Positions 1 through 64,000 of a stretch of DNA of 64,000 nt are shown here, in pieces. How positions within the stretch are numbered: position 1 is the first letter of the stretch; each line of letters begins with the position of its first letter. The position numbers and the translations under genes were made by a program. The notes beneath the pieces were generated by a model. It made no database searches. It was not told the origin of the DNA and worked only from the letters and a program-made list of their open reading frames with translations. Origin of the DNA: Streptomyces lydicus (GTDB lineage: Bacteria > Actinomycetota > Actinomycetes > Streptomycetales > Streptomycetaceae); NCBI RefSeq assembly GCF_000717345.1, contig NZ_JNZA01000008.1, positions 186,001-250,000 on the forward strand, written 5' to 3'.

Positions 1-271
1 CCTGACCCGGTCCGGGACCTTTCTGCACGGCAACTACTGGGCGCGGCCCGAGGTCTTCGGCGGCGTCAACACCAGCCACGGCTGCGTCGGCCTCCGGGAC
101 CTCCGGGGCGGCGCCCCCGACACCCCGGCCGGCTGGTTCTTCGGCCGGTCGATCGTCGGCGACACCGTGGTGGTGCTCAACTCCCCGGAGCGCACCGTCG
201 CACCGGACAACGGGCTCGGCGGCTGGAACCTGCCGTGGGAGCAGTGGCGGGCCGGTTCGGCGCTGCGCTGA
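1..271 (+). CDS. L,D-transpeptidase, C-terminal fragment (cut by window start)
   Basis: The reading frame is open from base 2 to a TGA at 269-271, so only the last 89 residues are present. It carries the end of a YkuD (L,D-transpeptidase) domain: the HGNYW stretch followed by the catalytic SHGCVGL signature with the nucleophilic cysteine. These enzymes make 3-3 peptidoglycan crosslinks outside the cytoplasmic membrane and resist most penicillins. The fragment aligns residue by residue with the end of the next gene (HGNYW, SHGCVGL, WFF, PDNG, WNL..W), so the two are tandem paralogues. The N-terminus, and any lipoprotein signal, lie outside the window. Confidence 0.93.
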   Translation, partial: LTRSGTFLHGNYWARPEVFGGVNTSHGCVGLRDLRGGAPDTPAGWFFGRSIVGDTVVVLNSPERTVAPDNGLGGWNLPWEQWRAGSALR

Positions 272-323
272 ACGGGCCGGTGCCCGGCCGCCGGCCCGGC
301 CCACCCCCGCACTTGGGACTGAA

Positions 324-356
324 CGGTGACATCCGCGGGCAGTTCACATGTCACCG
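324..356. promoter_or_regulatory. Inverted repeat upstream of L,D-transpeptidase
   Basis: CGGTGACAT (324-332) and ATGTCACCG (348-356) are perfect 9-bp inverted arms separated by 15 bases, about 85 bases before the transpeptidase start. The spacing suits either a dimeric repressor site or a weak hairpin. No T-run follows. The role is inferred from position only. Confidence 0.35.
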
Positions 357-441
357 CTGTGTGGTTGTCTAGCGAAAAGCGCGCGGCCGTCCGCGGACGC
401 GCGCGGGGGAGCGGGCCGTGCGAGGGGAAAAGGGGCCAGTC

Positions 442-1683
442 GTGAACGTCCAGCCGAATCCGGGGGTGCCGGGTCGCCGGCGTCGGTGGCCGCACGGCGG
501 CCGGGGGCCGCTCGCGTTGCTGCTCGGCGCCACGCTGCTGCTGGTCAGCGCGTGCGGCGGGGACGACGGCGAGGACAAGAAGGACGCGGGCAAGGCGGGC
601 GGGGACAAGGCCGCCTCCCAGGCCGCGGTGACGATAGCGCCCAAGGACGGCACGGACGGCGTCGCCACCAGCGGCGCGCTGAAGGTGACGGTCAGCAAGG
701 GCAAGCTCAGGTCCGTCAAGGTCAAGGACGGCAAGGGCAACGAGGTCGACGGGAAGATATCCGGCGCCGGCGCCCTGTGGCAGCCGAGCGGCCATCTGGG
801 CGCCTCGACGCGGTACACCGTCGACGCCGTCGCGGTGGACGGCCGCGGCCGGGAGTCCGCCGAGCACTCGGCCTTCACCACCCTCGTCCCCAAGAACACC
901 TTCATCGGCCAGTACAGCCCCGAGAACGGCCAGCAGGTCGGCGTCGGGATGCCGGTCTCGATCCGCTTCACCCGCGGCATCACGCACCCCGAGGCCGTCG
1001 AGGACGCCATCAAGGTCAGCGCCCAGCCGTCGGTGCCCGTCGAGGGTCACTGGTTCGGCAACGACCGGCTCGACTTCCGCCCCGAGAAGTACTGGGCGCC
1101 GGGCACGAAAGTCACCCTGAAGCTCGACCTCGACGGCGTCGAGGGCCGCCCCGGGGTCTACGGCACCCAGGCCAAGGAAGTCTCCTTCACCGTCGGCCGC
1201 AGCCAGGTGAGCACGGTCGACGCCCGGTCGAAGGAGATGACCGTGGTCCGCGACGGCAAGAAGCTCAAGACCATCCCGATCACCTCGGGCGCGCCGGGCA
1301 CCGAGACGTACAACGGCGCGATGGTGATCAGCGAGAAGCACCCCGTGACCCGGATGAACGGCGACACGGTCGGCTTCGGCGGCGAGTACGACATCAAGGA
1401 CGTGCCGCACGCGATGCGGCTGAGCGCGTCCGGCACCTTCATCCACGGCAACTACTGGTCGGGCCGGCCGACGTTCGGCACCCGCAACGCCAGCCACGGC
1501 TGTGTGGGCCTCTTCGACGAGCGCGGCGGCGGCGACGGCTCCACCCCGGCGGCGTGGTTCTTCCGCAACTCCCTCATCGGCGACGTGGTCATCGTGAAGA
1601 ACTCGCACGACGAGACGATCCAGCCGGACAACGGCTTCAGCGACTGGAACCTCTCCTGGGAGAAGTGGAAGGCCGCGCAGTAA
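442..1683 (+). CDS. L,D-transpeptidase lipoprotein (Ig-like + YkuD)
   Basis: Peptidoglycan 3-3 crosslinking enzyme on the outer face of the membrane, 413 residues from the GTG at 442. That start has AGGGG six bases upstream; an in-frame GTG at 418 would add eight residues. A basic N-terminus (RRRR) precedes a hydrophobic stretch and the lipobox LVSAC at about residues 34-38, so it should be a lipoprotein. Next come a Lys/Asp-rich spacer, two Ig-like domains of the actinobacterial Ldt type (about 60-260) and the C-terminal YkuD domain. The latter has HGNYW and SHGCVGL with the catalytic Cys near residue 354. It is a paralogue of the gene immediately upstream. A strong hairpin at 1701-1737 separates it from the next gene. 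Confidence 0.93.
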   Translation: MNVQPNPGVPGRRRRWPHGGRGPLALLLGATLLLVSACGGDDGEDKKDAGKAGGDKAASQAAVTIAPKDGTDGVATSGALKVTVSKGKLRSVKVKDGKGNEVDGKISGAGALWQPSGHLGASTRYTVDAVAVDGRGRESAEHSAFTTLVPKNTFIGQYSPENGQQVGVGMPVSIRFTRGITHPEAVEDAIKVSAQPSVPVEGHWFGNDRLDFRPEKYWAPGTKVTLKLDLDGVEGRPGVYGTQAKEVSFTVGRSQVSTVDARSKEMTVVRDGKKLKTIPITSGAPGTETYNGAMVISEKHPVTRMNGDTVGFGGEYDIKDVPHAMRLSASGTFIHGNYWSGRPTFGTRNASHGCVGLFDERGGGDGSTPAAWFFRNSLIGDVVIVKNSHDETIQPDNGFSDWNLSWEKWKAAQ

Positions 1684-1700
1684 GGGGACCGGCGGACGAC

Positions 1701-1737
1701 CGGGCCCGGTGCACTGTGACACAGCGCACCGGGCCCG
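1701..1737 (+). terminator. Terminator after L,D-transpeptidase
   Basis: CGGGCCCGGTGC (1701-1712) pairs perfectly with GCACCGGGCCCG (1726-1737) around a 13-base loop, 18 bases after the stop. No U-tract, as is usual for GC-rich actinobacterial terminators. Confidence 0.7.
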
Positions 1738-1766
1738 CTGTCGTTAACGCGTACTAACCTTCCCGC

Positions 1767-2534
1767 ATGACTGTGAATCTCGAGGTCGCCGACGGCGTCG
1801 GCACCATCCGCCTGGACCGCCCGCCGATGAACGCGCTGGACATCGCCACCCAGGACCGGCTGCGCGAGCTGGCCGAAGAGGTCACCCGCCGCGACGACGT
1901 GCGCGCCGTCGTGATCTGGGGCGGCGAGAAGGTGTTCGCGGCCGGCGCGGACATCAAGGAGATGCAGGCCATGGACCACCCGGCGATGGTGGTCCGCTCC
2001 AAGGCGCTGCAGGACTCGTTCACCGCCGTGGCCCGGATCCCCAAGCCGGTCGTCGCCGCGGTCACCGGCTACGCGCTGGGCGGCGGCTGCGAGTTGGCGC
2101 TCTGCGCCGACTTCCGGATCGCGGCCGACAACGCCAAGCTCGGCCAGCCGGAGATCCTGCTCGGCCTGATCCCGGGCGCCGGCGGCACCCAGCGGCTGGC
2201 GCGCCTGGTGGGCCCGTCCAAGGCCAAGGACCTGATCTTCACCGGCCGGCACGTCAAGGCCGAGGAGGCGCTCGCCATCGGGCTGGTGGACCGGGTGGTG
2301 CCGGCCGCCGAGGTCTACGAGCACGCGCACGCCTGGGCGGCGCGGCTGGCGACCGGCCCCGCGCTCGCGCTGCGGGCCGCGAAGGAGTCGGTCGACGCCG
2401 GTCTGGAGACGGACATCGACACCGGTCTGACCATCGAACGCAACTGGTTCGCCGGGCTGTTCGCGACCGAGGACCGGGAGACCGGGATGCGCAGCTTCGT
2501 CGAGGAAGGGCCCGGCAAGGCCAAGTTCCGCTGA
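1767..2534 (+). CDS. Enoyl-CoA hydratase/isomerase family protein
   Basis: Crotonase-fold enzyme of 255 residues, the usual family length, expected to hydrate trans-2-enoyl-CoA in fatty-acid or amino-acid breakdown in the cytosol. The oxyanion-hole segments are visible: AAGADIKEM near residue 65 and GYALGGGCELAL near residue 105, followed by the GAGGTQRLARLVG segment with a conserved region that usually supplies a catalytic Glu. The substrate cannot be told from sequence. There is no Shine-Dalgarno, but a TACTAA hexamer at 1752-1757 ends nine bases before the ATG, so the message is probably leaderless. It stands alone between two hairpins. Confidence 0.93.
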   Translation: MTVNLEVADGVGTIRLDRPPMNALDIATQDRLRELAEEVTRRDDVRAVVIWGGEKVFAAGADIKEMQAMDHPAMVVRSKALQDSFTAVARIPKPVVAAVTGYALGGGCELALCADFRIAADNAKLGQPEILLGLIPGAGGTQRLARLVGPSKAKDLIFTGRHVKAEEALAIGLVDRVVPAAEVYEHAHAWAARLATGPALALRAAKESVDAGLETDIDTGLTIERNWFAGLFATEDRETGMRSFVEEGPGKAKFR

Positions 2535-2638
2535 AACGCCTGGCGTTGGTGTGACGCCTGAGGTTTGGCCGGGACCGGGTGCCTCGTGTGGGCGAATGGT
2601 GGAAATCTTAACCGCGCCTTAAGGCAACCTTGTTGACG

Positions 2639-2667
2639 CATCGGGCCGCCCACTCGGCGGCCCGATG
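2639..2667 (+). terminator. Terminator after the enoyl-CoA hydratase gene
   Basis: CATCGGGCCGCC (2639-2650) and GGCGGCCCGATG (2656-2667) form a perfect 12-bp stem with a 5-base loop, 105 bases after the stop. Confidence 0.7.
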
Positions 2668-2810
2668 TCGTCGCAGGTCAGCCGGTTGCTCCCGGAAGAA
2701 TGTCTGCCTTTGGCAGAGGTCTGGAGGGGGGTACGGAACCACTGATTCCGGGCAACGGATTCCGTGGGTTCCGCCCCACCGGCCGCCAAGTAGCAGCCAT
2801 GATGGGGGGC

Positions 2811-3338
2811 ATGGCGGGCCTCGAAGGAATGGAGCAGCCGCGGCCGCGGAGCGATCCGGCCGCCGCGCGATGGGGCATCCCCGGTGCGGACCGGAAACCG
2901 GCTCCGGCGCCGCGCGGTCCGGCGCCCGCGGCCGTCGATCTCGTCGGCGACCCGACCCTCGGTGAGGTCCGGTTGCCGTCCCGTCCGCAGTCCGCCGGCA
3001 TCGCGCGCCGGCTGACCGCCGCCGTACTCCTCAGACAGTGGTCCCTCACCCCGCAGCTCGCCGAGCACGCCGTGCTGCTCGTCTCCGAACTCGTCGGCAA
3101 CGCCGTACGCCACACCGGCGCCCGCACCTTCGGGCTGCGGATGCTGCGCCGCCGCGGCTGGATCCGCATCGAGGTGCGCGACCCGTCCCGCGGCCTGCCC
3201 TGTCTCATGCCCGTCCAGGCAATGGACACCAGCGGCCGCGGCCTCTTCCTCGTCGACAAGCTCTCCGACCGCTGGGGCGTGGACCTGCTGCCGCGCGGCA
3301 AGACGACCTGGTTCGAGATGCGGATCGCCGACCGCTGA
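2811..3338 (+). CDS. ATP-binding protein, anti-sigma regulatory factor type (HATPase_c_2)
   Basis: Predicted GHKL-fold ATPase of the RsbW/SpoIIAB-like class that is abundant in streptomycetes, where members control sigma factors or act as stand-alone kinases. The domain covers roughly the last 130 residues. It has the N-box ELVGNAVRHT, a DPSRGLP stretch in place of a classical G1 box, and SGRGLFLVDKLSDRWG as the G2-like segment. The N-terminal ~45 residues are Pro/Arg-rich and probably disordered. Starts at 2700, 2799, 2802, 2811 and 2829 are all in frame and none has a good ribosome site. Codon use before 2799 (TTT, AGA, ATT, GTA) is unlike a gene, so a start at 2799-2829 is likelier. No sigma factor or antagonist lies next to it. 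Confidence 0.8.
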   Translation: MAGLEGMEQPRPRSDPAAARWGIPGADRKPAPAPRGPAPAAVDLVGDPTLGEVRLPSRPQSAGIARRLTAAVLLRQWSLTPQLAEHAVLLVSELVGNAVRHTGARTFGLRMLRRRGWIRIEVRDPSRGLPCLMPVQAMDTSGRGLFLVDKLSDRWGVDLLPRGKTTWFEMRIADR

Positions 3339-3422
3339 CCCGCGGCGCGGCCGGTGCTCCGGACGCCGGCCGACGGTCCGTAGGATGGGCCGTTGATGCT
3401 CGCGGCAGGCAGGAGGAGGGAC

Positions 3423-3827
3423 ATGCACCGGACGCACCGGCCGGCGGTGCTGCTGCTGCTCCTCCTCGCGGTCGCCTTCGGGCCGCTGCTGTGCCGTAAC
3501 GGCGGCGAACAGGCATGGGGGCCCGGTCCCGGTGTGCGCGCCGCGGACGGGAGCGCGCGGACCGCCGTGGCGGACGACGGCGAGCGGGCCGGAGCCGCCG
3601 TCCCGGTCGCCGCCGCGCCCAAGCGGTGCTCCGGCCGTCATGCGCCGAGCCCCGACGAGTCCGCTCCGCTCCCCGCGCCGCACCGCGGCGAACCCCTGGC
3701 CCCCGCCACCACCGGCGCCGGCCCGCTCGCCGCCGACCTGCCGGCGCAGTACGCACTCGCCCGGCCGCCGACCGACGGCGCCTCCGCCGCCGACCACACC
3801 GCGCTCCTGCCCGTACTGCGGATATAG
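3423..3827 (+). CDS. Small secreted or anchored protein of unknown function
   Basis: 134 residues from an ATG with a strong AGGAGG site at about 3411-3417. The first ~25 residues are a basic start and a Leu-rich hydrophobic stretch typical of a signal peptide or anchor. The rest is Ala/Pro-rich, of low complexity, with one Cys after the hydrophobic region and one in the middle. I recognise no domain. It lies 57 bases upstream of the DsbA-like gene in the same direction, so a role in envelope thiol chemistry is possible but only by association. Confidence 0.7.
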   Translation: MHRTHRPAVLLLLLLAVAFGPLLCRNGGEQAWGPGPGVRAADGSARTAVADDGERAGAAVPVAAAPKRCSGRHAPSPDESAPLPAPHRGEPLAPATTGAGPLAADLPAQYALARPPTDGASAADHTALLPVLRI

Positions 3828-3884
3828 GCCGAAACCCCGACGCACAAAGGCCGCATTCCCACTTCGTACGTCTGGAGCTTTCGC

Positions 3885-4670
3885 ATGCCCGCTTCCGCCT
3901 CTCCCACCCGCAAACTGGCCGCCATCGGCGCGATCGTCGCGCTCGTCGTCGCCGTGGTCGCCCTCGGCATCGCCGTCGGCAAGGCCGTCGAGGGCGACCG
4001 TGACACCGGCCCCGCCGGCGCACCGGAGGCCGCGGCCTCCGCCGGGTCCCAGGAGGACCCCGCACAGCAGAAGATGTTCGACGACCTCGCCCGGCAGACC
4101 AGCCGCCGCCAGGAGGGCGACCCGCTGGCGAAGGGCCGGAAGGACGCCCCGGTGGTGCTCGTCGAGTACGCCGACTACCAGTGCTCGTTCTGCGGGCGCT
4201 TCACCCGGGAGACCCAGCCCGAACTGATCAAGAAGTACGTCGACGCGGGCACCCTGCGCATCGAGTTCCGCAACTTCCCGGTCTTCGGCGCCGACTCCGA
4301 GCGGGCCGCCCGCGCCTCCTGGGCCGCCGGCCGGCAGGGCAGGTTCTGGCAGCTGCACGACACGCTGTACGCGAAGACCCGCAAGGGCGCCGCGCTGGCC
4401 GAGGACGAGCTCGTCGAGCTGGCCCGTGCCAGCGGGGTGCCCGACCTCGACCGGTTCCGCGACGACCTCAAGAGCGCCGGGGCCGAGCGGGCGCTGAAGA
4501 AGGACCAGGACGAGGGCTACCGGCTCGGTGTGCAGTCCACGCCGTCCTTCCTGGTCAACGGCCGGCCGGTGGCCGGCGCCCAGCCCACCGCGGTCTTCGC
4601 GCAGGCCGTCGAGGACGCCGCGGCCAGGGCGGACGCGAAGGGCGCGAAGGGTGCGGGGGCCGGGAAGTGA
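3885..4670 (+). CDS. DsbA-like membrane-anchored thioredoxin domain protein
   Basis: Thiol-disulfide oxidoreductase of 261 residues facing the outside of the cell. A single membrane segment spans about residues 11-32, then a charged spacer. The DsbA/DSBA-type thioredoxin domain (about 85-250) has YADYQCSFCGRF, active site CSFC at 100-103, and a typical cis-proline loop in STPSFLVNG. Such proteins make or shuffle disulfides in exported proteins. The stop overlaps the GTG of the following CcdA-like gene by four bases, so the two are almost certainly co-translated. That pairing suggests the CcdA protein feeds electrons to this domain. Confidence 0.9.
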   Translation: MPASASPTRKLAAIGAIVALVVAVVALGIAVGKAVEGDRDTGPAGAPEAAASAGSQEDPAQQKMFDDLARQTSRRQEGDPLAKGRKDAPVVLVEYADYQCSFCGRFTRETQPELIKKYVDAGTLRIEFRNFPVFGADSERAARASWAAGRQGRFWQLHDTLYAKTRKGAALAEDELVELARASGVPDLDRFRDDLKSAGAERALKKDQDEGYRLGVQSTPSFLVNGRPVAGAQPTAVFAQAVEDAAARADAKGAKGAGAGK

Positions 4671-5509
4671 CGACCGACATCGGCTACCTCGCGGCGTTCC
4701 TGGGCGGGGCGCTCGCCCTCATCAGCCCGTGCAGCGCGCTGCTGCTGCCGGCGTTCTTCGCGTACTCCCTCGCCTCCCCCGGCCGGCTGCTGGCCCGCAC
4801 CGGCGTGTTCTACCTGGGGCTGGCCACGACCCTGGTGCCGCTCGGCGCGGCCAGTACGGCGGCCAGCCGGCTGTTCAACGGCCACCGCGAGCTGCTGGTC
4901 GCCGTCGGCGGCTGGGTCGTCATCGCGCTGGGGGTGGCGCAGATCCTGGGCCTGGGCTTCGCCTCCCGGCGCGCGCAGGCCGCGGCCGCCCGGATCACCC
5001 CGCGCTCGGCGGTCTCCACCTTCCTGCTCGGCTGTGTCTACGGCCTCGCGGGTTTCTGCGCGGGCCCGATCCTCGGCGCGGTGCTGACGGTGACCGCGGT
5101 CAGCGGCAATCCCGTGTACGGGGCCTCGATGCTCGCCGTGTACGCGCTGGGCATGGCCCTGCCGCTGTTCGTGCTCGCCCTGCTGTGGGACCGCTTCCGG
5201 CTCGGCGGCCGGGGCTGGCTGCGCGGCCGTGAACTGCGCCTGGGCCCCCTGCGGTTGCACACCACCTCGCTGCTGTCCGGGCTCTTCTTCATCGGCATCG
5301 GCGTGCTGTTCCTGCGCTTCAACGGGACCAGCGCACTGCCCGGAGTCCTCGACGCGGACAGCGAGTTCCGGGTCGAGGAATGGGCCACCCGGATCGGCAA
5401 CGGCGTACCGGACGCGGTGCTGGTCGCGGTGGGTGCGCTGCTCGTGGCCGGGGTGCTCGGGCGGATCGCGCTGCGGCCGGACAAGCGGCGCGAGGACCGG
5501 GCCGACTAG
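4667..5509 (+). CDS. CcdA/DsbD-like transmembrane electron carrier
   Basis: Polytopic membrane protein, 280 residues from a GTG that overlaps the previous stop (GTGA). It belongs to the cytochrome c biogenesis CcdA family, which passes electrons from cytosolic thioredoxin to extracytoplasmic thiol proteins. Six hydrophobic segments are visible, and the two redox cysteines sit in family positions: ISPCSALLLP at about 19-28 and AGFCAGPILG at about 128-137. A C-terminal extension with one more hydrophobic segment (about 245-270) makes it longer than minimal CcdA proteins. The context points to maintenance of the upstream DsbA-like protein; no cytochrome c genes are nearby. Confidence 0.88.
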   Translation: MTTDIGYLAAFLGGALALISPCSALLLPAFFAYSLASPGRLLARTGVFYLGLATTLVPLGAASTAASRLFNGHRELLVAVGGWVVIALGVAQILGLGFASRRAQAAAARITPRSAVSTFLLGCVYGLAGFCAGPILGAVLTVTAVSGNPVYGASMLAVYALGMALPLFVLALLWDRFRLGGRGWLRGRELRLGPLRLHTTSLLSGLFFIGIGVLFLRFNGTSALPGVLDADSEFRVEEWATRIGNGVPDAVLVAVGALLVAGVLGRIALRPDKRREDRAD

Positions 5510-5530
5510 AGGACCGGCCGACTAACGGCC

Positions 5531-5578
5531 CGGCGGCGCGGCGCGGACCGGGGCCCGTGCGCCCGGCCCGCGCCGCCG
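5531..5578. terminator. Bidirectional terminator between convergent genes
   Basis: CGGCGGCGCGG (5531-5541) pairs perfectly with CCGCGCCGCCG (5568-5578). The 26-base loop itself contains GGGGCCC/GGGCCC-type pairing. It lies between the stops of the CcdA-like gene (+) and the dGTPase gene (-). Confidence 0.6.
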
Positions 5579-5586
5579 CCCGCCGC

Positions 5587-6912
5587 TCACAGCCACACGT
5601 TGTCGTTCACCGAGCCCAGGCCGGTACCGGACAGCCGCCGGTGCAGGGCCAGTGCCTGGTCCTCGGTGAGCGAGGCGACGTGGTCGGCCGCGGTGCGCAG
5701 CCGGTCGCCGTGCAGCGCCAGCTCCTCGGCGCGGTCCGGCGGCAGCAGCTCGGGGGCGTCATGGGTCCAGCGCAGCAGCTCGCTGACCACCCGTCGCTTG
5801 CCGTGCTGCTGGGTGGCCAGCGCGGGCCGGTCGATGACGTAGCACCACACCAGCTCCTTGAGCAGGTCGCAGGCGGCCCGGCGGTCCTCGGGGATCACCA
5901 GCCGCGCCCCGTACCTGATCGCCGCGGTGCCGCCCACCTCCAGCTCGACGCCCCGGGTGAAGTACGAGATCAGGTCGGCGGTGCGGCGGTTGACCGCGAC
6001 CGCGTCCTCATGGCTGCCGCTGTACGGGGCGGGCACCGCCAGCCGCTTGCCGATGTCCGCCATCATCACCAGCGCCGCCGCCCGGTCGAACGGCTCGCCC
6101 GCCCGCGCCCGCTTGGCCTGCACGTAGTCCAGGAAGCGGCGGGTTTCCCGCTCGGTGTCGCCGCCCGCCGCGCCGTCCGGCGGGAAGAGCGAGGCCAGCG
6201 GGATCAGGCCCGTGCGGTAGAAGTCCTCGACGTCGTGGCAGGCGTAGGTGACGTCGTCCGCCCAGTCCATGACCTGCTCCTCGACCGGTACGGCGGTGTC
6301 CGTACGGCCGGCCCGCACCCAGGCGAACGCCTCCCGGTCGGCGACGTACACGCCCCACTTCACATGGCGCGCCGGATCCTGGTCGGCCGGCGTCCGCTCC
6401 CACGGGTACTTCGTGGCGGCGTCCAGACAGGCGCGGGTCAGATGGAGTCCGCGGTGGCCCGGGTACTTGTGGGCGGCGAGGAAGGTCAGCACCCGCAGGG
6501 TCTGGGCGTTGCCCTCGAAGCTGTCCAGCACCCCGTCCGCGAAGTGCAGCTCGTCCATGGTGGCGCGCAGCGCCAGCTCGCCGGCGTGCCCGAACGGCGG
6601 ATGGCCGATGTCGTGCGCCATGCACGCGGCCTCGACGAGCGCCGGGTTCGGACCGCCGTACTTGCGCTCCAGCCGCTCCGCCATCCGGCGGCCGAGCTGG
6701 GCGACCTTCATCGAGTGCGTCAGCCGGGTGTGGTACGCGCCCAGCTCGGCGCTCGCCACCACCTGGCTCTTGCCGGCCAGCGCCCGCCACTGCGTCGAGT
6801 ACAGGATCCGGTCGACGTCGTGCTCGAACCCGGACCGCTGCCCGTCGTCGGACACCCGCCGGCGCAGGGAGTGCTGTTCCAGGTCCTCATCGCTGTATCT
6901 GGCAGGTCGCAT
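5587..6912 (-). CDS. Deoxyguanosinetriphosphate triphosphohydrolase-like protein
   Basis: HD-domain dNTPase of 441 residues, matching the bacterial Dgt-like family. It cleaves dNTPs to deoxynucleosides and triphosphate in the cytosol and so helps set nucleotide pools. The metal-binding HD signature AHDIGHPPFGHAGE is clear in the N-terminal half, with LTHSMKVAQLGRR just before it and a second conserved WADDVTYACHDVEDF segment supplying the last Asp. The start is taken at the ATG encoding MRPARYSDED; a longer frame to 6969 adds a Pro/Arg-rich stretch unlike the family. Substrate preference (dGTP or broad) cannot be read from sequence. Confidence 0.93.
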   Translation of the reverse strand: MRPARYSDEDLEQHSLRRRVSDDGQRSGFEHDVDRILYSTQWRALAGKSQVVASAELGAYHTRLTHSMKVAQLGRRMAERLERKYGGPNPALVEAACMAHDIGHPPFGHAGELALRATMDELHFADGVLDSFEGNAQTLRVLTFLAAHKYPGHRGLHLTRACLDAATKYPWERTPADQDPARHVKWGVYVADREAFAWVRAGRTDTAVPVEEQVMDWADDVTYACHDVEDFYRTGLIPLASLFPPDGAAGGDTERETRRFLDYVQAKRARAGEPFDRAAALVMMADIGKRLAVPAPYSGSHEDAVAVNRRTADLISYFTRGVELEVGGTAAIRYGARLVIPEDRRAACDLLKELVWCYVIDRPALATQQHGKRRVVSELLRWTHDAPELLPPDRAEELALHGDRLRTAADHVASLTEDQALALHRRLSGTGLGSVNDNVWL

Positions 6913-6999
6913 GCGCGGATGGTAGTCCGGCCGGCCGCGCGGCGGGCCGGGGCGTGTCGTGCGGATCACCCCGGGCCCGGGCTGATCCGCATGATGCGC

Positions 7000-7350
7000 C
7001 TAGGCGCCGATCCGGCGGGGCCGGCGGGGGCGCGGGCGGGCGTGCGGCCGGATGTGCGGGTGGGCGTCGGCCCGGCGGCGGCGGTCGTTGCAGAGCAGGC
7101 ACCTGCCGTAGCCGGGCGGGAGGGGGTCCTCCGGGTCGCCGTACAGCGGATCGACGGCGCCGTTCGGATGGAGGGCGCAGCCGGTCGGGCCGGTCTCGGC
7201 GCCCAGCGAGCTGGCGGCGGTCAGTGCCTGGCGGAGGACATCGACGAGCTGGTCCGCGTCGCGCCGGGTAGGGGCGGACTGCAGGGCACAGGCGAGGTCG
7301 GAGGCGGTGGTCAGCGCGGTCTGGAGTTCGCGCAGGTTTGCGTAACCCAT
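7000..7350 (-). CDS. Conserved small protein with CxxC, function unknown
   Basis: 116 residues starting MGYANLREL, where the ATG fits far better than the longer Pro/Gly-rich frame upstream. The first half is predicted helical (LQTALTTASDLACAL..VLRQALTAASSL). The second half has HPNGAVDPLYGDPEDP followed by GYGRCLLCNDRR, a CxxC knuckle, and ends in an Arg/Pro-rich basic tail. This looks like one of the small conserved actinomycete proteins, but I do not recognise a characterised family. The CxxC with nearby His residues could bind zinc. It sits alone between dgt and nadE, both also on the minus strand. Confidence 0.75.
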   Translation of the reverse strand: MGYANLRELQTALTTASDLACALQSAPTRRDADQLVDVLRQALTAASSLGAETGPTGCALHPNGAVDPLYGDPEDPLPPGYGRCLLCNDRRRRADAHPHIRPHARPRPRRPRRIGA

Positions 7351-7568
7351 GCCCCGGAGCGTAGGCGGCCCCACTGACAATTGATCTTCCGATCGGATTT
7401 CGCGGCTTCCCATGGCCGCATGCATGCCCGCTGTCACCCACGATTCACCACCGGCCGGGTGACTGTCCCCTTGCGGGCGCATGACGCGCCGGGGGCGGTG
7501 GCCGCGCGCGGGCCCGGGCGCTCCCCGGCCGGGCGGAGCGCCGCGGCCGGTGGAGCGCCCGCCCGGCG

Positions 7569-8399
7569 TCACGGCGCGATCGGCAGCTCCCGCTTGTGGG
7601 CGGTGAGGCGGTAGCGGCGGACGATCGACTCGACGGCGGCGGCGTCGACCGGCTTGCCCTCCAGGAAGTCGTCGATCTGGTCGTAGGTCACGCCGAGCGC
7701 GTCCTCGTCGGGCTTGCCCGGGTCGAGCGTCTCCAGGTCGGCGGTCGGCACCTTGGTCACCAGCTCGCGCGGGGCGCCCAGCGCCGCCGCCACCGCGCGC
7801 ACCCGGCGCTTGGTCAGCCCGGTGAGCGGCACCACGTCGGCCGCGCCGTCACCGAACTTGGTGAAGAAGCCGGAGACCGCCTCGGCGGCGTGGTCGGTGC
7901 CCACGACCAGACCGTCCTGGGCGCCGGCGACCGCGTACTGCGCGATCATGCGCTGCCGGGCCTTGATGTTGCCCTGGACGAAGTCCTGGTGCCGCGCGTC
8001 GCGGAAGGTGAGGCCGCCGTCCAGCGTGGCCTGCAGCGCCGCGTCGCTCGCCGGGCGGATGTCGACGGTCAGCTCGCGGTCGGCGCGGATGAACTCCAGC
8101 GCCCGCTGGGCGTCCTTCTCGTCCGCCTGCACGCCGTACGGCAGCCGCATCGCGTAGAACGTCGCCTCGTGGCCGGCCGCCCGGGCCCGCTCCACGGCGA
8201 GCTGGCAGAGCCGGCCGGTGGTCGTGGAGTCGACGCCGCCGCTGATCCCCAGCACCAGCGAGCGCAGGCCGGTGGAGGTCAGCCGCTCCGTGAGGAAGGT
8301 CACCCGGCGCTCGATCTCCTGCTCGGCGTCGAAGGACGCGGTCACCTGGAGATCCCGGGCGATCTCCTGCTGCAGGGTCTTGGACGCCGGGTCGCTCAC
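7569..8399 (-). CDS. nadE: NH3-dependent NAD+ synthetase
   Basis: Last step of NAD biosynthesis: amidation of nicotinate adenine dinucleotide with ammonia and ATP. It has 276 residues from a GTG preceded by an AGAGGAG ribosome site, essentially the length of E. coli NadE. The ATP-pyrophosphatase P-loop LGISGGVDSTTTG lies at about residues 44-56. Family segments follow: QDFVQGNIKARQRM, the VGTDHAAEAVSGFFTKFGDGAADVVPL stretch (shown in part) and the LTKRRVR region. No glutaminase (CN hydrolase) domain is fused, so it should need free ammonia. A perfect hairpin lies in its leader at 8422-8449. Confidence 0.96.
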   Translation of the reverse strand: MSDPASKTLQQEIARDLQVTASFDAEQEIERRVTFLTERLTSTGLRSLVLGISGGVDSTTTGRLCQLAVERARAAGHEATFYAMRLPYGVQADEKDAQRALEFIRADRELTVDIRPASDAALQATLDGGLTFRDARHQDFVQGNIKARQRMIAQYAVAGAQDGLVVGTDHAAEAVSGFFTKFGDGAADVVPLTGLTKRRVRAVAAALGAPRELVTKVPTADLETLDPGKPDEDALGVTYDQIDDFLEGKPVDAAAVESIVRRYRLTAHKRELPIAP

Positions 8400-8421
8400 G
8401 GCTGCTCCTCTGGTTCTCGCG

Positions 8422-8449
8422 TGCCGCACCGTACGGGCACGGTGCGGCA
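8422..8449 (-). promoter_or_regulatory. Hairpin in the nadE leader
   Basis: TGCCGCACCGT (8422-8432) and ACGGTGCGGCA (8439-8449) pair perfectly with a 6-base loop, 22 bases upstream of nadE. It may terminate the upstream GH25 transcript (its stop is 110 bases away) or be a regulatory element for nadE. Sequence alone does not decide. Confidence 0.4.
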
Positions 8450-8558
8450 TCTGACAGGGTTCTGGCGCGGCCGCGGTCACCCGATGTGCCGTACGCCTAC
8501 GCAGGGTGTGGCCCGTGCGTACGCGCGGTGACGTGGATCCGCGTACCGGTAGGAAACC

Positions 8559-9113
8559 TTATGCCGGGTGCGCCCACTTCTTCAGGGCGGCCTTGCTGGA
8601 GAAGTCCGCGACGTCCTTGTCCAGGGGCCGGTCGGTGTACTGGTGGATGCGCCATTTCGCCTTGATCCGCGGATGTCCCGCGGTGACGTAGTCGGCGATC
8701 CACAGGCCGTCGGCCGCGTAGGACGTGGTGTCGTGGTTGAGCCAGAAATCGCGGTTGCAGTAGAGCAGCACGCGGTGCGTGGGACGCAGGTTCTTCACCG
8801 CGTGCAGGAACTGGTCCTTCTGCGCATCGCTGGCACACGTCCCCTCGCCGGTGCGCTCCCAGTCGCAGGCCAGGATGTCGCCGTGCACCGAGGCGCACTT
8901 CTCGACGAAATACCGCGCCTGGGCGGCGATATTCCCGGGCCACAGAAAGTGGTAGAAACCGACCACACATCCTGCTTTACGGGCCTTTGCCGCCTGCGTG
9001 TTCTGGTGGGGATTGATGTAGGAACGGCCTTCGGTCGCCTTGACGAAAACGAAGTCCAGCCCTTCGGCGGAATACGAGGTGTTGTAGGCGCTGACATCGA
9101 CACCGTGCAGCAT
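8559..9113 (-). CDS. GH25-type lysozyme (muramidase) domain protein
   Basis: 184 residues from an ATG with a perfect AGGAGG site. The protein is little more than a glycoside hydrolase family 25 barrel, which cleaves the MurNAc-GlcNAc bond of peptidoglycan. Visible family segments are GVDVSAYN at the start (first acidic residue), FVFVKATEG, VVGFYHFLWPG, the ACDWERTGEG strand with the DxE pair, VLLYCN, LWIADY and a WRIHQYTD end. There is no signal peptide and no binding module, so it is either cytoplasmic, exported by a non-classical route, or released on lysis. Codon third positions are less GC-rich than in its neighbours, which may indicate later acquisition. Confidence 0.85.
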   Translation of the reverse strand: MLHGVDVSAYNTSYSAEGLDFVFVKATEGRSYINPHQNTQAAKARKAGCVVGFYHFLWPGNIAAQARYFVEKCASVHGDILACDWERTGEGTCASDAQKDQFLHAVKNLRPTHRVLLYCNRDFWLNHDTTSYAADGLWIADYVTAGHPRIKAKWRIHQYTDRPLDKDVADFSSKAALKKWAHPA

Positions 9114-9524
9114 GAACGGCCTCCTGTCGATCGGACCTGCGGATGCGAAGCGCCAACTGCGCGAACCGCCCACGGTGTTGCCGGCTTTCCGGCGGTGTCC
9201 TCATTTACGTACGGGCTCGTGATCCGTGCGGGCCCGCGCTCTTTGCCGTGGTGTGTTCCGTGCGCTCCGTGCGTTTGTCTGTCCCGTTGCGATGCGTAGG
9301 TGTGCCGGTTCGTTCCAGCAGTTCAGCATGTTCCTCGGCGAAGACGCCAGAGAGTTGCCGGGAAGTTCCTTGCCGTACCGGCATATTGCGGCTCACGGGA
9401 GGGGACGGAACGGGGCGGATGTGCGCGGGCGTGAGTGCGGGGCCGGTCCCGCCGACCGGACCGGCCCCGCCGTGCAGGGGTGCGCCCGGCCGTCCGGCCG
9501 GGCGCGGGCGGCCGGGCTCGGGGG
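9114..9524. other. Intergenic region: GH25 promoter side and GT4 terminator
   Basis: 411 bases between two minus-strand genes. The part next to 9113 holds the GH25 ribosome site and presumably its promoter. The part next to 9525 holds the terminator hairpin. Base composition is visibly less GC-rich from about 9120 to 9400. A 63-codon minus-strand frame at 9205-9396 has no ribosome site and poor third-position GC, so I do not call it. Confidence 0.6.
9482..9505 (-). terminator. Terminator after the glycosyltransferase gene
   Basis: GCGCCCGGCC (9482-9491) and GGCCGGGCGC (9496-9505) form a perfect 10-bp stem with a GTCC loop, 20 bases past the stop of the minus-strand GT4 gene. Confidence 0.75.
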
Positions 9525-10745
9525 TCAGCGCCGCCGGGCCTGCCGCAGCAGCCGGCGCGCGCGGTTGCGGGCCCGTCCCACGGCGCGCCGCCAGGCGCGG
9601 GGGACGCGCGTCGAGTGCAGCTCGTCGAACAGGAGTTGGTAGCGCTCGGCGATCGGCTCCGGGGCGTAGCGGGCCGAACTCTCCAGCGCGGCCTCGGCCA
9701 TCTCCCGGCGGCGCTCGGGCGTCTCGATGAGTTCGAGCAGCCCGGCGGCCAGTGCCTGCCCGTCGCCGGGCGGGACCAGCAGCCCGTTGCTGCCGTGGTC
9801 GATGATTTCGGCGGGCCCCAAGGGGCAGTTGGTGCTCACGACGGGCACCCCGCAGCGCATGGCCTCGACGAGCGTCATGCCGAACGACTCGGCGTCCGAG
9901 GCCGACGCCACGATCGACGCCTTGGCGAACTCGGCCTCGATGGGCGAGCGCGGCCCGGTCAGTTCGGCCTGCTCGGCCAGCCCGAGGCCGTCGATCAGCC
10001 CCTGGAGCTGCGCCCGCTCGGCGCCGCCGCCGTGTATCCGCAGCCGCCAGTCGGGGTGCTTGGCGGCGACCGCGGAGAACGCCTCGATCAGCAGGTCGAA
10101 GCGCTTGCCGCGGACCAGCCGGCCAGCCGCGGCGATCACCTTCGAGGTGCCCGGGGACAGCGGCCCGGCCGGGGCGGGCACGATGTTCGGCACCGCCAGG
10201 ACCGGTACGCCCGGCAGCCGCATCCGCGCCCGGTAGACGGCGGCGTCCGCCTCGGTCGTGGTGACCAGGGCGTCCAGCGTCCGGTAGTGGTGGGCGAGTT
10301 CACGGCGCAGCGCCTTGCTGTGCGCGTCGTGACGCAGGTGCTCCTGGGCGATCCGCAGCGCCCGGCGGGGGCCGAAGCGGGCCAGGTAGACGTTGATGCC
10401 GGGGCGGGTGCCGATCAGCACGTCCGCGTCCGTGCCGCGCAGGAACTCCGCCGCGCGCAGGTCGATCAGCCGGCTGTACTGGTGGTGCCGCTTCTCGGTC
10501 AGCGGGAAGTCCTGCGCGGGCTCGGCGAAGAGCGGATCGGCCATGTCCGCGCTGCCCACCCGCGTGTCCACCAGCGGTACCAGCCGCACCCGGGGGTCCA
10601 GCGTGAACCGCGGGACCTCGCGGTGCCGCATCATCGAGACGACCTCGACGTCGTGCCGGTCGGCCAGCGCGGCGGCGAGGTTGAAGGTGGTGCGGATGGT
10701 GCCGCCGATGGCGTAGGCGTTGTGCAGCAGCAGAGTGATCTTCAT
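9525..10745 (-). CDS. Glycosyltransferase family 4 protein
   Basis: GT-B-fold retaining glycosyltransferase of 406 residues. The ATG encoding MKITLLLHNAYAIGGT is taken as start because the N-terminal Rossmann strand and the G-G loop begin there. The C-terminal half has the family landmarks: AAGRLVRGKRFDLLIEAF, WRLRIHGGGAERAQL, then the EAMRCGVPVVSTNCPLGPAEII segment, an E-x7-E-like sugar-nucleotide site. A basic C-terminus rich in Arg may touch membrane. The gene is monocistronic, with no sugar or wall-polymer cluster beside it, so donor and acceptor are unknown. Teichoic-acid-like or glycolipid substrates are possible. Confidence 0.9.
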   Translation of the reverse strand: MKITLLLHNAYAIGGTIRTTFNLAAALADRHDVEVVSMMRHREVPRFTLDPRVRLVPLVDTRVGSADMADPLFAEPAQDFPLTEKRHHQYSRLIDLRAAEFLRGTDADVLIGTRPGINVYLARFGPRRALRIAQEHLRHDAHSKALRRELAHHYRTLDALVTTTEADAAVYRARMRLPGVPVLAVPNIVPAPAGPLSPGTSKVIAAAGRLVRGKRFDLLIEAFSAVAAKHPDWRLRIHGGGAERAQLQGLIDGLGLAEQAELTGPRSPIEAEFAKASIVASASDAESFGMTLVEAMRCGVPVVSTNCPLGPAEIIDHGSNGLLVPPGDGQALAAGLLELIETPERRREMAEAALESSARYAPEPIAERYQLLFDELHSTRVPRAWRRAVGRARNRARRLLRQARRR

Positions 10746-10863
10746 GCGGTGTCGTGTTCTTCCCGAGGTGTGACCGGTCGTTCCGACCGGTGAGGGCCCC
10801 CGCCGCGGCACCGGGCCGCCGCGACCGGCCCGTCCGGCACGGGGGCCACCGTGTCGTCAAGGG

Positions 10864-10927
10864 GTAAGCCGAGGGCGTGGCGGGGGTGAGAGCGCGGTAA
10901 GAAGCACGGGTGAGAGCCGGGTAAGAA
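10864..10927 (+). promoter_or_regulatory. Phased GTRAG repeats, probable response-regulator operator
   Basis: Two 20-bp copies (10884-10903 and 10908-10927) differ at only two positions and each holds a GTGAG and a GTAAG exactly 11 bases apart (10886/10897 and 10910/10921). A further GTAAG is at 10864, 22 bases from the first. Direct repeats with 11-bp period are how OmpR/PhoB winged-helix regulators bind. The array ends about 60 bases before the regulator's own GTG, so autoregulation is likely. Confidence 0.55.
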
Positions 10928-10986
10928 AGCCGCCGCCGGTCCGGCCGCCGGCCGCCGCACCCCGGTGACCTTGGCAGACTTGCCGG

Positions 10987-11745
10987 GTGACGCATTCCGT
11001 ACTGCTCGCCGAGGACGACCGCCCCATCCGCACCGCGCTGGAGCGCGCCCTGACCCTGGAGGGGTACCGGGTCACCGCCGTCGCGGACGGGATCCAGGCG
11101 CTGGCCGCCGCCCACCGCGAGCGGCCGGACGTGATCCTGCTGGACGTGATGATGCCCGGCATCGACGGGCTCCAGGTGTGCCAGGTGCTGCGGGCCGAGC
11201 AGGACCGCACCCCGATCCTGATGCTGACCGCCCGGGTCGAGACGGCCGACCGGATCGCCGGCCTGGACGCCGGCGCCGACGACTACGTGGTCAAGCCGTT
11301 CGAGGTCGAGGAGGTCTTCGCCCGGCTGCGGGCGCTGCTGCGGCGCACGACGGCGGGGGACGGCGCCACGGCCGGCACCGGCACGGAGACCGCCGGCGAG
11401 GCGGGGGAGCCGGGCGAGGCGTCCGCCGCCCGGGCGGCCGACAGCGGTGTCGTGGAGGCGGCCGACCTGCGGATCGACGGCCCCTCGCGCCGGGCCTGGC
11501 GCGGTGACCGCGAGCTGGAGCTGACCCGGACCGAGTTCGAGCTGCTGGAGCTGCTGGCCCGCAACGCCGGGATCGTCCTGGACCACTCGACGATCTACGA
11601 CCGGATCTGGGGCTACGACTTCGGGCCCGGCTCCAAGAACCTCGCGGTGTACGTCGGCTATCTGCGCCGCAAGGTCGACGTCCCGGGCAGCCGCCCGCTG
11701 ATCCACACCGTGCGGGGCGTCGGCTACGTCCTGCGGGAGGACTGA
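10987..11745 (+). CDS. OmpR/PhoB-family response regulator
   Basis: Cytosolic DNA-binding response regulator, 252 residues. The receiver domain (1-120) has the acidic pair D10/D11, the phospho-acceptor Asp at about 53 in LLDVMMPG, and the conserved Lys at about 103 in VVKPF. An unusually long Ala/Gly/Glu-rich linker (about 122-150) leads to the winged-helix domain, with [17 protein letters not shown] and the [10 protein letters not shown] recognition region. It lies one base upstream of its histidine kinase. The GTG has no Shine-Dalgarno; a CAGACT hexamer at 10975-10980 fits a leaderless start. The phased repeats just upstream are the probable target. The pair resembles MprA/MprB of actinobacteria. 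Confidence 0.93.
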
Positions 11746-11746
11746 G

Positions 11747-13297
11747 ATGCGCCCGCCGCGCCGCCGTACCGAGGAGGACGGGACCGCGCCCGCCGCCCGG
11801 CGGCCGGGCCGGCTGCGCGCCCGGCTGCGCTCCTGGGCGGCGTCCTGGCGGCGGGGCGGCCGGGACGCCTGGCTGCGCACCCGCAGGCCCGCCAGTCTGC
11901 GGACCGCCTTCGCGGTGGCGTTCGCCGTGGGCGCGGCGGGGGTGACCGTGCTCGTCGGGTTCCTGAGCTACGACGCGGCGGCGCGGCTGGTGCGGGTGGA
12001 CGAGAAGTCGGTGTTCTCCGAGGTCGTACGGGATCTGCGGGCCCAGGTCCAGGAGAAGCCGTTCCAGCCCGCCGACTACGCGACCTCCGACCCCGATCAC
12101 GACGGGCCGCGCGACGACCTGACCCGGCCCACCCGTACGGACGTGCAGGTCCTGGGGGCCGGCGGCCGGGTCGTGGAACTGGGGCGGCCGGCCCTCCCCG
12201 TCGGGTCCCAGGAGCGCCGGATCGCCTCGGACCGGCAGCCCGGCCGGTACGCACAGCGCGAGGCGGACATCGGCGACGAGGAGTACCACGTCGCGACCGT
12301 GGCGCTCGGCGGTGGCCGGGGCGCGGTGCAGGTGGCCCAGAAGTTCAGCGAGACCGAGGACCTGCTCTCCGCGCTCCAGCAGCGCACCGCACTGCTGGCG
12401 GCCGCGGTCATCGCGCTGGCCGGCGCGGGCGGCTGGTGGCTGGCACGCCGGATCACCGGCCGGCTGGTGCGGCTGACCTCGGTCGCCGAGAGCGTGGCGG
12501 AGCACGGGCGGCTGGACGTACCGGTCCCGGTGGCGGGCCGCGACGAGGTCGCCCGGCTGGGCCGGGCCTTCGACGACATGCTCGGGCGGCTGGCCAGCGC
12601 CGTCCAGGACCAGCAGCGCCTCGTCCAGGACGCCGGGCACGAACTGCGCACCCCGCTGACCTCGCTCCGGACGAACATCTCGCTGCTCAAGCGGTTCGAC
12701 GAGCTGCCGTCGGACGCCCGCGAGGAACTGCTCGCCGACCTGGCGGGGGAGGCCCGGGAGCTCAGCGACCTGGTCAACGAGCTGGTCGATCTGGCGGCGG
12801 GCCAGGGCGACGACGACCCGCTGTCCGACGTGAACCTGGCCGACGTCGCGGAGAAGGCGGCGGCCTCGGCCCGCCGCCGCACCGGCCGGGAGATCGCGGT
12901 ACGGACCGTCCGGCCGGCCGTCGTCGAGGGCCGGCCCGCCGCGCTGAGCCGGGCGCTGACCAATCTGCTGGAGAACGCCGCCAAATTCGACGCGGGCGGC
13001 ACCGAGCCGATCGAGGTCCTCGTCACCGGGGCCCGCATCGAGGTCCTCGACCGCGGCCCGGGCATCGCCGAGGCCGACCTCACCCGGGTCTTCGACCGCT
13101 TCTACCGCGCGCCGGCCGCCCGCGGCCTCCCCGGCTCCGGGCTCGGCCTCGCCATCGTCCGCGAGATCGCCACCGCCCACGGCGGCCACGCGTTCGCCAC
13201 CCACCGGCCGGGCGGCGGCGCCACCCTGGGCTTCACGGTGGGCCGGGGCCGGCGCACCGGAAGGAACGAGGACGCGGGAAGCCGGGGCGGGGCCTGA
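11747..13297 (+). CDS. Sensor histidine kinase (MprB-like)
   Basis: Membrane sensor of 516 residues that phosphorylates the regulator encoded one base upstream. A long Arg-rich cytosolic N-terminus precedes TM1 (about 52-74). An extracytoplasmic sensor of ~135 residues with many charged residues follows, then TM2 (about 214-232), a HAMP linker to ~285 and the kinase core. The H-box is [16 protein letters not shown] with phospho-acceptor His near 298; the N-box [11 protein letters not shown]1 [11 protein letters not shown]-box RFYRA and G2 [11 protein letters not shown] are all present. The signal is unknown; MprB-type relatives respond to envelope stress. It is followed by 234 bases without a gene. 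Confidence 0.93.
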
Positions 13298-13531
13298 AGC
13301 GTGTCGCGGAAGGCTGCGGGACGGGCATGTCCCTTGCCTGCCTGCCACCTCCACGCCGCGGTCGTCTTCCGCCGGTCCGCCCCCGAGAGCGAGTGCCGTA
13401 CGTCATAGTGATGCGTGCGCCCGCGGGGTGGGAGGGGCGTCCGGGTTCACCCGGGAACGGGTGGTCCCCTGAAGCCGATTCGCCTGTGAACAACGGCAGT
13501 TGAAGCAGATCGCAGACACATAGGGGGAGCA

Positions 13532-15124
13532 GTGTCCGAGCAGACACGACCGGGCCGCTTGGTCGGTGGGCGCTACCGCCTGGAGGAGGCCCTGGGCGGC
13601 GGAGGGTTCGGCCGTGTCTGGAGGGCTCATGACCGGACCCTGGATGTCGACGTCGCCGTCAAAGAGGTCTGGCTCCCCCCGGCGACATCCGAGACGGAGC
13701 ACGCGCAACGACTGGTACGAGCGGAGCGGGAGGCCCGCAACGCCGCCAAGCTGCGCTCCCACCCCTGTGTCGTCGCCGTCCACGATGTGGTCATCGAGGA
13801 CGGGGCGCCGTGGATCGTCATGGAACTCGTCGAAGGCGCCAACCTGGCCGACAGGCTCGCCGAGAACGGCCCGATGCCGGTGGCGGACGTCGCGCGGATC
13901 GCCGGCGAACTGCTGGAAGGTCTCGGAGCCGCACACCAGGCGGGAATCGTCCACCGGGACGTGAAGCCCACCAATGTGATGCTCACCCGCGACGGCCGGG
14001 CCCTGCTCGCCGACTTCGGCATCGCTGTCCACAAGGGTGATACGGCCGTCACCACGACCGGAGGGCTGATCGGCTCGCTGGAATACATGGCGCCGGAGCG
14101 GTTCGACGGTGTCGACTCCGGTGGCGCGGGAGACCTGTACTCCCTGGGCGTGACGCTGTACCAGGCGCTGGAGGGGGTGTCCCCGTTCCACCGCGACACC
14201 CCCACGGAGACCCTGTCCGCCGTGGTACTCGGACAGGCGCCCGCCCCTCAACGCGCGGGCCGCCTGGGCCCGTTGATCACCTGGCTGCTGGACAAGGACC
14301 CCGCCAACCGGCCAACCGTCGCGCAGGCCCGGGCCGTGATCGACGGGGCCCCGTCGCCCCGGGAGCGCCCCGGGGGCCCAGCGGAGCCGGTCAAGGCGGC
14401 GGATCCCGGAGGGGCCGCGGAGGCCCAGGAGGTCCAGGAGGTCCAAGAGGTCCAAGGGATCCAGGAGGTCCAGGAGGTTCAAGAGGTCCAGGGGATCCAG
14501 GAGCCCCCGATTTCTCCGGCGGCCTCCGAAGCGCCCACGCGCCCCGTTCCCCCGGCGGCTCCCACCCTCCCGCTCCCCCCGCCGCCGGAGCCGAGCCCGC
14601 GCCGCCCTCGCGCGCTCGTCGTCGCGGGCGCCGCTGTCGTCGTCGCGGCCGTCATCGGGGGGATCATCGCCCTCACGGCGAGCGGCGACGGCGACGCCGC
14701 CGACACCGGCGCGAGCACCCCGCCGAGCTCCTCGGCCCCGGACCGGGCCGGAGCGGGTGACGCGTCGGGATCCTCGTCCGGCGGCAGCGGCGGCCTCACC
14801 ACCGAGGCCGGTTGCGAGAACTGGTCCGAGACCGTCAAGAAGTGGGACCGGATCGTCACGTCCGACCGCTACGGCAACGGCAAGGCACCGATCGAGGACC
14901 TGCTCCGGGAGATCCAGGACCTGGACCGGGCCAACCTCGCCAAGGCGACGAAACCGGCGGTCAAAGCGGGGCTGCAAAAGGACCTGGCAGGCGCCACCAA
15001 GGCCCTCGACGCCCACCGCTCCGGCGACGAGCGGGGCTTCAGCAAAGTGCTGTACGAACGCGCCTCCAGCGGCATGGACATGGTCAGCGCCTGCCACGGG
15101 TTGGATTCCTCGTCAGGGTCCTGA
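13532..15124 (+). CDS. Membrane Ser/Thr protein kinase with repeat linker
   Basis: PknB-type eukaryotic-like kinase, 530 residues from a GTG with AGGGGGAG upstream. The cytosolic kinase domain (about 14-270) is complete: glycine loop LGGGGFG (21-27), Lys44 in VAVKEV, HRDVKPTN at 141-148, DFG at 161-163, APE at 187-189. A linker at 297-323 is made of tandem E-V-Q and G-I-Q triplets from a 9-bp DNA repeat, then a Pro-rich stretch. One membrane segment (361-383) leads to a Ser/Gly spacer and an external domain of ~120 residues with a Cys pair (VSACHG near the end). No PASTA repeats, so it is not the wall-sensing PknB itself. Substrates are unknown. Confidence 0.93.
   Translation: MSEQTRPGRLVGGRYRLEEALGGGGFGRVWRAHDRTLDVDVAVKEVWLPPATSETEHAQRLVRAEREARNAAKLRSHPCVVAVHDVVIEDGAPWIVMELVEGANLADRLAENGPMPVADVARIAGELLEGLGAAHQAGIVHRDVKPTNVMLTRDGRALLADFGIAVHKGDTAVTTTGGLIGSLEYMAPERFDGVDSGGAGDLYSLGVTLYQALEGVSPFHRDTPTETLSAVVLGQAPAPQRAGRLGPLITWLLDKDPANRPTVAQARAVIDGAPSPRERPGGPAEPVKAADPGGAAEAQEVQEVQEVQGIQEVQEVQEVQGIQEPPISPAASEAPTRPVPPAAPTLPLPPPPEPSPRRPRALVVAGAAVVVAAVIGGIIALTASGDGDAADTGASTPPSSSAPDRAGAGDASGSSSGGSGGLTTEAGCENWSETVKKWDRIVTSDRYGNGKAPIEDLLREIQDLDRANLAKATKPAVKAGLQKDLAGATKALDAHRSGDERGFSKVLYERASSGMDMVSACHGLDSSSGS
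14420..14500 (+). repeat. Nine 9-bp units inside the Ser/Thr kinase gene
   Basis: Nine in-frame copies of a GAGGTCCAG-like unit. Units 2-5 and 6-9 form a 36-bp higher-order repeat: three GAGGTCCAR-type units, then GGGATCCAG. They encode E-A-Q, then twice three E-V-Q plus one G-I-Q. The copy number could change by slippage without breaking the frame. Confidence 0.9.
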
Positions 15125-15140
15125 CCCCTCTCCACGGCCC

Positions 15141-15164
15141 AGCGGGCCTCCCGGCCGGCCCGCT
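15141..15164. terminator. Bidirectional terminator, kinase / M56 protease
   Basis: AGCGGGCC (15141-15148) and GGCCCGCT (15157-15164) pair around an 8-base loop between convergent stops at 15124 and 15166. Confidence 0.6.
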
Positions 15165-15165
15165 C

Positions 15166-16137
15166 TCAGTGCCCGGTCGTCTCTCCCTGGGCGACCTCGA
15201 CGGTCTGGTGCAGGTCGGCGGCGGCGTCCAGGGCGGAGGCCGCGGAGAAGGTGACGCAGGTGAGCAGGGCCGCGGCGATCAGCCGGCGGCCGCGGAAGCC
15301 GGTGCGCAGGGCGGGGGTGTGCGGCTCGGGGGCGGGGGTGAGCAGGGCCGCGACCCGGCGCGGCACCGGGCCGGCGGTCGCGGCCAGGACGGTGCGGGGA
15401 CGGTACGGCGCGGGGGCGTCCGGGCGGGCGGCCAGCGCGGCGCGGCCGATGGCGCGGGCGGTCAGCCGGCGGTCGCCGACCCGGGACGCCGCCGACTCGT
15501 CGGCCCAGCGCTCCAGCGCGAAGGCCAGCGGGGCGCGCAGCGAGCGCAGCAGGGGGTGGCAGGCGGCGGCCAGCGCGACCGTGAGCAGGAAGAGGTGGTG
15601 CCGCCCCGCGAGGTGGGCCCGCTCATGGGCGAACAGCGCCTCCCGCTCGGCCGGCGACAGCGCGCGCAGCATGCCGGCCGTGACCACCACCCGTCCTGGC
15701 CGTCCCGGCCCTCCCGGCAGGGCGTAGGCGTCGGGCGCGGCATCGGGGAGCACGCACAGGTCGCCGGAGACCGGGTGCGCGGCGGTGCCGCGGCGGGCGG
15801 CCCGCAGCTCGCCGCGGTGCCGGGCGGTGCGGTACGCCACCGCGCACGCGCAGGCGGAGAGCAGCCCGACGGCCACCCACGCGGCCGGGACCGACACGGC
15901 CGGATCGTCGCCGAGCAGCGGCAGCGAGAGGTGTTCCAGCGCGGCGACCGGCGGCAGCCGCAGCGCGCCGGCGGTGGCCAGCAGGCCGAGCGCGGCGGTC
16001 GTGCAGCCGGCCAGCAGGGCGGCGCAGCCGGTCAGCAGCCAGGCCGCGGGGCGCGGCGGCAGCGACTCGGCCAGCCGGCGGGCGGCCGGCACCGCGAGCA
16101 GCGGCATCAGCAGCGGGATCCAAACGGCGAAGATCAC
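15166..16137 (-). CDS. M56-family membrane metalloprotease (BlaR1/MecR1-like, no sensor domain)
   Basis: Integral-membrane zinc protease of 323 residues. Hydrophobic segments lie at about 3-18, 31-58, 83-101, 181-195 and 286-302. The cytosolic-side zinc motif is HERAH at 171-175 with a likely third ligand in ERWADES (209-215). In BlaR1/MecR1 this domain cleaves, directly or indirectly, the BlaI/MecI repressor after beta-lactam binding, but here no penicillin-binding sensor domain follows the last membrane segment. Its start overlaps the stop of the BlaI-type gene by four bases (ATGA), so the two are translationally coupled. The signal and substrate are inferred from the family pairing. Confidence 0.88.
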   Translation of the reverse strand: MIFAVWIPLLMPLLAVPAARRLAESLPPRPAAWLLTGCAALLAGCTTAALGLLATAGALRLPPVAALEHLSLPLLGDDPAVSVPAAWVAVGLLSACACAVAYRTARHRGELRAARRGTAAHPVSGDLCVLPDAAPDAYALPGGPGRPGRVVVTAGMLRALSPAEREALFAHERAHLAGRHHLFLLTVALAAACHPLLRSLRAPLAFALERWADESAASRVGDRRLTARAIGRAALAARPDAPAPYRPRTVLAATAGPVPRRVAALLTPAPEPHTPALRTGFRGRRLIAAALLTCVTFSAASALDAAADLHQTVEVAQGETTGH

Positions 16138-16556
16138 GGGGCGGCCCCGGGTCCGGTCCGCGGGCCGGCGTCCGGCGTCGGGTCGGCGCCCGCGCCCTCC
16201 AGGAGGGTGCGCAGCAGCTGCTCGTCCTCGTCGGTCAGCTGCGAGACGAAGCGGGCCAGCGCGGTGCCGCGGTCGTCCTGCTTGTCGAGTTCGCTGCGCA
16301 TCCGCCGGGCGGTCAGCCCCGCGGAGTCCTGTATCGGTGAGTAGGCGAAGCCCCGGCCGGCTCTGGAGCGGGAGACCACGCCCTTGTCGTGCAGCCGGGT
16401 GAGGATCGTGGTGACGGTCGTACGGGCCAGCCGGCCCCCGAGGGCGCCCTGCACCTCGGCCGGGCTCAGCGGCACCCCGGCCGTCCAGAGCGCGGCGAGC
16501 ACGCTCGCCTCCAGCTCGCCGGCGGGGCGTCGCCGCGCGGGTGGGGTCTGCGACAT
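16134..16556 (-). CDS. BlaI/MecI/CopY-family transcriptional repressor
   Basis: Winged-helix repressor of 140 residues. The DNA-binding half (about 11-75) has LEASVLAALW, the LSPAEVQ helix, the ARTTVTTILTRLHDKGVVSR recognition region (20 residues) and the wing GRGFAYSP. The dimerisation helix follows, and the last ~20 residues are an extra Ala/Pro/Gly tail. Repressors of this family are inactivated by proteolysis or by a co-factor; the coupled M56 protease downstream is the expected antagonist. Two GTCTAC-N6-GTAGaC sites lie 24-60 bases upstream, in the region shared with the divergent dedA-type operon, so it probably represses both itself and that operon. Confidence 0.93.
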   Translation of the reverse strand: MSQTPPARRRPAGELEASVLAALWTAGVPLSPAEVQGALGGRLARTTVTTILTRLHDKGVVSRSRAGRGFAYSPIQDSAGLTARRMRSELDKQDDRGTALARFVSQLTDEDEQLLRTLLEGAGADPTPDAGPRTGPGAAP

Positions 16557-16579
16557 GGAACGCCCTTCAGCTGATCGTC

Positions 16580-16616
16580 GTCTACAGTTCCGTAGACCGT
16601 CTACGTGACTGTAGTC
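16580..16616. promoter_or_regulatory. Double BlaI-type operator between divergent operons
   Basis: Site A is GTCTAC-AGTTCC-GTAGAC at 16580-16597. Site B is GTCTAC-GTGACT-GTAGTC at 16599-16616, one mismatch in the last half. The centres are 19 bp apart. The outer arms also form CTACAGT/ACTGTAG and the centre CGTAGAC-C-GTCTACG. The TACA/TGTA core matches known BlaI/MecI operators. It lies between the repressor start (16556) and the DedA start (16671). Confidence 0.75.
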
Positions 16617-16670
16617 GGTCGGGCCGGCCGCCCGGCAGGCCCGCAACCCATTATGGGAGGGGCCACCGAC

Positions 16671-17384
16671 ATGGCCGTAGCCGCCGCATTCGCGCAGGTG
16701 ACGGGAGGCGTGCCGGGCACGATCCAGGCCGTCGACGTGCTCGACGCCGGCTCGCTGCTCGCGACCTTCGGTGCCCTGGGCGTCGCCGTCGTCCTCTTCG
16801 CCGAGACCGGGCTGCTCGTCGGCTTCTTCCTGCCCGGCGACTCCCTGCTCTTCACCGCCGGGCTGCTGTGCGTCCCGGGTGCCGGCGGCGCCGCCCACCT
16901 CGCCCTGCCGCAGGTGCTCCTCGCCGCCGCGGTCGGAACACTCGCCGGCTCCCAGACCGGCTACTGGATCGGCCGGCGCGGCGGCCGCAGCCTGCTCGCC
17001 CGCAGCCGTGCCCGCAAGCTCCGCGAGGGCGCCGCCCGCGCCGAGGAGTACCTGACCCGCTACGGCCACGCCAAGGCCATCGTCCTGGCCCGCTTCGTCC
17101 CCGTCGTGCGCACCGTCCTCAACCCGCTGGCCGGCACCCTCAACGTGCCGGCCCGTACCTTCACCCTCTGGCAGGTCACCGGCGGTCTGGTTTGGACGCT
17201 CGGCCTCACCCTCGCCGGATACGGCCTGGGCGCATCCGTACCGAACGTCGACCGCTATCTGCTGCCGATCGTCGCCCTCGTGGTGCTGGTCTCGCTGTCC
17301 CCGATCGCCCTCGAAGTGCTGCGCGCCCGCCGCCGCCCGGCCGCGGCCCCCGGCGACGCCCCGACCCCGCCGCCCGGCACCTGA
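16671..17384 (+). CDS. DedA-family membrane protein (VTT domain)
   Basis: Membrane protein of 237 residues from the ATG at 16671, which has GGGAGGGG eight bases upstream; in-frame ATGs at 16605 (ORF limit) and 16653 are less likely. Family landmarks are FAETGLLVGFFLPGDSLLF near residue 45, the GSQTGYWIGRRGGR loop, the re-entrant segment with FVPVVRTVLNPLAGTL, and several C-terminal membrane segments. Some DedA proteins are now known to flip undecaprenyl phosphate back across the membrane for wall synthesis; others handle phospholipids. It heads an operon with two PAP2 phosphatases and is divergent from the BlaI-type repressor, whose operators sit in its promoter. Confidence 0.92.
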   Translation: MAVAAAFAQVTGGVPGTIQAVDVLDAGSLLATFGALGVAVVLFAETGLLVGFFLPGDSLLFTAGLLCVPGAGGAAHLALPQVLLAAAVGTLAGSQTGYWIGRRGGRSLLARSRARKLREGAARAEEYLTRYGHAKAIVLARFVPVVRTVLNPLAGTLNVPARTFTLWQVTGGLVWTLGLTLAGYGLGASVPNVDRYLLPIVALVVLVSLSPIALEVLRARRRPAAAPGDAPTPPPGT

Positions 17385-17433
17385 CCGGCCCCGCCGCACC
17401 ACCGCACCCACTGCACGCCGCCAAGGAGCACCC

Positions 17434-18039
17434 GTGAACCACCTCGCCTTCGGCGGAGCCTCGATCGACGGCGGCGCCTACGTCGGGATCACCCACCTCG
17501 CCCGGCACGCCCCGCACGGCCTGAACACCGTCATCACTTACTTCAGCGACTACGGGCTCGCCCTCTTCGCGGTGCTCATGCTGATCGCCTGGTGGCGGGC
17601 GCGGCGCGGCGGGGCGGGCGCCGTGGCGCGGGCGCTGGCCGCCCCCGCCGTCGTGGTCGTCGCCTTCCTGCTCAACGACGTGTTCAAGAGCGTCTTCGAC
17701 GAGCAGCGGCCCTGCCGCACGCTGCACACCGTCACGGTCGAGGTCTGCCCCGGCCTCGGGGACTGGTCCTTCCCCAGCAACCACTCCGCCATCGCGGCGG
17801 CCGCCGCGGTCGCCCTCTTCCTGTGCGACCGGCGGCTCGGCCGGATCGCCGTACCGGCCGCGCTCCTGATGGCGGCCTCCCGCGTCTGGATCGGCGCGCA
17901 CTACCCGCACGACGCCGTCGTCGGCCTGCTCGTCGGCACCCTCGTCGCCTGGTGGCTCACCCCCCTGGCCGGCCGCGCGTCGCCCGTGGTCGACCGGATC
18001 GGCGCCACCCGGCTGCGCCCCCTGGTGGCCGCGCGGTGA
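17434..18039 (+). CDS. PAP2-family phosphatase (first of two)
   Basis: Integral-membrane phosphatase of 201 residues. The three catalytic motifs of the PAP2/type 2 phosphatidic acid phosphatase family are present: KSVFDEQRP at about 88-96, FPSNHS at about 112-117 with the proton-transfer His, and SRVWIGAHYPHD with the nucleophilic His at about 155. Bacterial homologues (BcrC/PgpB class) dephosphorylate undecaprenyl pyrophosphate or lipid phosphates on the outer face of the membrane. It lies 49 bases after the DedA gene, and its stop overlaps the start of the second PAP2 gene. Start: GTG with AAGGAG a few bases upstream. Confidence 0.92.
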   Translation: MNHLAFGGASIDGGAYVGITHLARHAPHGLNTVITYFSDYGLALFAVLMLIAWWRARRGGAGAVARALAAPAVVVVAFLLNDVFKSVFDEQRPCRTLHTVTVEVCPGLGDWSFPSNHSAIAAAAAVALFLCDRRLGRIAVPAALLMAASRVWIGAHYPHDAVVGLLVGTLVAWWLTPLAGRASPVVDRIGATRLRPLVAAR

Positions 18040-18785
18040 CCGGGCCCGGACGGGACGCGGAGACCGGACCGGAGCGGGGCACCGGACCGGTGCCGCGGCC
18101 GCGGCGCCCCGGTACCCGGCCGCTCCTCGCGCTCGCCGCGCTCTGCGCCACGCTGTTCACCGCCGTCGCCGTCACCGTCGCGGTGCGGCACGGCGCCCCG
18201 CTCGCCCCCGAGGAGGCCGTCCACCGCTGGGCCCTGGCGCACCGCGGGGAACCGCTGCGCTCGACGGCCGGCGCACTGACCGCCACCGGAACCGGCCCGG
18301 TCCCGTACCTGATGGCCGTCCTCGCGGGCCTGCTGGCCGGCCGGGGCGCGCGCGGACGGCTGCGCGCGGTCGCCTGCGCGGTCGCCGTCCTCGCCGTCGA
18401 CCAGGCGGTCCGCTACGGCCTGATGGAAATGCTCGCCCGGCCGCGGCCGACGACCGCCGACTGGGCCGGGCGCGCCTCCGGCTACGCCTTCCCCTCCGGC
18501 CACGCCACCACCTCCGCGCTCGCCGCCGGCCTGCTGGCCTGGGGCATCGCCCGGTACGCCGGCCGGGGCCCGGCCCGTACCTGGTGCGCGGTGCTCGCCC
18601 TCTGGGCCGTCGCGGTCGGGCTCACCCGGGTCTGGCTGGGCGTCCACTGGCCCGGCGACGTGCTGGGCGGCTGGCTGCTGGCCGGTACCGTGCTCAGCCT
18701 CGCGCTGCTCCTGGAGCGGTACGTCCTCCCGGACCGGTACGCGGCGGTCGGGCTGCCCGAATCGGGCGGCGCAGGACCTGCGTGA
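18036..18785 (+). CDS. PAP2-family phosphatase (second of two)
   Basis: 249 residues from a GTG that overlaps the previous stop (GTGA), implying coupled translation. A Pro/Arg-rich cytosolic start precedes the first membrane segment (about 33-53). The PAP2 motifs are ARPRP (motif 1, with Met/Leu in place of the usual upstream Lys region), FPSGHATTSA (motif 2) and TRVWLGVHWPGD (motif 3). It differs clearly from its neighbour in motif 2 (SGH versus SNH) and in length, so this is not a recent duplication; the two may act on different lipid phosphates. It is the last gene of the DedA - PAP2 - PAP2 operon. Confidence 0.92.
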   Translation: MTGPGRDAETGPERGTGPVPRPRRPGTRPLLALAALCATLFTAVAVTVAVRHGAPLAPEEAVHRWALAHRGEPLRSTAGALTATGTGPVPYLMAVLAGLLAGRGARGRLRAVACAVAVLAVDQAVRYGLMEMLARPRPTTADWAGRASGYAFPSGHATTSALAAGLLAWGIARYAGRGPARTWCAVLALWAVAVGLTRVWLGVHWPGDVLGGWLLAGTVLSLALLLERYVLPDRYAAVGLPESGGAGPA

Positions 18786-19018
18786 GGGCCGCGTAAGCGC
18801 CGCGCATGCCTTCGTACGCGCCCCTTCGCGCGCCGTACGCCCCCTTTTGCCGCGTATTCCCATGAATAGCTGACGATCGGACCAGGTCTTTCCCAAGGCG
18901 GCATGGACGCCTCCCGCACCGAGCAGCACTGTCCTGGGCCCCGGGGACCGCAGCAATCGCGCCACCCGGAGCCGCGCCCACGGCACGTACCACCGCACCA
19001 ACCGGGGGACACCACGCC

Positions 19019-19333
19019 ATGAATCAGCCGCTCGACGCCCCGACCCCGCGCCCCGTAGCCGCCGGGGAGGCCCGGCCGCCCACGGCGGCCCGCACCGGCC
19101 GCTGCCCCGCAGCGGCGGCCAAGGACCCCACGCCCTGCGAGGGCCCGCACGACGCCGCCACCATCGTCGACCGCCACGGCAGGGAGGTCGCCGGCTGCGT
19201 CCAGCACTGCGCCCGCCTGCTGGCCGGCCTCGAAGGCGCCCGCGTCCACCCCTTCGTCCCGGCGCGCCAGGCCCTGGACATCTACTCCCGGGCCCGCGAA
19301 CTCCCGCCCTGCGCCTGGGAGATCGGCAGATAG
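19019..19333 (+). CDS. Small Cys-containing protein, function unknown
   Basis: 104 residues from an ATG with GGGGGA nine bases upstream. A Pro/Ala-rich N-terminal third is followed by a region with four cysteines and nearby His residues ([15 protein letters not shown] and [10 protein letters not shown]). That layout could bind a metal. The C-terminus is [22 protein letters not shown] recognise no characterised family; it resembles small conserved streptomycete proteins. It is convergent with sdaA. The 230 bases before it hold degenerate copies of a GTACGCGCCCC element at about 18820-18850 but no other gene. Confidence 0.65.
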
Positions 19334-19342
19334 CGGCCCGCC

Positions 19343-19366
19343 GCCGGCCCCGCGCCCGGGGCCGGC
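19343..19366. terminator. Bidirectional terminator between small gene and sdaA
   Basis: GCCGGCCCC (19343-19351) and GGGGCCGGC (19358-19366) pair with a 6-base loop between convergent stops. Confidence 0.65.
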
Positions 19367-19376
19367 CCGCAGCCCG

Positions 19377-20762
<1,386 letters not shown>

Positions 20763-20885
20763 GGGGGCGGACTCCCTTGTCTGCTCGTGGTGGACGGTGG
20801 AGCGGGGAAAGCGGACGAAAAGCTGTGGGGAGGTATTCGATTCCGTGCCGGTTTTCGAGCGTAACGCGGACCCGGCGCGGTGCCC

Positions 20886-22562
20886 TCAGACGGAAGCCAT
20901 CGGGCGTCCGTCGTCGGGGGTAACAGTGGGTGCCGGAGCCGCCGCGGTGGCGGGCTCCGCGCCGGTCAGGCCCGCCTCGTGCGCCTTCACACCGGCCCGT
21001 ACGGCCCAGAAGTAGAAGGCCGGGGCGGTGAGTGCGACCAGGGCGATGTCCAGGCCGCCGGGGACGAGGCCGCGGCCGCCGAAATCGGGGCTGCCCAGCG
21101 CGGACAGCGTCGCCATCCAGATCAGGAAGAGGATCATCCACCAGGCCGGTGCGAGCTGCGCCGGCAGCTGGTTCCACGCCGCGCGGCCCGTCGCGCCCGC
21201 ACCCTTGCGCCGCAGCACCAGCACCGCGACCGGCACCGACACCAGCGTCAGCAGGGCGACCTTCCCGGTGTCCGGCCACTTCGACCAGTACAGCGCGCAG
21301 GCCGCGAACGCGAAGGTGACCGGGCACAGGATCCCGGCGGCGGGCAGCCGGAAGGGCCGGGGCAGCCCGGGCCGGGTCCGCCGCAGCACGCCCACCGCGA
21401 TCGGGCCGATCAGGTACGAGATCACCATGGCCGCCGAGACCACCCCGGCCAGCGCCTGCCAGCTGCGTCCGACGGTCAGCAGCAGCAGGACGGAGAAGCC
21501 GAGGTTGAGCCACATCGCGGGGCGCGCGGTCCCGTACCGCGGGTGCACCGCCGCCAGCTTCCGGGGGAAGAAGCCGGTCTCGGCGAGGTTGGTGACCATG
21601 TACGCGGCCGAGGCGACATTGGCGATGTTGGAGCCGGCCGGCGAGATGAAGGCGCCGAACTGGAGCATGGTGACCACCCAGTGCAGCATCAGCAGCTTGG
21701 CGAGGTCGGCGAACGGCGAGTTGAGGTCCACGCCCTGCCAGCCGCCGGCCCGCGCCAGCTGCCCGGGCGGCACCGCCCCCAGGTACGCGGCCTGCAGCGC
21801 CAGGTAGAGCACCAGGCCCAGCGCGAGCGCGCCGGCCAGGGCGACCGGGATGGCCCGGCCGGGGTTCCTGGCCGCGCCGCCGAGGTTGACGACGGCCTGG
21901 AAGCCGTTGAAGGCGAAGACCACGCCGCAGGTCGTGACGGCGGTGAGCACGGCCGGCCAGCCGTACGGGGCGAAGCCGCCGTGCGCGGTGAAGTTGGAGG
22001 TGTGGAAGCCGGACGCGACCAGCGCGGCCACGGCGAGCACCGGGATGGCGAACTTCACCAGGGTGAGCACGGTGTTGGCGCGGGCCAGCAACTGGACCGA
22101 CCAGTAGCAGGTCAGCCAGAGGGCCACGGTCAGGGCCAGCGCGGTGACCGTGCCGGAGAGGGTGAGCTGATGGGTCGCCGGATCGACCAGGCCCTGCGCC
22201 CAGCCGAAGCTCCAGGACGTCATGTACTGGGTGGCGGCGATCGACTCGATGGGGATCAGCGAGGCGACTGCGATCCACACCGCCCAGCCGGTCAGGAAGC
22301 CGAGGACCGGGCCGTGCGAGAGATGGCCGTAGCGGGCCATGCCGCCGGGGATCGGGTAGGCCGCGCCGACCTCTGCGTAGGACATCGCGATCATGCCGAT
22401 GAAGACGGCGCCGATGACCCAGGCGACCAGTGCCGCGGGCCCCGCCACCTGGGCGGCGGCGCCGGCGCCGAAGAGCCAGCCGGAGCCGAAGATCGATCCG
22501 ATGCCGATCATGATGAGGGCGAAGAGGCTGAGCCCCTTGCGGTCGCCCGCGCTCATGTCCAT
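20886..22562 (-). CDS. APC-superfamily amino acid permease
   Basis: Integral-membrane transporter, 558 residues if translation starts at the ATG encoding MDMSAGDRKG. The first membrane segment contains the family glycine motif IGIGSIFGSGWLFGA, which lines the substrate site, and about 12-13 further hydrophobic segments follow. The last ~25 residues are Ala/Thr/Pro-rich. The ribosome site is poor (CCTCCC directly before the ATG), so the true start may be the ATG two codons on. It lies between glyA and sdaA, so serine, glycine or alanine are reasonable substrate guesses, but the family is broad and sequence does not settle it. Confidence 0.88.
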   Translation of the reverse strand: MDMSAGDRKGLSLFALIMIGIGSIFGSGWLFGAGAAAQVAGPAALVAWVIGAVFIGMIAMSYAEVGAAYPIPGGMARYGHLSHGPVLGFLTGWAVWIAVASLIPIESIAATQYMTSWSFGWAQGLVDPATHQLTLSGTVTALALTVALWLTCYWSVQLLARANTVLTLVKFAIPVLAVAALVASGFHTSNFTAHGGFAPYGWPAVLTAVTTCGVVFAFNGFQAVVNLGGAARNPGRAIPVALAGALALGLVLYLALQAAYLGAVPPGQLARAGGWQGVDLNSPFADLAKLLMLHWVVTMLQFGAFISPAGSNIANVASAAYMVTNLAETGFFPRKLAAVHPRYGTARPAMWLNLGFSVLLLLTVGRSWQALAGVVSAAMVISYLIGPIAVGVLRRTRPGLPRPFRLPAAGILCPVTFAFAACALYWSKWPDTGKVALLTLVSVPVAVLVLRRKGAGATGRAAWNQLPAQLAPAWWMILFLIWMATLSALGSPDFGGRGLVPGGLDIALVALTAPAFYFWAVRAGVKAHEAGLTGAEPATAAAPAPTVTPDDGRPMASV

Positions 22563-22712
22563 GGGAGGTGTGGTCCGTCCTGCCGTCGTCGATTGCCCCC
22601 TCGCCGTTGAAGGGCCGCTGTCCTGTGCCGCCGACCACCTTATTTGCGGCGAATGGCCCGGGATTCCGGGGATGCGCCGGCGACAGGGAGGACAACGGGC
22701 CGCGCAGAGCAC

Positions 22713-22739
22713 GAGCCCGGGACCAACGGCCCCGGGCTC
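22713..22739 (-). terminator. Second hairpin downstream of glyA
   Basis: GAGCCCGGG (22713-22721) and CCCGGGCTC (22731-22739) pair around 9 bases. It backs up the stronger hairpin just before it on the minus strand. Confidence 0.55.
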
Positions 22740-22752
22740 ATGGCCCGTTCGG

Positions 22753-22785
22753 CCCCCGGCCCGCCGGAGGCCGGCGGGCCGGGGG
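22753..22785 (-). terminator. Strong terminator after glyA
   Basis: CCCCCGGCCCGCCGG (22753-22767) and CCGGCGGGCCGGGGG (22771-22785) give a perfect 15-bp stem with a 3-base loop, 17 bases past the glyA stop. It separates glyA from the permease gene. Confidence 0.8.
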
Positions 22786-22802
22786 TCACCGCATGAGACG
22801 CG

Positions 22803-24059
22803 TCACAGGGACGGGTACAGCGGGAACTTGTCGGCGAGGGCGGTGACGCGGGCCTTGAGGGCTTCGGCGTCGTAGCTGGGCTTGAGGGCCTCGGCGATGA
22901 TGTCGGCGACCTCGCGGAAGTCCTCGGCCTGGAAGCCGCGGGTGGCCAGGGCCGGGGTGCCGATGCGCAGGCCCGAGGTGACCATCGGGGGCCGCGGGTC
23001 GTTCGGGATGGCGTTGCGGTTGACCGTGATGCCGACCTCGTGGAGGCGGTCCTCGGCCTGCTGCCCGTCGAGGTCGCTGTTGCGCAGGTCGACCAGGACG
23101 AGGTGGACGTCGGTGCCACCGGTCAGGACGTCGACGCCGACGGCCTTGGCGTCCTCGCGGGTGAGGCGTTCGGCCAGGATCTTGGCGCCTTCGAGGGTGC
23201 GCTGCTGGCGCTCCTTGAAGTCGTCGGAGGCGGCGACCTTGAAGGAGACGGCCTTGGCGGCGATGACGTGTTCGAGGGGGCCGCCCTGCTGGCCGGGGAA
23301 GACCGCGGAGTTGATCTTCTTGGCGAGCTCCTGGGTGGACAGGATCACGCCGCCGCGGGGGCCACCGAGGGTCTTGTGGGTGGTGGTGGTGACGACGTGG
23401 GCGTGCGGCACCGGGTTGGGGTGCAGGCCCGCGGCGACGAGGCCGGCGAAGTGCGCCATGTCGACCATGAGGTAGGCGCCGACCTCGTCCGCGATGCGGC
23501 GGAAGGCGGCGAAGTCGAGCTGGCGGGGGTAGGCGGACCAGCCGGCGACGATCAGCTTGGGCTGGGTCTCCTTGGCGAGGCGCTCGACCTCGTCCATGTC
23601 GACCAGACCGTCCTCGCCGACGTGGTAGGGGACCACGTTGTAGAGCTTGCCGGAGAAGTTGATCTTCATGCCGTGGGTCAGGTGGCCGCCGTGGGCGAGG
23701 TTGAGGCCCATGATGGTGTCGCCCGGCTTGAGCAGGGCGAACATGGCGGCGGCGTTGGCCTGGGCGCCCGAGTGGGGCTGGACGTTGGCGTGCTCGGCAC
23801 CGAAGAGGGCCTTGATGCGGTCGATGGCGATCTGTTCGACGACGTCGACGTGCTCGCAGCCGCCGTAGTAGCGGCGGCCGGGGTAGCCCTCGGCGTACTT
23901 GTTGGTCAGGACGGAGCCCTGCGCCTCCATGACGGCGGCGGGCGCGAAGTTCTCCGAGGCGATCATTTCGAGCGTGGACTGCTGGCGGTGCAGCTCGGCG
24001 TCCACGGCAGCGGCGACATCGGGGTCCAGCTCGTGCAGGGAGCTGTTGAGAATCGACAT
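22803..24059 (-). CDS. glyA: Serine hydroxymethyltransferase
   Basis: PLP enzyme of 418 residues that interconverts serine and glycine with transfer of a one-carbon unit to tetrahydrofolate. The start is the ATG encoding [15 protein letters not shown], with AGGAA seven bases upstream; a longer frame is not family-like. Landmarks are MIASENF, the folate/PLP region [25 protein letters not shown] [13 protein letters not shown], and the Schiff-base lysine in [16 protein letters not shown]. It follows gcvH by 92 bases on the same strand, so glycine cleavage and SHMT are probably co-transcribed from the riboswitch-controlled gcvT promoter. Confidence 0.98.
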
Positions 24060-24151
24060 GAGAGTTCCTAAGAAGGGGTCGGCGCGCGGCACCGTCTTCT
24101 GGGCGGAGGTCGGGAGGGGGTGCCTCCCGGCGGTGGCCGGGAGGGCGGGCG

Positions 24152-24529
24152 TCAGCTCTGGATGAACGCGGCGTACTCGTCGGCCGACAGCAGCTCGCCC
24201 GGCTCGCCGCTGATCCGCACCTTGAACAGCCAACCGCCCTCGAACGGGGCGGAGTTCACCAGCGACGGGTCGCTGACGACGTCCTCGTTGATCTCGACGA
24301 TCTCGCCGTCCACGGGCGCGTAGAGATCGCTGACCGACTTGGTCGACTCCAGCTCACCGCAGGTCTCGCCCGCCGTGATCGTGGAGCCGGCCTCGGGGAG
24401 CTGCACGTAGACGACATCGCCGAGCGCGTTGGCGGCGTGCTCGGTGATCCCGACCGTCGAGACGCCGTCCTCGGCGGTCGACAGCCACTCGTGCTCCTTG
24501 CTGTAGCGCAGCTGCTGGGGGTTGCTCAT
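24152..24529 (-). CDS. gcvH: Glycine cleavage system H protein
   Basis: Lipoyl carrier of the glycine cleavage complex, 125 residues from an ATG with an AGGAGAAT site. It shuttles the aminomethyl group from P protein to T protein. The lipoylated lysine is in the conserved [18 protein letters not shown] hairpin (Lys near 64). YSKEHEWL at the start and the GGWLFKVR strand near the end are typical. It sits between gcvT and glyA. The P-protein gene is not in the window, so the decarboxylase must be encoded elsewhere. Confidence 0.98.
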
Positions 24530-24653
24530 GGCTCGATTCTCCTGTACGCGAGGGTGTGGTCGTGAAGGGGGTCGCCCCTGGCGTGGCCGGGGGGCGGGTC
24601 TTGTGGTGGGACGCGCGGGGCGCGCCGGTGCCGGGTCCGCCGACGAGGGACCG

Positions 24654-25781
24654 TTACTTCTGCCGCTTGTAGAAGGGCAGCGCGACGACCTCGTACGGCT
24701 CATGGCTTCCACGGATGTCCACGCGGACACCCTCGGTGCCCGGAGTGGCGTAGGCCGCGTCCACGTACGCGATGGCGAGCGGCTTGCCGAGCGTGGGGGA
24801 GGGCGCCCCGGAGGTGACCTCGCCGATGACCGTGCCGTCCGCGGTGGTGACCGGGTATCCGGCGCGCGGCACCCGGCGGCCCTCGGCGATCAGGCCGACC
24901 AGCTTGCGCGGCGGGTTCGTCTCCGCGCGCTCGGCGGCCGCCGTCAGCGCGGCGCGGCCCACGAAGTCACCGTCGTTGGTCGTCTTCTCGAACTTCACGA
25001 CCCGGCCCAGGCCCGCGTCGAACGGCGTGGTCGCGGTGGTCAGCTCGTGCCCGTACAGCGGCATGCCCGCCTCCAGGCGCAGCGTGTCGCGGCAGGACAG
25101 GCCGCAGGGGACCAGCCCGGCGTCCTTGCCGGCCTCGGTCAGCGCCTCCCACAGGGCGACCGCGTCCGCCGGACGGACGAACAGCTCGAAGCCGTCCTCG
25201 CCGGTGTAGCCGGTACGGGCGATCAGCGCGTCGACGCCGGCGACCGTGCCGGGCAGGCCCGCGTAGTACTTCAGGCCGTCCAGGTCGGCGTCCGTCACCG
25301 ACTTGAGGATGCCGGGGGACTCCGGGCCCTGCACCGCGATCAGCGCGTAGGCGTCCCGGTCGTCGCGGACCACGGCGTCGAATCCGGCGGCGCGGGCGGT
25401 CAGCGCGTCCAGCACGACCTGGGCGTTGGAGGCGTTGGCGACGACCATGTACTCCTCGTCGGCCAGCCGGTAGACGATCAGGTCGTCGAGGATCCCGCCC
25501 TCGGCGTCACAGATCATGGTGTACCGGGCGCGGCCCGTCTTGACGCCGCCGATGTTGCCGACCAGCGCGTAGTCGAGCAGGTCGGCGGCGCGCGGGCCGG
25601 TGACGGTGATCTCGCCCATGTGGGAGAGGTCGAACAGGCCGGCGCGGGTGCGGACGGCGAGGTGCTCGTCCCGCTCGCTGCTGTAGCGCAGCGGCATGTC
25701 CCAGCCGGCGAAGTCGGTCATGGTCGCGCCGAGCGCGCGATGGGTGGCGTCGAGCGCGGTGCGACGGGGGGCATCACTCAT
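24654..25781 (-). CDS. gcvT: Glycine cleavage system T protein (aminomethyltransferase)
   Basis: 375 residues, standard length. It releases ammonia from the aminomethyl-lipoyl group on H protein and makes 5,10-methylene-tetrahydrofolate. Conserved segments are [27 protein letters not shown] at the N-terminus (shown in part), FDLSHMGEI, the [20 protein letters not shown] region and [13 protein letters not shown]; the last two contain folate-binding and catalytic Asp residues of the family. The start codon follows a tandem glycine riboswitch, so expression should rise with glycine. It is first in gcvT - gcvH - glyA. Confidence 0.98.
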
Positions 25782-25825
25782 GGTTCTGGGCTCCCAGGCA
25801 GGGGTGACAGGACGTCTCTCCCCAT

Positions 25826-26030
25826 CTGTCATCGGAACCTGAGAGGTTCACCGGGATCCCGCGAACGGACCCGGTTTGCACCTTGGGTGGAGCCGCCCCT
25901 GCAACCGGGCAGTGGCTCGCTTTTCAGATCTGCCTCGCCCGCGCGGTATAGGGGCCTGAGAGATTCAAGGGAGGACTTGCTCCTTCGGCGCCCCGCCGTG
26001 GCGGCCGGGGACTCTCCCGCGCGGATTCAA
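25826..26030 (-). ncRNA. Tandem glycine riboswitch upstream of gcvT
   Basis: On the minus strand the 205 bases before gcvT show two glycine aptamers. The 5' aptamer has GCGGGAGAGTC, then GCCGAAGGAGCAA, and closes with GAATCTCTCAGGC. The 3' aptamer closes with GTGAACCTCTCAGG and has GGTGCAAACCGGG in its core. The paired GAGAGT / CTCTCAGG signatures and the GCCGAAGGAGCAA core are the hallmarks of this class. In other bacteria the tandem form activates gcv genes when glycine is abundant. Confidence 0.92.
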
Positions 26031-26249
26031 GCGGCCGGTATGGAGTTGGCAGTGCACGGGTGAAACCGGATGTGCACGTGGCGGCCACATCATTGCACGG
26101 GATCGCCGGATGGAGGAGCCCTGGCCGCCACCCCGTCCATGACGTGGGCAGATCGGGCAATCGCCTTGCTGGTCATTACCTTTTCTTGACACTCTGCGGG
26201 TAAGGGACGGACTCGGGTCGGACCGGAACCGGACGGGGAGGCGATCACG

Positions 26250-26972
26250 GTGCACAGGGAAGCGGCACTCGCGGCCACTTCGGGGGTCGTGCCCCCGGAC
26301 TCCGCGCCGGTGGCGGCCCCCGCGGCCCCGCCCCGGACCGGCCGGCGGCGCTCCGCGCTCCGGCCCGGCCGCGGCGTCCGGATCGTCGACCTGCGCGGCG
26401 CGGGCCGCGCCCGGGGCGCCGCCGAGCTGCGGTTCCCGGCCGGTGACCTGGTCGTGGTCTCCGGTCTGCCGGGCAGCGGCAAGAGCACCCTGATGCACCG
26501 CGTCGTACCGCCGCTGGACGCGGGCGGCGCCGCGGTGCACCGCATCGACTCGCAGGACGTGCGCGAGCGCTGGGAGCGCGGCAGGCTGGGCCGGCTGCCG
26601 TACGGCCTGTACCGCCCGCTGGTGCGGGCCGCGCACTACTGGGCGCTGGGCCGGGCGCTGCGCTCCGGCGACAGCGTGGTGGTGCACGACTGCGGGACGC
26701 TGGCGTGGGTGCGCCGCTGGATCGCGCGGTCGGCCGTGCGCGGCGGCCGCGGGCTGCACCTGGTGCTGCTCGACGTGGCGCCGGAGGTGGCCCGCTCCGG
26801 CCAGGCGGCGCGCGGGCGCGGCGTGTCGGGGTACGCCTTCGCCCGGCACCGCAGGGCGGTGGGCCGGCTGATCGGCGCGGCGGAGTCGGCCGGGCTGCCC
26901 GGCGGGTTCGGCTCGGCGGTGTTGCTGGACCGGCCGGCCGCGAGCGCGCTGGAGACTCTCGGCTTCCACTGA
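26250..26972 (+). CDS. P-loop nucleotide kinase-like / AAA-type ATP-binding protein
   Basis: 240 residues from a GTG with GGGGAGG upstream. After a Pro/Arg-rich start, a Walker A motif VVSGLPGSGKSTLMHR lies near residues 70-85. VVVHDCGTLAWVRRWIA and LVLLDVAPEVARSGQAARGR follow, a layout like zeta-toxin or gluconate/chloramphenicol kinases (base-binding Asp, lid Arg residues). A clear Walker B in the AAA sense is missing, so a small-molecule kinase is more likely than a motor. It diverges from gcvT: the region between holds the riboswitch on one strand and this promoter on the other. Substrate unknown; no antitoxin-like partner is visible. Confidence 0.75.
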   Translation: MHREAALAATSGVVPPDSAPVAAPAAPPRTGRRRSALRPGRGVRIVDLRGAGRARGAAELRFPAGDLVVVSGLPGSGKSTLMHRVVPPLDAGGAAVHRIDSQDVRERWERGRLGRLPYGLYRPLVRAAHYWALGRALRSGDSVVVHDCGTLAWVRRWIARSAVRGGRGLHLVLLDVAPEVARSGQAARGRGVSGYAFARHRRAVGRLIGAAESAGLPGGFGSAVLLDRPAASALETLGFH

Positions 26973-27082
26973 GCGGAGCGCCGCTTCCGGCCGCGGTGCG
27001 CACCGCCCCGGTAGGTCCCACCTCGTGCTTTCTCGTCTAGGGTCGTGCGCCAGAAAGCGCGGTTCGGAGCGGGTGGGTGCAG

Positions 27083-27880
27083 ATGAATATTCCGGAGCAG
27101 GGGATACCGCAGCTGGCGTGGCCGGCGAACGAGTTCGAAGAGGTGCTGGCCGCGTCGGTCGGCCATCCGGGCGCGGGCGGCCGGATCGTCGAGGTCCTGG
27201 GCCGCAGCCGGCTGTGGGTGCCGCTGCCCAACGGCGGCGGACCGGACAGCGCGGGGCCCGGAGCCCGCGGGCTCGATCTGCCCACCGTCGACATCGGCGG
27301 CGCGCCCTACGTCCCCGTCTACAGCTCCGAGCAGGAGTTCCTCCGGGTCGTCGGCGCGCACATGCCCTTCACCGTCGCCCCGGCCCAGGAGTTCGCCCGC
27401 GGGCTGCCGCCGCAGGTCGGGATCGTGGTCAACCCCGACGGCACGGTCGGTGTCCCGCTGCCGCCGCCCGCGGTGGCCGGGTTGTGCCGGACGGGGCGTC
27501 ACGAGGTGGAGGGGCTGCCGAGCGGCGGCCGGGTGCGGCTGTTCGAGCCGGACTGGCAGGACGAGCCGGTGGACTTCCTGGCCGCGGCCGGGCTGGAGTT
27601 CTCCGGCGCCGGAATTGTCCTGACTGCCCGGCGTGCCCTGGCTAGTGTCGAGGGCGACACGCCCGCGCTGTTCGTCGGTGTTCAGATCGAGGCGGCCCCC
27701 GCCGCGCTGCACGACGGCACCGCCCGCGAGGTGGCGCTCGCGGCCCTGGGACGTGCGCTCGGCATGGTGCCGGTGCCCTGGCCCGTCCAGCTGGTGATGC
27801 TCGATCTCGCCCAGGGCGACCCGGTGGCCGACTGGCTGCTGGAGCGCGTGCGGCCCTTCTACTCTCGGGACCACTCGTAA
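27083..27880 (+). CDS. SseB-family protein (first of two)
   Basis: 265 residues from the ATG encoding MNIPEQGIPQLAWPANEFEEVL; a GTG two codons earlier is also possible. It has the SseB N-terminal fold, with a predicted alpha/beta layout: EVLGRSRLWVPLP, a Gly/Pro insertion, then VYSSEQEFLRVVG and VNPDGTVGVPLPP. SseB was named in E. coli for enhanced serine sensitivity, but its biochemical role is not settled. The serine/glycine operon lies just upstream on the other strand, and a second SseB-type gene follows 61 bases later, so a link to serine levels is suggestive but unproven. Confidence 0.8.
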   Translation: MNIPEQGIPQLAWPANEFEEVLAASVGHPGAGGRIVEVLGRSRLWVPLPNGGGPDSAGPGARGLDLPTVDIGGAPYVPVYSSEQEFLRVVGAHMPFTVAPAQEFARGLPPQVGIVVNPDGTVGVPLPPPAVAGLCRTGRHEVEGLPSGGRVRLFEPDWQDEPVDFLAAAGLEFSGAGIVLTARRALASVEGDTPALFVGVQIEAAPAALHDGTAREVALAALGRALGMVPVPWPVQLVMLDLAQGDPVADWLLERVRPFYSRDHS

Positions 27881-27941
27881 GCTGGTTGGATGACGCGCGG
27901 GCGCACCCACACGTGCCCTGCCGAGAGAAGGGACGGACCAC

Positions 27942-28742
27942 GTGAGCGCGGGTGCGCATCAGGGGCCGGCGGCGGCCGGACAGCTGGAGCAGCTGCTGGC
28001 GCAGGTCTCGCCCGGCCGTTACGACGCCTATGAGGCGGTGCTGCACGCGCTCGCCGCGGGCCAGGTCTGGATGCTGCTCTGGCACGGCCGGGCCGGTTCA
28101 CCGGACGCGCAGTACGGGAACATGGAGGTCGACGGGCTCGGCTACGCCCCGTGCGTGACCTCGGCGCCCGAACTCGCCGCCTCCGGCTGGAACCGCGACC
28201 ACGAGGTCGTCGGCGGCCTGGAGATCGCCGGTTCGCTCTTTCCGGACCGCTGGGGCCTGTGGCTGAACCCGCACGCCCCCGGCGGCGGCGTCGGCATCCC
28301 CTGGCTCGACCTGCGCCGGATCGCCGGCGGCCTGGACCGGCTGCCGGCCGGGCCGCTGCGGATCTCGGAACCCGTCATCGACATCCCGCAGTTCTACGCC
28401 CTGCTCGCGCAGAACGCCCACCGCACGCCCGCCGTGCGGTCGTTGCGCCGCGCCTGGGTGCAGCCCGCGCTCGGTGCCCCGTATCTGGCGATCGGTCTGG
28501 ATCTGTACGACACCGGCCCGCAGGCGGTGGACGCGGCGCGGCTGATGATCCAGCAGTCCATCGGCGCGGTGCCGGACGGACTGCCGGTCTCCACGGTGGC
28601 GATGAACGACGAGTACGACCCGGTCGGGATGTGGATGCGGGCCTCGACGCGCGCGTTCTTCGACCGGGACGGCTATGCCCAGCCGGCTGGACAGCAGCCG
28701 CCCGCGCCCTCGTACGGCTACGGCTACCCGCGCCCCTACTGA
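27942..28742 (+). CDS. SseB-family protein (second of two)
   Basis: 266 residues from a GTG with AGAAGGGACGG upstream. It begins with a helical segment (LEQLLAQVSPGRYDAYEAVLHALAAGQVWMLLWHG), has an SseB-like core, and ends in a Tyr/Gly/Pro-rich tail (SYGYGYPRPY). The middle (LPAGPLRISEPVIDIPQFYALLAQNAHRTP) and the C-terminal part resemble the SseB C-terminal domain seen in the first gene. The two genes are paralogous partners transcribed together. A clean hairpin follows at 28754-28781. Function unknown. Confidence 0.78.
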   Translation: MSAGAHQGPAAAGQLEQLLAQVSPGRYDAYEAVLHALAAGQVWMLLWHGRAGSPDAQYGNMEVDGLGYAPCVTSAPELAASGWNRDHEVVGGLEIAGSLFPDRWGLWLNPHAPGGGVGIPWLDLRRIAGGLDRLPAGPLRISEPVIDIPQFYALLAQNAHRTPAVRSLRRAWVQPALGAPYLAIGLDLYDTGPQAVDAARLMIQQSIGAVPDGLPVSTVAMNDEYDPVGMWMRASTRAFFDRDGYAQPAGQQPPAPSYGYGYPRPY

Positions 28743-28753
28743 CGGCGCACCCC

Positions 28754-28781
28754 GCCCGCCGGAGCCGTCGCTCCGGCGGGC
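28754..28781 (+). terminator. Terminator after the SseB pair
   Basis: GCCCGCCGGAGC (28754-28765) and GCTCCGGCGGGC (28770-28781) form a perfect 12-bp stem with a CGTC loop, followed by CGTTTCT. Confidence 0.8.
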
Positions 28782-29167
28782 CGTTTCTGGCTGAATTCGC
28801 CCTGTATTCACCGCGGTTGAGGGCTTCTCCCGCGGTCCTTCGCCCCGCTCAGCCCGAACTGCTGTCCGTATAACGGAAAGCCGTGGAGCACATCACAGTT
28901 ACGCATCCTTTCCCCGCCAGGGCTGGTGACTGATCGCGAAGGGGATGAAGACTCCGGAACCAACAGGGCCTCGGTCCTTTGTACGAGCGTCATCCCGTAG
29001 GACCTCGCACGAACCCCCGGCTTCCGCAGCGCGAACTTCCGCGGCGCCCCCGGGGCTTGCACCGACTTGCACCGAACTTGCACCGACTTGCACCAGTGAT
29101 GTGAATCAGGCCGCTACCGCGGCGGGCAGGGGCCGGCCACCGTCGGCCGAGAGGGGTCAAAGGCACC
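28782..29167 (+). promoter_or_regulatory. Long promoter region of the oligopeptide ABC operon
   Basis: 386 bases with no gene between the SseB terminator and the first permease. The part from about 28790 to 29000 is unusually AT-rich for this genome, as expected for a promoter region. The four tandem repeats described separately lie in the 3' part. No convincing single -10/-35 pair can be picked. Confidence 0.5.
29056..29096 (+). repeat. Four tandem CTTGCACCGA repeats before the ABC operon
   Basis: CTTGCACCGA at 29056-29065, 29066-29075 (followed by one extra A), 29077-29086, and CTTGCACCAG at 29087-29096. The period is 10-11 bases, so all copies face the same side of the helix. They end 71 bases before the permease GTG. 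This is the layout of an activator or repressor array; the factor is not identifiable from here. Confidence 0.85.
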
Positions 29168-30166
29168 GTGACCGCACCGATCGAGACCACCGGGGCGGCT
29201 GCTGAGGCGCAGCCGGAAGCGGTGCTCAAAGGCGTGGAGAGCAAGCGCATCGAAGGGCGCTCGCTCGGGCAGATCGCATGGCTGCGCTTCCGGCGGGACA
29301 AGGTCGCGGTGGCCGGTGCCATCGTTGTCATCCTCCTGGTGGCCGTCGCCGCGTTCTCCCGCCCCCTCCAGGCGCTGCTCGGCCTGGACCCGAACAACCC
29401 CGATCAGTCGCTGATCGACCCCAACACCACCCTTCCCAAGGGCGACTTCGGCGGCATGAGCGCGGACCACCCGCTCGGCGTGGACCCGAAGTTCGGCCGC
29501 GATCTGCTCGCCCGGATCCTGGAGGGCTCCTGGGTGTCGCTGATCGTGGCCTTCGGCGCGACGCTGCTGTCGGTCGCCATCGGCACCGTCCTCGGCGTGG
29601 TCGCCGGCTTCTACCGCGGCCGGGTGGACGCCTTCATCAGCCGCATGATGGACGTCTTCCTGGCGTTCCCGCTGCTGCTGTTCGCCATCGCGATCTCCGC
29701 CTCGCTGCAGGGCGGCGCCTTCGGTATGGAGGGCCTGCCGCTGCACATCTCGGTGCTGATCTTCGTGATCGGCTTCTTCAACTGGCCGTACATGGGACGG
29801 ATCGTGCGCGCGCAGACCCTGTCGCTGCGGGAGCGCGAATTCGTGGACGCCGCCCGCGGCATGGGTGCGCGCGGGCCGTTCATCCTCTTCCGTGAGCTGC
29901 TGCCCAACCTGGTGGGACCGATCATCGTCTACTCGACGCTGCTGATCCCCTCCAACATCCTCTTCGAGGCGGCGCTGAGCTTCCTGGGCGTCGGCATCCA
30001 GCCGCCCCAGGCGTCCTGGGGCGGCATGCTCAACCAGGCGGTCAAGTACTACGAGGTCGACCCCCAGTACATGATCGTCCCCGGCCTCGCGATCTTCGTC
30101 ACCGTGCTCGCCTTCAACCTGCTCGGTGACGGTCTGAGGGACGCCCTGGACCCGCGCAGCCGCTGA
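29168..30166 (+). CDS. Oligopeptide ABC transporter permease (DppC/OppC type)
   Basis: Membrane subunit of 332 residues from a GTG. One N-terminal membrane segment (about 52-72) is followed by an external loop with the LGVDPKFGRDLLARIL stretch typical of DppC, then five more segments. The cytosolic EAA loop that docks the ATPases is EFVDAARGMGARGPFILFRELLPN. It is the first gene of a five-gene operon. Having DppC ahead of the binding protein and DppB is an uncommon order. It follows the four tandem repeats. Confidence 0.93.
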   Translation: MTAPIETTGAAAEAQPEAVLKGVESKRIEGRSLGQIAWLRFRRDKVAVAGAIVVILLVAVAAFSRPLQALLGLDPNNPDQSLIDPNTTLPKGDFGGMSADHPLGVDPKFGRDLLARILEGSWVSLIVAFGATLLSVAIGTVLGVVAGFYRGRVDAFISRMMDVFLAFPLLLFAIAISASLQGGAFGMEGLPLHISVLIFVIGFFNWPYMGRIVRAQTLSLREREFVDAARGMGARGPFILFRELLPNLVGPIIVYSTLLIPSNILFEAALSFLGVGIQPPQASWGGMLNQAVKYYEVDPQYMIVPGLAIFVTVLAFNLLGDGLRDALDPRSR

Positions 30167-30259
30167 CGGCCCCGCCGCACGGGCTGCGCCCAGAAGCCTC
30201 AACCGCGTTTGACGTTGTGCCTTTTTGAGTTTCGACGAACGAAGGGGAGACCGACCATC

Positions 30260-32011
30260 ATGCGAAGGTCAGTTCCGGTCGCGGCGATAGCGGCCATCAC
30301 CAGTGCGGGCCTCGTGCTGGCCGGCTGCAGCGGGGGCAAGAGCTCCTCGGACGGCTCGGCGGAGGCGAACGCCGCGACGAAGGGCGTCGTCAACGCCTCG
30401 GACGCGAAGGGCGGCACGGTCACCTACGCGCTCAGCGACGCCCCCGAGTCGTTCGACCCCGGCAACACGTACTACGCCTTCATCTACAACTTCAGCCGGC
30501 TGTACGCGCGCCCGCTCACCACCTTCAAGCCGGGCCCCGGCTCGAAGGGCAACGAGCTGGTGCCGGACCTCGCCGAGTCGATGGGCAAGCCCAGCGACGG
30601 CGGCAAGACCTGGACGTACAAGATCCGCAAGGGCGTCAAGTACGAGGACGGTTCGACCGTCACCTCGCAGGACGTCAAGTACGCGGTGGAGCGCTCCAAC
30701 TTCGCCCGCGACACCCTGTCGCTGGGGCCGAACTACTTCCAGCAGTTCCTCGTGGACAACGAGGGCGGCTACAAGGGCCCGTACAAGGACAAGAGCAAGG
30801 CCGGCCTGAAGTCCATCGAGACGCCGGACGACCAGACGATCGTCTTCCACCTGAAGAAGGCGTTCGCCGAGTTCGACTACCTGGTCAGCGCGCCGCAGAC
30901 CGCTCCGGTCCCGCAGGCGAAGGACAAGGGCGCGGACTACACCAAGTCCGTGCTGTCCACCGGCTCGTACAAGTACCAGAGCTACCAGGAGGGCAAGCAG
31001 CTCACCCTGGTCCGCAACCCGCAGTGGTCGGCGAAGACCGACCCGCTGCGCAAGCAGCTGCCCGACAAGATCGTGCTGAACCTGAAGGTCGCCCAGTCGA
31101 CCATCGACAAGGACCTGCAGTCCGGCAACACCCTGGTCGACCTGGCCGGTCGCGGCGTGGACGGCCAGACGCAGGCCCAGCTGCTGACGGACTCCAAGGC
31201 GAAGGCCAACACCGACAACGCGCTCGGCCAGCGCCTCGTCTACACGGCGATCAACACCAAGGTGAAGCCGTTCGACAAGCTGGAGTGCCGGCAGGCCGTC
31301 GAGTACGCGATCGACAAAAAGGCCGTGCAGACCGCGCTCGGCGGCCCGATCCGCGGTGAGCTGGCGTCCACGGTCCTGCCGACCGACATCGACGGCTACC
31401 AGAAGTACGACCTGTACCCGCAGAAGTACGACGGCGACAAGCTGGACCTGGCCAAGGCCAAGGAGTACTGGGGCAAGTGCGGTGCCGGCAAGGCCACGAC
31501 CACCATCCTGGCCCGCAGTGACCGCCAGGACGAGGTCGACGCGGCCACCTCGGTCATCGACTCGCTGAAGAAGATCGGTGTCACCGCCAAGCTCCAGCAG
31601 TACCCCACCAGCAAGTACTTCTCGGACTACGCCGGTGTGCCGGAGTTCAACAAGAAGAACAACGTCGGCCTGATGATGATGCAGTGGGGTTCGGACTTCC
31701 CGACCGGCTACGGCTACCTCCAGCAGATCCTCAACGGCAAGGCGATCAGCAAGTCCGGCAACACCAACCTCTCAGAGCTGGACGACCCGGAGATCAACAA
31801 GCTGCTCGAGACCGCCATCGCCAACACCGACAAGGCGGCCCGCCAGAAGGCGTACGCCGAGATCGACAAGAAGACGATGGAGCAGGCGGCGCTGGTCCCG
31901 CTCACCTACTTCAAGGTCCTGATGTACCGCTCGCCCAAGGCCACCAACCTGGTGTCCACCTCGGCCTTCAGCGGTCAGTACGACTACCTCAACATCGGCG
32001 TCAAGAAGTAG
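30260..32011 (+). CDS. Oligopeptide/dipeptide ABC transporter substrate-binding lipoprotein
   Basis: Extracytoplasmic solute receptor of the SBP_bac_5 family, 583 residues. The start is the ATG encoding MRRSVPVAAIAAI, with GAAGGGGAG upstream. The lipobox LAGC places the lipidated Cys near residue 24. The family pattern is visible: GGTVTYALSDAPESFDPGNTYY (in part), LAESMGKPSDGGKTWTYKIRKGVKYEDGS and the LTLVRNPQW region. It lies 93 bases after the first permease and 78 before the second. A TTGACG at 30209-30214 may mark an extra promoter. The large size suggests peptides as cargo; the actual ligand is unknown. Confidence 0.93.
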   Translation: MRRSVPVAAIAAITSAGLVLAGCSGGKSSSDGSAEANAATKGVVNASDAKGGTVTYALSDAPESFDPGNTYYAFIYNFSRLYARPLTTFKPGPGSKGNELVPDLAESMGKPSDGGKTWTYKIRKGVKYEDGSTVTSQDVKYAVERSNFARDTLSLGPNYFQQFLVDNEGGYKGPYKDKSKAGLKSIETPDDQTIVFHLKKAFAEFDYLVSAPQTAPVPQAKDKGADYTKSVLSTGSYKYQSYQEGKQLTLVRNPQWSAKTDPLRKQLPDKIVLNLKVAQSTIDKDLQSGNTLVDLAGRGVDGQTQAQLLTDSKAKANTDNALGQRLVYTAINTKVKPFDKLECRQAVEYAIDKKAVQTALGGPIRGELASTVLPTDIDGYQKYDLYPQKYDGDKLDLAKAKEYWGKCGAGKATTTILARSDRQDEVDAATSVIDSLKKIGVTAKLQQYPTSKYFSDYAGVPEFNKKNNVGLMMMQWGSDFPTGYGYLQQILNGKAISKSGNTNLSELDDPEINKLLETAIANTDKAARQKAYAEIDKKTMEQAALVPLTYFKVLMYRSPKATNLVSTSAFSGQYDYLNIGVKK

Positions 32012-32089
32012 CAGCCCTGGAAGGCAGGTGAAGGCATTGGTGTCCGCGGGCCGGTTCCGGCCGGTCCGCGGCGCCGACGCCGCATCCCC

Positions 32090-33096
<1,007 letters not shown>

Positions 33097-33100
<4 letters not shown>

Positions 33101-34220
33101 CCGACTCCTCCGAGGACAGGACCGCAGTACCGTCCCAGAGCGCCGCGGCCGGGTCCGCCGCGGCCCCCACCGAGGCGGCACCCGAGAGGGACGCCTTCCT
33201 CCAGGTGCGGGACCTCAAGGTCCACTTCCCCACCGACGACGGTCTGGTCAAGTCCGTCGACGGGCTGACCTTCAGCCTGGAGAAGGGCAAGACGCTCGGC
33301 ATCGTCGGCGAGTCCGGCTCCGGCAAGTCCGTGACGTCGCTCGCCGTGATGGGCCTGCACCGCGCCTCGCGCCAGCAGCGCAGCAAGGTCCGGATGTCCG
33401 GCGAGATCCGGCTGGACGGCAAGGAGCTGGTCTCCGCCGACCCGGACGAGGTGCGCCGGCTGCGTGGCCGGCGGATGGCGATGATCTTCCAGGATCCGCT
33501 CTCCGCGCTGCACCCCTTCTACTCGGTCGGCAGCCAGATCGTGGAGGCGTACCGGGTCCACAACGACGTCGACAAGAAGACCGCGCGCAAGCGGGCGATC
33601 GAGATGCTCGACCGGGTCGGCATCCCGCAGCCCGACAAGCGGGTCGACGACCATCCGCACCAGTTCTCCGGCGGTATGCGGCAGCGCGCCATGATCGCGA
33701 TGGCGCTGGTCAACAACCCCGAGCTGCTGATCGCCGACGAGCCGACCACGGCCCTGGACGTCACCGTCCAGGCGCAGATCCTGGACCTGATCCGCGATCT
33801 GCAGAAGGAGTTCGGCTCGGCGGTCATCATCATCACCCACGACCTCGGGGTGGTCGCCGAGCTCGCCGACGACCTGCTGGTGATGTACGGCGGGCGGTGC
33901 ATCGAGCGCGGCCCGGCGGAGAAGGTCTTCTACGAGCCCCAGCACCCCTACACCTGGGGCCTGCTCGGCTCCATGCCGCGGATCGACCGCGACCAGACCG
34001 AGCGGCTGATCCCGGTCAAGGGCTCCCCGCCCAGCCTGATCAACGTCCCGTCCGGGTGTGCCTTCAACCCGCGCTGCCCGTACGCGGACGTGCCCAAGGA
34101 CAACCTCACCCGTACGGTCCGCCCCGAGCTGCGCGAGGCCGGCGGCGGCCACTACTCCGCCTGCCACATGGCGCCGGAGGAGCGGCAGCGTATCTGGACC
34201 GAAGAGATTGCGCCGAAGCT

Positions 34221-34224
<4 letters not shown>
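33097..34224 (+). CDS. Oligopeptide ABC transporter ATPase (DppD/OppD type)
   Basis: Cytosolic ATPase of 375 residues from a GTG overlapping the permease stop. Walker [15 protein letters not shown]-loop [13 protein letters not shown] signature [15 protein letters not shown], Walker [14 protein letters not shown] and H-loop [11 protein letters not shown] are intact. The C-terminal oligopeptide-binding extension has the [11 protein letters not shown]ys cluster that in OppD/DppD relatives can hold an iron-sulfur centre. It starts with a 25-residue Ser/Ala-rich leader. It overlaps the next gene by four bases. Confidence 0.95.
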
Positions 34225-35336
<1,112 letters not shown>

Positions 35337-35444
35337 CACCTGACGACTTGGCAAAGTCGTGGGTGAAACAGAGCGGGAGAGTGCAGAGTCAGCACGGTTG
35401 TTCGATCTTCGATCGGCCTTCATCCGTGTCCGAAGGGATGGCTC

Positions 35445-36872
35445 ATGGCACTCTCCCGTTCCGTACGTCGTACCTCCCGCTGGCTCGCGCTGGCCACCGC
35501 GGTCGCGTCGGCCGCCACCCTCGCCGCCGCGCCGGCCGCGTCCGCCGCGCCCGCCCCGACTCCCGGCGCCCCGGGGGCCGGTGACCCGTACTTCCCCGAA
35601 CTGGGCAACGGCGGCTTCGACGCCCTGCACTACGACCTCGGGGTCAGCTACCACCCCGACAGCGGCCGGCTCGACGGCCGCACCACGCTCACCGCCCGGG
35701 CCACCCAGAACCTCTCCGGCTTCGACCTGGACCTCCAGAAGCTGACGGTGGACTCGGTCCGGGTGAACGGCCACCGCGCGCGCTTCACCAGATCCGGCGA
35801 CGAGATATCCGTACGCCCCGGCTTCCCGCTGCACCGCGGCGCGAAGTTCACCGTCACCGTCGCCTACCACGGCGTCCCCAAGCCGCTCAGCGGGCCGATC
35901 GTCTTCGGCTCCGACTACGGCTGGATGAAGACCAAGGACGGCGTCTTCGTCGCCTGCGAGCCGAACGCCGCCTCGACGTGGTTCCCCTCCAGCGACCACC
36001 CCGGCGACAAGGCCACCTACGACATCCGCATCGACGCCCCCAAGGGCCTGACCGGCGTCTCCAACGGCCGCCTGATCAGCTCCGGGGAGGCGCGCGGACG
36101 CTCGTACGCGCACTGGCGCGAGTCCCGTCCGATGGCCACCTATCTGGCCACCGCCACCATCGGGAAGTTCGACGTCCGTACGGGCACCACCCCCGGCGGG
36201 GTCCCGGTCTACGTCGCCACCGACCCGACCCTGCCCACCGGCAAGGTCGACGTCTACGGCATCACCGCGGAGGCCACCGACTACTGGTCGAAGGTCTTCG
36301 GTCCCTACCCCTTCGAGGAGACCGGGGCGATCGTCGACGACATGCCGCAGGCCGGGTTCTCCCTGGAGGTGCAGTCGAAGCCCGTCTACTCGGCCGTGCG
36401 CAGCGAGAGCACCATCGTCCACGAGCTGGCCCACCAGTGGTTCGGCGACTCGGTGTCCGTCAAGCAGTGGAAGAACATCTGGCTGAACGAGGGGTTCGCC
36501 ACCTACGCGCAGTGGCTGTGGGCCGAGCACCGCGGCACCAGCACCGCCCATGACTCCTTCCGCAAGACGTACGACGCGATCCCGGCGGGCGACGCCTTCT
36601 GGCAGCAGAAGATCGCCGATCCGCAGCGGGACACCATGTTCTCCGGCGCGGTCTACGAGCGCGGCGCGATGACGCTGCAGGCGCTGCGCGAGCGGATCGG
36701 CGACAAGGCGTTCTTCAAGCTGCTGCCGGCCTGGACCGCCGCCCACCGCTACGGCAACGCGGAGACCTCGCAGTTCATCGCGCTCGCCGAGAAGATCTCC
36801 GGGCAGAAGCTGGGCGATCTCTTCACGGCCTGGCTGAACACCTCGGGCCGGCCCGCGCTGCCGGCGAAGTAA
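35445..36872 (+). CDS. Secreted M1-family metallopeptidase (aminopeptidase N-like)
   Basis: 475 residues from an ATG. A signal peptide with twin Arg pairs and an AAPAASA cleavage region covers about 1-36. The N-terminal beta domain leads to the thermolysin-like domain with zinc motif HELAHQWFGD: His326, His330 and, 19 residues later, Glu349 in LNEGFAT. The exopeptidase GAMEN-type motif is replaced by AGFSLEV or lies in a variant form, so endo- or aminopeptidase activity is unclear. It is about half the length of full PepN because the C-terminal ERAP domain is absent. It follows the peptide importer, suggesting extracellular peptide trimming. Confidence 0.9.
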   Translation: MALSRSVRRTSRWLALATAVASAATLAAAPAASAAPAPTPGAPGAGDPYFPELGNGGFDALHYDLGVSYHPDSGRLDGRTTLTARATQNLSGFDLDLQKLTVDSVRVNGHRARFTRSGDEISVRPGFPLHRGAKFTVTVAYHGVPKPLSGPIVFGSDYGWMKTKDGVFVACEPNAASTWFPSSDHPGDKATYDIRIDAPKGLTGVSNGRLISSGEARGRSYAHWRESRPMATYLATATIGKFDVRTGTTPGGVPVYVATDPTLPTGKVDVYGITAEATDYWSKVFGPYPFEETGAIVDDMPQAGFSLEVQSKPVYSAVRSESTIVHELAHQWFGDSVSVKQWKNIWLNEGFATYAQWLWAEHRGTSTAHDSFRKTYDAIPAGDAFWQQKIADPQRDTMFSGAVYERGAMTLQALRERIGDKAFFKLLPAWTAAHRYGNAETSQFIALAEKISGQKLGDLFTAWLNTSGRPALPAK

Positions 36873-36909
36873 CGCTTCCCCGCACGGAGTCCGGGGCGCG
36901 GCGCACGGA

Positions 36910-37545
36910 TCAGTCGGTGCCGCCGCGGCCCGGCCGGGGGCGCAGCTGCTGGGGGCGCGGCAGATGGAGACCCAGATAGACCGCGCCCATACGGAGGGCG
37001 AAGACCACTCCCGCCGAGACGACCGCGGCGGGGGTGGCACCCACGCCGAGGTTGTGCAGCAGCAGGTAGCAGCAGCCGCCGGCCAGCGCGGCGATGGCGT
37101 AGACGTCCTCGCGCAGCAGCAGCGGCGGGAACTCCCCGCACAGCACGTCGCGGATCACCTCGCCGGCGACCCCGGTCAGCACCGCCAGGATGATCACGGC
37201 GAGCGGGGTGGCCCCCGCCTCGATGGCGGCGCGGGCGCCGATCACCGTCACGACGGACAGTCCGACCGCGTCGACCACCAGCAGCGACTTGTGCGGCAGT
37301 TTCCAGAACCGCAGATAGATGATGGTGCCCACGCCGACGCAGATGATCACGGTCAGCAGCACCCAGTCGTGCGTCCAGTACAGCGGCCGGCGGTCGAGGA
37401 TGAGATCGCGCAGCGTGCCGCCGGAGATGGACGCGGCGAACGCGAGCACCAGACCGCCGAAGGGGTCCATGTTGGCGCGGTAGGCGGCGAGCACCCCGCT
37501 TGCCGCGAAGGCCGCGACGCCGGCCAGGTAGAGCACGTGAAGCAT
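36910..37545 (-). CDS. TRIC-type / UPF0126 cation channel-like membrane protein
   Basis: 211 residues with seven hydrophobic segments arranged as an internal repeat: GVAAFAASGVLAAY..DPFGGLVLAFAASISGGTLRDLI in the first half and VVDAVGLSVVTVIGARAAIEAGATPLAVIILAVLTGVAGEVIRD (shown in part) in the second. The GG-T-LRD and AGE-IRD turns are the family signature (YadS, UPF0126, bacterial TRIC homologues, which can conduct potassium). The start is taken at the ATG encoding MLHVLYLAG; ATGs at 37554 and 37557 add three or four residues. It is divergent from the thioesterase gene. Confidence 0.9.
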   Translation of the reverse strand: MLHVLYLAGVAAFAASGVLAAYRANMDPFGGLVLAFAASISGGTLRDLILDRRPLYWTHDWVLLTVIICVGVGTIIYLRFWKLPHKSLLVVDAVGLSVVTVIGARAAIEAGATPLAVIILAVLTGVAGEVIRDVLCGEFPPLLLREDVYAIAALAGGCCYLLLHNLGVGATPAAVVSAGVVFALRMGAVYLGLHLPRPQQLRPRPGRGGTD

Positions 37546-37605
37546 GGCGCCCATCATCGCAGGGCCGGACGGACGGCTTCCGTCCGCGGTCGTCAAAACT
37601 GACAC

Positions 37606-37617
37606 TACCGGTCGGTA
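37606..37617. promoter_or_regulatory. TACCG-GT-CGGTA palindrome before the thioesterase gene
   Basis: TACCG (37606-37610) and CGGTA (37613-37617) are inverted arms around GT. It overlaps the expected -35 region of the thioesterase promoter, whose likely -10 is TAGCGT at 37629-37634. Short TACCG/CGGTA palindromes are typical TetR-family sites, often for acyl-CoA-linked regulators. No regulator gene is next to it. Confidence 0.4.
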
Positions 37618-37641
37618 ACCATCCGGTGTAGCGTGCAACCC

Positions 37642-38490
37642 ATGGCTCTGGCGACCCTTGGCAACAGTGAGTTCGACCGCGACACGGCGGTCACCCGCAG
37701 CGCCCCCGGTGTCTACGACACCCACCTCTCCGCGGGCTGGACGATCATCCAGGCGGTCAACGGCGGCTACCTCCTCGCGGTGATGGGCCGCGCCCTGGCC
37801 GACGCCCTCCCGCACCCCGACCCGCTCTCGGTGAGCGCGCACTACCTCACCGCCTCCGTACCGGGTCCCGCGGTCGTCCGCACCGAGGTGGTCCGCAGCG
37901 GCCGCACGATGTCCACCGGCACCGCCCGCCTCATCCAGTTCGCCGAGGACGGCACCGAGGTCGAACGGCTGCGGGTGCTCGCCACCTACGGCGACCTCGA
38001 CGCGCTGCCCGACGACGTCCGCACCACCGCCAAGCCGCCCGCCATCCCCCCGTACGAGCACTGCCTGGGATCGGACGCCGCACCCGGCGGGCGCCCCGTC
38101 ATCCCCGGCAGCACCGCCATCACCGACCGGCTCGCGCTTCGCCTGGACCCGGCGACCGCCGGCTGGGCCGTCGGCGCCCCCTCCGGCAAGGGGGAGATGC
38201 GCGCGTGGTTCGGCCTCGCCGACGGCCGCGACCCCGACCCGCTCTCGCTGCTGCTGACCGTCGACGCGCTGCCGCCCACCGCCTTCGAGATCGGCCTGTC
38301 CGGCTGGGTCCCCACCGTCGAACTGACCGTCCACGTCCGCCACCGCCCGGCACCCGGACCGCTGCGCGTCGCCATCACCACCCGCAATCTGGCGGGCGGT
38401 TTCCTGGAGGAGGACGCGGAGGTCTGGGACAGCGAGGACCGACTGGTCGCCCAGTCGCGCCAGTTGGCCCGGGCACTGCTGGAGGGTTGA
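37642..38490 (+). CDS. Acyl-CoA thioesterase-like double hot-dog protein
   Basis: 282 residues from the ATG encoding MALATLGNSEFDRD. The pattern is that of TesB-like/4HBT_3 thioesterases with two hot-dog halves. The N-terminal half has LSAGWTIIQAVNGGYLLAVMGRAL and HYLTASVPGPAVVRTEVVRSGRTMSTGTARL (in part). The C-terminal half has FGLADGRDPDPLSLLLTVDALPPTAFEI and TVHVRHRPAPGPLRV. It should hydrolyse acyl-CoA thioesters in the cytosol; chain length is unknown. No Shine-Dalgarno precedes the ATG, and the TAGCGT hexamer eight bases upstream suggests a leaderless message. Confidence 0.88.
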   Translation: MALATLGNSEFDRDTAVTRSAPGVYDTHLSAGWTIIQAVNGGYLLAVMGRALADALPHPDPLSVSAHYLTASVPGPAVVRTEVVRSGRTMSTGTARLIQFAEDGTEVERLRVLATYGDLDALPDDVRTTAKPPAIPPYEHCLGSDAAPGGRPVIPGSTAITDRLALRLDPATAGWAVGAPSGKGEMRAWFGLADGRDPDPLSLLLTVDALPPTAFEIGLSGWVPTVELTVHVRHRPAPGPLRVAITTRNLAGGFLEEDAEVWDSEDRLVAQSRQLARALLEG

Positions 38491-38540
38491 CGAAACGGGC
38501 GGAACCGCCCGGGTTCACGGGGCGTTGCGCGTGTCCCGTC

Positions 38541-39395
38541 CTAGCTGTCCGCCCCCAGGAAGTCCGCCAGCGCCGCGGTGAGTTCCGCGGGCGCGTCCTC
38601 CTGTACGAGATGCCCGGCGCCCTCGATGAGCCGCAGCTGTGCGCCGGGAATCCGGGCGGCCAGCTCGTGTCCCTTCGCCACCGGGATCCAGCTGTCCTGT
38701 GCGCCCCAGCAGATCAGCGTCGGCAGTCCGAGCTCGCCGTAGCGCTCCTCGATCTCGTCCGTGAACCGCTGGTCGTTCTGCTGGATCTGCCGGTAGAACG
38801 CCGGCTGCCCCGCCTCGGTGCACCAGGGCTCGGCCAGCCGGTCGAGTACGGCCGGATGCAGTCCCGGCCGGCTCGCGGAGGAGAGGTACTCACGCACCAG
38901 CGCCCGGTGGAGCGCGGGCGGCAGCTGTCCGAAGACGTCGGGGTGCGCGCCCAGCAGCCGGTACGTCGGCGAGCCCCAGGGCGACAGCGCCACCGGGTCG
39001 ACCAGCGCCAGGCGTGCGTAGTGCGCACCGTGCAGCAGATGGGCGCGCAGCGCCACGCAGCCGCCGAAGTCATGCGCCACGACGGCCGGCCGAGCCGCCT
39101 CGCCGGTCAGCTCCCAGTGCCCGAGCAGCTCCCGGAACACCCGGGCCTGCGCGCCGAGCGAGACGTCCTGCCCCGCCCGCTTCTCCGAAGCGCCGTAGCC
39201 CGGCATGTCCCACACGAACACCCGGTGCCGCGCGGCCAGGGCGCGGGCCACGCCCCGCCACACGTACGACGAGAACGGCGTCCCGTGCAGCAGCACCACG
39301 GCCGGCACCCCGGCGCGCTCCTCGCCGAGGACGGCCCACCGCACCTCGTCGCCCGACGCGGTGCGGAACGTACGGTCCAGAAGCCACTGTGTCAT
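38541..39395 (-). CDS. Alpha/beta hydrolase (haloalkane dehalogenase / epoxide hydrolase type)
   Basis: 284 residues. The oxyanion-hole motif is HGTPFSSYVWRG. The nucleophile elbow is VVAHDFGGCVAL, with Asp rather than Ser, as in haloalkane dehalogenases and epoxide hydrolases. The catalytic His is in GAGHLVQEDAP near the C-terminus and an acid sits in TLICWGAQDSWIP. The ribosome site before the ATG at 39395 is weak. It is convergent with the thioesterase gene, 50 bases apart. The natural substrate is unknown. Confidence 0.9.
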   Translation of the reverse strand: MTQWLLDRTFRTASGDEVRWAVLGEERAGVPAVVLLHGTPFSSYVWRGVARALAARHRVFVWDMPGYGASEKRAGQDVSLGAQARVFRELLGHWELTGEAARPAVVAHDFGGCVALRAHLLHGAHYARLALVDPVALSPWGSPTYRLLGAHPDVFGQLPPALHRALVREYLSSASRPGLHPAVLDRLAEPWCTEAGQPAFYRQIQQNDQRFTDEIEERYGELGLPTLICWGAQDSWIPVAKGHELAARIPGAQLRLIEGAGHLVQEDAPAELTAALADFLGADS

Positions 39396-39516
39396 GAGCG
39401 TAAGGCTAGTGACTCCTTACAAGGGGTGTCGAGAGGCGCGGTGCATCCCGGTGCTCCCGCGCGCCGCGGACGCGCCCCGGGGCTCCGCCGCGGCGGCTCG
39501 TAGAATCGTGCGCACC

Positions 39517-40686
39517 ATGGTTTACCTCGACCACGCCGCCACCACCCCGATGCTCCCGGAGGCGGTGCAGGCGATGACCGCCCAGCTGACCGTCACCGGC
39601 AATGCGTCCTCCCTGCACGCCGACGGCCGGCGGGCCCGGCGCACCGTCGAGGAGGCGCGCGAGTCCCTCGCTGCCTCGCTCGGCGCGCGCCCCAGCGAAA
39701 TCGTCTTCACGGCGGGCGGCACCGAGGCGGACAACCTCGCGGTCAAGGGCCTGTACTGGGCGCGCCGGGCGGCCGACCCGGCCCGGACCCGCGTGCTCGC
39801 CAGCCCCGTCGAGCACCACGCCGTCCTCGACGCCGTGGAGTGGCTCGCCGAACAGGAGGGCGCCCGCGTCGACTGGCTGCCCGTCGACGCGTACGGCCGG
39901 GTGCACGCCGACGCGCTGCGCGAGGCCATCGCCCGCGACCCCGCCGATGTCGCGCTGGCCACCGTCATGTGGGCCAACAACGAGATCGGCACCGTCCAGC
40001 CGGTCCGTGAACTCGCGGACGTGGCGGCGGAGTTCGAGATTCCGCTGCACGCCGACGCGGTGCAGGCGGTCGGCCAGCTGGAGGTCGACTTCGCCGCCTC
40101 CGGGCTCGCCGCGATGACCGTCTCCGGCCACAAGATCGGTGGCCCCTACGGCATCGGCGCGCTGCTGCTCGGCCGCGAGTACGCCCCGGTGCCGGTGCTG
40201 CACGGCGGCGGCCAGGAGCGGCACGTGCGCTCCGGCACCCTCGACACCCCCGCCATCGCCGCCTTCGCCGCCGCCGGCCGGCACGCCGTCGCCCACCGCG
40301 CGGACTTCGCCCGTGACATCGGGGCGCTGCGCGACGACCTGATCAAGGCGGTGCGCGCCGCCGCCCCGGACGCCGTCCTCGGCGGCGACCCGGACCCCGC
40401 CGGCCGCCTCCCCGCCAACGCGCACTTCTCCTTCCCCGGGTGCGAGGGCGACTCCCTGCTGCTCCTCCTGGACGCCCAGGGCATCGCCTGCTCCACGGGC
40501 TCCGCCTGCACCGCCGGCGTCGCCCAGCCCAGCCACGTCCTCCTCGCGACCGGCATGCCACCGGAGCTGGCCCGCGGCACCCTGCGGTTCTCCCTGGGCC
40601 ACACCTCCACCGCCGAGGACGTCGCCGCGCTGGCGCAGGCCATCGGCCCCGTGGTGGAACGGGCCCGCAGCGCCGGCCTGAGCTAG
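39517..40686 (+). CDS. Cysteine desulfurase (NifS/IscS class)
   Basis: PLP enzyme of 389 residues that turns cysteine into alanine and a protein-bound persulfide. The start [12 protein letters not shown] is the standard one. The PLP lysine is Lys206 in [10 protein letters not shown]. The persulfide Cys is near residue 325 in [10 protein letters not shown], the IscS-like active-site loop. It lies upstream of mnmA, with an amidase gene on the opposite strand between, so it is likely the sulfur donor for tRNA 2-thiouridine. TAGAAT at 39501-39506 lies ten bases before the ATG and no ribosome site is seen, so the start is probably leaderless. Confidence 0.95.
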
Positions 40687-40711
40687 GGGGCCGGGAGCCG
40701 GGCGGCGCCCC

Positions 40712-41440
40712 TCAGGACTTCGCGGGCCGCCGTCCGGGCCCGCGCAGCTCCGCCCGGACGAGCCGCAGATAGCGGTCCCAGTCCCAGTGCGGCCCCGGGT
40801 CGGTGTGATCCGTCCCGGGGACCTCCACATGGCCCACGACGTGCTCCCGGTCGGCCGGGAAGCCGTACCGCCGGCAGATGTCCGCGGTCAGCGCCGCCGA
40901 CGACGCGTACATGGCATCCGTGAACGACTCCGGCCGGTCCACGAACCCCTCGTGCTCGATCCCCACGCTCCGCTCGTTGTACGCCCGGTTGCCCGCGTGG
41001 AACGCCACGTCCAGCTCCCGCACCGCCTGGGCGATCCGCCCGTCCGCGCGCACGACGTAGTGGGCGGCGGCCTCGTGGGCCGGGTCCTTGAACACCCGCA
41101 GCGCGCTCGCGTAGCTGCCCTGGACGACATGGACGACCACCCGGTCGATGTCGTAGTCCGCGGGCCGGTCCGCCCGCCGGTAGTTCTCCGGGGACGCCGC
41201 CACCCACCGCGCGCCCCGGTGGTCGACCTCGCCCGGCTTGCGCGGCTTGTCGTTCCCCGGCAGCTGCCACCACCAGTGCCGCAGCTCGTCCCGGGCCGCC
41301 AGCCCCACGGCCCCGGCGGCCAGCAGCCCGCCGCCGACCCACAGCGCCCGCCGCCGGGTGAGCGTCGCCGCGCCCTCCGGCTCACCGCTCGCGCCGTCCC
41401 CGTCGACCGTCTCCCCAGCCCTCTTCCCCATGCGCTGCAT
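40712..41440 (-). CDS. N-acetylmuramoyl-L-alanine amidase (amidase_2), exported
   Basis: 242 residues from the ATG encoding [10 protein letters not shown], which has GGAAAG five bases upstream. [23 protein letters not shown] stretch (about 28-49, shown with its Arg triplet) is a signal or anchor with a Tat-like Arg run. The zinc amidase domain follows: [47 protein letters not shown], and [21 protein letters not shown] at the end, supplying the His, Glu and Asp/His ligand positions. It cuts the amide between MurNAc and the stem peptide of peptidoglycan. It is divergent from mnmA, 45 bases apart. Confidence 0.9.
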
Positions 41441-41485
41441 AACGCTTTCCGCCCTGTCGGCGGTTCCGTCTACTCTGGACGGGCT

Positions 41486-42616
41486 ATGACTGATGACGCC
41501 CCCCGCCGCCTCCGCGTACTCGCCGCCATGTCCGGCGGTGTCGACTCCGCCGTCGCCGCCGCCCGCGCCGCCGAGGCCGGCCATGACGTGACCGGCGTGC
41601 ATCTCGCGCTCTCCGAGAACCCGAAGTCGTTCCGCACGGGCGCCCGCGGGTGCTGCACGATCGAGGACTCGCACGACGCCCGGCGCGCCGCCGACGTCAT
41701 CGGCATCCCGTTCTACGTCTGGGACCTCGCCGAACGCTTCCGCGAGGACGTCGTCGACGACTTCATCGCCGAGTACGAGGCCGGACGCACCCCGAACCCC
41801 TGCCTGCGCTGCAACGAGAAGATCAAGTTCGCCGCCCTCCTCGACAAGGCCCTGGCCCTGGGCTTCGACGCGGTGTGCACCGGCCACTACGCCACCGTCG
41901 TCGTCACCGAGGACGGCACCCGCGAGCTGCACCGCGCCACCGACATGGCCAAGGACCAGTCCTACGTCCTCGGCGTCCTCGACGACCGCCAGCTGGCGCA
42001 CGCCATGTTCCCGCTCGGTGACACCCGCACCACCAAGGCCGAGATCCGCGAAGAGGCGGCCCGCCGCGGCCTGTTCGTCGCCAAGAAGCCGGACAGCCAC
42101 GACATCTGCTTCATCGCCGACGGCGACACCCAGGGCTTTCTCGCCAAGCGGCTGGGCGCCGCCCAGGGCGACATCGTCGACGAGGCCGGCAACCGCCTCG
42201 GCACGCACGAGGGCGCGTACGGCTACACGATCGGCCAGCGCAAGGGCCTGCGCATCGGCCACCCGGCCCCCGACGGCAAGCCGCGCTACGTCCTCGACAT
42301 CTCCCCGGTGGACAACACCGTCACCGTCGGCCCCGTCGAATCCCTCGACGTCACGGCCCTGACCGCCATCCGCCCCCGCTGGTGCGGCCGCCCCCCGACG
42401 GCCGGCCCCGCCGACTACACCGCCCAGCTCCGCGCCCACGGCGGCGAGACCGAGGTCACCGCCGAGCTGACCGACGACGGCGAACTCCTGGTGACCTTCA
42501 CCGAGCCCGTCCGCGGCGTGGCACCCGGCCAGGCGATCGTCCTCTACGACGGCACCCGGGTGGTCGGCTCGGCGACGATCGCCACCACGGAACGCCGGGT
42601 GCGGGCCGGGGCGTAA
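41486..42616 (+). CDS. mnmA: tRNA-specific 2-thiouridylase MnmA
   Basis: 376 residues. It makes 2-thiouridine at wobble position 34 of Lys, Glu and Gln tRNAs, using ATP and a persulfide. The PP-loop [10 protein letters not shown] is at about 16-25. The catalytic Cys pair is in [12 protein letters not shown] and HDICFIADG. The tRNA-binding [10 protein letters not shown] and the C-terminal VTVGP barrel complete the family pattern. The upstream cysteine desulfurase is the natural sulfur source. The ATG has no ribosome site and TACTCT at 41471-41476 fits a leaderless start. Confidence 0.97.
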
Positions 42617-42649
42617 GCCGCTCCTCGGTGCCGCGCCGGCGCGCGGCAC

Positions 42650-42661
42650 TGACAAATGTCA
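42650..42661. promoter_or_regulatory. TGACA-AA-TGTCA inverted repeat before the VC0807-family gene
   Basis: Perfect 5-bp arms around AA (42650-42661), about 115 bases before the GTG. A plausible dimer site for a two-component or TetR-type regulator. Its factor is unknown. The half-site resembles the GGTGACAT/ATGTCACC pair at 324-356, which may be chance. Confidence 0.4.
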
Positions 42662-42775
42662 TGGCGAAGCCGGGACAGTCGGCGCTGCACACGGGCCGGA
42701 CGATGAACGAAGCTCAAGGGGTCGGAAAACCCGACACCGAGCAGCAGTTCACCGTCCGACCTGGGGGAGTACGCC

Positions 42776-43573
42776 GTGAGCCAGCACCAGACCGCCGCCG
42801 AGGGCACACCGGGCAACCCGCTCGTGCAGAGCCTGGTGCCACTGATCGTGGACGCGGGGATCCCGATCGCCTCGTACTTCGTCCTCAGTGACGGTTTCGG
42901 TCTCGGCACGGTCGCCGCGCTCGGCTGGAGCAGCGTGGTCCCGGCGCTGCGTACGGTGTGGGGCCTGGTGCGCAGCCGCGCCGTCAACGGCCTCGCGCTG
43001 CTGATGCTGGTCGTGAACGTCGTCGGCCTGGCCACGAGCGTGGTGGCCGGCGACGCCCGGCTGATGATGGCCAAGGACAGCGCGGTGAGCAGCACCGTCG
43101 GGATCGTGATCCTGCTGTCGCTGCGGTCCCGCCGGCCGCTGATGACCGCGGGGCTCAAGCCGTGGGTCACCAAGGGCAGCCCGGTCGGGAACGCGGCCTG
43201 GGACCGGCTGCTGGCGAGCTCCGAGCGGTTCCGGCGGGCCGAGCGCCGCTTCTCGGCGATCTGGGGCGGCGCGCTGCTGACCGAGTGCGTGCTCAAGGTC
43301 ATCGGCGCCTACACCCTGCCGGTGCACACCATGGTCTGGCTGGGCACGGTGCTGACCGTGGTGTTCATCCTGCTGGCGATGGTCATCGCCGGGGGCAGCT
43401 GCGCCGAGCCGATGGAGAAGATGGTCAAGGCCGAGAGCGAGCGCGCGGCCGGCACCGCGTCCGGGGCGGCGGGCACCGCGTACGACGCGAAGGACACGTC
43501 GTACGACGAAACGGGCACGGCGCACGACGTGCCGGAAACCGCCCACCCGGCCGCGGCGGGTTCGGCCGGCTGA
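42776..43573 (+). CDS. VC0807-family integral membrane protein
   Basis: 265 residues from a GTG with GGGGGAG eight bases upstream. It has six hydrophobic segments with family-like stretches PLIVDAGIPIASYFVLSDGF, LGWSSVVPALRTVWGL and FSAIWGGALLTECVLKV. The C-terminal ~50 residues are a soluble Ala/Thr/Asp-rich tail (TAYDAKDTSYDETGTAHDVP). Members are conserved in actinobacteria and proteobacteria without an established function. It follows mnmA by 160 bases with its own promoter region and the TGACA-AA-TGTCA site. Confidence 0.85.
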   Translation: MSQHQTAAEGTPGNPLVQSLVPLIVDAGIPIASYFVLSDGFGLGTVAALGWSSVVPALRTVWGLVRSRAVNGLALLMLVVNVVGLATSVVAGDARLMMAKDSAVSSTVGIVILLSLRSRRPLMTAGLKPWVTKGSPVGNAAWDRLLASSERFRRAERRFSAIWGGALLTECVLKVIGAYTLPVHTMVWLGTVLTVVFILLAMVIAGGSCAEPMEKMVKAESERAAGTASGAAGTAYDAKDTSYDETGTAHDVPETAHPAAAGSAG

Positions 43574-45349
<1,776 letters not shown>

Positions 45350-45367
45350 GAGCGGGCTGGGGCCCGT

Positions 45368-45394
45368 GGGCCCCGGGGGCTGATCCCGGGGCCC
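45368..45394 (+). terminator. Terminator after gdhA
   Basis: GGGCCCCGGG (45368-45377) and CCCGGGGCCC (45385-45394) form a perfect 10-bp stem with a 7-base loop. Confidence 0.75.
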
Positions 45395-45458
45395 GGCGGC
45401 CCGGCTCGTCAGGTGTGCGGTCGTCCTCCGCGCCGGCCCGGCTCGTAAGGTGAGTCGC

Positions 45459-46001
45459 ATGAATATCTGCGTGTTCTGTTCCGCCGCCGACCTCGACGAC
45501 CGTTATGTCGTCCCCGCCCGCGAGTTCGCCGAGCTGATCGGCAAGGGCGGGCATGCGCTGGTCTGGGGCGGCTCGGACACCGGGCTGATGAAGGTCATGG
45601 CCGACGGGGTGCAGGAGGCCGGCGGCAAGCTGATCGGTGTCTCCGTGGAGTTCCTGGCGCACAAGGCGCGCGCGGGCGCCGACGAGATGGTCGTCACCAA
45701 GGACCTCGCCGAGCGGAAGGCGCAGATGCTGGCGCGCGCCGACGCCATCGTGATCATGGTGGGCGGAACGGGCACGCTGGACGAGGCCACCGAGATGCTG
45801 GAGCTGCGCAAGCACGGGCTGCACACCAAGCCGGTGGTGCTGCTGAACACCGCCGGTTTCTACGACGGTCTGCGGCAGCAGTTCCAGCGGATGGAGGCAG
45901 AGGGCTTCCTGCCGCTGCCGCTGACCGACCTGGTGTTCTTCGCGGCGGACGGCATCGGCGCGCTGGCCTACCTGGAGGAGCGGGCGGGCGTACAGGGCTG
46001 A
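45459..46001 (+). CDS. LOG-family protein (TIGR00730, Rossmann fold)
   Basis: 180 residues from the ATG encoding MNICVFCSAADLDDRYV, with AAGGTGA six bases upstream. The LOG signature is here as VGGTGTLDEATEM, and the nucleotide loop is VWGGSDTGLMKVMADGV. Characterised relatives cleave cytokinin riboside monophosphates or other nucleoside 5'-monophosphates to the free base. The first Pro of the PGGxGT motif is replaced by Val, so activity may be altered. It is not part of an obvious operon. Confidence 0.9.
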   Translation: MNICVFCSAADLDDRYVVPAREFAELIGKGGHALVWGGSDTGLMKVMADGVQEAGGKLIGVSVEFLAHKARAGADEMVVTKDLAERKAQMLARADAIVIMVGGTGTLDEATEMLELRKHGLHTKPVVLLNTAGFYDGLRQQFQRMEAEGFLPLPLTDLVFFAADGIGALAYLEERAGVQG

Positions 46002-46074
46002 GCCGCCCGGCCCCGGCCCGCCTGTGGCCCCTGCCCTCGTCCTTCTCCCCCGTGTGCTCGTTAGGATCGGCCCC

Positions 46075-46764
46075 ATGGGTACGCACTTGATCACCGGGGC
46101 AGGTTCGGGCATCGGAGCGGCGGTCGCGCGGCGGCTCGCGGAGCGCGGGGAGGACCTGTGGCTGCTGGCGCGCAACGCGGTCCGGGCCAAGGCGCTCGCC
46201 GAGCAGTTCCCCGGCGCCCGCACGCTCGTCGGTGACCTCGGCACCCCCGAGAAGCTGTCCTGGGCGCTCGGGCACCAGCCGCTCCCGGACCGTATCGACA
46301 CCCTGCACCACATCGCCGGCGTCATCGAACTGGGCGCGGTCGGCGACCTGCCGGCCAAGGCGTGGCAGCGGCAGCTCGCCGCCAACCTCGTCGCGCCCGC
46401 CGAACTCACCAGGCTGCTGCTCCCGCTGGTGCGGGCCGCCAAGGGCCACGTCGTCTTCGTCAACTCGGGCGCGGGGCTGCACGCGCACGCCAACTGGAGC
46501 GCGTACGCCGCGAGCAAGCACGGGCTGAAGGCGCTGGCCGACTCGCTGCGGGCGGAGGAGCACGACAACGGCGTCCGGGTGACGTCGGTCTACCCGGGGC
46601 GCACCGCCACGCCGATGCAGGAGAGCACCCACCAGCAGGAGGGCAAGGAGTACGACGCGTCCCGCTGGATCGACCCCGAGTCGGTCGCGACGGCCATCAT
46701 CACCGCCATCGACCTGCCGCGGGACGCGGAGATCAACGATGTCTCGGTGCGGCCGGGCCGCTGA
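46075..46764 (+). CDS. Short-chain dehydrogenase/reductase
   Basis: Classical SDR of 229 residues. The cofactor motif is TGAGSGIGAAVA at 6-17, the catalytic Ser is in VFVNSGAG, and the Tyr-x3-Lys pair is in YAASKHGLKAL. Arg residues after the second strand (LWLLARNAVRAKAL) favour NADP. The substrate is unknown. The ATG has no ribosome site, and TAGGAT at 46062-46067 ends seven bases before it, so the message is most likely leaderless. Confidence 0.93.
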   Translation: MGTHLITGAGSGIGAAVARRLAERGEDLWLLARNAVRAKALAEQFPGARTLVGDLGTPEKLSWALGHQPLPDRIDTLHHIAGVIELGAVGDLPAKAWQRQLAANLVAPAELTRLLLPLVRAAKGHVVFVNSGAGLHAHANWSAYAASKHGLKALADSLRAEEHDNGVRVTSVYPGRTATPMQESTHQQEGKEYDASRWIDPESVATAIITAIDLPRDAEINDVSVRPGR

Positions 46765-46828
46765 GGCGCCGCGGTGGGGCGCCCACAGCCGTCCGCTGCT
46801 CCGCGCCGCGGCGACGTACGCTGCATGA

Positions 46829-47269
46829 GTGACCACTGAAGCGAAGTCGACCGCGGCGGCCGGGTGCGGGTTCCGGGAGATCCGGGGGCTGGTGACCGAA
46901 CTGAGCCGCCGGCTGGACGCCCATCAGCGCAGCCGGATCGCCGAGCTGGATCTGACGCCGACGCAGGCCAAGGCGCTGGAGGAGCTCGGCGAGCCGAAGA
47001 CCGCGCGGGAGCTGGCCGCGGTGCTGTGCTGCGAGCCGCCGAACGTCACCTATGTCATCTCCAAGCTGGAGAAGCAGGGCATGGTCATACGTCAGCCGCA
47101 TCCGCTGGACGGGCGCGCCAAGCAGCTCGTACTGACCGAGGCGGGGCGGGAGTTGCGGCTCGATCTGCTGCGCCGGATGGGTACGGCGTCACCGCTGGAC
47201 CATCTCTCGCACGAGGAACGCGCCGCGCTGCGCGACGACCTGCTGAAGGCGCTGGGCCGGGCCGGCTGA
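46829..47269 (+). CDS. MarR-family transcriptional regulator
   Basis: Winged-helix dimer of 146 residues from a GTG. The DNA-binding core is LDLTPTQAKALEEL, AAVLCCEPPNVTYVISKLEKQGMV and the wing RQPHPLDGRAKQLVLTEAG. The two adjacent Cys in the recognition region (CCEP) are unusual and might make it redox- or electrophile-sensitive. It is followed by an MFS exporter gene whose promoter has two palindromes of MarR type. TACGCT at 46816-46821 and no ribosome site suggest a leaderless start. Confidence 0.93.
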   Translation: MTTEAKSTAAAGCGFREIRGLVTELSRRLDAHQRSRIAELDLTPTQAKALEELGEPKTARELAAVLCCEPPNVTYVISKLEKQGMVIRQPHPLDGRAKQLVLTEAGRELRLDLLRRMGTASPLDHLSHEERAALRDDLLKALGRAG

Positions 47270-47374
47270 ACTCTGCCCGCGCGGCCCCTGGCTGACTCCT
47301 GCCCGCGCGGCCCGGTCCGTTGCGGGGATTCGTGTCCCACCCTTCCCCTCCGGGGTTTCGTATGCGTTCAGTAA

Positions 47375-47421
47375 AGTTATAGCTGTAACTATTGCCCGCC
47401 GTGATGGATACAGCTTTAACT
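47375..47421. promoter_or_regulatory. Two MarR-type operator sites before the MFS gene
   Basis: Site 1 is AGTTATAGCTGTAACT (47375-47390), a palindrome with one mismatched pair. Site 2 is GGATACAGCTTTAACT (47406-47421), 12 of 16 identical to site 1. The centres are 31 bp apart, three helical turns. The region is strikingly AT-rich for this genome. It lies between the MarR gene and the exporter gene. Confidence 0.65.
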
Positions 47422-47427
47422 AAATCC

Positions 47428-48840
47428 ATGATCACTCAGAAGGCCGCGCCGCACGCGGTCGCAAGCGTGGCGCAGACCCCGTCGGACCGGCACCAGCAGC
47501 CCCGGGGCGGGCTCCAACTCCTCGTCCTGGCACTCGGTTTCGTGATGGCGAGCCTGGACACCGGCATCATGAACGTCGCCGCGAACGCCCTGCGTGCCCG
47601 GCTCGGGCTGAGCATGTCCGGCCTCACCTGGGTCGTCGACGGCTATGTCCTCGCCTTCGCCGCGCTGCTGCTGCTCGCCGGCTCGCTGGCCAAGCGGTTC
47701 GGGGCGCGCCGGATCTACCTCATCGGGCTCGCCGCCTTCACCGCCGCCTCGCTGCTGGGTGCCGCCGCGCCGAACGGCGACGTCCTGGTGGCGGCCCGCT
47801 TCGCGCAGGGCGTGGGCGCGGCGCTGTTCATGCCCAGCTCGCTGTCGCTGCTGATGAACGCGTTCCCGGAGCCGGCCCGCCGGGCGAAGATCCTCGGGAT
47901 CTGGTCGGCGATCGTCTCCACGTCCGTAGCGCTCGCGCCGACCCTCGGCGGCCTCCTGGTGGGCACCCTCGGCTGGCGCTCCATCTTCCTGGTCAACCTG
48001 CCCATCGGCCTCGTGGGGCTGCTGCTCACCCGGCGGGTCGTCGCGGCCGTCCCGGGCCGGGGCTCGGCGCTCGGCGGCGGCGGTCATGTCCTGGGCCTGC
48101 TCGCCCTCGGATCGCTGAGCTACGCCCTCATCGAGGGACCGGACCAGGGGTGGTCCGCGCCGTCCGTCCTGGGCGCGTTCGCGGTCACGGTGGCCGCGGC
48201 GGCCGGGTTCGTGCTCCGCGAACGGACCTCCCGTTCGCCGATCCTGCCGGTCTCGCTCTTCGCGGACGGCAGCTTCTCCGCGGCCAATACGGTCGGCTTC
48301 CTCTTCAATTTCGCCTTCTACGGCGCCCTGTTCGTCCTCGGCCTGTTCCTCCAGACCGCGCGCGGCGCGAGCCCGGTGACGGCCGGGCTCCAGATGCTGC
48401 CGGCCGTCCTGGTCATCCCGTTCGGCAACATGCTCTACGCCCGGATCGGGCTGCGCATCGGCAACCGGGCCGCGCTGGCGGGGTCGCTGGCGGTCTCCGC
48501 CGCCGGGTACGTCCTGTTGTTCCTGATCCTCGCGCCCGGCCTGCCGTACTGGACGATCGCGGTGCTCCTCGCCGCCACCAACCTCGGCAGCGGGATCAGC
48601 TCCCCGGCGCTGACCGGTGTCCTGATGGAGGCCGCCGGACGCGAGCACGCCGACATCGGCAGCGCGACCCTCAACGCCAACCGCCAGATCGGCTCCCTGG
48701 TCGGCATCGCCGGGATGGGCGCGGTGCTGACCGCGGCGGGCGGCGGCTACCAGGGTGCGGGGTACGCCTTCGCGCTGACGGCGCTCGCACTGGCGGCCGC
48801 GGCCCTGACCGGCTGGCTGGGCGTACGCGGCCGGGGGTGA
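47428..48840 (+). CDS. MFS drug exporter (DHA2/EmrB-QacA type)
   Basis: Proton-coupled exporter with about 14 membrane segments. TM1 carries VMASLDTGIMNVAANAL, the DHA2 version of LDxTxVNVALP. The A-like loop is GSLAKRFGARRIYL and motif C-like Gly/Pro residues lie in TM5 (VALAPTLGGLLVG). Start options are ATG 47404 (478 residues) or ATG 47428 (470 residues). I prefer 47428 because the first would bury operator site 2 within coding sequence, but neither has a good ribosome site. The MarR gene upstream is the likely regulator; substrate is unknown. Confidence 0.92.
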   Translation: MITQKAAPHAVASVAQTPSDRHQQPRGGLQLLVLALGFVMASLDTGIMNVAANALRARLGLSMSGLTWVVDGYVLAFAALLLLAGSLAKRFGARRIYLIGLAAFTAASLLGAAAPNGDVLVAARFAQGVGAALFMPSSLSLLMNAFPEPARRAKILGIWSAIVSTSVALAPTLGGLLVGTLGWRSIFLVNLPIGLVGLLLTRRVVAAVPGRGSALGGGGHVLGLLALGSLSYALIEGPDQGWSAPSVLGAFAVTVAAAAGFVLRERTSRSPILPVSLFADGSFSAANTVGFLFNFAFYGALFVLGLFLQTARGASPVTAGLQMLPAVLVIPFGNMLYARIGLRIGNRAALAGSLAVSAAGYVLLFLILAPGLPYWTIAVLLAATNLGSGISSPALTGVLMEAAGREHADIGSATLNANRQIGSLVGIAGMGAVLTAAGGGYQGAGYAFALTALALAAAALTGWLGVRGRG

Positions 48841-48952
48841 CGGGGCGCCGGTCAGTCGGGCGGCGACGGGCCGGGCGCCGGCCGGGGCGACAGGGTGTTC
48901 GGCGGCCGGACGGGGTGGGCGTCCCCGCCCCGTCGCCGCATACCCTTCCTGG

Positions 48953-49966
48953 GTGAGCGAGAACAGCACGCAGAAGTGGCCCGCGGGCGCCGCGACCGGC
49001 ATCGGGTCGATGCCGGGCGGCGATGCGCGCGAGGCGGCGAAGACCGTCACCGGATCGCTGGAGACCTTCCCGTATCTGCCGGAGCTCCCGGCCCGGGGGC
49101 CCGGCGCCGACATGATCGGACGCACCCTCGGGATGCTCGTCGAGGTCTACGGCCATGTGGAGCCGAGCGGCTGGCGGATCAGCGACCGGCCCGGCCGCGA
49201 CACCCGGCGCGCCCACTCCTGGCTCGGCGAGGACCTCGACGCCCTGGAGGAGTTCACCCAGGGATACGAGGGGCCGCTGAAGGTCTCCGCCGTCGGCCCG
49301 TGGACCCTGGCCACCGCCCTGGAACTGCGCAACGGCGAGGCGGCCCTCAGCGACCCCGGGGCCTGCCGGGACCTCGCGGGGTCCCTGGCGGAGGGGCTGC
49401 GCGGCCATCTCGCCGACGTACGGCGGCGGGTACCGGGCGCCCAGGTCGTGCTGCAGCTCGACGAGCCGTCGCTGACCGCGGTGCTGCAGGGGCGGGTGAA
49501 GAGCGCGAGCGGCTACCGCACCCACCGGGCCGTGGACCGCGCGGTCGTCGAGGGCGCGCTGCGTGATCTCGTCGCGGTCGCGGACGGCGGCCCCGTGGTC
49601 GTCCACTCCTGCGCGCCCGAGGTGCCGTTCGCGCTGCTGCGGCGGTCCGGCGTCACGGGCATCTCGTTCGATTTCGCGCTGCTCACCGAGCGTGAGGAGG
49701 AGGCGATCGGCGAGGCGGTCGAAGGCGGTACGGCGCTGTTCGCGGGCGTGGTGCCGGGCGTGGACGGCCGATTGTCAGACCCTGCCGGTAGCGTCATGGG
49801 TGTCAGGACGCTGTGGCGCAGGCTGGGGCTGACGCCGGGGACTCTCAGCGAGTCCGTGGTCATCACCCCTTCGTGCGGGCTGGCGGGCGCTTCGCCCGGC
49901 TATGCCCGTTCGGTTCTCGCCCACTGCGTCCGGGCGGCGAGATCACTCGCAGACAACCCTGAGTGA
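48953..49966 (+). CDS. Cobalamin-independent methionine synthase-like (MetE C-terminal domain)
   Basis: 337 residues from a GTG, a stand-alone MetE C-terminal barrel (UROD/MetE-like). It begins KWPAGAATGIGSMPGGDAREAAK, as in related actinobacterial and archaeal proteins. The zinc ligand region is visible: VVHSCAPEVPF (His and Cys) and ITPSCGLAGASPGYA (final Cys), with an acidic position in between. Full MetE is about twice as long, so a methyl-tetrahydrofolate donor is not assured; archaeal short homologues use methylcobalamin or corrinoid proteins. TACCCT at 48941-48946 suggests a leaderless start. It lies 24 bases upstream of ligA. Confidence 0.88.
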   Translation: MSENSTQKWPAGAATGIGSMPGGDAREAAKTVTGSLETFPYLPELPARGPGADMIGRTLGMLVEVYGHVEPSGWRISDRPGRDTRRAHSWLGEDLDALEEFTQGYEGPLKVSAVGPWTLATALELRNGEAALSDPGACRDLAGSLAEGLRGHLADVRRRVPGAQVVLQLDEPSLTAVLQGRVKSASGYRTHRAVDRAVVEGALRDLVAVADGGPVVVHSCAPEVPFALLRRSGVTGISFDFALLTEREEEAIGEAVEGGTALFAGVVPGVDGRLSDPAGSVMGVRTLWRRLGLTPGTLSESVVITPSCGLAGASPGYARSVLAHCVRAARSLADNPE

Positions 49967-52213
<2,247 letters not shown>

Positions 52214-52369
52214 GGTGTCACCCCATCGGCGCATACCAGATTGATCCCGGACGCCGGGTCGCATTCGGGCAACCGTCGCCGATCGCTGCCCGTGGCGGCC
52301 TTCCGCGGCCTAACCTTGAGGGGTGCGCCTGCCGTGGCGCGGGCACAGCCGGCTGTGAGAGGGATCGGA

Positions 52370-54478
52370 ATGAAACCGACCGACAGCGCCGCTCCGGCGT
52401 CGCGGCTCCGGCGGCTCGTCGTGCCCGCGCTGCCCGCGACCATCGTCACCGTGGCGAGCCTCGCGCTCGCCACGGGCGTGATCCGGACCCTCGGCGAAGG
52501 TGACGCGCTGTTCCCCGGGGGGTCCGTGGGATGGTCGCTGGCGATCCTCACCGGCGTCATCGTCGGCCACCTGGTCGCGTTGGGCCGCGACCGCTGGTGG
52601 GGCGGCACGGGCTCGGGGGCCGCGCTCGCCCTCGCCGTCCTGCTGCTCCACGGCTGGGTGCCGGCCACCCTCGTCAGCCTCTCGGTCGTCGTCCTCGTCG
52701 GGGCCGCCCGCCGGCACCGCTGGCGACAGGCCGTGGTGCACGGCGCGGTGGACGTCCTCGGCATCGGCGCCGCGGCGCTGGGCCTGGCCGCGTTCGGCGT
52801 GGTCTCCAGCGTTCGCCACCCGTGGACGCCCAGGGCATGGGACCTGACCGTCCTGCCCGAAGTCCTGGTCACCGCCGCCGGCTACCTCATCGTCAGCCGC
52901 GGCCTGTTGTGGATCAGCCTCACCCCGCGCAGCGGCACACTGCCCGCCATTCCCCGAACGGCCGTCGTACGCCAGGCACTCGTCGGCATCGCGCTGCTCG
53001 GCATCTCCCCGCTGATCGCCGTCTGCGCCGTCCACGCCCCGCTGCTGCTGCCGCTGTTCGCGGTCCCGCTGATCGCGCTGGACTCCACCCTGTGGATAGC
53101 CCGGGCCCGCGCGGAGGAGCAGCTGCGCGATCCGCTCACCGGGCTGCCCAACCGCCAGTGGCTGCTGGAACGCACCTGGACCGCGCTGGACGAGGCCGAA
53201 CGCGTCGGCGTCCGCTCGGCGCTGGTCCTCATCGACCTGGACCGCTTCCGTTCGGTCAACGACACCCTCGGCCACCTCGCCGGCGACCGGCTGCTGCTCC
53301 AGATCGCCGACCGCCTGCGGCACGCCCTCCCGCGCGGCGCCGAGGCGGCCCGGCTCGGCGGCGACGAGTTCGCCGTCCTGCTGCCCACCGCCGACTCCCT
53401 CACCAGCGCCCAGCGGGTGGCCCGCAACCTCGTCGCGGCCCTCGGCTCCCCCCTGGACCTCGACGGACTGACCCTCGTGCTGGAAGCCAGCGCGGGGGTC
53501 GCTGTCTTCCCCGACCACGCCCTGGACGCCGAAGGGCTGCTGCGCCGCGCCGATGTGGCGATGTACCAGGCCAAGCGGGACCGCAGCGGCGTCGAGCTCT
53601 ACGAGGCCAAGCGGGACGGCAACACCCCCGACCGGCTCGGCCTGTTGGGTGATCTGCGGCGGGCCCTGGACGCCGGCGACGTCGAGCTGCACTACCAGCC
53701 CAAAGTGGGCTTCGACGGACATGTCGCCGGCCTGGAGGCACTGGTCCGCTGGGTGCACCCGGACCGCGGACGGGTACCACCGGACGAGTTCATCGCCATC
53801 GCCGAGTCCTCCGGCCTGATGCCCCGGCTCACCGAGTACGTCCTGGAGACGGCGCTCGCCCAGGTGGCGCGCTGGCGGGGGATGGGCCTTGAGGTGCCGG
53901 TCGCCGTCAACGTCTCCCCGCGCGATGTGCACTCCCCGGGCTTCGCCGGCGCCGTCGCCGCCCGGCTCGCCCGACATCGCGTCCCACCGGGCGCGCTCCA
54001 ACTGGAGATAACCGAGCACGTCCTCCTGGAGGACCCGCAGCGGGCCGCCGACACCCTCGCCGCGCTCACCGCCCACGGCGTGAAGATGTCGCTCGACGAC
54101 TTCGGGACCGGCTACTCCTCCCTGGTCCACCTGCGGCGCCTCCCGGTCAGCGAATTGAAGATCGACCGTTCCTTCGTGGCCCGGCTCGCCGTCGACACGG
54201 AGGACGCCGAGATCGTCCGCTGCACCCTGGACCTCGCCCACTCCCTCGGCCTCCTGGTCGTCGCCGAAGGCGTCGAGGACGACGAGACCTGGGAGCGGCT
54301 GCGCGACCTCGGCTGTGACGCCGTACAGGGCTGGCTGGTGGCGGCCGCGATGCCACCGGACGAGACCACGGCCTGGCTGAGGGCCCGCGGCGAGCGCGGT
54401 TGGCACCGCGAGTCGGAGACGGCCGCCCTGGCGGCGGAGAAGGCAGCTGAGCGCCCTTCGGGACAGGTCCTGAACTGA
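52370..54478 (+). CDS. rmdB: Membrane GGDEF-EAL protein, c-di-GMP phosphodiesterase RmdB
   Basis: 702 residues from an ATG with GAGAGGGATCGG upstream. Several hydrophobic segments fill the first ~225 residues. The GGDEF domain has its motif at 330-334. There is no RxxD inhibitory site in the expected place. The EAL domain has EAL at 456-458 and DDFGTGYSS at 576-584. Directly downstream of ligA, it matches the position I recall for S. coelicolor RmdB (SCO5495), a phosphodiesterase that affects development. All EAL metal-site landmarks I can see are present. The coding frame ends 396 bases before gatC. Confidence 0.93.
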   Translation: MKPTDSAAPASRLRRLVVPALPATIVTVASLALATGVIRTLGEGDALFPGGSVGWSLAILTGVIVGHLVALGRDRWWGGTGSGAALALAVLLLHGWVPATLVSLSVVVLVGAARRHRWRQAVVHGAVDVLGIGAAALGLAAFGVVSSVRHPWTPRAWDLTVLPEVLVTAAGYLIVSRGLLWISLTPRSGTLPAIPRTAVVRQALVGIALLGISPLIAVCAVHAPLLLPLFAVPLIALDSTLWIARARAEEQLRDPLTGLPNRQWLLERTWTALDEAERVGVRSALVLIDLDRFRSVNDTLGHLAGDRLLLQIADRLRHALPRGAEAARLGGDEFAVLLPTADSLTSAQRVARNLVAALGSPLDLDGLTLVLEASAGVAVFPDHALDAEGLLRRADVAMYQAKRDRSGVELYEAKRDGNTPDRLGLLGDLRRALDAGDVELHYQPKVGFDGHVAGLEALVRWVHPDRGRVPPDEFIAIAESSGLMPRLTEYVLETALAQVARWRGMGLEVPVAVNVSPRDVHSPGFAGAVAARLARHRVPPGALQLEITEHVLLEDPQRAADTLAALTAHGVKMSLDDFGTGYSSLVHLRRLPVSELKIDRSFVARLAVDTEDAEIVRCTLDLAHSLGLLVVAEGVEDDETWERLRDLGCDAVQGWLVAAAMPPDETTAWLRARGERGWHRESETAALAAEKAAERPSGQVLN

Positions 54479-54874
54479 CCCGGCCACCGGCCGTCCCGTG
54501 TCCCCGCTCCGACGAACACCCCGAATCCGACGTCGACGCCCCTACGGAGGACCCGACACCCCACCCGGCGCCGCAGCTCCCGCCCGGCCGGAGAGATGCG
54601 CCCACCGAGCCTGCCCGCGACGATCCCGAAGCCGACGATCCCGAGGCCGACGATCCCGGGGCCGGCGAAACGTAGGCCGACCCGCCGGCGGGGAGCACCG
54701 GCCCGGCCCGTCATCCGGCGACCGCCGGCCGGCCCCGGGCGCCGGCGGCCTGCGGCGGGCCCGGGTGCCCCCGCGGGAAAGCCCTGCGCGATTCCGCTGC
54801 GGTACGCAATAGGATTGGGGCCGCATATACAGCTACAGCCAAGAACACTCCGAGAACCAGCAGAGGATCGCTGC
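54479..54874 (+). other. Intergenic region rmdB-gatC with an acidic open frame and 15-bp repeats
   Basis: 396 bases without an assignable gene. In the +2 frame relative to rmdB, translation is open across the rmdB stop to a TAG at 54673-54675 and reads as a Pro/Asp/Glu-rich tail ([18 protein letters not shown] and later [18 protein letters not shown]). No ATG, GTG or TTG starts it. Three 15-bp repeats lie at 54618-54662. The last part holds the gatC promoter: TAGGAT at 54810-54815. Confidence 0.6.
54618..54662 (+). repeat. Three 15-bp tandem repeats
   Basis: CGACGATCCCGAAGC, CGACGATCCCGAGGC and CGACGATCCCGGGGC in a row. In the open frame noted above they encode D-D-P-E/G-A units. Confidence 0.9.
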
Positions 54875-55171
54875 ATGCCTGGCATCACGCGCGAGGAGGT
54901 CGCCCACCTCGCCCGGCTGGCACGTCTGGAGCTGAAGGCCGAAGAGCTCGATCACTTCGCCACGCAGCTCGACGACATCATCGGCGCGGTCGCCCGCGTC
55001 TCCGAGGTCGCCGACCAAGACGTACCGCCGACCTCCCACCCGCTGCCCCTGACCAACGTCATGCGGCCGGACGAGGTCCGTCCGTCGCTGACCCCCGAGC
55101 AGGCGCTGTCCGGCGCCCCGGCCCAGGAGCAGCAGCGTTTCAAGGTGCCGCAGATCCTGGGGGAGGAGTGA
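54875..55171 (+). CDS. gatC: Glutamyl-tRNA(Gln) amidotransferase subunit C
   Basis: 98 residues, family length. GatC is the small chaperone-like subunit that wraps around GatA and GatB in the enzyme that converts Glu-tRNA(Gln) and Asp-tRNA(Asn) to the amidated forms. Typical segments are [17 protein letters not shown] and [20 protein letters not shown], with the [16 protein letters not shown] tail. It heads gatC - gatA - small ORF - gatB. Its stop lies six bases ahead of the gatA ATG. Confidence 0.97.
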
Positions 55172-55176
55172 CCGAC

Positions 55177-56670
55177 ATGGCAGACCTGATCAAGCTCACC
55201 GCTGCCGAGATCGCGTCGAAGATCGCCTCCGGCGAGCTCACCGCAGTCGAGGTGACCGAGGCCCACCTGGCCCGCATCGAGGCCGTCGACGAGAAGGTGA
55301 ACGCCTTCCTGCACGTCGACCGTGAGGGCGCGCTCGCCCAGGCCCGTGCCGTGGACGAGAAGCGGGCGCGCGGCGAGAAGCTCGGCCCGCTGGCCGGCGT
55401 CCCGCTCGCGCTCAAGGACATCTTCACGACGGAGGGGATCCCCACCACCGTCGGCTCCAAGATCCTTGAGGGCTGGCTCCCGCCGTACGACGCCACGCTC
55501 ACCAAGAAGCTCAAGGCCGCCGACGTGGTGATCCTCGGCAAGACCAACATGGACGAGTTCGCCATGGGGTCCTCGACGGAGAACAGCGCCTACGGCCCGA
55601 CCGGCAACCCCTGGGACCTGACCAAGATCCCCGGCGGCTCCGGCGGCGGCTCCTCCGCCGCGCTCGCCTCCTTCCAGGCCCCGCTCGCCATCGGCACGGA
55701 CACCGGCGGCTCCATCCGCCAGCCCGCCGCCGTCACCGGCACCGTCGGCGTCAAGCCCACCTACGGCGGCGTCTCCCGCTACGGCATGGTCGCCTTCTCG
55801 TCCTCCCTGGACCAGGGCGGACCCTGCGCCCGTACGGTCCTGGACGCGGCGCTGCTGCACGAGGTGATCGCCGGCCACGACCCGCTGGACTCCACCTCCA
55901 TCGACGCGCCCGTCCCGGCGGTCGTCGAGGCGGCCCGCAACGGCAGCGTCGAGGGCATGCGGGTCGGCGTCGTCAAGCAGTTCCGCGGCGAGGGCTACCA
56001 GGCCGGTGTCCTGCAGCGCTTCGACGAGTCCGTCGAGCTGCTCAAGGAGCTGGGCGCCGAGATCGTCGAGCTGGACTGCCCGTCCTTCGACCTGGCGCTC
56101 GCGGCGTACTACCTGATCGCGCCGTCCGAGTGCTCCTCCAACCTGGCCCGCTTCGACGCCATGCGCTACGGCCTGCGGGTCGGCGACGACGGCACGAAGT
56201 CCGCCGAGGACGTCACCGCCCTGACCCGCGAGGCCGGCTTCGGCCCCGAGGTCAAGCGCCGCATCATGCTCGGCACGTACGCGCTGTCGTCGGGCTACTA
56301 CGACGCGTACTACGGCTCCGCCCAGAAGGTGCGGACGCTGATCACCCGCGACTTCGAGAAGGCATTCGAGCGGGTCGACGTGATCGTTTCGCCGACCACG
56401 CCGACCACCGCCTTCCCGATCGGTGAGCGGGCCGACGACCCGATGGCGATGTACCTCGCCGACCTGTGCACGATCCCCACCAACCTGGCAGGCAACGCGG
56501 CCATGTCGCTGCCCTGCGGCCTGGCCCCCGAGGACGGGCTGCCGGTGGGCCTGCAGATCATCGCCCCTGCCATGGCCGACGACCGGCTCTACAAGGTCGG
56601 TGCCGCGGTCGAGGCCGCGTTCACCGGCAAGTGGGGCCACCCGCTGCTCGAGGAGGCACCTGCACTGTGA
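55177..56670 (+). CDS. gatA: Glutamyl-tRNA(Gln) amidotransferase subunit A
   Basis: 497 residues from the ATG at 55177, where GGGGGAGGAG lies ten bases upstream; the GTG at 55168 is too close to it. It is the glutaminase of the amidation complex and belongs to the amidase-signature family. The Ser-cisSer-Lys triad is visible: Lys80 in LALKDIF, Ser155 in [11 protein letters not shown], Ser179 in [11 protein letters not shown]. The stop overlaps the start of the small downstream gene. Confidence 0.98.
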
Positions 56671-56909
56671 CCGCCATGACCAAGAAGGCCAAGAACTTCA
56701 AGAAGTCCAAGTCCGGCCTGTACCTGTCCATCGGCAGCACCGCGTTCGGCGCCATCAGCGTCGCCAAGCAGGCCAAGCTGGCCCGCAAGGAGAACGACAC
56801 GCTCCGCCTGATCGACGCCGCCGTTTCGGCCGCGGCGATCGTCACCGGCCTGGCGATCCTCTACCGCGAACTGAAGCGCCTGGGCGACGACGACGTCCTG
56901 CTGGGCTGA
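56667..56909 (+). CDS. Small conserved membrane-associated protein between gatA and gatB
   Basis: 80 residues from a GTG with AGGAGG at 56651-56656; an ATG three codons later (56676) is possible. A very basic start ([13 protein letters not shown]) is followed by a weakly hydrophobic segment ([16 protein letters not shown]), a charged helix, a second hydrophobic segment ([16 protein letters not shown]) and an acidic end. The GTG overlaps the gatA stop, so it is translated with the amidotransferase. I recall an equivalent small gene at the same place in S. coelicolor. Function unknown. Confidence 0.85.
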
Positions 56910-56925
56910 GAGGGATTGTTTCACC

Positions 56926-58434
56926 GTGACTGTCACTGACCTGGTGTCGTACGAGGACGCCCTCGCGACGTACGACCCCGTCATGGGCCTGGAGGTCCAT
57001 GTCGAGCTCGGCACCAAGACCAAGATGTTCTGCGGGTGTTCCACGGCTCTCGGCGCGGACGCCAACTCGCAGACCTGCCCCACCTGCCTGGGCATGCCCG
57101 GCTCGCTGCCGGTCGTCAACGCGATCGGCGTCGAGTCCGCGATCAAGATCGGCCTGGCGCTGAACTGCTCCATCGCCGAATGGTGCCGCTTCGCCCGGAA
57201 GAACTACTTCTATCCGGACATGCCGAAGAACTTCCAGACCTCCCAGTACGACGAGCCGATCGCCTTCGACGGCTACCTCGACGTACAGCTGGAGGACGGG
57301 GAGATCTTCCGGGTGCACATCGAGCGCGCCCACATGGAGGAGGACACCGGCAAGTCGACGCACGTCGGCGGCGCCACCGGCCGCATCCACGGCGCCCGGC
57401 ACTCCCTGCTGGACTACAACCGCGCCGGCATCCCGCTCATCGAGATCGTCACCAAGCCGATCGAGGGCGCCGGCGAGCGCGCCCCCGAGGTCGCCAAGGC
57501 GTACGTCGCCGAGCTGCGCGAGCTCATCAAGGCGCTCGGCGTCTCCGAGGCCCGGATGGAGCAGGGCCAGATGCGCTGCGACGTCAACCTCTCGCTGCGT
57601 CCCCACGGCACCGAGAAGTTCGGTACGCGCTCGGAGACGAAGAACGTCAACTCGCTGCGCTCCGTCGAGCGGGCCGCCCGGTTCGAGATCCAGCGGCACG
57701 CCGCCGTGCTCTCCTCCGGCGGCACGATCGTCCAGGAGACCCGTCACTTCCACGAGGAGGACGGCTCCACGACGCCCGGCCGGATCAAGGAGGAGGCGGA
57801 GGACTACCGCTACTTCCCCGAGCCCGACCTGGTCCCGGTGGCGCCCTCCCGCGAGTGGGTCGAGGAGCTGCGGGCCGGTCTGCCCGAGCTTCCCCGGGTG
57901 CGCCGCAACCGGCTCCGCGAGGAGTGGGGCATCAGCGAGCACGACATGCAGTCGATCCTCAACGCGGGCGCGGTCGACCTGATCGTGGCCACCGTCGAGG
58001 CCGGTGCGGACGCCGCCGCGGCCCGTAAGTGGTGGATGGGCGAGCTGGCCCGTCGTGCCAACGAGGACGGCGTCGAGCTGGCGGCCCTGCCGATCACCCC
58101 GAAGGACGTCGCGCGGGTCGCGCAGCTGGTCGCCGAGGGCTCCCTCAACGACAAGCTGGCCCGCCAGACCATCGAGGGCGTGCTGGCCGGCGAGGGCGAC
58201 CCGGACACCGTCGTCGAGAAGCGCGGCCTCAAGGTCGTCTCCGACGAGGGCGCGCTGGGCACGGCCGTGGACGAGGCGATCGCCGCCAACGCCGGCATCG
58301 CCGACAAGATCCGTGGCGGCAAGGTGGCTGCGGCCGGCGCGCTGGTCGGCGCGGTCATGAAGGCCACCCGTGGCCAGGCGGACGCGGCGCGCGTCCGTGA
58401 GCTGATCCTGGAGAAGCTGGGCGTCGAGGGCTGA
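56926..58434 (+). CDS. gatB: Glutamyl/aspartyl-tRNA amidotransferase subunit B
   Basis: 502 residues from a GTG. It is the tRNA-binding and kinase-like subunit that activates the misacylated residue and receives ammonia from GatA. Landmarks: [17 protein letters not shown], the zinc Cys set [28 protein letters not shown], the [18 protein letters not shown] [16 protein letters not shown] and [23 protein letters not shown] region. The C-terminal YqeY-type helical domain is complete. A perfect-looking terminator follows. Confidence 0.98.
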
Positions 58435-58445
58435 CACCCGGTTCC

Positions 58446-58490
58446 CGCCGAAGCGGCCGTCCTTCCCACGGAAGGGCGGCCGCTTCGGCG
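58446..58490 (+). terminator. Terminator after gatB
   Basis: A 21-bp stem (58446-58466 with 58470-58490) around a CAC loop, with a single G-U pair. It starts 12 bases after the stop. Confidence 0.85.
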
Positions 58491-58618
58491 TACCGGGGCC
58501 CGCCCCCGTCTCACCCGATCGGCCCGGTGCGGAATGCCAGGACGGCCCGCCGTGCTCTGATCGATGACGGGCCCCTTCGCGCGCGCGGGCGGGCCGCCCC
58601 TCAGCCAGTGGAGGAACG

Positions 58619-59521
58619 GTGCAGCAGCAGGCTCTTGCGTCGCGGATCGGCCGGATCGGCGTCTGGCACGGCGGGCTCGGCCGGATCCCGGCCGCCACCG
58701 CCCGCCGGGCGGCCGCCGAGATCGAGCAACTCGGTTACGGCGCACTGTGGTTCGGCGAAGGGCCCGGCACCAAGGAGGCGTTCAGCCACGCGGCGCTGCT
58801 GCTCGCCGCCACCGAGCGGATCACCGTCGCCACCGGCATCGCCAACATCTGGGGCCGGGACGCCGCCGCCGCGAACGGCGCCACGCACACCCTCGCGGAG
58901 GCGTACGACGGCCGTTTCCTGCTCGGCCTGGGTGCCAGCCACGCGCCGATCGTCAGCCTGCGCGGCCACACGTACGCCAAGCCGCTCGCCGCGATGCGGG
59001 ACTACCTCGACGGGATGGACGCGGCCCCGTACGAGGGCCCGGTGGCCGAACCACCGCCGGCCCGGGTGCTGGCGGCACTGGGCCCGAAGATGCTGGAGCT
59101 GGCCCGGGACCGGGCGGCCGGCGCCCACCCGTACCTCGTGCCCACGGACCACACGGCCCGCGCCCGCGAGATCCTCGGGGACGGCCCGCTGCTCGCCCCC
59201 GAACAGGCCGTCGTGCTGGAGACCGACCCGGCGAAGGCCCGCGCCGCCGCCCGCGCCCACACGCGGTTCTACCTGGAGCTGCCCAACTACGTCGGCAATC
59301 TGCGCCGGTTCGGCTTCGACGACGACGACTTCACCGGCGGCGGCAGCGACCGGCTGGTCGACGCGCTCGTGGCCTGGGGCGACGTGGACGCCGTCCGGCG
59401 CCGCGTACAGGAACACCTCGACGCGGGCGCCGACCACGTGGCCCTCCAGCCGCTCGCCGCGGACGGCGACCTGGGCCTCGATCAACTCCGTGCGCTGGCA
59501 CCGGCGTTGACCGGGTCCTGA
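58619..59521 (+). CDS. LLM-class F420-dependent oxidoreductase
   Basis: 300 residues from a GTG with GGAGGAAC close upstream. It has the luciferase-like TIM barrel: IGRIGVWHGGLGRIPAATA at the start, YGALWFGEG, the ITVATGIANIWGRDAAAANGA strand-turn and FLLGLGASHAPIV, which match TIGR03620-type F420 enzymes. It is expected to use reduced F420 on an unknown substrate, a chemistry common in actinomycetes. Its last 40 bases overlap the end of the convergent COG4705-like gene. Confidence 0.9.
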   Translation: MQQQALASRIGRIGVWHGGLGRIPAATARRAAAEIEQLGYGALWFGEGPGTKEAFSHAALLLAATERITVATGIANIWGRDAAAANGATHTLAEAYDGRFLLGLGASHAPIVSLRGHTYAKPLAAMRDYLDGMDAAPYEGPVAEPPPARVLAALGPKMLELARDRAAGAHPYLVPTDHTARAREILGDGPLLAPEQAVVLETDPAKARAAARAHTRFYLELPNYVGNLRRFGFDDDDFTGGGSDRLVDALVAWGDVDAVRRRVQEHLDAGADHVALQPLAADGDLGLDQLRALAPALTGS

Positions 59522-60366
59522 GTCCTGGGGGCGGTACCCGCCGGCTGCCCGGACGGGGTGTCCTTGTGACTGATCGCCAGGTAGCCCACGAGCAGCACGA
59601 TCGGCACGACGAGCGCCAGCGTGACCGGACCCGTCCCCCAGCCGAGGCCGCCGCGGGCGGTGGAGACGCCCATCCAGTCGGCGAAGGAGGCACCGAGCGG
59701 ACGGGTCAGCACGTACGCCCACCAGAAGGCGGCGACGGCGTTGAGCCCGAGGAAGCGTCCGGACAGTGCGGGCACCGCGATGAGGGCCGTGAACAGGAGG
59801 CCGGAGGCCAGATAGCCCCAGTGCAGGGTGCCCGCGGTGAGGTCGCCGACCGCGGTGCCGAGGGCGAAGGTGGCGAGCACCGTCGCCCAGTAGAACGTCT
59901 CGCGGCGGCGGGTGCGGATGCTGTGGATGGACAGCGTTCCCTCGGACGCGTACCAGACGGTCAGCAGCGCGGCCAGTCCGAGCGAGAAGGCGATGACCGA
60001 GACCGGGTAGGGGATGCCGGCCACGACGTGCACGACATCGGCGGCCATGGTGCCGAAGACACTGACCATGACGATGGCGGACCAGTAGACCCAGGGCCGG
60101 TAACGGGTGGTCCGGAACTGGAGGACCAGCAGGGCCACCAGGCCGGCCAGCCCGAGGCTGCCGGCCGGGATCGGCCCGAGCGTCCGGCCGAGGTAGTCCG
60201 AGGCCGTCTCGCCCATGCCTGTGGTGAGTACCTTCACCCCCCAGAACAGGGCCGTGACCTGAGGTACCTTGCTCCAGCCCGGTCCGTTTCCGACCTGAGG
60301 CACGGGGGTGCGGGACCGCTCCCCGTGCACGGGCCGTGCCAGCGCCTCGCTGCTCGACTGCGCCAT
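59482..60366 (-). CDS. COG4705-like integral membrane protein
   Basis: 294 residues from the ATG encoding MAQSSSEALARP, with GGACAGGACG upstream; a longer frame to 60417 lacks a ribosome site. It has about eight hydrophobic segments with an internal repeat: KVPQVTALFWGVKVLTTGMGETASDYL in the first half and the FYWATVLATFALGTAVGDLTA and FWWAYVLTRPLGASFADWM regions in the second. The repeated G-E/D/A-x-D motif in membrane segments suggests cation handling. Function is not established. A perfect GTCTAC-N6-GTAGAC site lies 107 bases upstream, so the BlaI-type repressor in this window may control it. It overlaps the convergent oxidoreductase gene by 40 bases. Confidence 0.85.
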   Translation of the reverse strand: MAQSSSEALARPVHGERSRTPVPQVGNGPGWSKVPQVTALFWGVKVLTTGMGETASDYLGRTLGPIPAGSLGLAGLVALLVLQFRTTRYRPWVYWSAIVMVSVFGTMAADVVHVVAGIPYPVSVIAFSLGLAALLTVWYASEGTLSIHSIRTRRRETFYWATVLATFALGTAVGDLTAGTLHWGYLASGLLFTALIAVPALSGRFLGLNAVAAFWWAYVLTRPLGASFADWMGVSTARGGLGWGTGPVTLALVVPIVLLVGYLAISHKDTPSGQPAGTAPRTQDPVNAGASARS

Positions 60367-60460
60367 CGTCCTGTCCGCCCTCCCGGCGCGGTGCGCCGTG
60401 TCGGCAACCCTCTGCATGTCGGGCGCCGGTCAGCCGACCACGCGTGATAGCTGGTCACCG

Positions 60461-60502
60461 CCCGGACCCATCGTCTACAAGACTGTAGACGATGGGTCCG
60501 GG
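60461..60502. promoter_or_regulatory. 19-bp perfect inverted repeat holding a BlaI-type operator
   Basis: CCCGGACCCATCGTCTACA (60461-60479), loop AGAC, and TGTAGACGATGGGTCCGGG (60484-60502). The core GTCTAC-AAGACT-GTAGAC (60473-60490) equals the double operator at 16580-16616 in half-sites and 6-base spacing. As RNA it is also an excellent terminator, and the chitinase gene ends 95 bases away on the minus strand. It may serve both roles. Confidence 0.7.
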
Positions 60503-60596
60503 TGTGCCGCGGGCACCCGCACCCGTACGCCCGGGACGAGGGCGGGGCAGGGGCGGGTAAGCACGTGCGGGGCGGGTGCCGCGGCTACGAAAAGGG

Positions 60597-62354
60597 CTAC
60601 GGCAGCCCGTGGACGTGCGGGCCGACCGCGTTCGACCAGGCATTGCCGTTCGCCGCGTCCCAGTTGGTGGACCAGGTCATGGCGCCCCGCAGGCCGGGGT
60701 ACGTCTTCGCGGGCTTGAAGGAGCCGCAACCAGTGCCCTTGGTGAGGCAGTCCAGGGCCGCGTTGACGACGCCCGGCGCGACATAGCCGCTGCCCGCGCC
60801 ACGCGTGGAGGCGGGCAGCCCGAGGCCCACCTGCGAGGGGTCGAGGCCGCCCTCCAGTTGGATGCAGGCCAGCGCGGTGAGGAAGTCGACCGACCCCTGG
60901 GAGTACACCTTGCCGTCGCACCCCAGCATGGAACCGCTGTTGTAGTACTGCATGTTGACGACGGTGAGGATGTCCTTGACGTTCAGCGCGGTCCGGAAGT
61001 AGCCGCCCGACGTCGACTGCATGTCGATGGTCTGCGGCGCCATCGTGAGGACGAGTTTCCCGCCCGCCTTCTGGGAGAGGGAGCGCAGCGCCTGCGTCAT
61101 ATAGGTGGGGTTGAGCCCGTTTTCCAGGTCGATGTCGACGCCGTTGAAGCCGTACTGCTGCATGAGGGCGTAGACGCTGTCGGCGAAGTTGGCGGCCGAG
61201 GCGGAGTCGTTGACGGAAACGGTGCCCTTCTCGCCGCCGACGGAGAGGACGACCGACTTGCCGGCCGCCTGCTTGGCCTTGATGTCGGCCTTGAACTGGT
61301 CGACGGTGTAGCCGCCGAGACCGGCCGAGTCGAGGTTGAAGGTGACGGCACCGGGCGTGGTCGTGGCGTCGGCGAAGGCGACCGCGATGATGTCGTACTG
61401 GCCCGGCACGTCACTGATCTTCTGGACGGTGGCGCCGTTGTTGAAGTTCTGCCAGTAGCCGGTGACCGCGTGCTTGGGGACGACGGGGTCGGTGCCGCCG
61501 CCGGACGGCGCGGTGGTCGCGGACACCTCCGCCGACCGTGCGGATTCCCCGGCCGCGTTGCCGGCGGTCACCTGGAAGCGGTAGGCGGTGGCGGGGGACA
61601 GCCCCGTGACGGTGGCCGAGGTGCCGCTCACCGTGCGGTCCTTGGCTCCGTCGCGGTAGACGGTGTAACCGGTGGCGCCGGCGACCGGGTTCCAGGACAG
61701 CGCGACCGACGACGACGTCACGGCGCCGGCGGCCAGACCACCGGGGGACGCCGGCACTCCGGGACCGGGGTCGGTGCCGCCCCCACCATCGGGCCCGAAG
61801 ACGGTGAAGTCGTCGGCCAGATAGGCGGGTTGCCCGTACCACCCATGGGTGTAAACGGTGACGGAGGTGGTGGCGGGGCCGGTGGTGAACGTGGTCGCGA
61901 GCTGCTGCCAGTCGGTGGCGGACGGAGTCCATGTCGAGACGTCCGTGGTCCCGGTACCCGACGCGCCCAGATAGACGTACGAGCCCTGCACGTACGCGCT
62001 GAGCCGGTACGTCGCACCGGGCTTGACGGCGACGACCTGCGAGCAGGTGGCGTTGTCCGACGCGCTGGGCGTGGCCTTCAGCGCGGCGACGCCCCCGTGC
62101 ACGGGCGAGCCCACGGTGCTGCCACTGCCCGCCGAACAGGTCCAGTTGCTCAGCCCGGCCTCATACCCGGCGTTCTTGGCCACATTGACGTCGGCCGCTG
62201 CCGCGCCTGTGGCTGCAGAGGCCGGAGGGACCGGAGAGGCCGAAGCCGGAGTGAGGGTGGCGGTCGTGGTGACCGCGGCGGTGGCGAGTACGGCCAGCAG
62301 CCCGCCGAACAGGCGTCTGTGGCGCGACGGTCGGGTGAGCGCGGTACGAGGCAT
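60597..62354 (-). CDS. Secreted GH18 chitinase with CBM and FN3 domains
   Basis: 585 residues from the ATG encoding MPRTALTRPSRHRRLF, with GGAGACAGGT just upstream. A signal peptide (about 1-42, ending PASASP) precedes a carbohydrate-binding module (about 58-198, NVAKNAGYEAGLSNWTC..ADDFTVFG). Next come a Gly/Pro linker, one fibronectin III domain (about 208-292) and the GH18 barrel (about 300-585). The catalytic DxDxE is D407-I-D409-L-E411 in GVDIDLENG. It hydrolyses chitin outside the cell. A DasR-like site TGGTTCAGACCA lies 136 bases upstream, so induction by chitin-derived sugars is expected. Confidence 0.95.
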   Translation of the reverse strand: MPRTALTRPSRHRRLFGGLLAVLATAAVTTTATLTPASASPVPPASAATGAAAADVNVAKNAGYEAGLSNWTCSAGSGSTVGSPVHGGVAALKATPSASDNATCSQVVAVKPGATYRLSAYVQGSYVYLGASGTGTTDVSTWTPSATDWQQLATTFTTGPATTSVTVYTHGWYGQPAYLADDFTVFGPDGGGGTDPGPGVPASPGGLAAGAVTSSSVALSWNPVAGATGYTVYRDGAKDRTVSGTSATVTGLSPATAYRFQVTAGNAAGESARSAEVSATTAPSGGGTDPVVPKHAVTGYWQNFNNGATVQKISDVPGQYDIIAVAFADATTTPGAVTFNLDSAGLGGYTVDQFKADIKAKQAAGKSVVLSVGGEKGTVSVNDSASAANFADSVYALMQQYGFNGVDIDLENGLNPTYMTQALRSLSQKAGGKLVLTMAPQTIDMQSTSGGYFRTALNVKDILTVVNMQYYNSGSMLGCDGKVYSQGSVDFLTALACIQLEGGLDPSQVGLGLPASTRGAGSGYVAPGVVNAALDCLTKGTGCGSFKPAKTYPGLRGAMTWSTNWDAANGNAWSNAVGPHVHGLP

Positions 62355-62677
62355 ACCTGTCTCCAGTGCCGAAGAGGGGGAGCCCGAAACCCGGGCAGAA
62401 CTGCACGAGACGGTGGCCACCGCAACGAGGGCCGGCCCGAACACCGCTCCGGACACCGATCCGACACCGGTCCGACCCTGGCCACAGAATGGTTCAGACC
62501 AATGGGCCGGTCAAGGGGCGCGACAAGACCGAGTTCGGGTACGGAGCCGACCCGTCCCCGCCGCGCCCCGGCCAGGGTGCGACCGCTCAACTGCCTTGCA
62601 TGCCAGGCCGGTTCCGTTGTCGGTGCGGTATGCCAAAGTAGGCCGACAACTGGCATGGAAGAGACCGAGGTCGGTAA
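62355..62677. promoter_or_regulatory. Divergent promoter region, chitinase / Pro-Gly-rich membrane protein
   Basis: 323 bases with no gene between divergent starts. It holds the chitinase ribosome site, the DasR-like element and, near 62678, the GAGGTCGG-type ribosome site of the rightward gene. The rest shows no clear signal. Confidence 0.5.
62488..62503. promoter_or_regulatory. DasR-responsive-like element upstream of the chitinase gene
   Basis: AATGGTTCAGACCAAT: the core TGGTTCAGACCA (62490-62501) differs at two adjacent positions from the chitinase/DasR consensus TGGTCTAGACCA. Its distance from the chitinase start (about 135 bases) is in the usual range. Confidence 0.65.
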
Positions 62678-63547
62678 GTGAATACGCCGCAGCAGGCGAA
62701 CAACGGATTCGGTGGTGTGCCGTCGGGTGTGCCGCAGGACGGGCAGCCGGGGGGTTATCCGCCGCAGGGGCCGGGTGGGCAGGTGCCGCCAGGGCCGTAC
62801 GGTCCGCAGGGTCCCTATGGAGCGCCGCCGCAGGGGCCGTACGGGGTGCCGCAGCAGGTTCCGTACGGGTACGGCGGGCCGGGGATGGTGCCGCAGCCGC
62901 CGCCGGCGCCCAAGAGCAATACGGGGAAGGTCTTGGGGATTGTCGGGGCGGTGGTGGGGGTCCTGGTCCTGGGTGGTGTGGCGTCGGCCGTGGTTCTCGG
63001 GGGCGGCGGCAGCGGGGGCGGGAGCAAGCAGTCCGCCGGGCCGAAGTACAAGATCACGGTGCCGCAGTCGCTGGTCGGCGGGAAGTACTCGCTGGCCAAG
63101 GACATCTCCAGCATGGCGGACGGCCAGGTGCCCCATGACGGAGTGAACGCGCACGGGATGCGTTCGGCGGGCGGTCAGTACACCGGCGGGACCAAGTCAT
63201 TGGTGATGATGGGGATCTACGGCACCATCGATGACCCCGAGGAGGGCGTCAACCGCATGATCCATGGGTTGTCGAGCTCTCCGGACGTCGACGTCGTCGT
63301 GAGCGACAAGAAGTTCACGCCGAGCGGTGGCGGGGACCCGCTCTCGTGCGGGGTGGAGGTGAAGAGCACGGCAGGGCAGAAGATCACGCTGCCGTTCTGT
63401 GTGTGGGGGACCTTCAGCACGACGGTCAGTGTCGCGGAGACGGATGCTGCCGATCTGGGGAAGGACCCGCGGTCGATCGACCTCCAGGCGTTCGCCGATG
63501 ACGCGAGCAGGATCCGGGCCGAGGTGCAGGTGCCGGCGGGTGGCTGA
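62678..63547 (+). CDS. Single-pass membrane protein with Pro/Gly/Gln-rich cytosolic tail
   Basis: 289 residues from a GTG. The first ~80 residues are a low-complexity Pro/Gly/Gln/Tyr region with repeated GPYG and PPQGP units, typical of streptomycete membrane proteins. A membrane segment covers about 89-111 (VLGIVGAVVGVLVLGGVASAVVL). The outer ~175 residues include two Cys (LSCGVEV and FCVWGTFS) that could pair. I recognise no catalytic motif. The domain resembles other uncharacterised actinomycete surface proteins. Confidence 0.8.
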   Translation: MNTPQQANNGFGGVPSGVPQDGQPGGYPPQGPGGQVPPGPYGPQGPYGAPPQGPYGVPQQVPYGYGGPGMVPQPPPAPKSNTGKVLGIVGAVVGVLVLGGVASAVVLGGGGSGGGSKQSAGPKYKITVPQSLVGGKYSLAKDISSMADGQVPHDGVNAHGMRSAGGQYTGGTKSLVMMGIYGTIDDPEEGVNRMIHGLSSSPDVDVVVSDKKFTPSGGGDPLSCGVEVKSTAGQKITLPFCVWGTFSTTVSVAETDAADLGKDPRSIDLQAFADDASRIRAEVQVPAGG

Positions 63548-63768
63548 CCATGGGTGATCCGGGCGCGAGGCTCCTTTTCCGGGTTGTGTGTGGTGAAGGC
63601 CACAAAGGGGGCAAAGGATCTTTTCGGGGTGTCACCCTGCTCTGATGAGGGCCCGGGGCCGCCTGCCTGATCGGTAGGTGGCGAGGGCCTCTGTACCCGT
63701 TCGTCCGCGCTCGGCACCACCCGTACCCGGGAGTTATCGACGCACAACCCGGGAAGCAGTCGAGGACC

Positions 63769-64000
63769 GTGACGGCTCTGGCTCGGTGGTGTCTCAGGCG
63801 CCGCATCGTGGTGATCGTTCTCTGGCTTGCCGCCTTCGCGGGCGTCGCGGTGGCCGCCGGGGTGAGCGGCGCCGCGTACTCGAATGACTACGAGGTGCCG
63901 GGGACCGAGTCCGGGCAGGCCGGCGCGCTGCTGGCGAAGGCTTTCCCCGGGCAGTCCGGGGACAGCGACACGATCGTGTGGCACACGGATCGCGGGACGG
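63769..64000 (+). CDS. MMPL-family transporter, N-terminal part (cut by window end)
   Basis: The frame opens at a GTG preceded by GAGGA and runs to the window edge, 77 codons. The protein starts MTALARWCLRRRIVVIVLWLAAFA, a basic cytosolic start and TM1 (about 13-36), then AAYSNDYEVPGTESGQAGALLAKAFPGQSGDSDTIVW. The NDYEVPGTES..A..LL..FP stretch after TM1 is the MMPL/RND signature seen in actinomycete lipid or drug exporters. Length and substrate cannot be judged. Confidence 0.9.
   Translation, partial: MTALARWCLRRRIVVIVLWLAAFAGVAVAAGVSGAAYSNDYEVPGTESGQAGALLAKAFPGQSGDSDTIVWHTDRGT

Follow-up and report, generated by a model that had tools for sequence, protein, structure and literature searches.

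A candidate core locus for a BlaI-type regulon rich in undecaprenyl phosphate recycling genes in Streptomyces lydicus

The window analyzed here, a stretch of 64,000 nucleotides of the Streptomyces lydicus contig NZ_JNZA01000008.1, contains two divergent gene groups with two palindromes between them. On the minus strand (15166-16556), the genes encoding an M48/M56-type membrane zinc protease (15166..16137) and a BlaI-family repressor (16134..16556) have 4 bp of their reading frames in common, and on the plus strand (16671-18785) lie the genes encoding a DedA/VTT-domain protein (16671..17384) and two PAP2 proteins, PAP2-a (17434..18039) and PAP2-b (18036..18785). Pfam matches confirmed the BlaI, DedA and two PAP2 genes that the original prediction had placed here, with the 140-aa repressor matching Penicillinase_R over the cut-off (7.8e-23). 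The proposed pairing of BlaI with an M56 protease was borne out in part, since a BlaI and a zinc protease partner are present, but the latter matched the Peptidase_M48 model more strongly (2.3e-10) than the Peptidase_M56 model, where it stayed under the cut-off (5.4e-4). This 323-aa protein, which carries a HERAH motif at residue 171 and five hydrophobic segments in a simple hydropathy scan, corresponds to the protease part of BlaR1 only; its sole Pfam matches at E 0.001 were those to M48 and M56, and none to a penicillin-binding domain was found.

The DedA protein (237 aa; VTT 1.1e-21, over the cut-off), whose ATG at 16671 is preceded by GGGAGGGG, is by family a putative undecaprenyl phosphate flippase, and it reached 50 bits with the NCBIfam UptA model, whose cut-off is 250. 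PAP2-a (PAP2, 4.2e-23) is nearest to the SepP/PRK11837 undecaprenyl pyrophosphate (C55-PP) phosphatases and shows the catalytic motifs K-x6-RP, PSNH and SR-x5-H-x3-D, all three of which were kept in 59/59 PAP2-a sequences. PAP2-b (PAP2, 1.3e-17), which is nearest to PgpB/SepP, starts either at 18036, with a 4-bp overlap with PAP2-a, or at 18090 according to a script-based gene call. It contains PSGH and TR-x5-H-x3-D and lacks the motif-1 lysine, and the same pattern was observed among PAP2-b sequences in general (PSGH in 40/40, [T/S/G]R-x5-H-x3-D in 40/40, the lysine in 0/40). The nearest family models of the enzymes of the regulon described below were SepP, PgpB, DedA, UptA and BacA. Because the NCBIfam UptA, SepP and PgpB scores of the locus proteins were far below the cut-offs, their substrate is assigned here as a putative one.

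The predicted sharing of operators by the divergent genes was confirmed. Operator 1 (16580..16597, GTCTACAGTTCCGTAGAC) is a perfect GTCTAC-N6-GTAGAC palindrome located 24 bp upstream of the BlaI start, and operator 2 (16599..16616, GTCTACGTGACTGTAGTC) reads GTCTAC-N6-GTAGTC and is located 55 bp upstream of the DedA ATG, which gives a pair with the consensus GTCTAC-N6-GTAG[A/T]C and a spacing of 19 bp. Allowing up to one mismatch, the window contained six matches, i.e. three places read on both strands, versus a mean of 0.09 and a largest value of 2 in 100 shuffles of the window. The third place is a perfect operator-like site (60473..60490, GTCTACAAGACTGTAGAC) near a minus-strand gene (59482..60366) for a DUF347 membrane protein of 294 aa with eight predicted helices. 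This site stays ambiguous because it is located in a strong, perfect hairpin with 19-bp arms, and it might be either an operator of the DUF347 gene, which would then possibly belong to the regulon, or part of a terminator.

Elsewhere in the same genome, the operator was found in trans before an accessory uppP/BacA gene and a response regulator gene. When single sites were scanned with one mismatch, 34 forward and 30 reverse matches were obtained versus 46 and 43 for the control pattern, and TCTACN6GTAGW at zero mismatches gave 8 and 8 versus 5 and 3. The one-mismatch scan was of no use in this GC-rich genome, and own-genome single sites need the support of relatives. One such site, at C34:56055 with its GC-rich spacer, was discarded as a probable chance match.

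The original prediction had proposed a survey of gene neighborhoods across actinobacteria. Within the genus, the tandem operator was present at 59 sites in 38 of the 121 genomes, versus no match of the reversed control pattern in all 121, and at 55 of the 59 sites a gene of the module, pointing outward, lay no more than 500 bp away. Since the tandem operator turns up in one genome after another with no control hits, chance adjacency was ruled out. The distance from the operator to the BlaI start was 22-27 bp in 28/34 cases, and the operator was located upstream of 40/43 BlaI genes with scores of 131 bits or higher, a count that comes from a gene-first set in which loci were picked by gene. BlaI genes of this score were absent from 6 of the 38 operator-bearing genomes and present in 5 of the 83 others. 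An operator within 300 bp upstream was found for 39 of 45 DedA orthologues (at least about 64% identity), the other six having none, and for 0/21 DedA paralogues. With at most one mismatch, it preceded 23 of 40 accessory uppP genes (17 were without it) and 1 of 31 housekeeping ones; the trans target at L074:5012-5854 contains a BacA domain (1.5e-81). In relatives, the operator also precedes additional PAP2, DUF347 and efeO/efeU genes. A strict single-site search that covered 18 of the 38 genomes with the tandem gave 34 distinct places versus one control match, and eight of these places, outside the tandem sites, lay before PAP2 (three) and before DedA, BlaI, UppP, DUF347 and EfeO (one each). 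Local synteny as the sole link between these genes was ruled out by the operator sites in trans.

Because of the tandem-site recurrence, the contrast between DedA orthologues and paralogues and the sites in trans, all of them read directly from the genomes, a BlaI-type regulon enriched for undecaprenyl phosphate recycling has good sequence support, and we consider it somewhat probable that the locus is the core of such a regulon and serves to boost recycling of the carrier. We infer that BlaI, bound to the paired palindromes, would repress its own protease operon and dedA-PAP2-PAP2, as well as the scattered accessory uppP, DUF347 and two-component system genes and, in relatives, extra PAP2 and efeO/efeU genes, and that the activated membrane protease would cut or release BlaI, leading to the joint induction of the whole set. 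PAP2-a, UppP and perhaps PAP2-b would then remove phosphate from outward-facing undecaprenyl pyrophosphate, and DedA would move undecaprenyl phosphate back to the inner leaflet. As the probable trigger, we favor a condition in which a UPP-binding antibiotic or a heavy metal holds the carrier at the outer face, over beta-lactams themselves.

To our knowledge, how a shortage of undecaprenyl phosphate is sensed and corrected is little worked out outside Bacillus. Since one conserved operator is common to a DedA protein and two unrelated families of C55-PP phosphatases, the genes described here constitute a candidate carrier-recycling regulon that can be tested directly, and it sits in antibiotic-producing actinomycetes. 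In agreement with the original prediction, no description of this combination, or of a regulon of this kind, was found among the literature matches listed. One of the closest likenesses is with the SigM regulon of Bacillus subtilis, where, according to the available part of the source, bcrC, uptA, tagT and tagU are controlled by SigM, so that the C55-PP phosphatase and DedA-type flippase classes also come under a single stress regulator (PMC11081497). However, SigM is an ECF sigma factor, whereas the module uses a repressor and a protease, and its gene set extends to BacA, DUF347, a two-component system and iron uptake.

The metal links of the regulon are strong, and an alternative explanation, which we regard as unlikely, is that it constitutes a defense against divalent metals of the lead type, in which the C55-PP phosphatases supply external phosphate that precipitates the metal, DUF347 is an exporter, the FTR1-type EfeU is an adjustable metal importer, and carrier recycling is a by-product. 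Such precipitation has been proposed for PbrB of Cupriavidus, which the accessible excerpts describe as a C55-PP phosphatase encoded divergently from PbrT, a member of the iron-lead transporter family, an arrangement that resembles the phosphatase and FTR1-type transporter found here. Lead gave the only published induction result found for part of the gene set: in Frankia, according to the available part of the report, it up-regulates three paralogous uppP and DUF347 operons (PMC4531530). Near the modules, EfeUO was found in 9 of 37 genomes, EfeB in 8, NicO in 7 and EfeO in 3, versus 0/20 control loci for each, although some genomes contributed two or three module loci and control genomes one each. 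Moreover, in relatives the operator of efeO/efeU genes lies next to an iron-box-like element, and at locus L343 an operator lies between PAP2 and a facing gene that was called CDF-like on the basis of its sequence alone. On the other hand, in the window the module has no efe, nicO or CDF gene next to it, the efe/nicO adjacency may partly reflect the shared synteny of one clade, and no P-type ATPase was recognized among the listed neighbor clusters of at least three loci (nine representatives scanned). The metal reading also gives DedA no defined role, and the model of DUF347 yielded no significant fold match. The known metal systems differ as well. The pbr system has a MerR regulator and a P-type ATPase, with no DedA or BlaI named in the excerpts at hand, and the regulator adjoining the present operon is a BlaI rather than a MerR family member; the main text on the Frankia operons contains neither BlaI nor DedA (PMC4531530). 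CopY copper repressors contain a C-terminal cysteine metal site, which is absent from the BlaI of the window, as this 140-aa sequence contains no cysteine.

The carrier-recycling regulon might connect metal stress with wall synthesis, and it offers DUF347 a regulatory home. A possible, if doubtful, extension is that the dedicated protease-repressor circuit senses carrier-lipid trouble, in which metals or antibiotics keep the carrier at the outer face, and couples recycling to metal traffic, with DUF347 as a new functional partner in this cycle that might transport metal or even the carrier itself. The presence of efe, nicO and DUF347 counts against a role in wall-precursor supply alone. Other points against the carrier-recycling regulon as proposed are the missing motif-1 lysine of PAP2-b, the DedA orthologues and accessory uppP genes that lack an operator, and the imperfect match between the genomes with the operator and those with a high-scoring BlaI.

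The original prediction of an inducible carrier-recycling module held as far as a conserved, BlaI/protease-linked operator common to DedA and the two PAP2 genes is concerned, but wall-active drugs as the trigger were not supported, given a protease lacking a penicillin-binding sensor, the lead induction in the available part of PMC4531530 and the metal-transport neighbors. A response of the classical kind to beta-lactams, or to wall drugs in general, with BlaI and the protease acting as BlaI/BlaR1 and carrier recycling as the resistance function, seems very unlikely. It would fit the facts that BlaR1 systems have BlaI and a membrane zinc protease as their signaling core, that Staphylococcus aureus BlaR1 senses beta-lactams (available part of PMC12565901) and that wall stress induces carrier-recycling genes through SigM in B. 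subtilis (excerpts of PMC11081497). The module indeed resembles BlaI/BlaR1 and MecI/MecR1 in its BlaI-family repressor, adjoining membrane zinc protease and palindromic operators. It differs from them, however, in the lack of a penicillin-sensing domain and in its labeled targets, where carrier-lipid genes take the place of a beta-lactamase or PBP2a; no beta-lactamase or PBP was found among the labeled operator neighbors, and none was recognized among the listed neighbor clusters (nine representatives scanned). BlaI of Mycobacterium tuberculosis (Rv1846c), which also comes from an actinobacterium, likewise has several targets in trans, but those named in the accessible portion of the source are blaC, sigC, atp genes and Rv1303, and not dedA, PAP2 or uppP.

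That the tandem site is bound not by BlaI but by the OmpR-type response regulator belonging to the associated two-component system is most improbable and was ranked low, for although this regulator (at least 65% identity) occurs in 24/38 operator-bearing genomes versus 0/83 others, it is missing from the remaining 14, and only 5/23 of its genes, versus 40/43 BlaI genes, have the operator within 300 bp upstream. In genomes that lack the tandem operator, a perfect palindromic core also lies upstream of 7/9 paralogous BlaI genes, and the 18-bp form with at most one mismatch upstream of 0/9; moreover, the paralogous BlaI operon on contig C14 of S. lydicus is flanked by TCTACAAGGATGTAGA and TCTACAAGGTTGTAGA, one on each side. 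Because paralogous BlaI genes carry the core, a single core site is not specific to the module BlaI, and the operator would be bound by the latter or by a BlaI paralogue. Among 11 further BlaI loci fetched, only one (L357) had a PAP2 or uppP gene beside BlaI.

Gene calls and domain matches in the window, which corresponds to contig C8:186001-250000 of the 8.18-Mb genome, bore out the gene set and layout of the original prediction (BlaI, DedA, PAP2, PAP2). On the minus strand, the BlaI gene (16134-16556) adjoins a protease gene (15166-16137), whose product carries a HERAH motif at residue 171 and matches Peptidase_M48 over the cut-off and M56 under it; the domain search revealed no penicillin-binding domain on this protein. 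On the plus strand lie DedA (16671-17384), PAP2-a (17434-18039) and PAP2-b, which ends at 18785 and starts either at 18036, giving a 4-bp overlap with PAP2-a, or at 18090, the start picked by the script. Between the two operons we found the operators that the BlaI and DedA sides had been predicted to share, namely two palindromes, GTCTACAGTTCCGTAGAC (16580-16597) and GTCTACGTGACTGTAGTC (16599-16616), with a period of 19 bp. Because an alternative GTG start of DedA at 16605 falls within the second palindrome, the ATG at 16671, preceded by GGGAGGGG, appears the likelier start. The closest of the named loci fetched (L numbers) was that of Streptomyces inhibens NEAU-D10 (L217), with identities of 84% (DedA), 83% (protease), 85% (BlaI) and 78% (PAP2-a and PAP2-b). 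A Ser/Thr-kinase-like gene contains short GGTCCAGGAGGTCCAAGAG-like repeat units at 14430-14500.

The neighborhood survey proposed with the original prediction showed that the module arrangement recurs in relatives. A search for the tandem operator (up to 3 mismatches) in 121 genomes of the genus retrieved 59 sites in 38 genomes, and the control pattern gave 0 matches in all 121. At 55 of the 59 sites a module gene (BlaI, DedA, PAP2, UppP, response regulator, DUF347 or EfeUO) faces away within 500 bp, the four exceptions being L079, L087, L091 and L107; Twenty-one sites lie between BlaI and DedA, and the operator lies 22-27 bp from the BlaI start in 28 of 34 cases. In 18 of the 38 genomes with a tandem operator we also looked for the strict single site GTCTACANNNNNGTAGAC; it was present at 34 distinct places in 17 of the 18, versus 1 control match, and the 8 places outside tandem sites precede PAP2-a (twice), PAP2-b, EfeO-EfeU, DedA, BlaI-protease, DUF347 and accessory UppP (once each). 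The fullest modules (e.g. L244 and L238) comprise protease-BlaI, operator, DedA-PAP2-PAP2-regulator-kinase and a facing DUF347 gene, and L112 has the full arrangement without DedA.

In a class-wide sample, tandem matches occurred in 8 of 296 genomes, all of the same genus. In 17 of 80 named DedA loci, Kitasatospora and Peterkaempfera among them, a tandem operator with at most 4 mismatches separates DedA from BlaI. Loci outside the family lack the operator but group DedA with other module genes. In Geodermatophilus (L242) its neighbors are PAP2, the protease and BlaI; in Modestobacter (L272), PAP2, DUF347 and the regulator-kinase pair; in Nocardioides (L291) and Kineococcus (L252), DUF347. A Pseudonocardia bin (L246) has DedA beside a regulator-kinase pair and a distant BacA (30%). 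A locus labeled Saccharothrix sp. ST-888 (L231) has a streptomycete-type module including the operator, and may reflect a wrong label or a transferred module. In Streptomyces plumbidurans (L230), whose name hints at lead tolerance, a tandem operator with 2 mismatches precedes the DedA gene.

When the survey started from the genes, an operator (either a perfect WCTACN6GTAGW or a tandem allowing 4 mismatches, within 300 bp upstream) preceded 39 of 45 DedA genes whose identity was about 64% or higher, none of the 5 with 55-63% and none of the 21 paralogues. It accompanied 40 of 43 BlaI genes scoring at least 131 bits. Among nine lower-scoring BlaI genes from genomes without a tandem operator, seven (L358-L362, L364 and L365) had a perfect core site of the TCTAC type upstream, and none had the 18-bp GTCTAC-N6-GTAGWC with up to 1 mismatch. 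That the core site is common to BlaI genes speaks for BlaI as the putative binder, but against the specificity of single sites. Of 11 BlaI loci added for this set, 9 had the operator and one, L357 (UppP-PAP2-b-BlaI), had adjoining carrier genes. A recurrent BlaI-protease pair with operator but without DedA or PAP2 beside it was also seen (L349-L356, L069, L100 and L102), its usual neighbors being, by eye, glyoxalase-like (~130 aa) and deaminase-like (~356 aa) genes. Response regulators had an operator within 300 bp in only 5 of 23 cases, because they are usually internal to the DedA or PAP2 operon. Accessory uppP genes (81-100% identical to that of S. lydicus) had an operator with up to 1 mismatch within 400 bp in 23 of 40 cases, 6 of them perfect, versus 1 of 31 housekeeping uppP genes, none perfect; 10 of the 23 were TCTACAGCACTGTCGA, with one half imperfect, 30-33 bp upstream of the start. 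Accessory uppP lies inside a BlaI or DedA locus in at least three relatives (L109, L197 and L204).

Unlike in the fullest modules, the module parts of S. lydicus are scattered over several places. One perfect half-site pair separates a BacA/UppP gene from an acyltransferase gene (C4:158307), one lies upstream of a DUF347 gene (window 60473), and two in tandem (C17:60891/60910) precede a response regulator-kinase pair, beyond which lie two other DUF347 genes. The site at 60473 may belong to a terminator; a perfect hairpin with 19-bp arms (60464-60499; MFE -43.2 kcal/mol, z -8.95), between a chitinase-like gene (60597-62456, minus strand) and the DUF347 gene, contains the perfect operator sequence. 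On contig C14 (L116:2710-6500), a paralogous BlaI/M48 operon has a TCTAC-N6-GTAGA palindrome on either side, one pointing to a gene of the LytR-CpsA-Psr family, that of TagT/U; this may be a second BlaI regulon, one connected with carrier-linked glycopolymers.

All catalytic motifs (K-x6-RP, PSNH, SR-x5-H-x3-D) are kept in 59 of 59 PAP2-a proteins; PAP2-b retains PSGH and motif 3, and has the first-motif lysine in 0 of 40. The nearest NCBIfam models of the PAP2 proteins (SepP, PRK11837, PgpB) and of DedA (E. coli DedA, PRK10847; UptA) all scored under cut-off. BacA/UppP is a family of undecaprenyl pyrophosphate (C55-PP) phosphatases unrelated to PAP2. The occurrence of PAP2, BacA and DedA under one operator is best interpreted as a shared control of carrier recycling. 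BlaI would repress its targets and the protease would release this repression, as their families suggest. Among the matches listed from open PubMed Central papers, none described a BlaI-controlled dedA/PAP2/uppP regulon; a BlaI regulon of M. tuberculosis was reportedly the subject of Sala et al. 2009. Judging from the PRK10847 match, the S. lydicus DedA would be a COG0586 protein, a group proposed in passages of PMC10127716 as undecaprenyl phosphate flippases, and DedA-PAP2 fusions are mentioned there. Carrier recycling is similarly under one regulator in B. subtilis, where SigM controls bcrC, uptA, tagT and tagU (excerpts of PMC11081497).

As to the trigger, circumstantial support for metal stress is at least as great as for the wall stress originally proposed. 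Lead induces uppP-DUF347 operons in Frankia (a passage of PMC4531530), and PbrB is a C55-PP phosphatase and PbrT belongs to an iron-lead transporter family (parts of PMC4790310 and PMC3431237). FTR1-imelysin EfeUO faces DedA across the operator at 6 of the 59 tandem sites. NicO was found at modules in 7 of 37 genomes and EfeUO in 9 of 37, versus 0 of 20 control loci, counts that synteny of one clade may inflate. In L343 a gene that looks CDF-like by its sequence faces PAP2, and in one relative (L088) an MprF-like LPG synthase gene faces DedA. Both triggers could share one lesion, i.e. the carrier trapped at the outer face. The efeO/efeU operators adjoined an iron-box-like element at 7 of 7 loci tried, with 4-7 mismatches to the iron-box consensus (of 100 random 150-bp stretches, 92 had 9-11 mismatches and 4 had 7 or fewer), making dual control of iron uptake possible. 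Both elements accompany efeO/efeU at L066:4581, L094:11002 and L219:10928. An SBF-family (bile acid symporter-like) gene lies beside an operator-bearing BlaI or PAP2 gene in L344 (3152-4901; assigned by eye), L069 and L102. In alignment A1, the positions that DUF347 proteins, including the one encoded at window 59482-60366, conserve within their predicted helices are acidic except for a single arginine (E53, D57, D110, E156, D175, R222 and D230).
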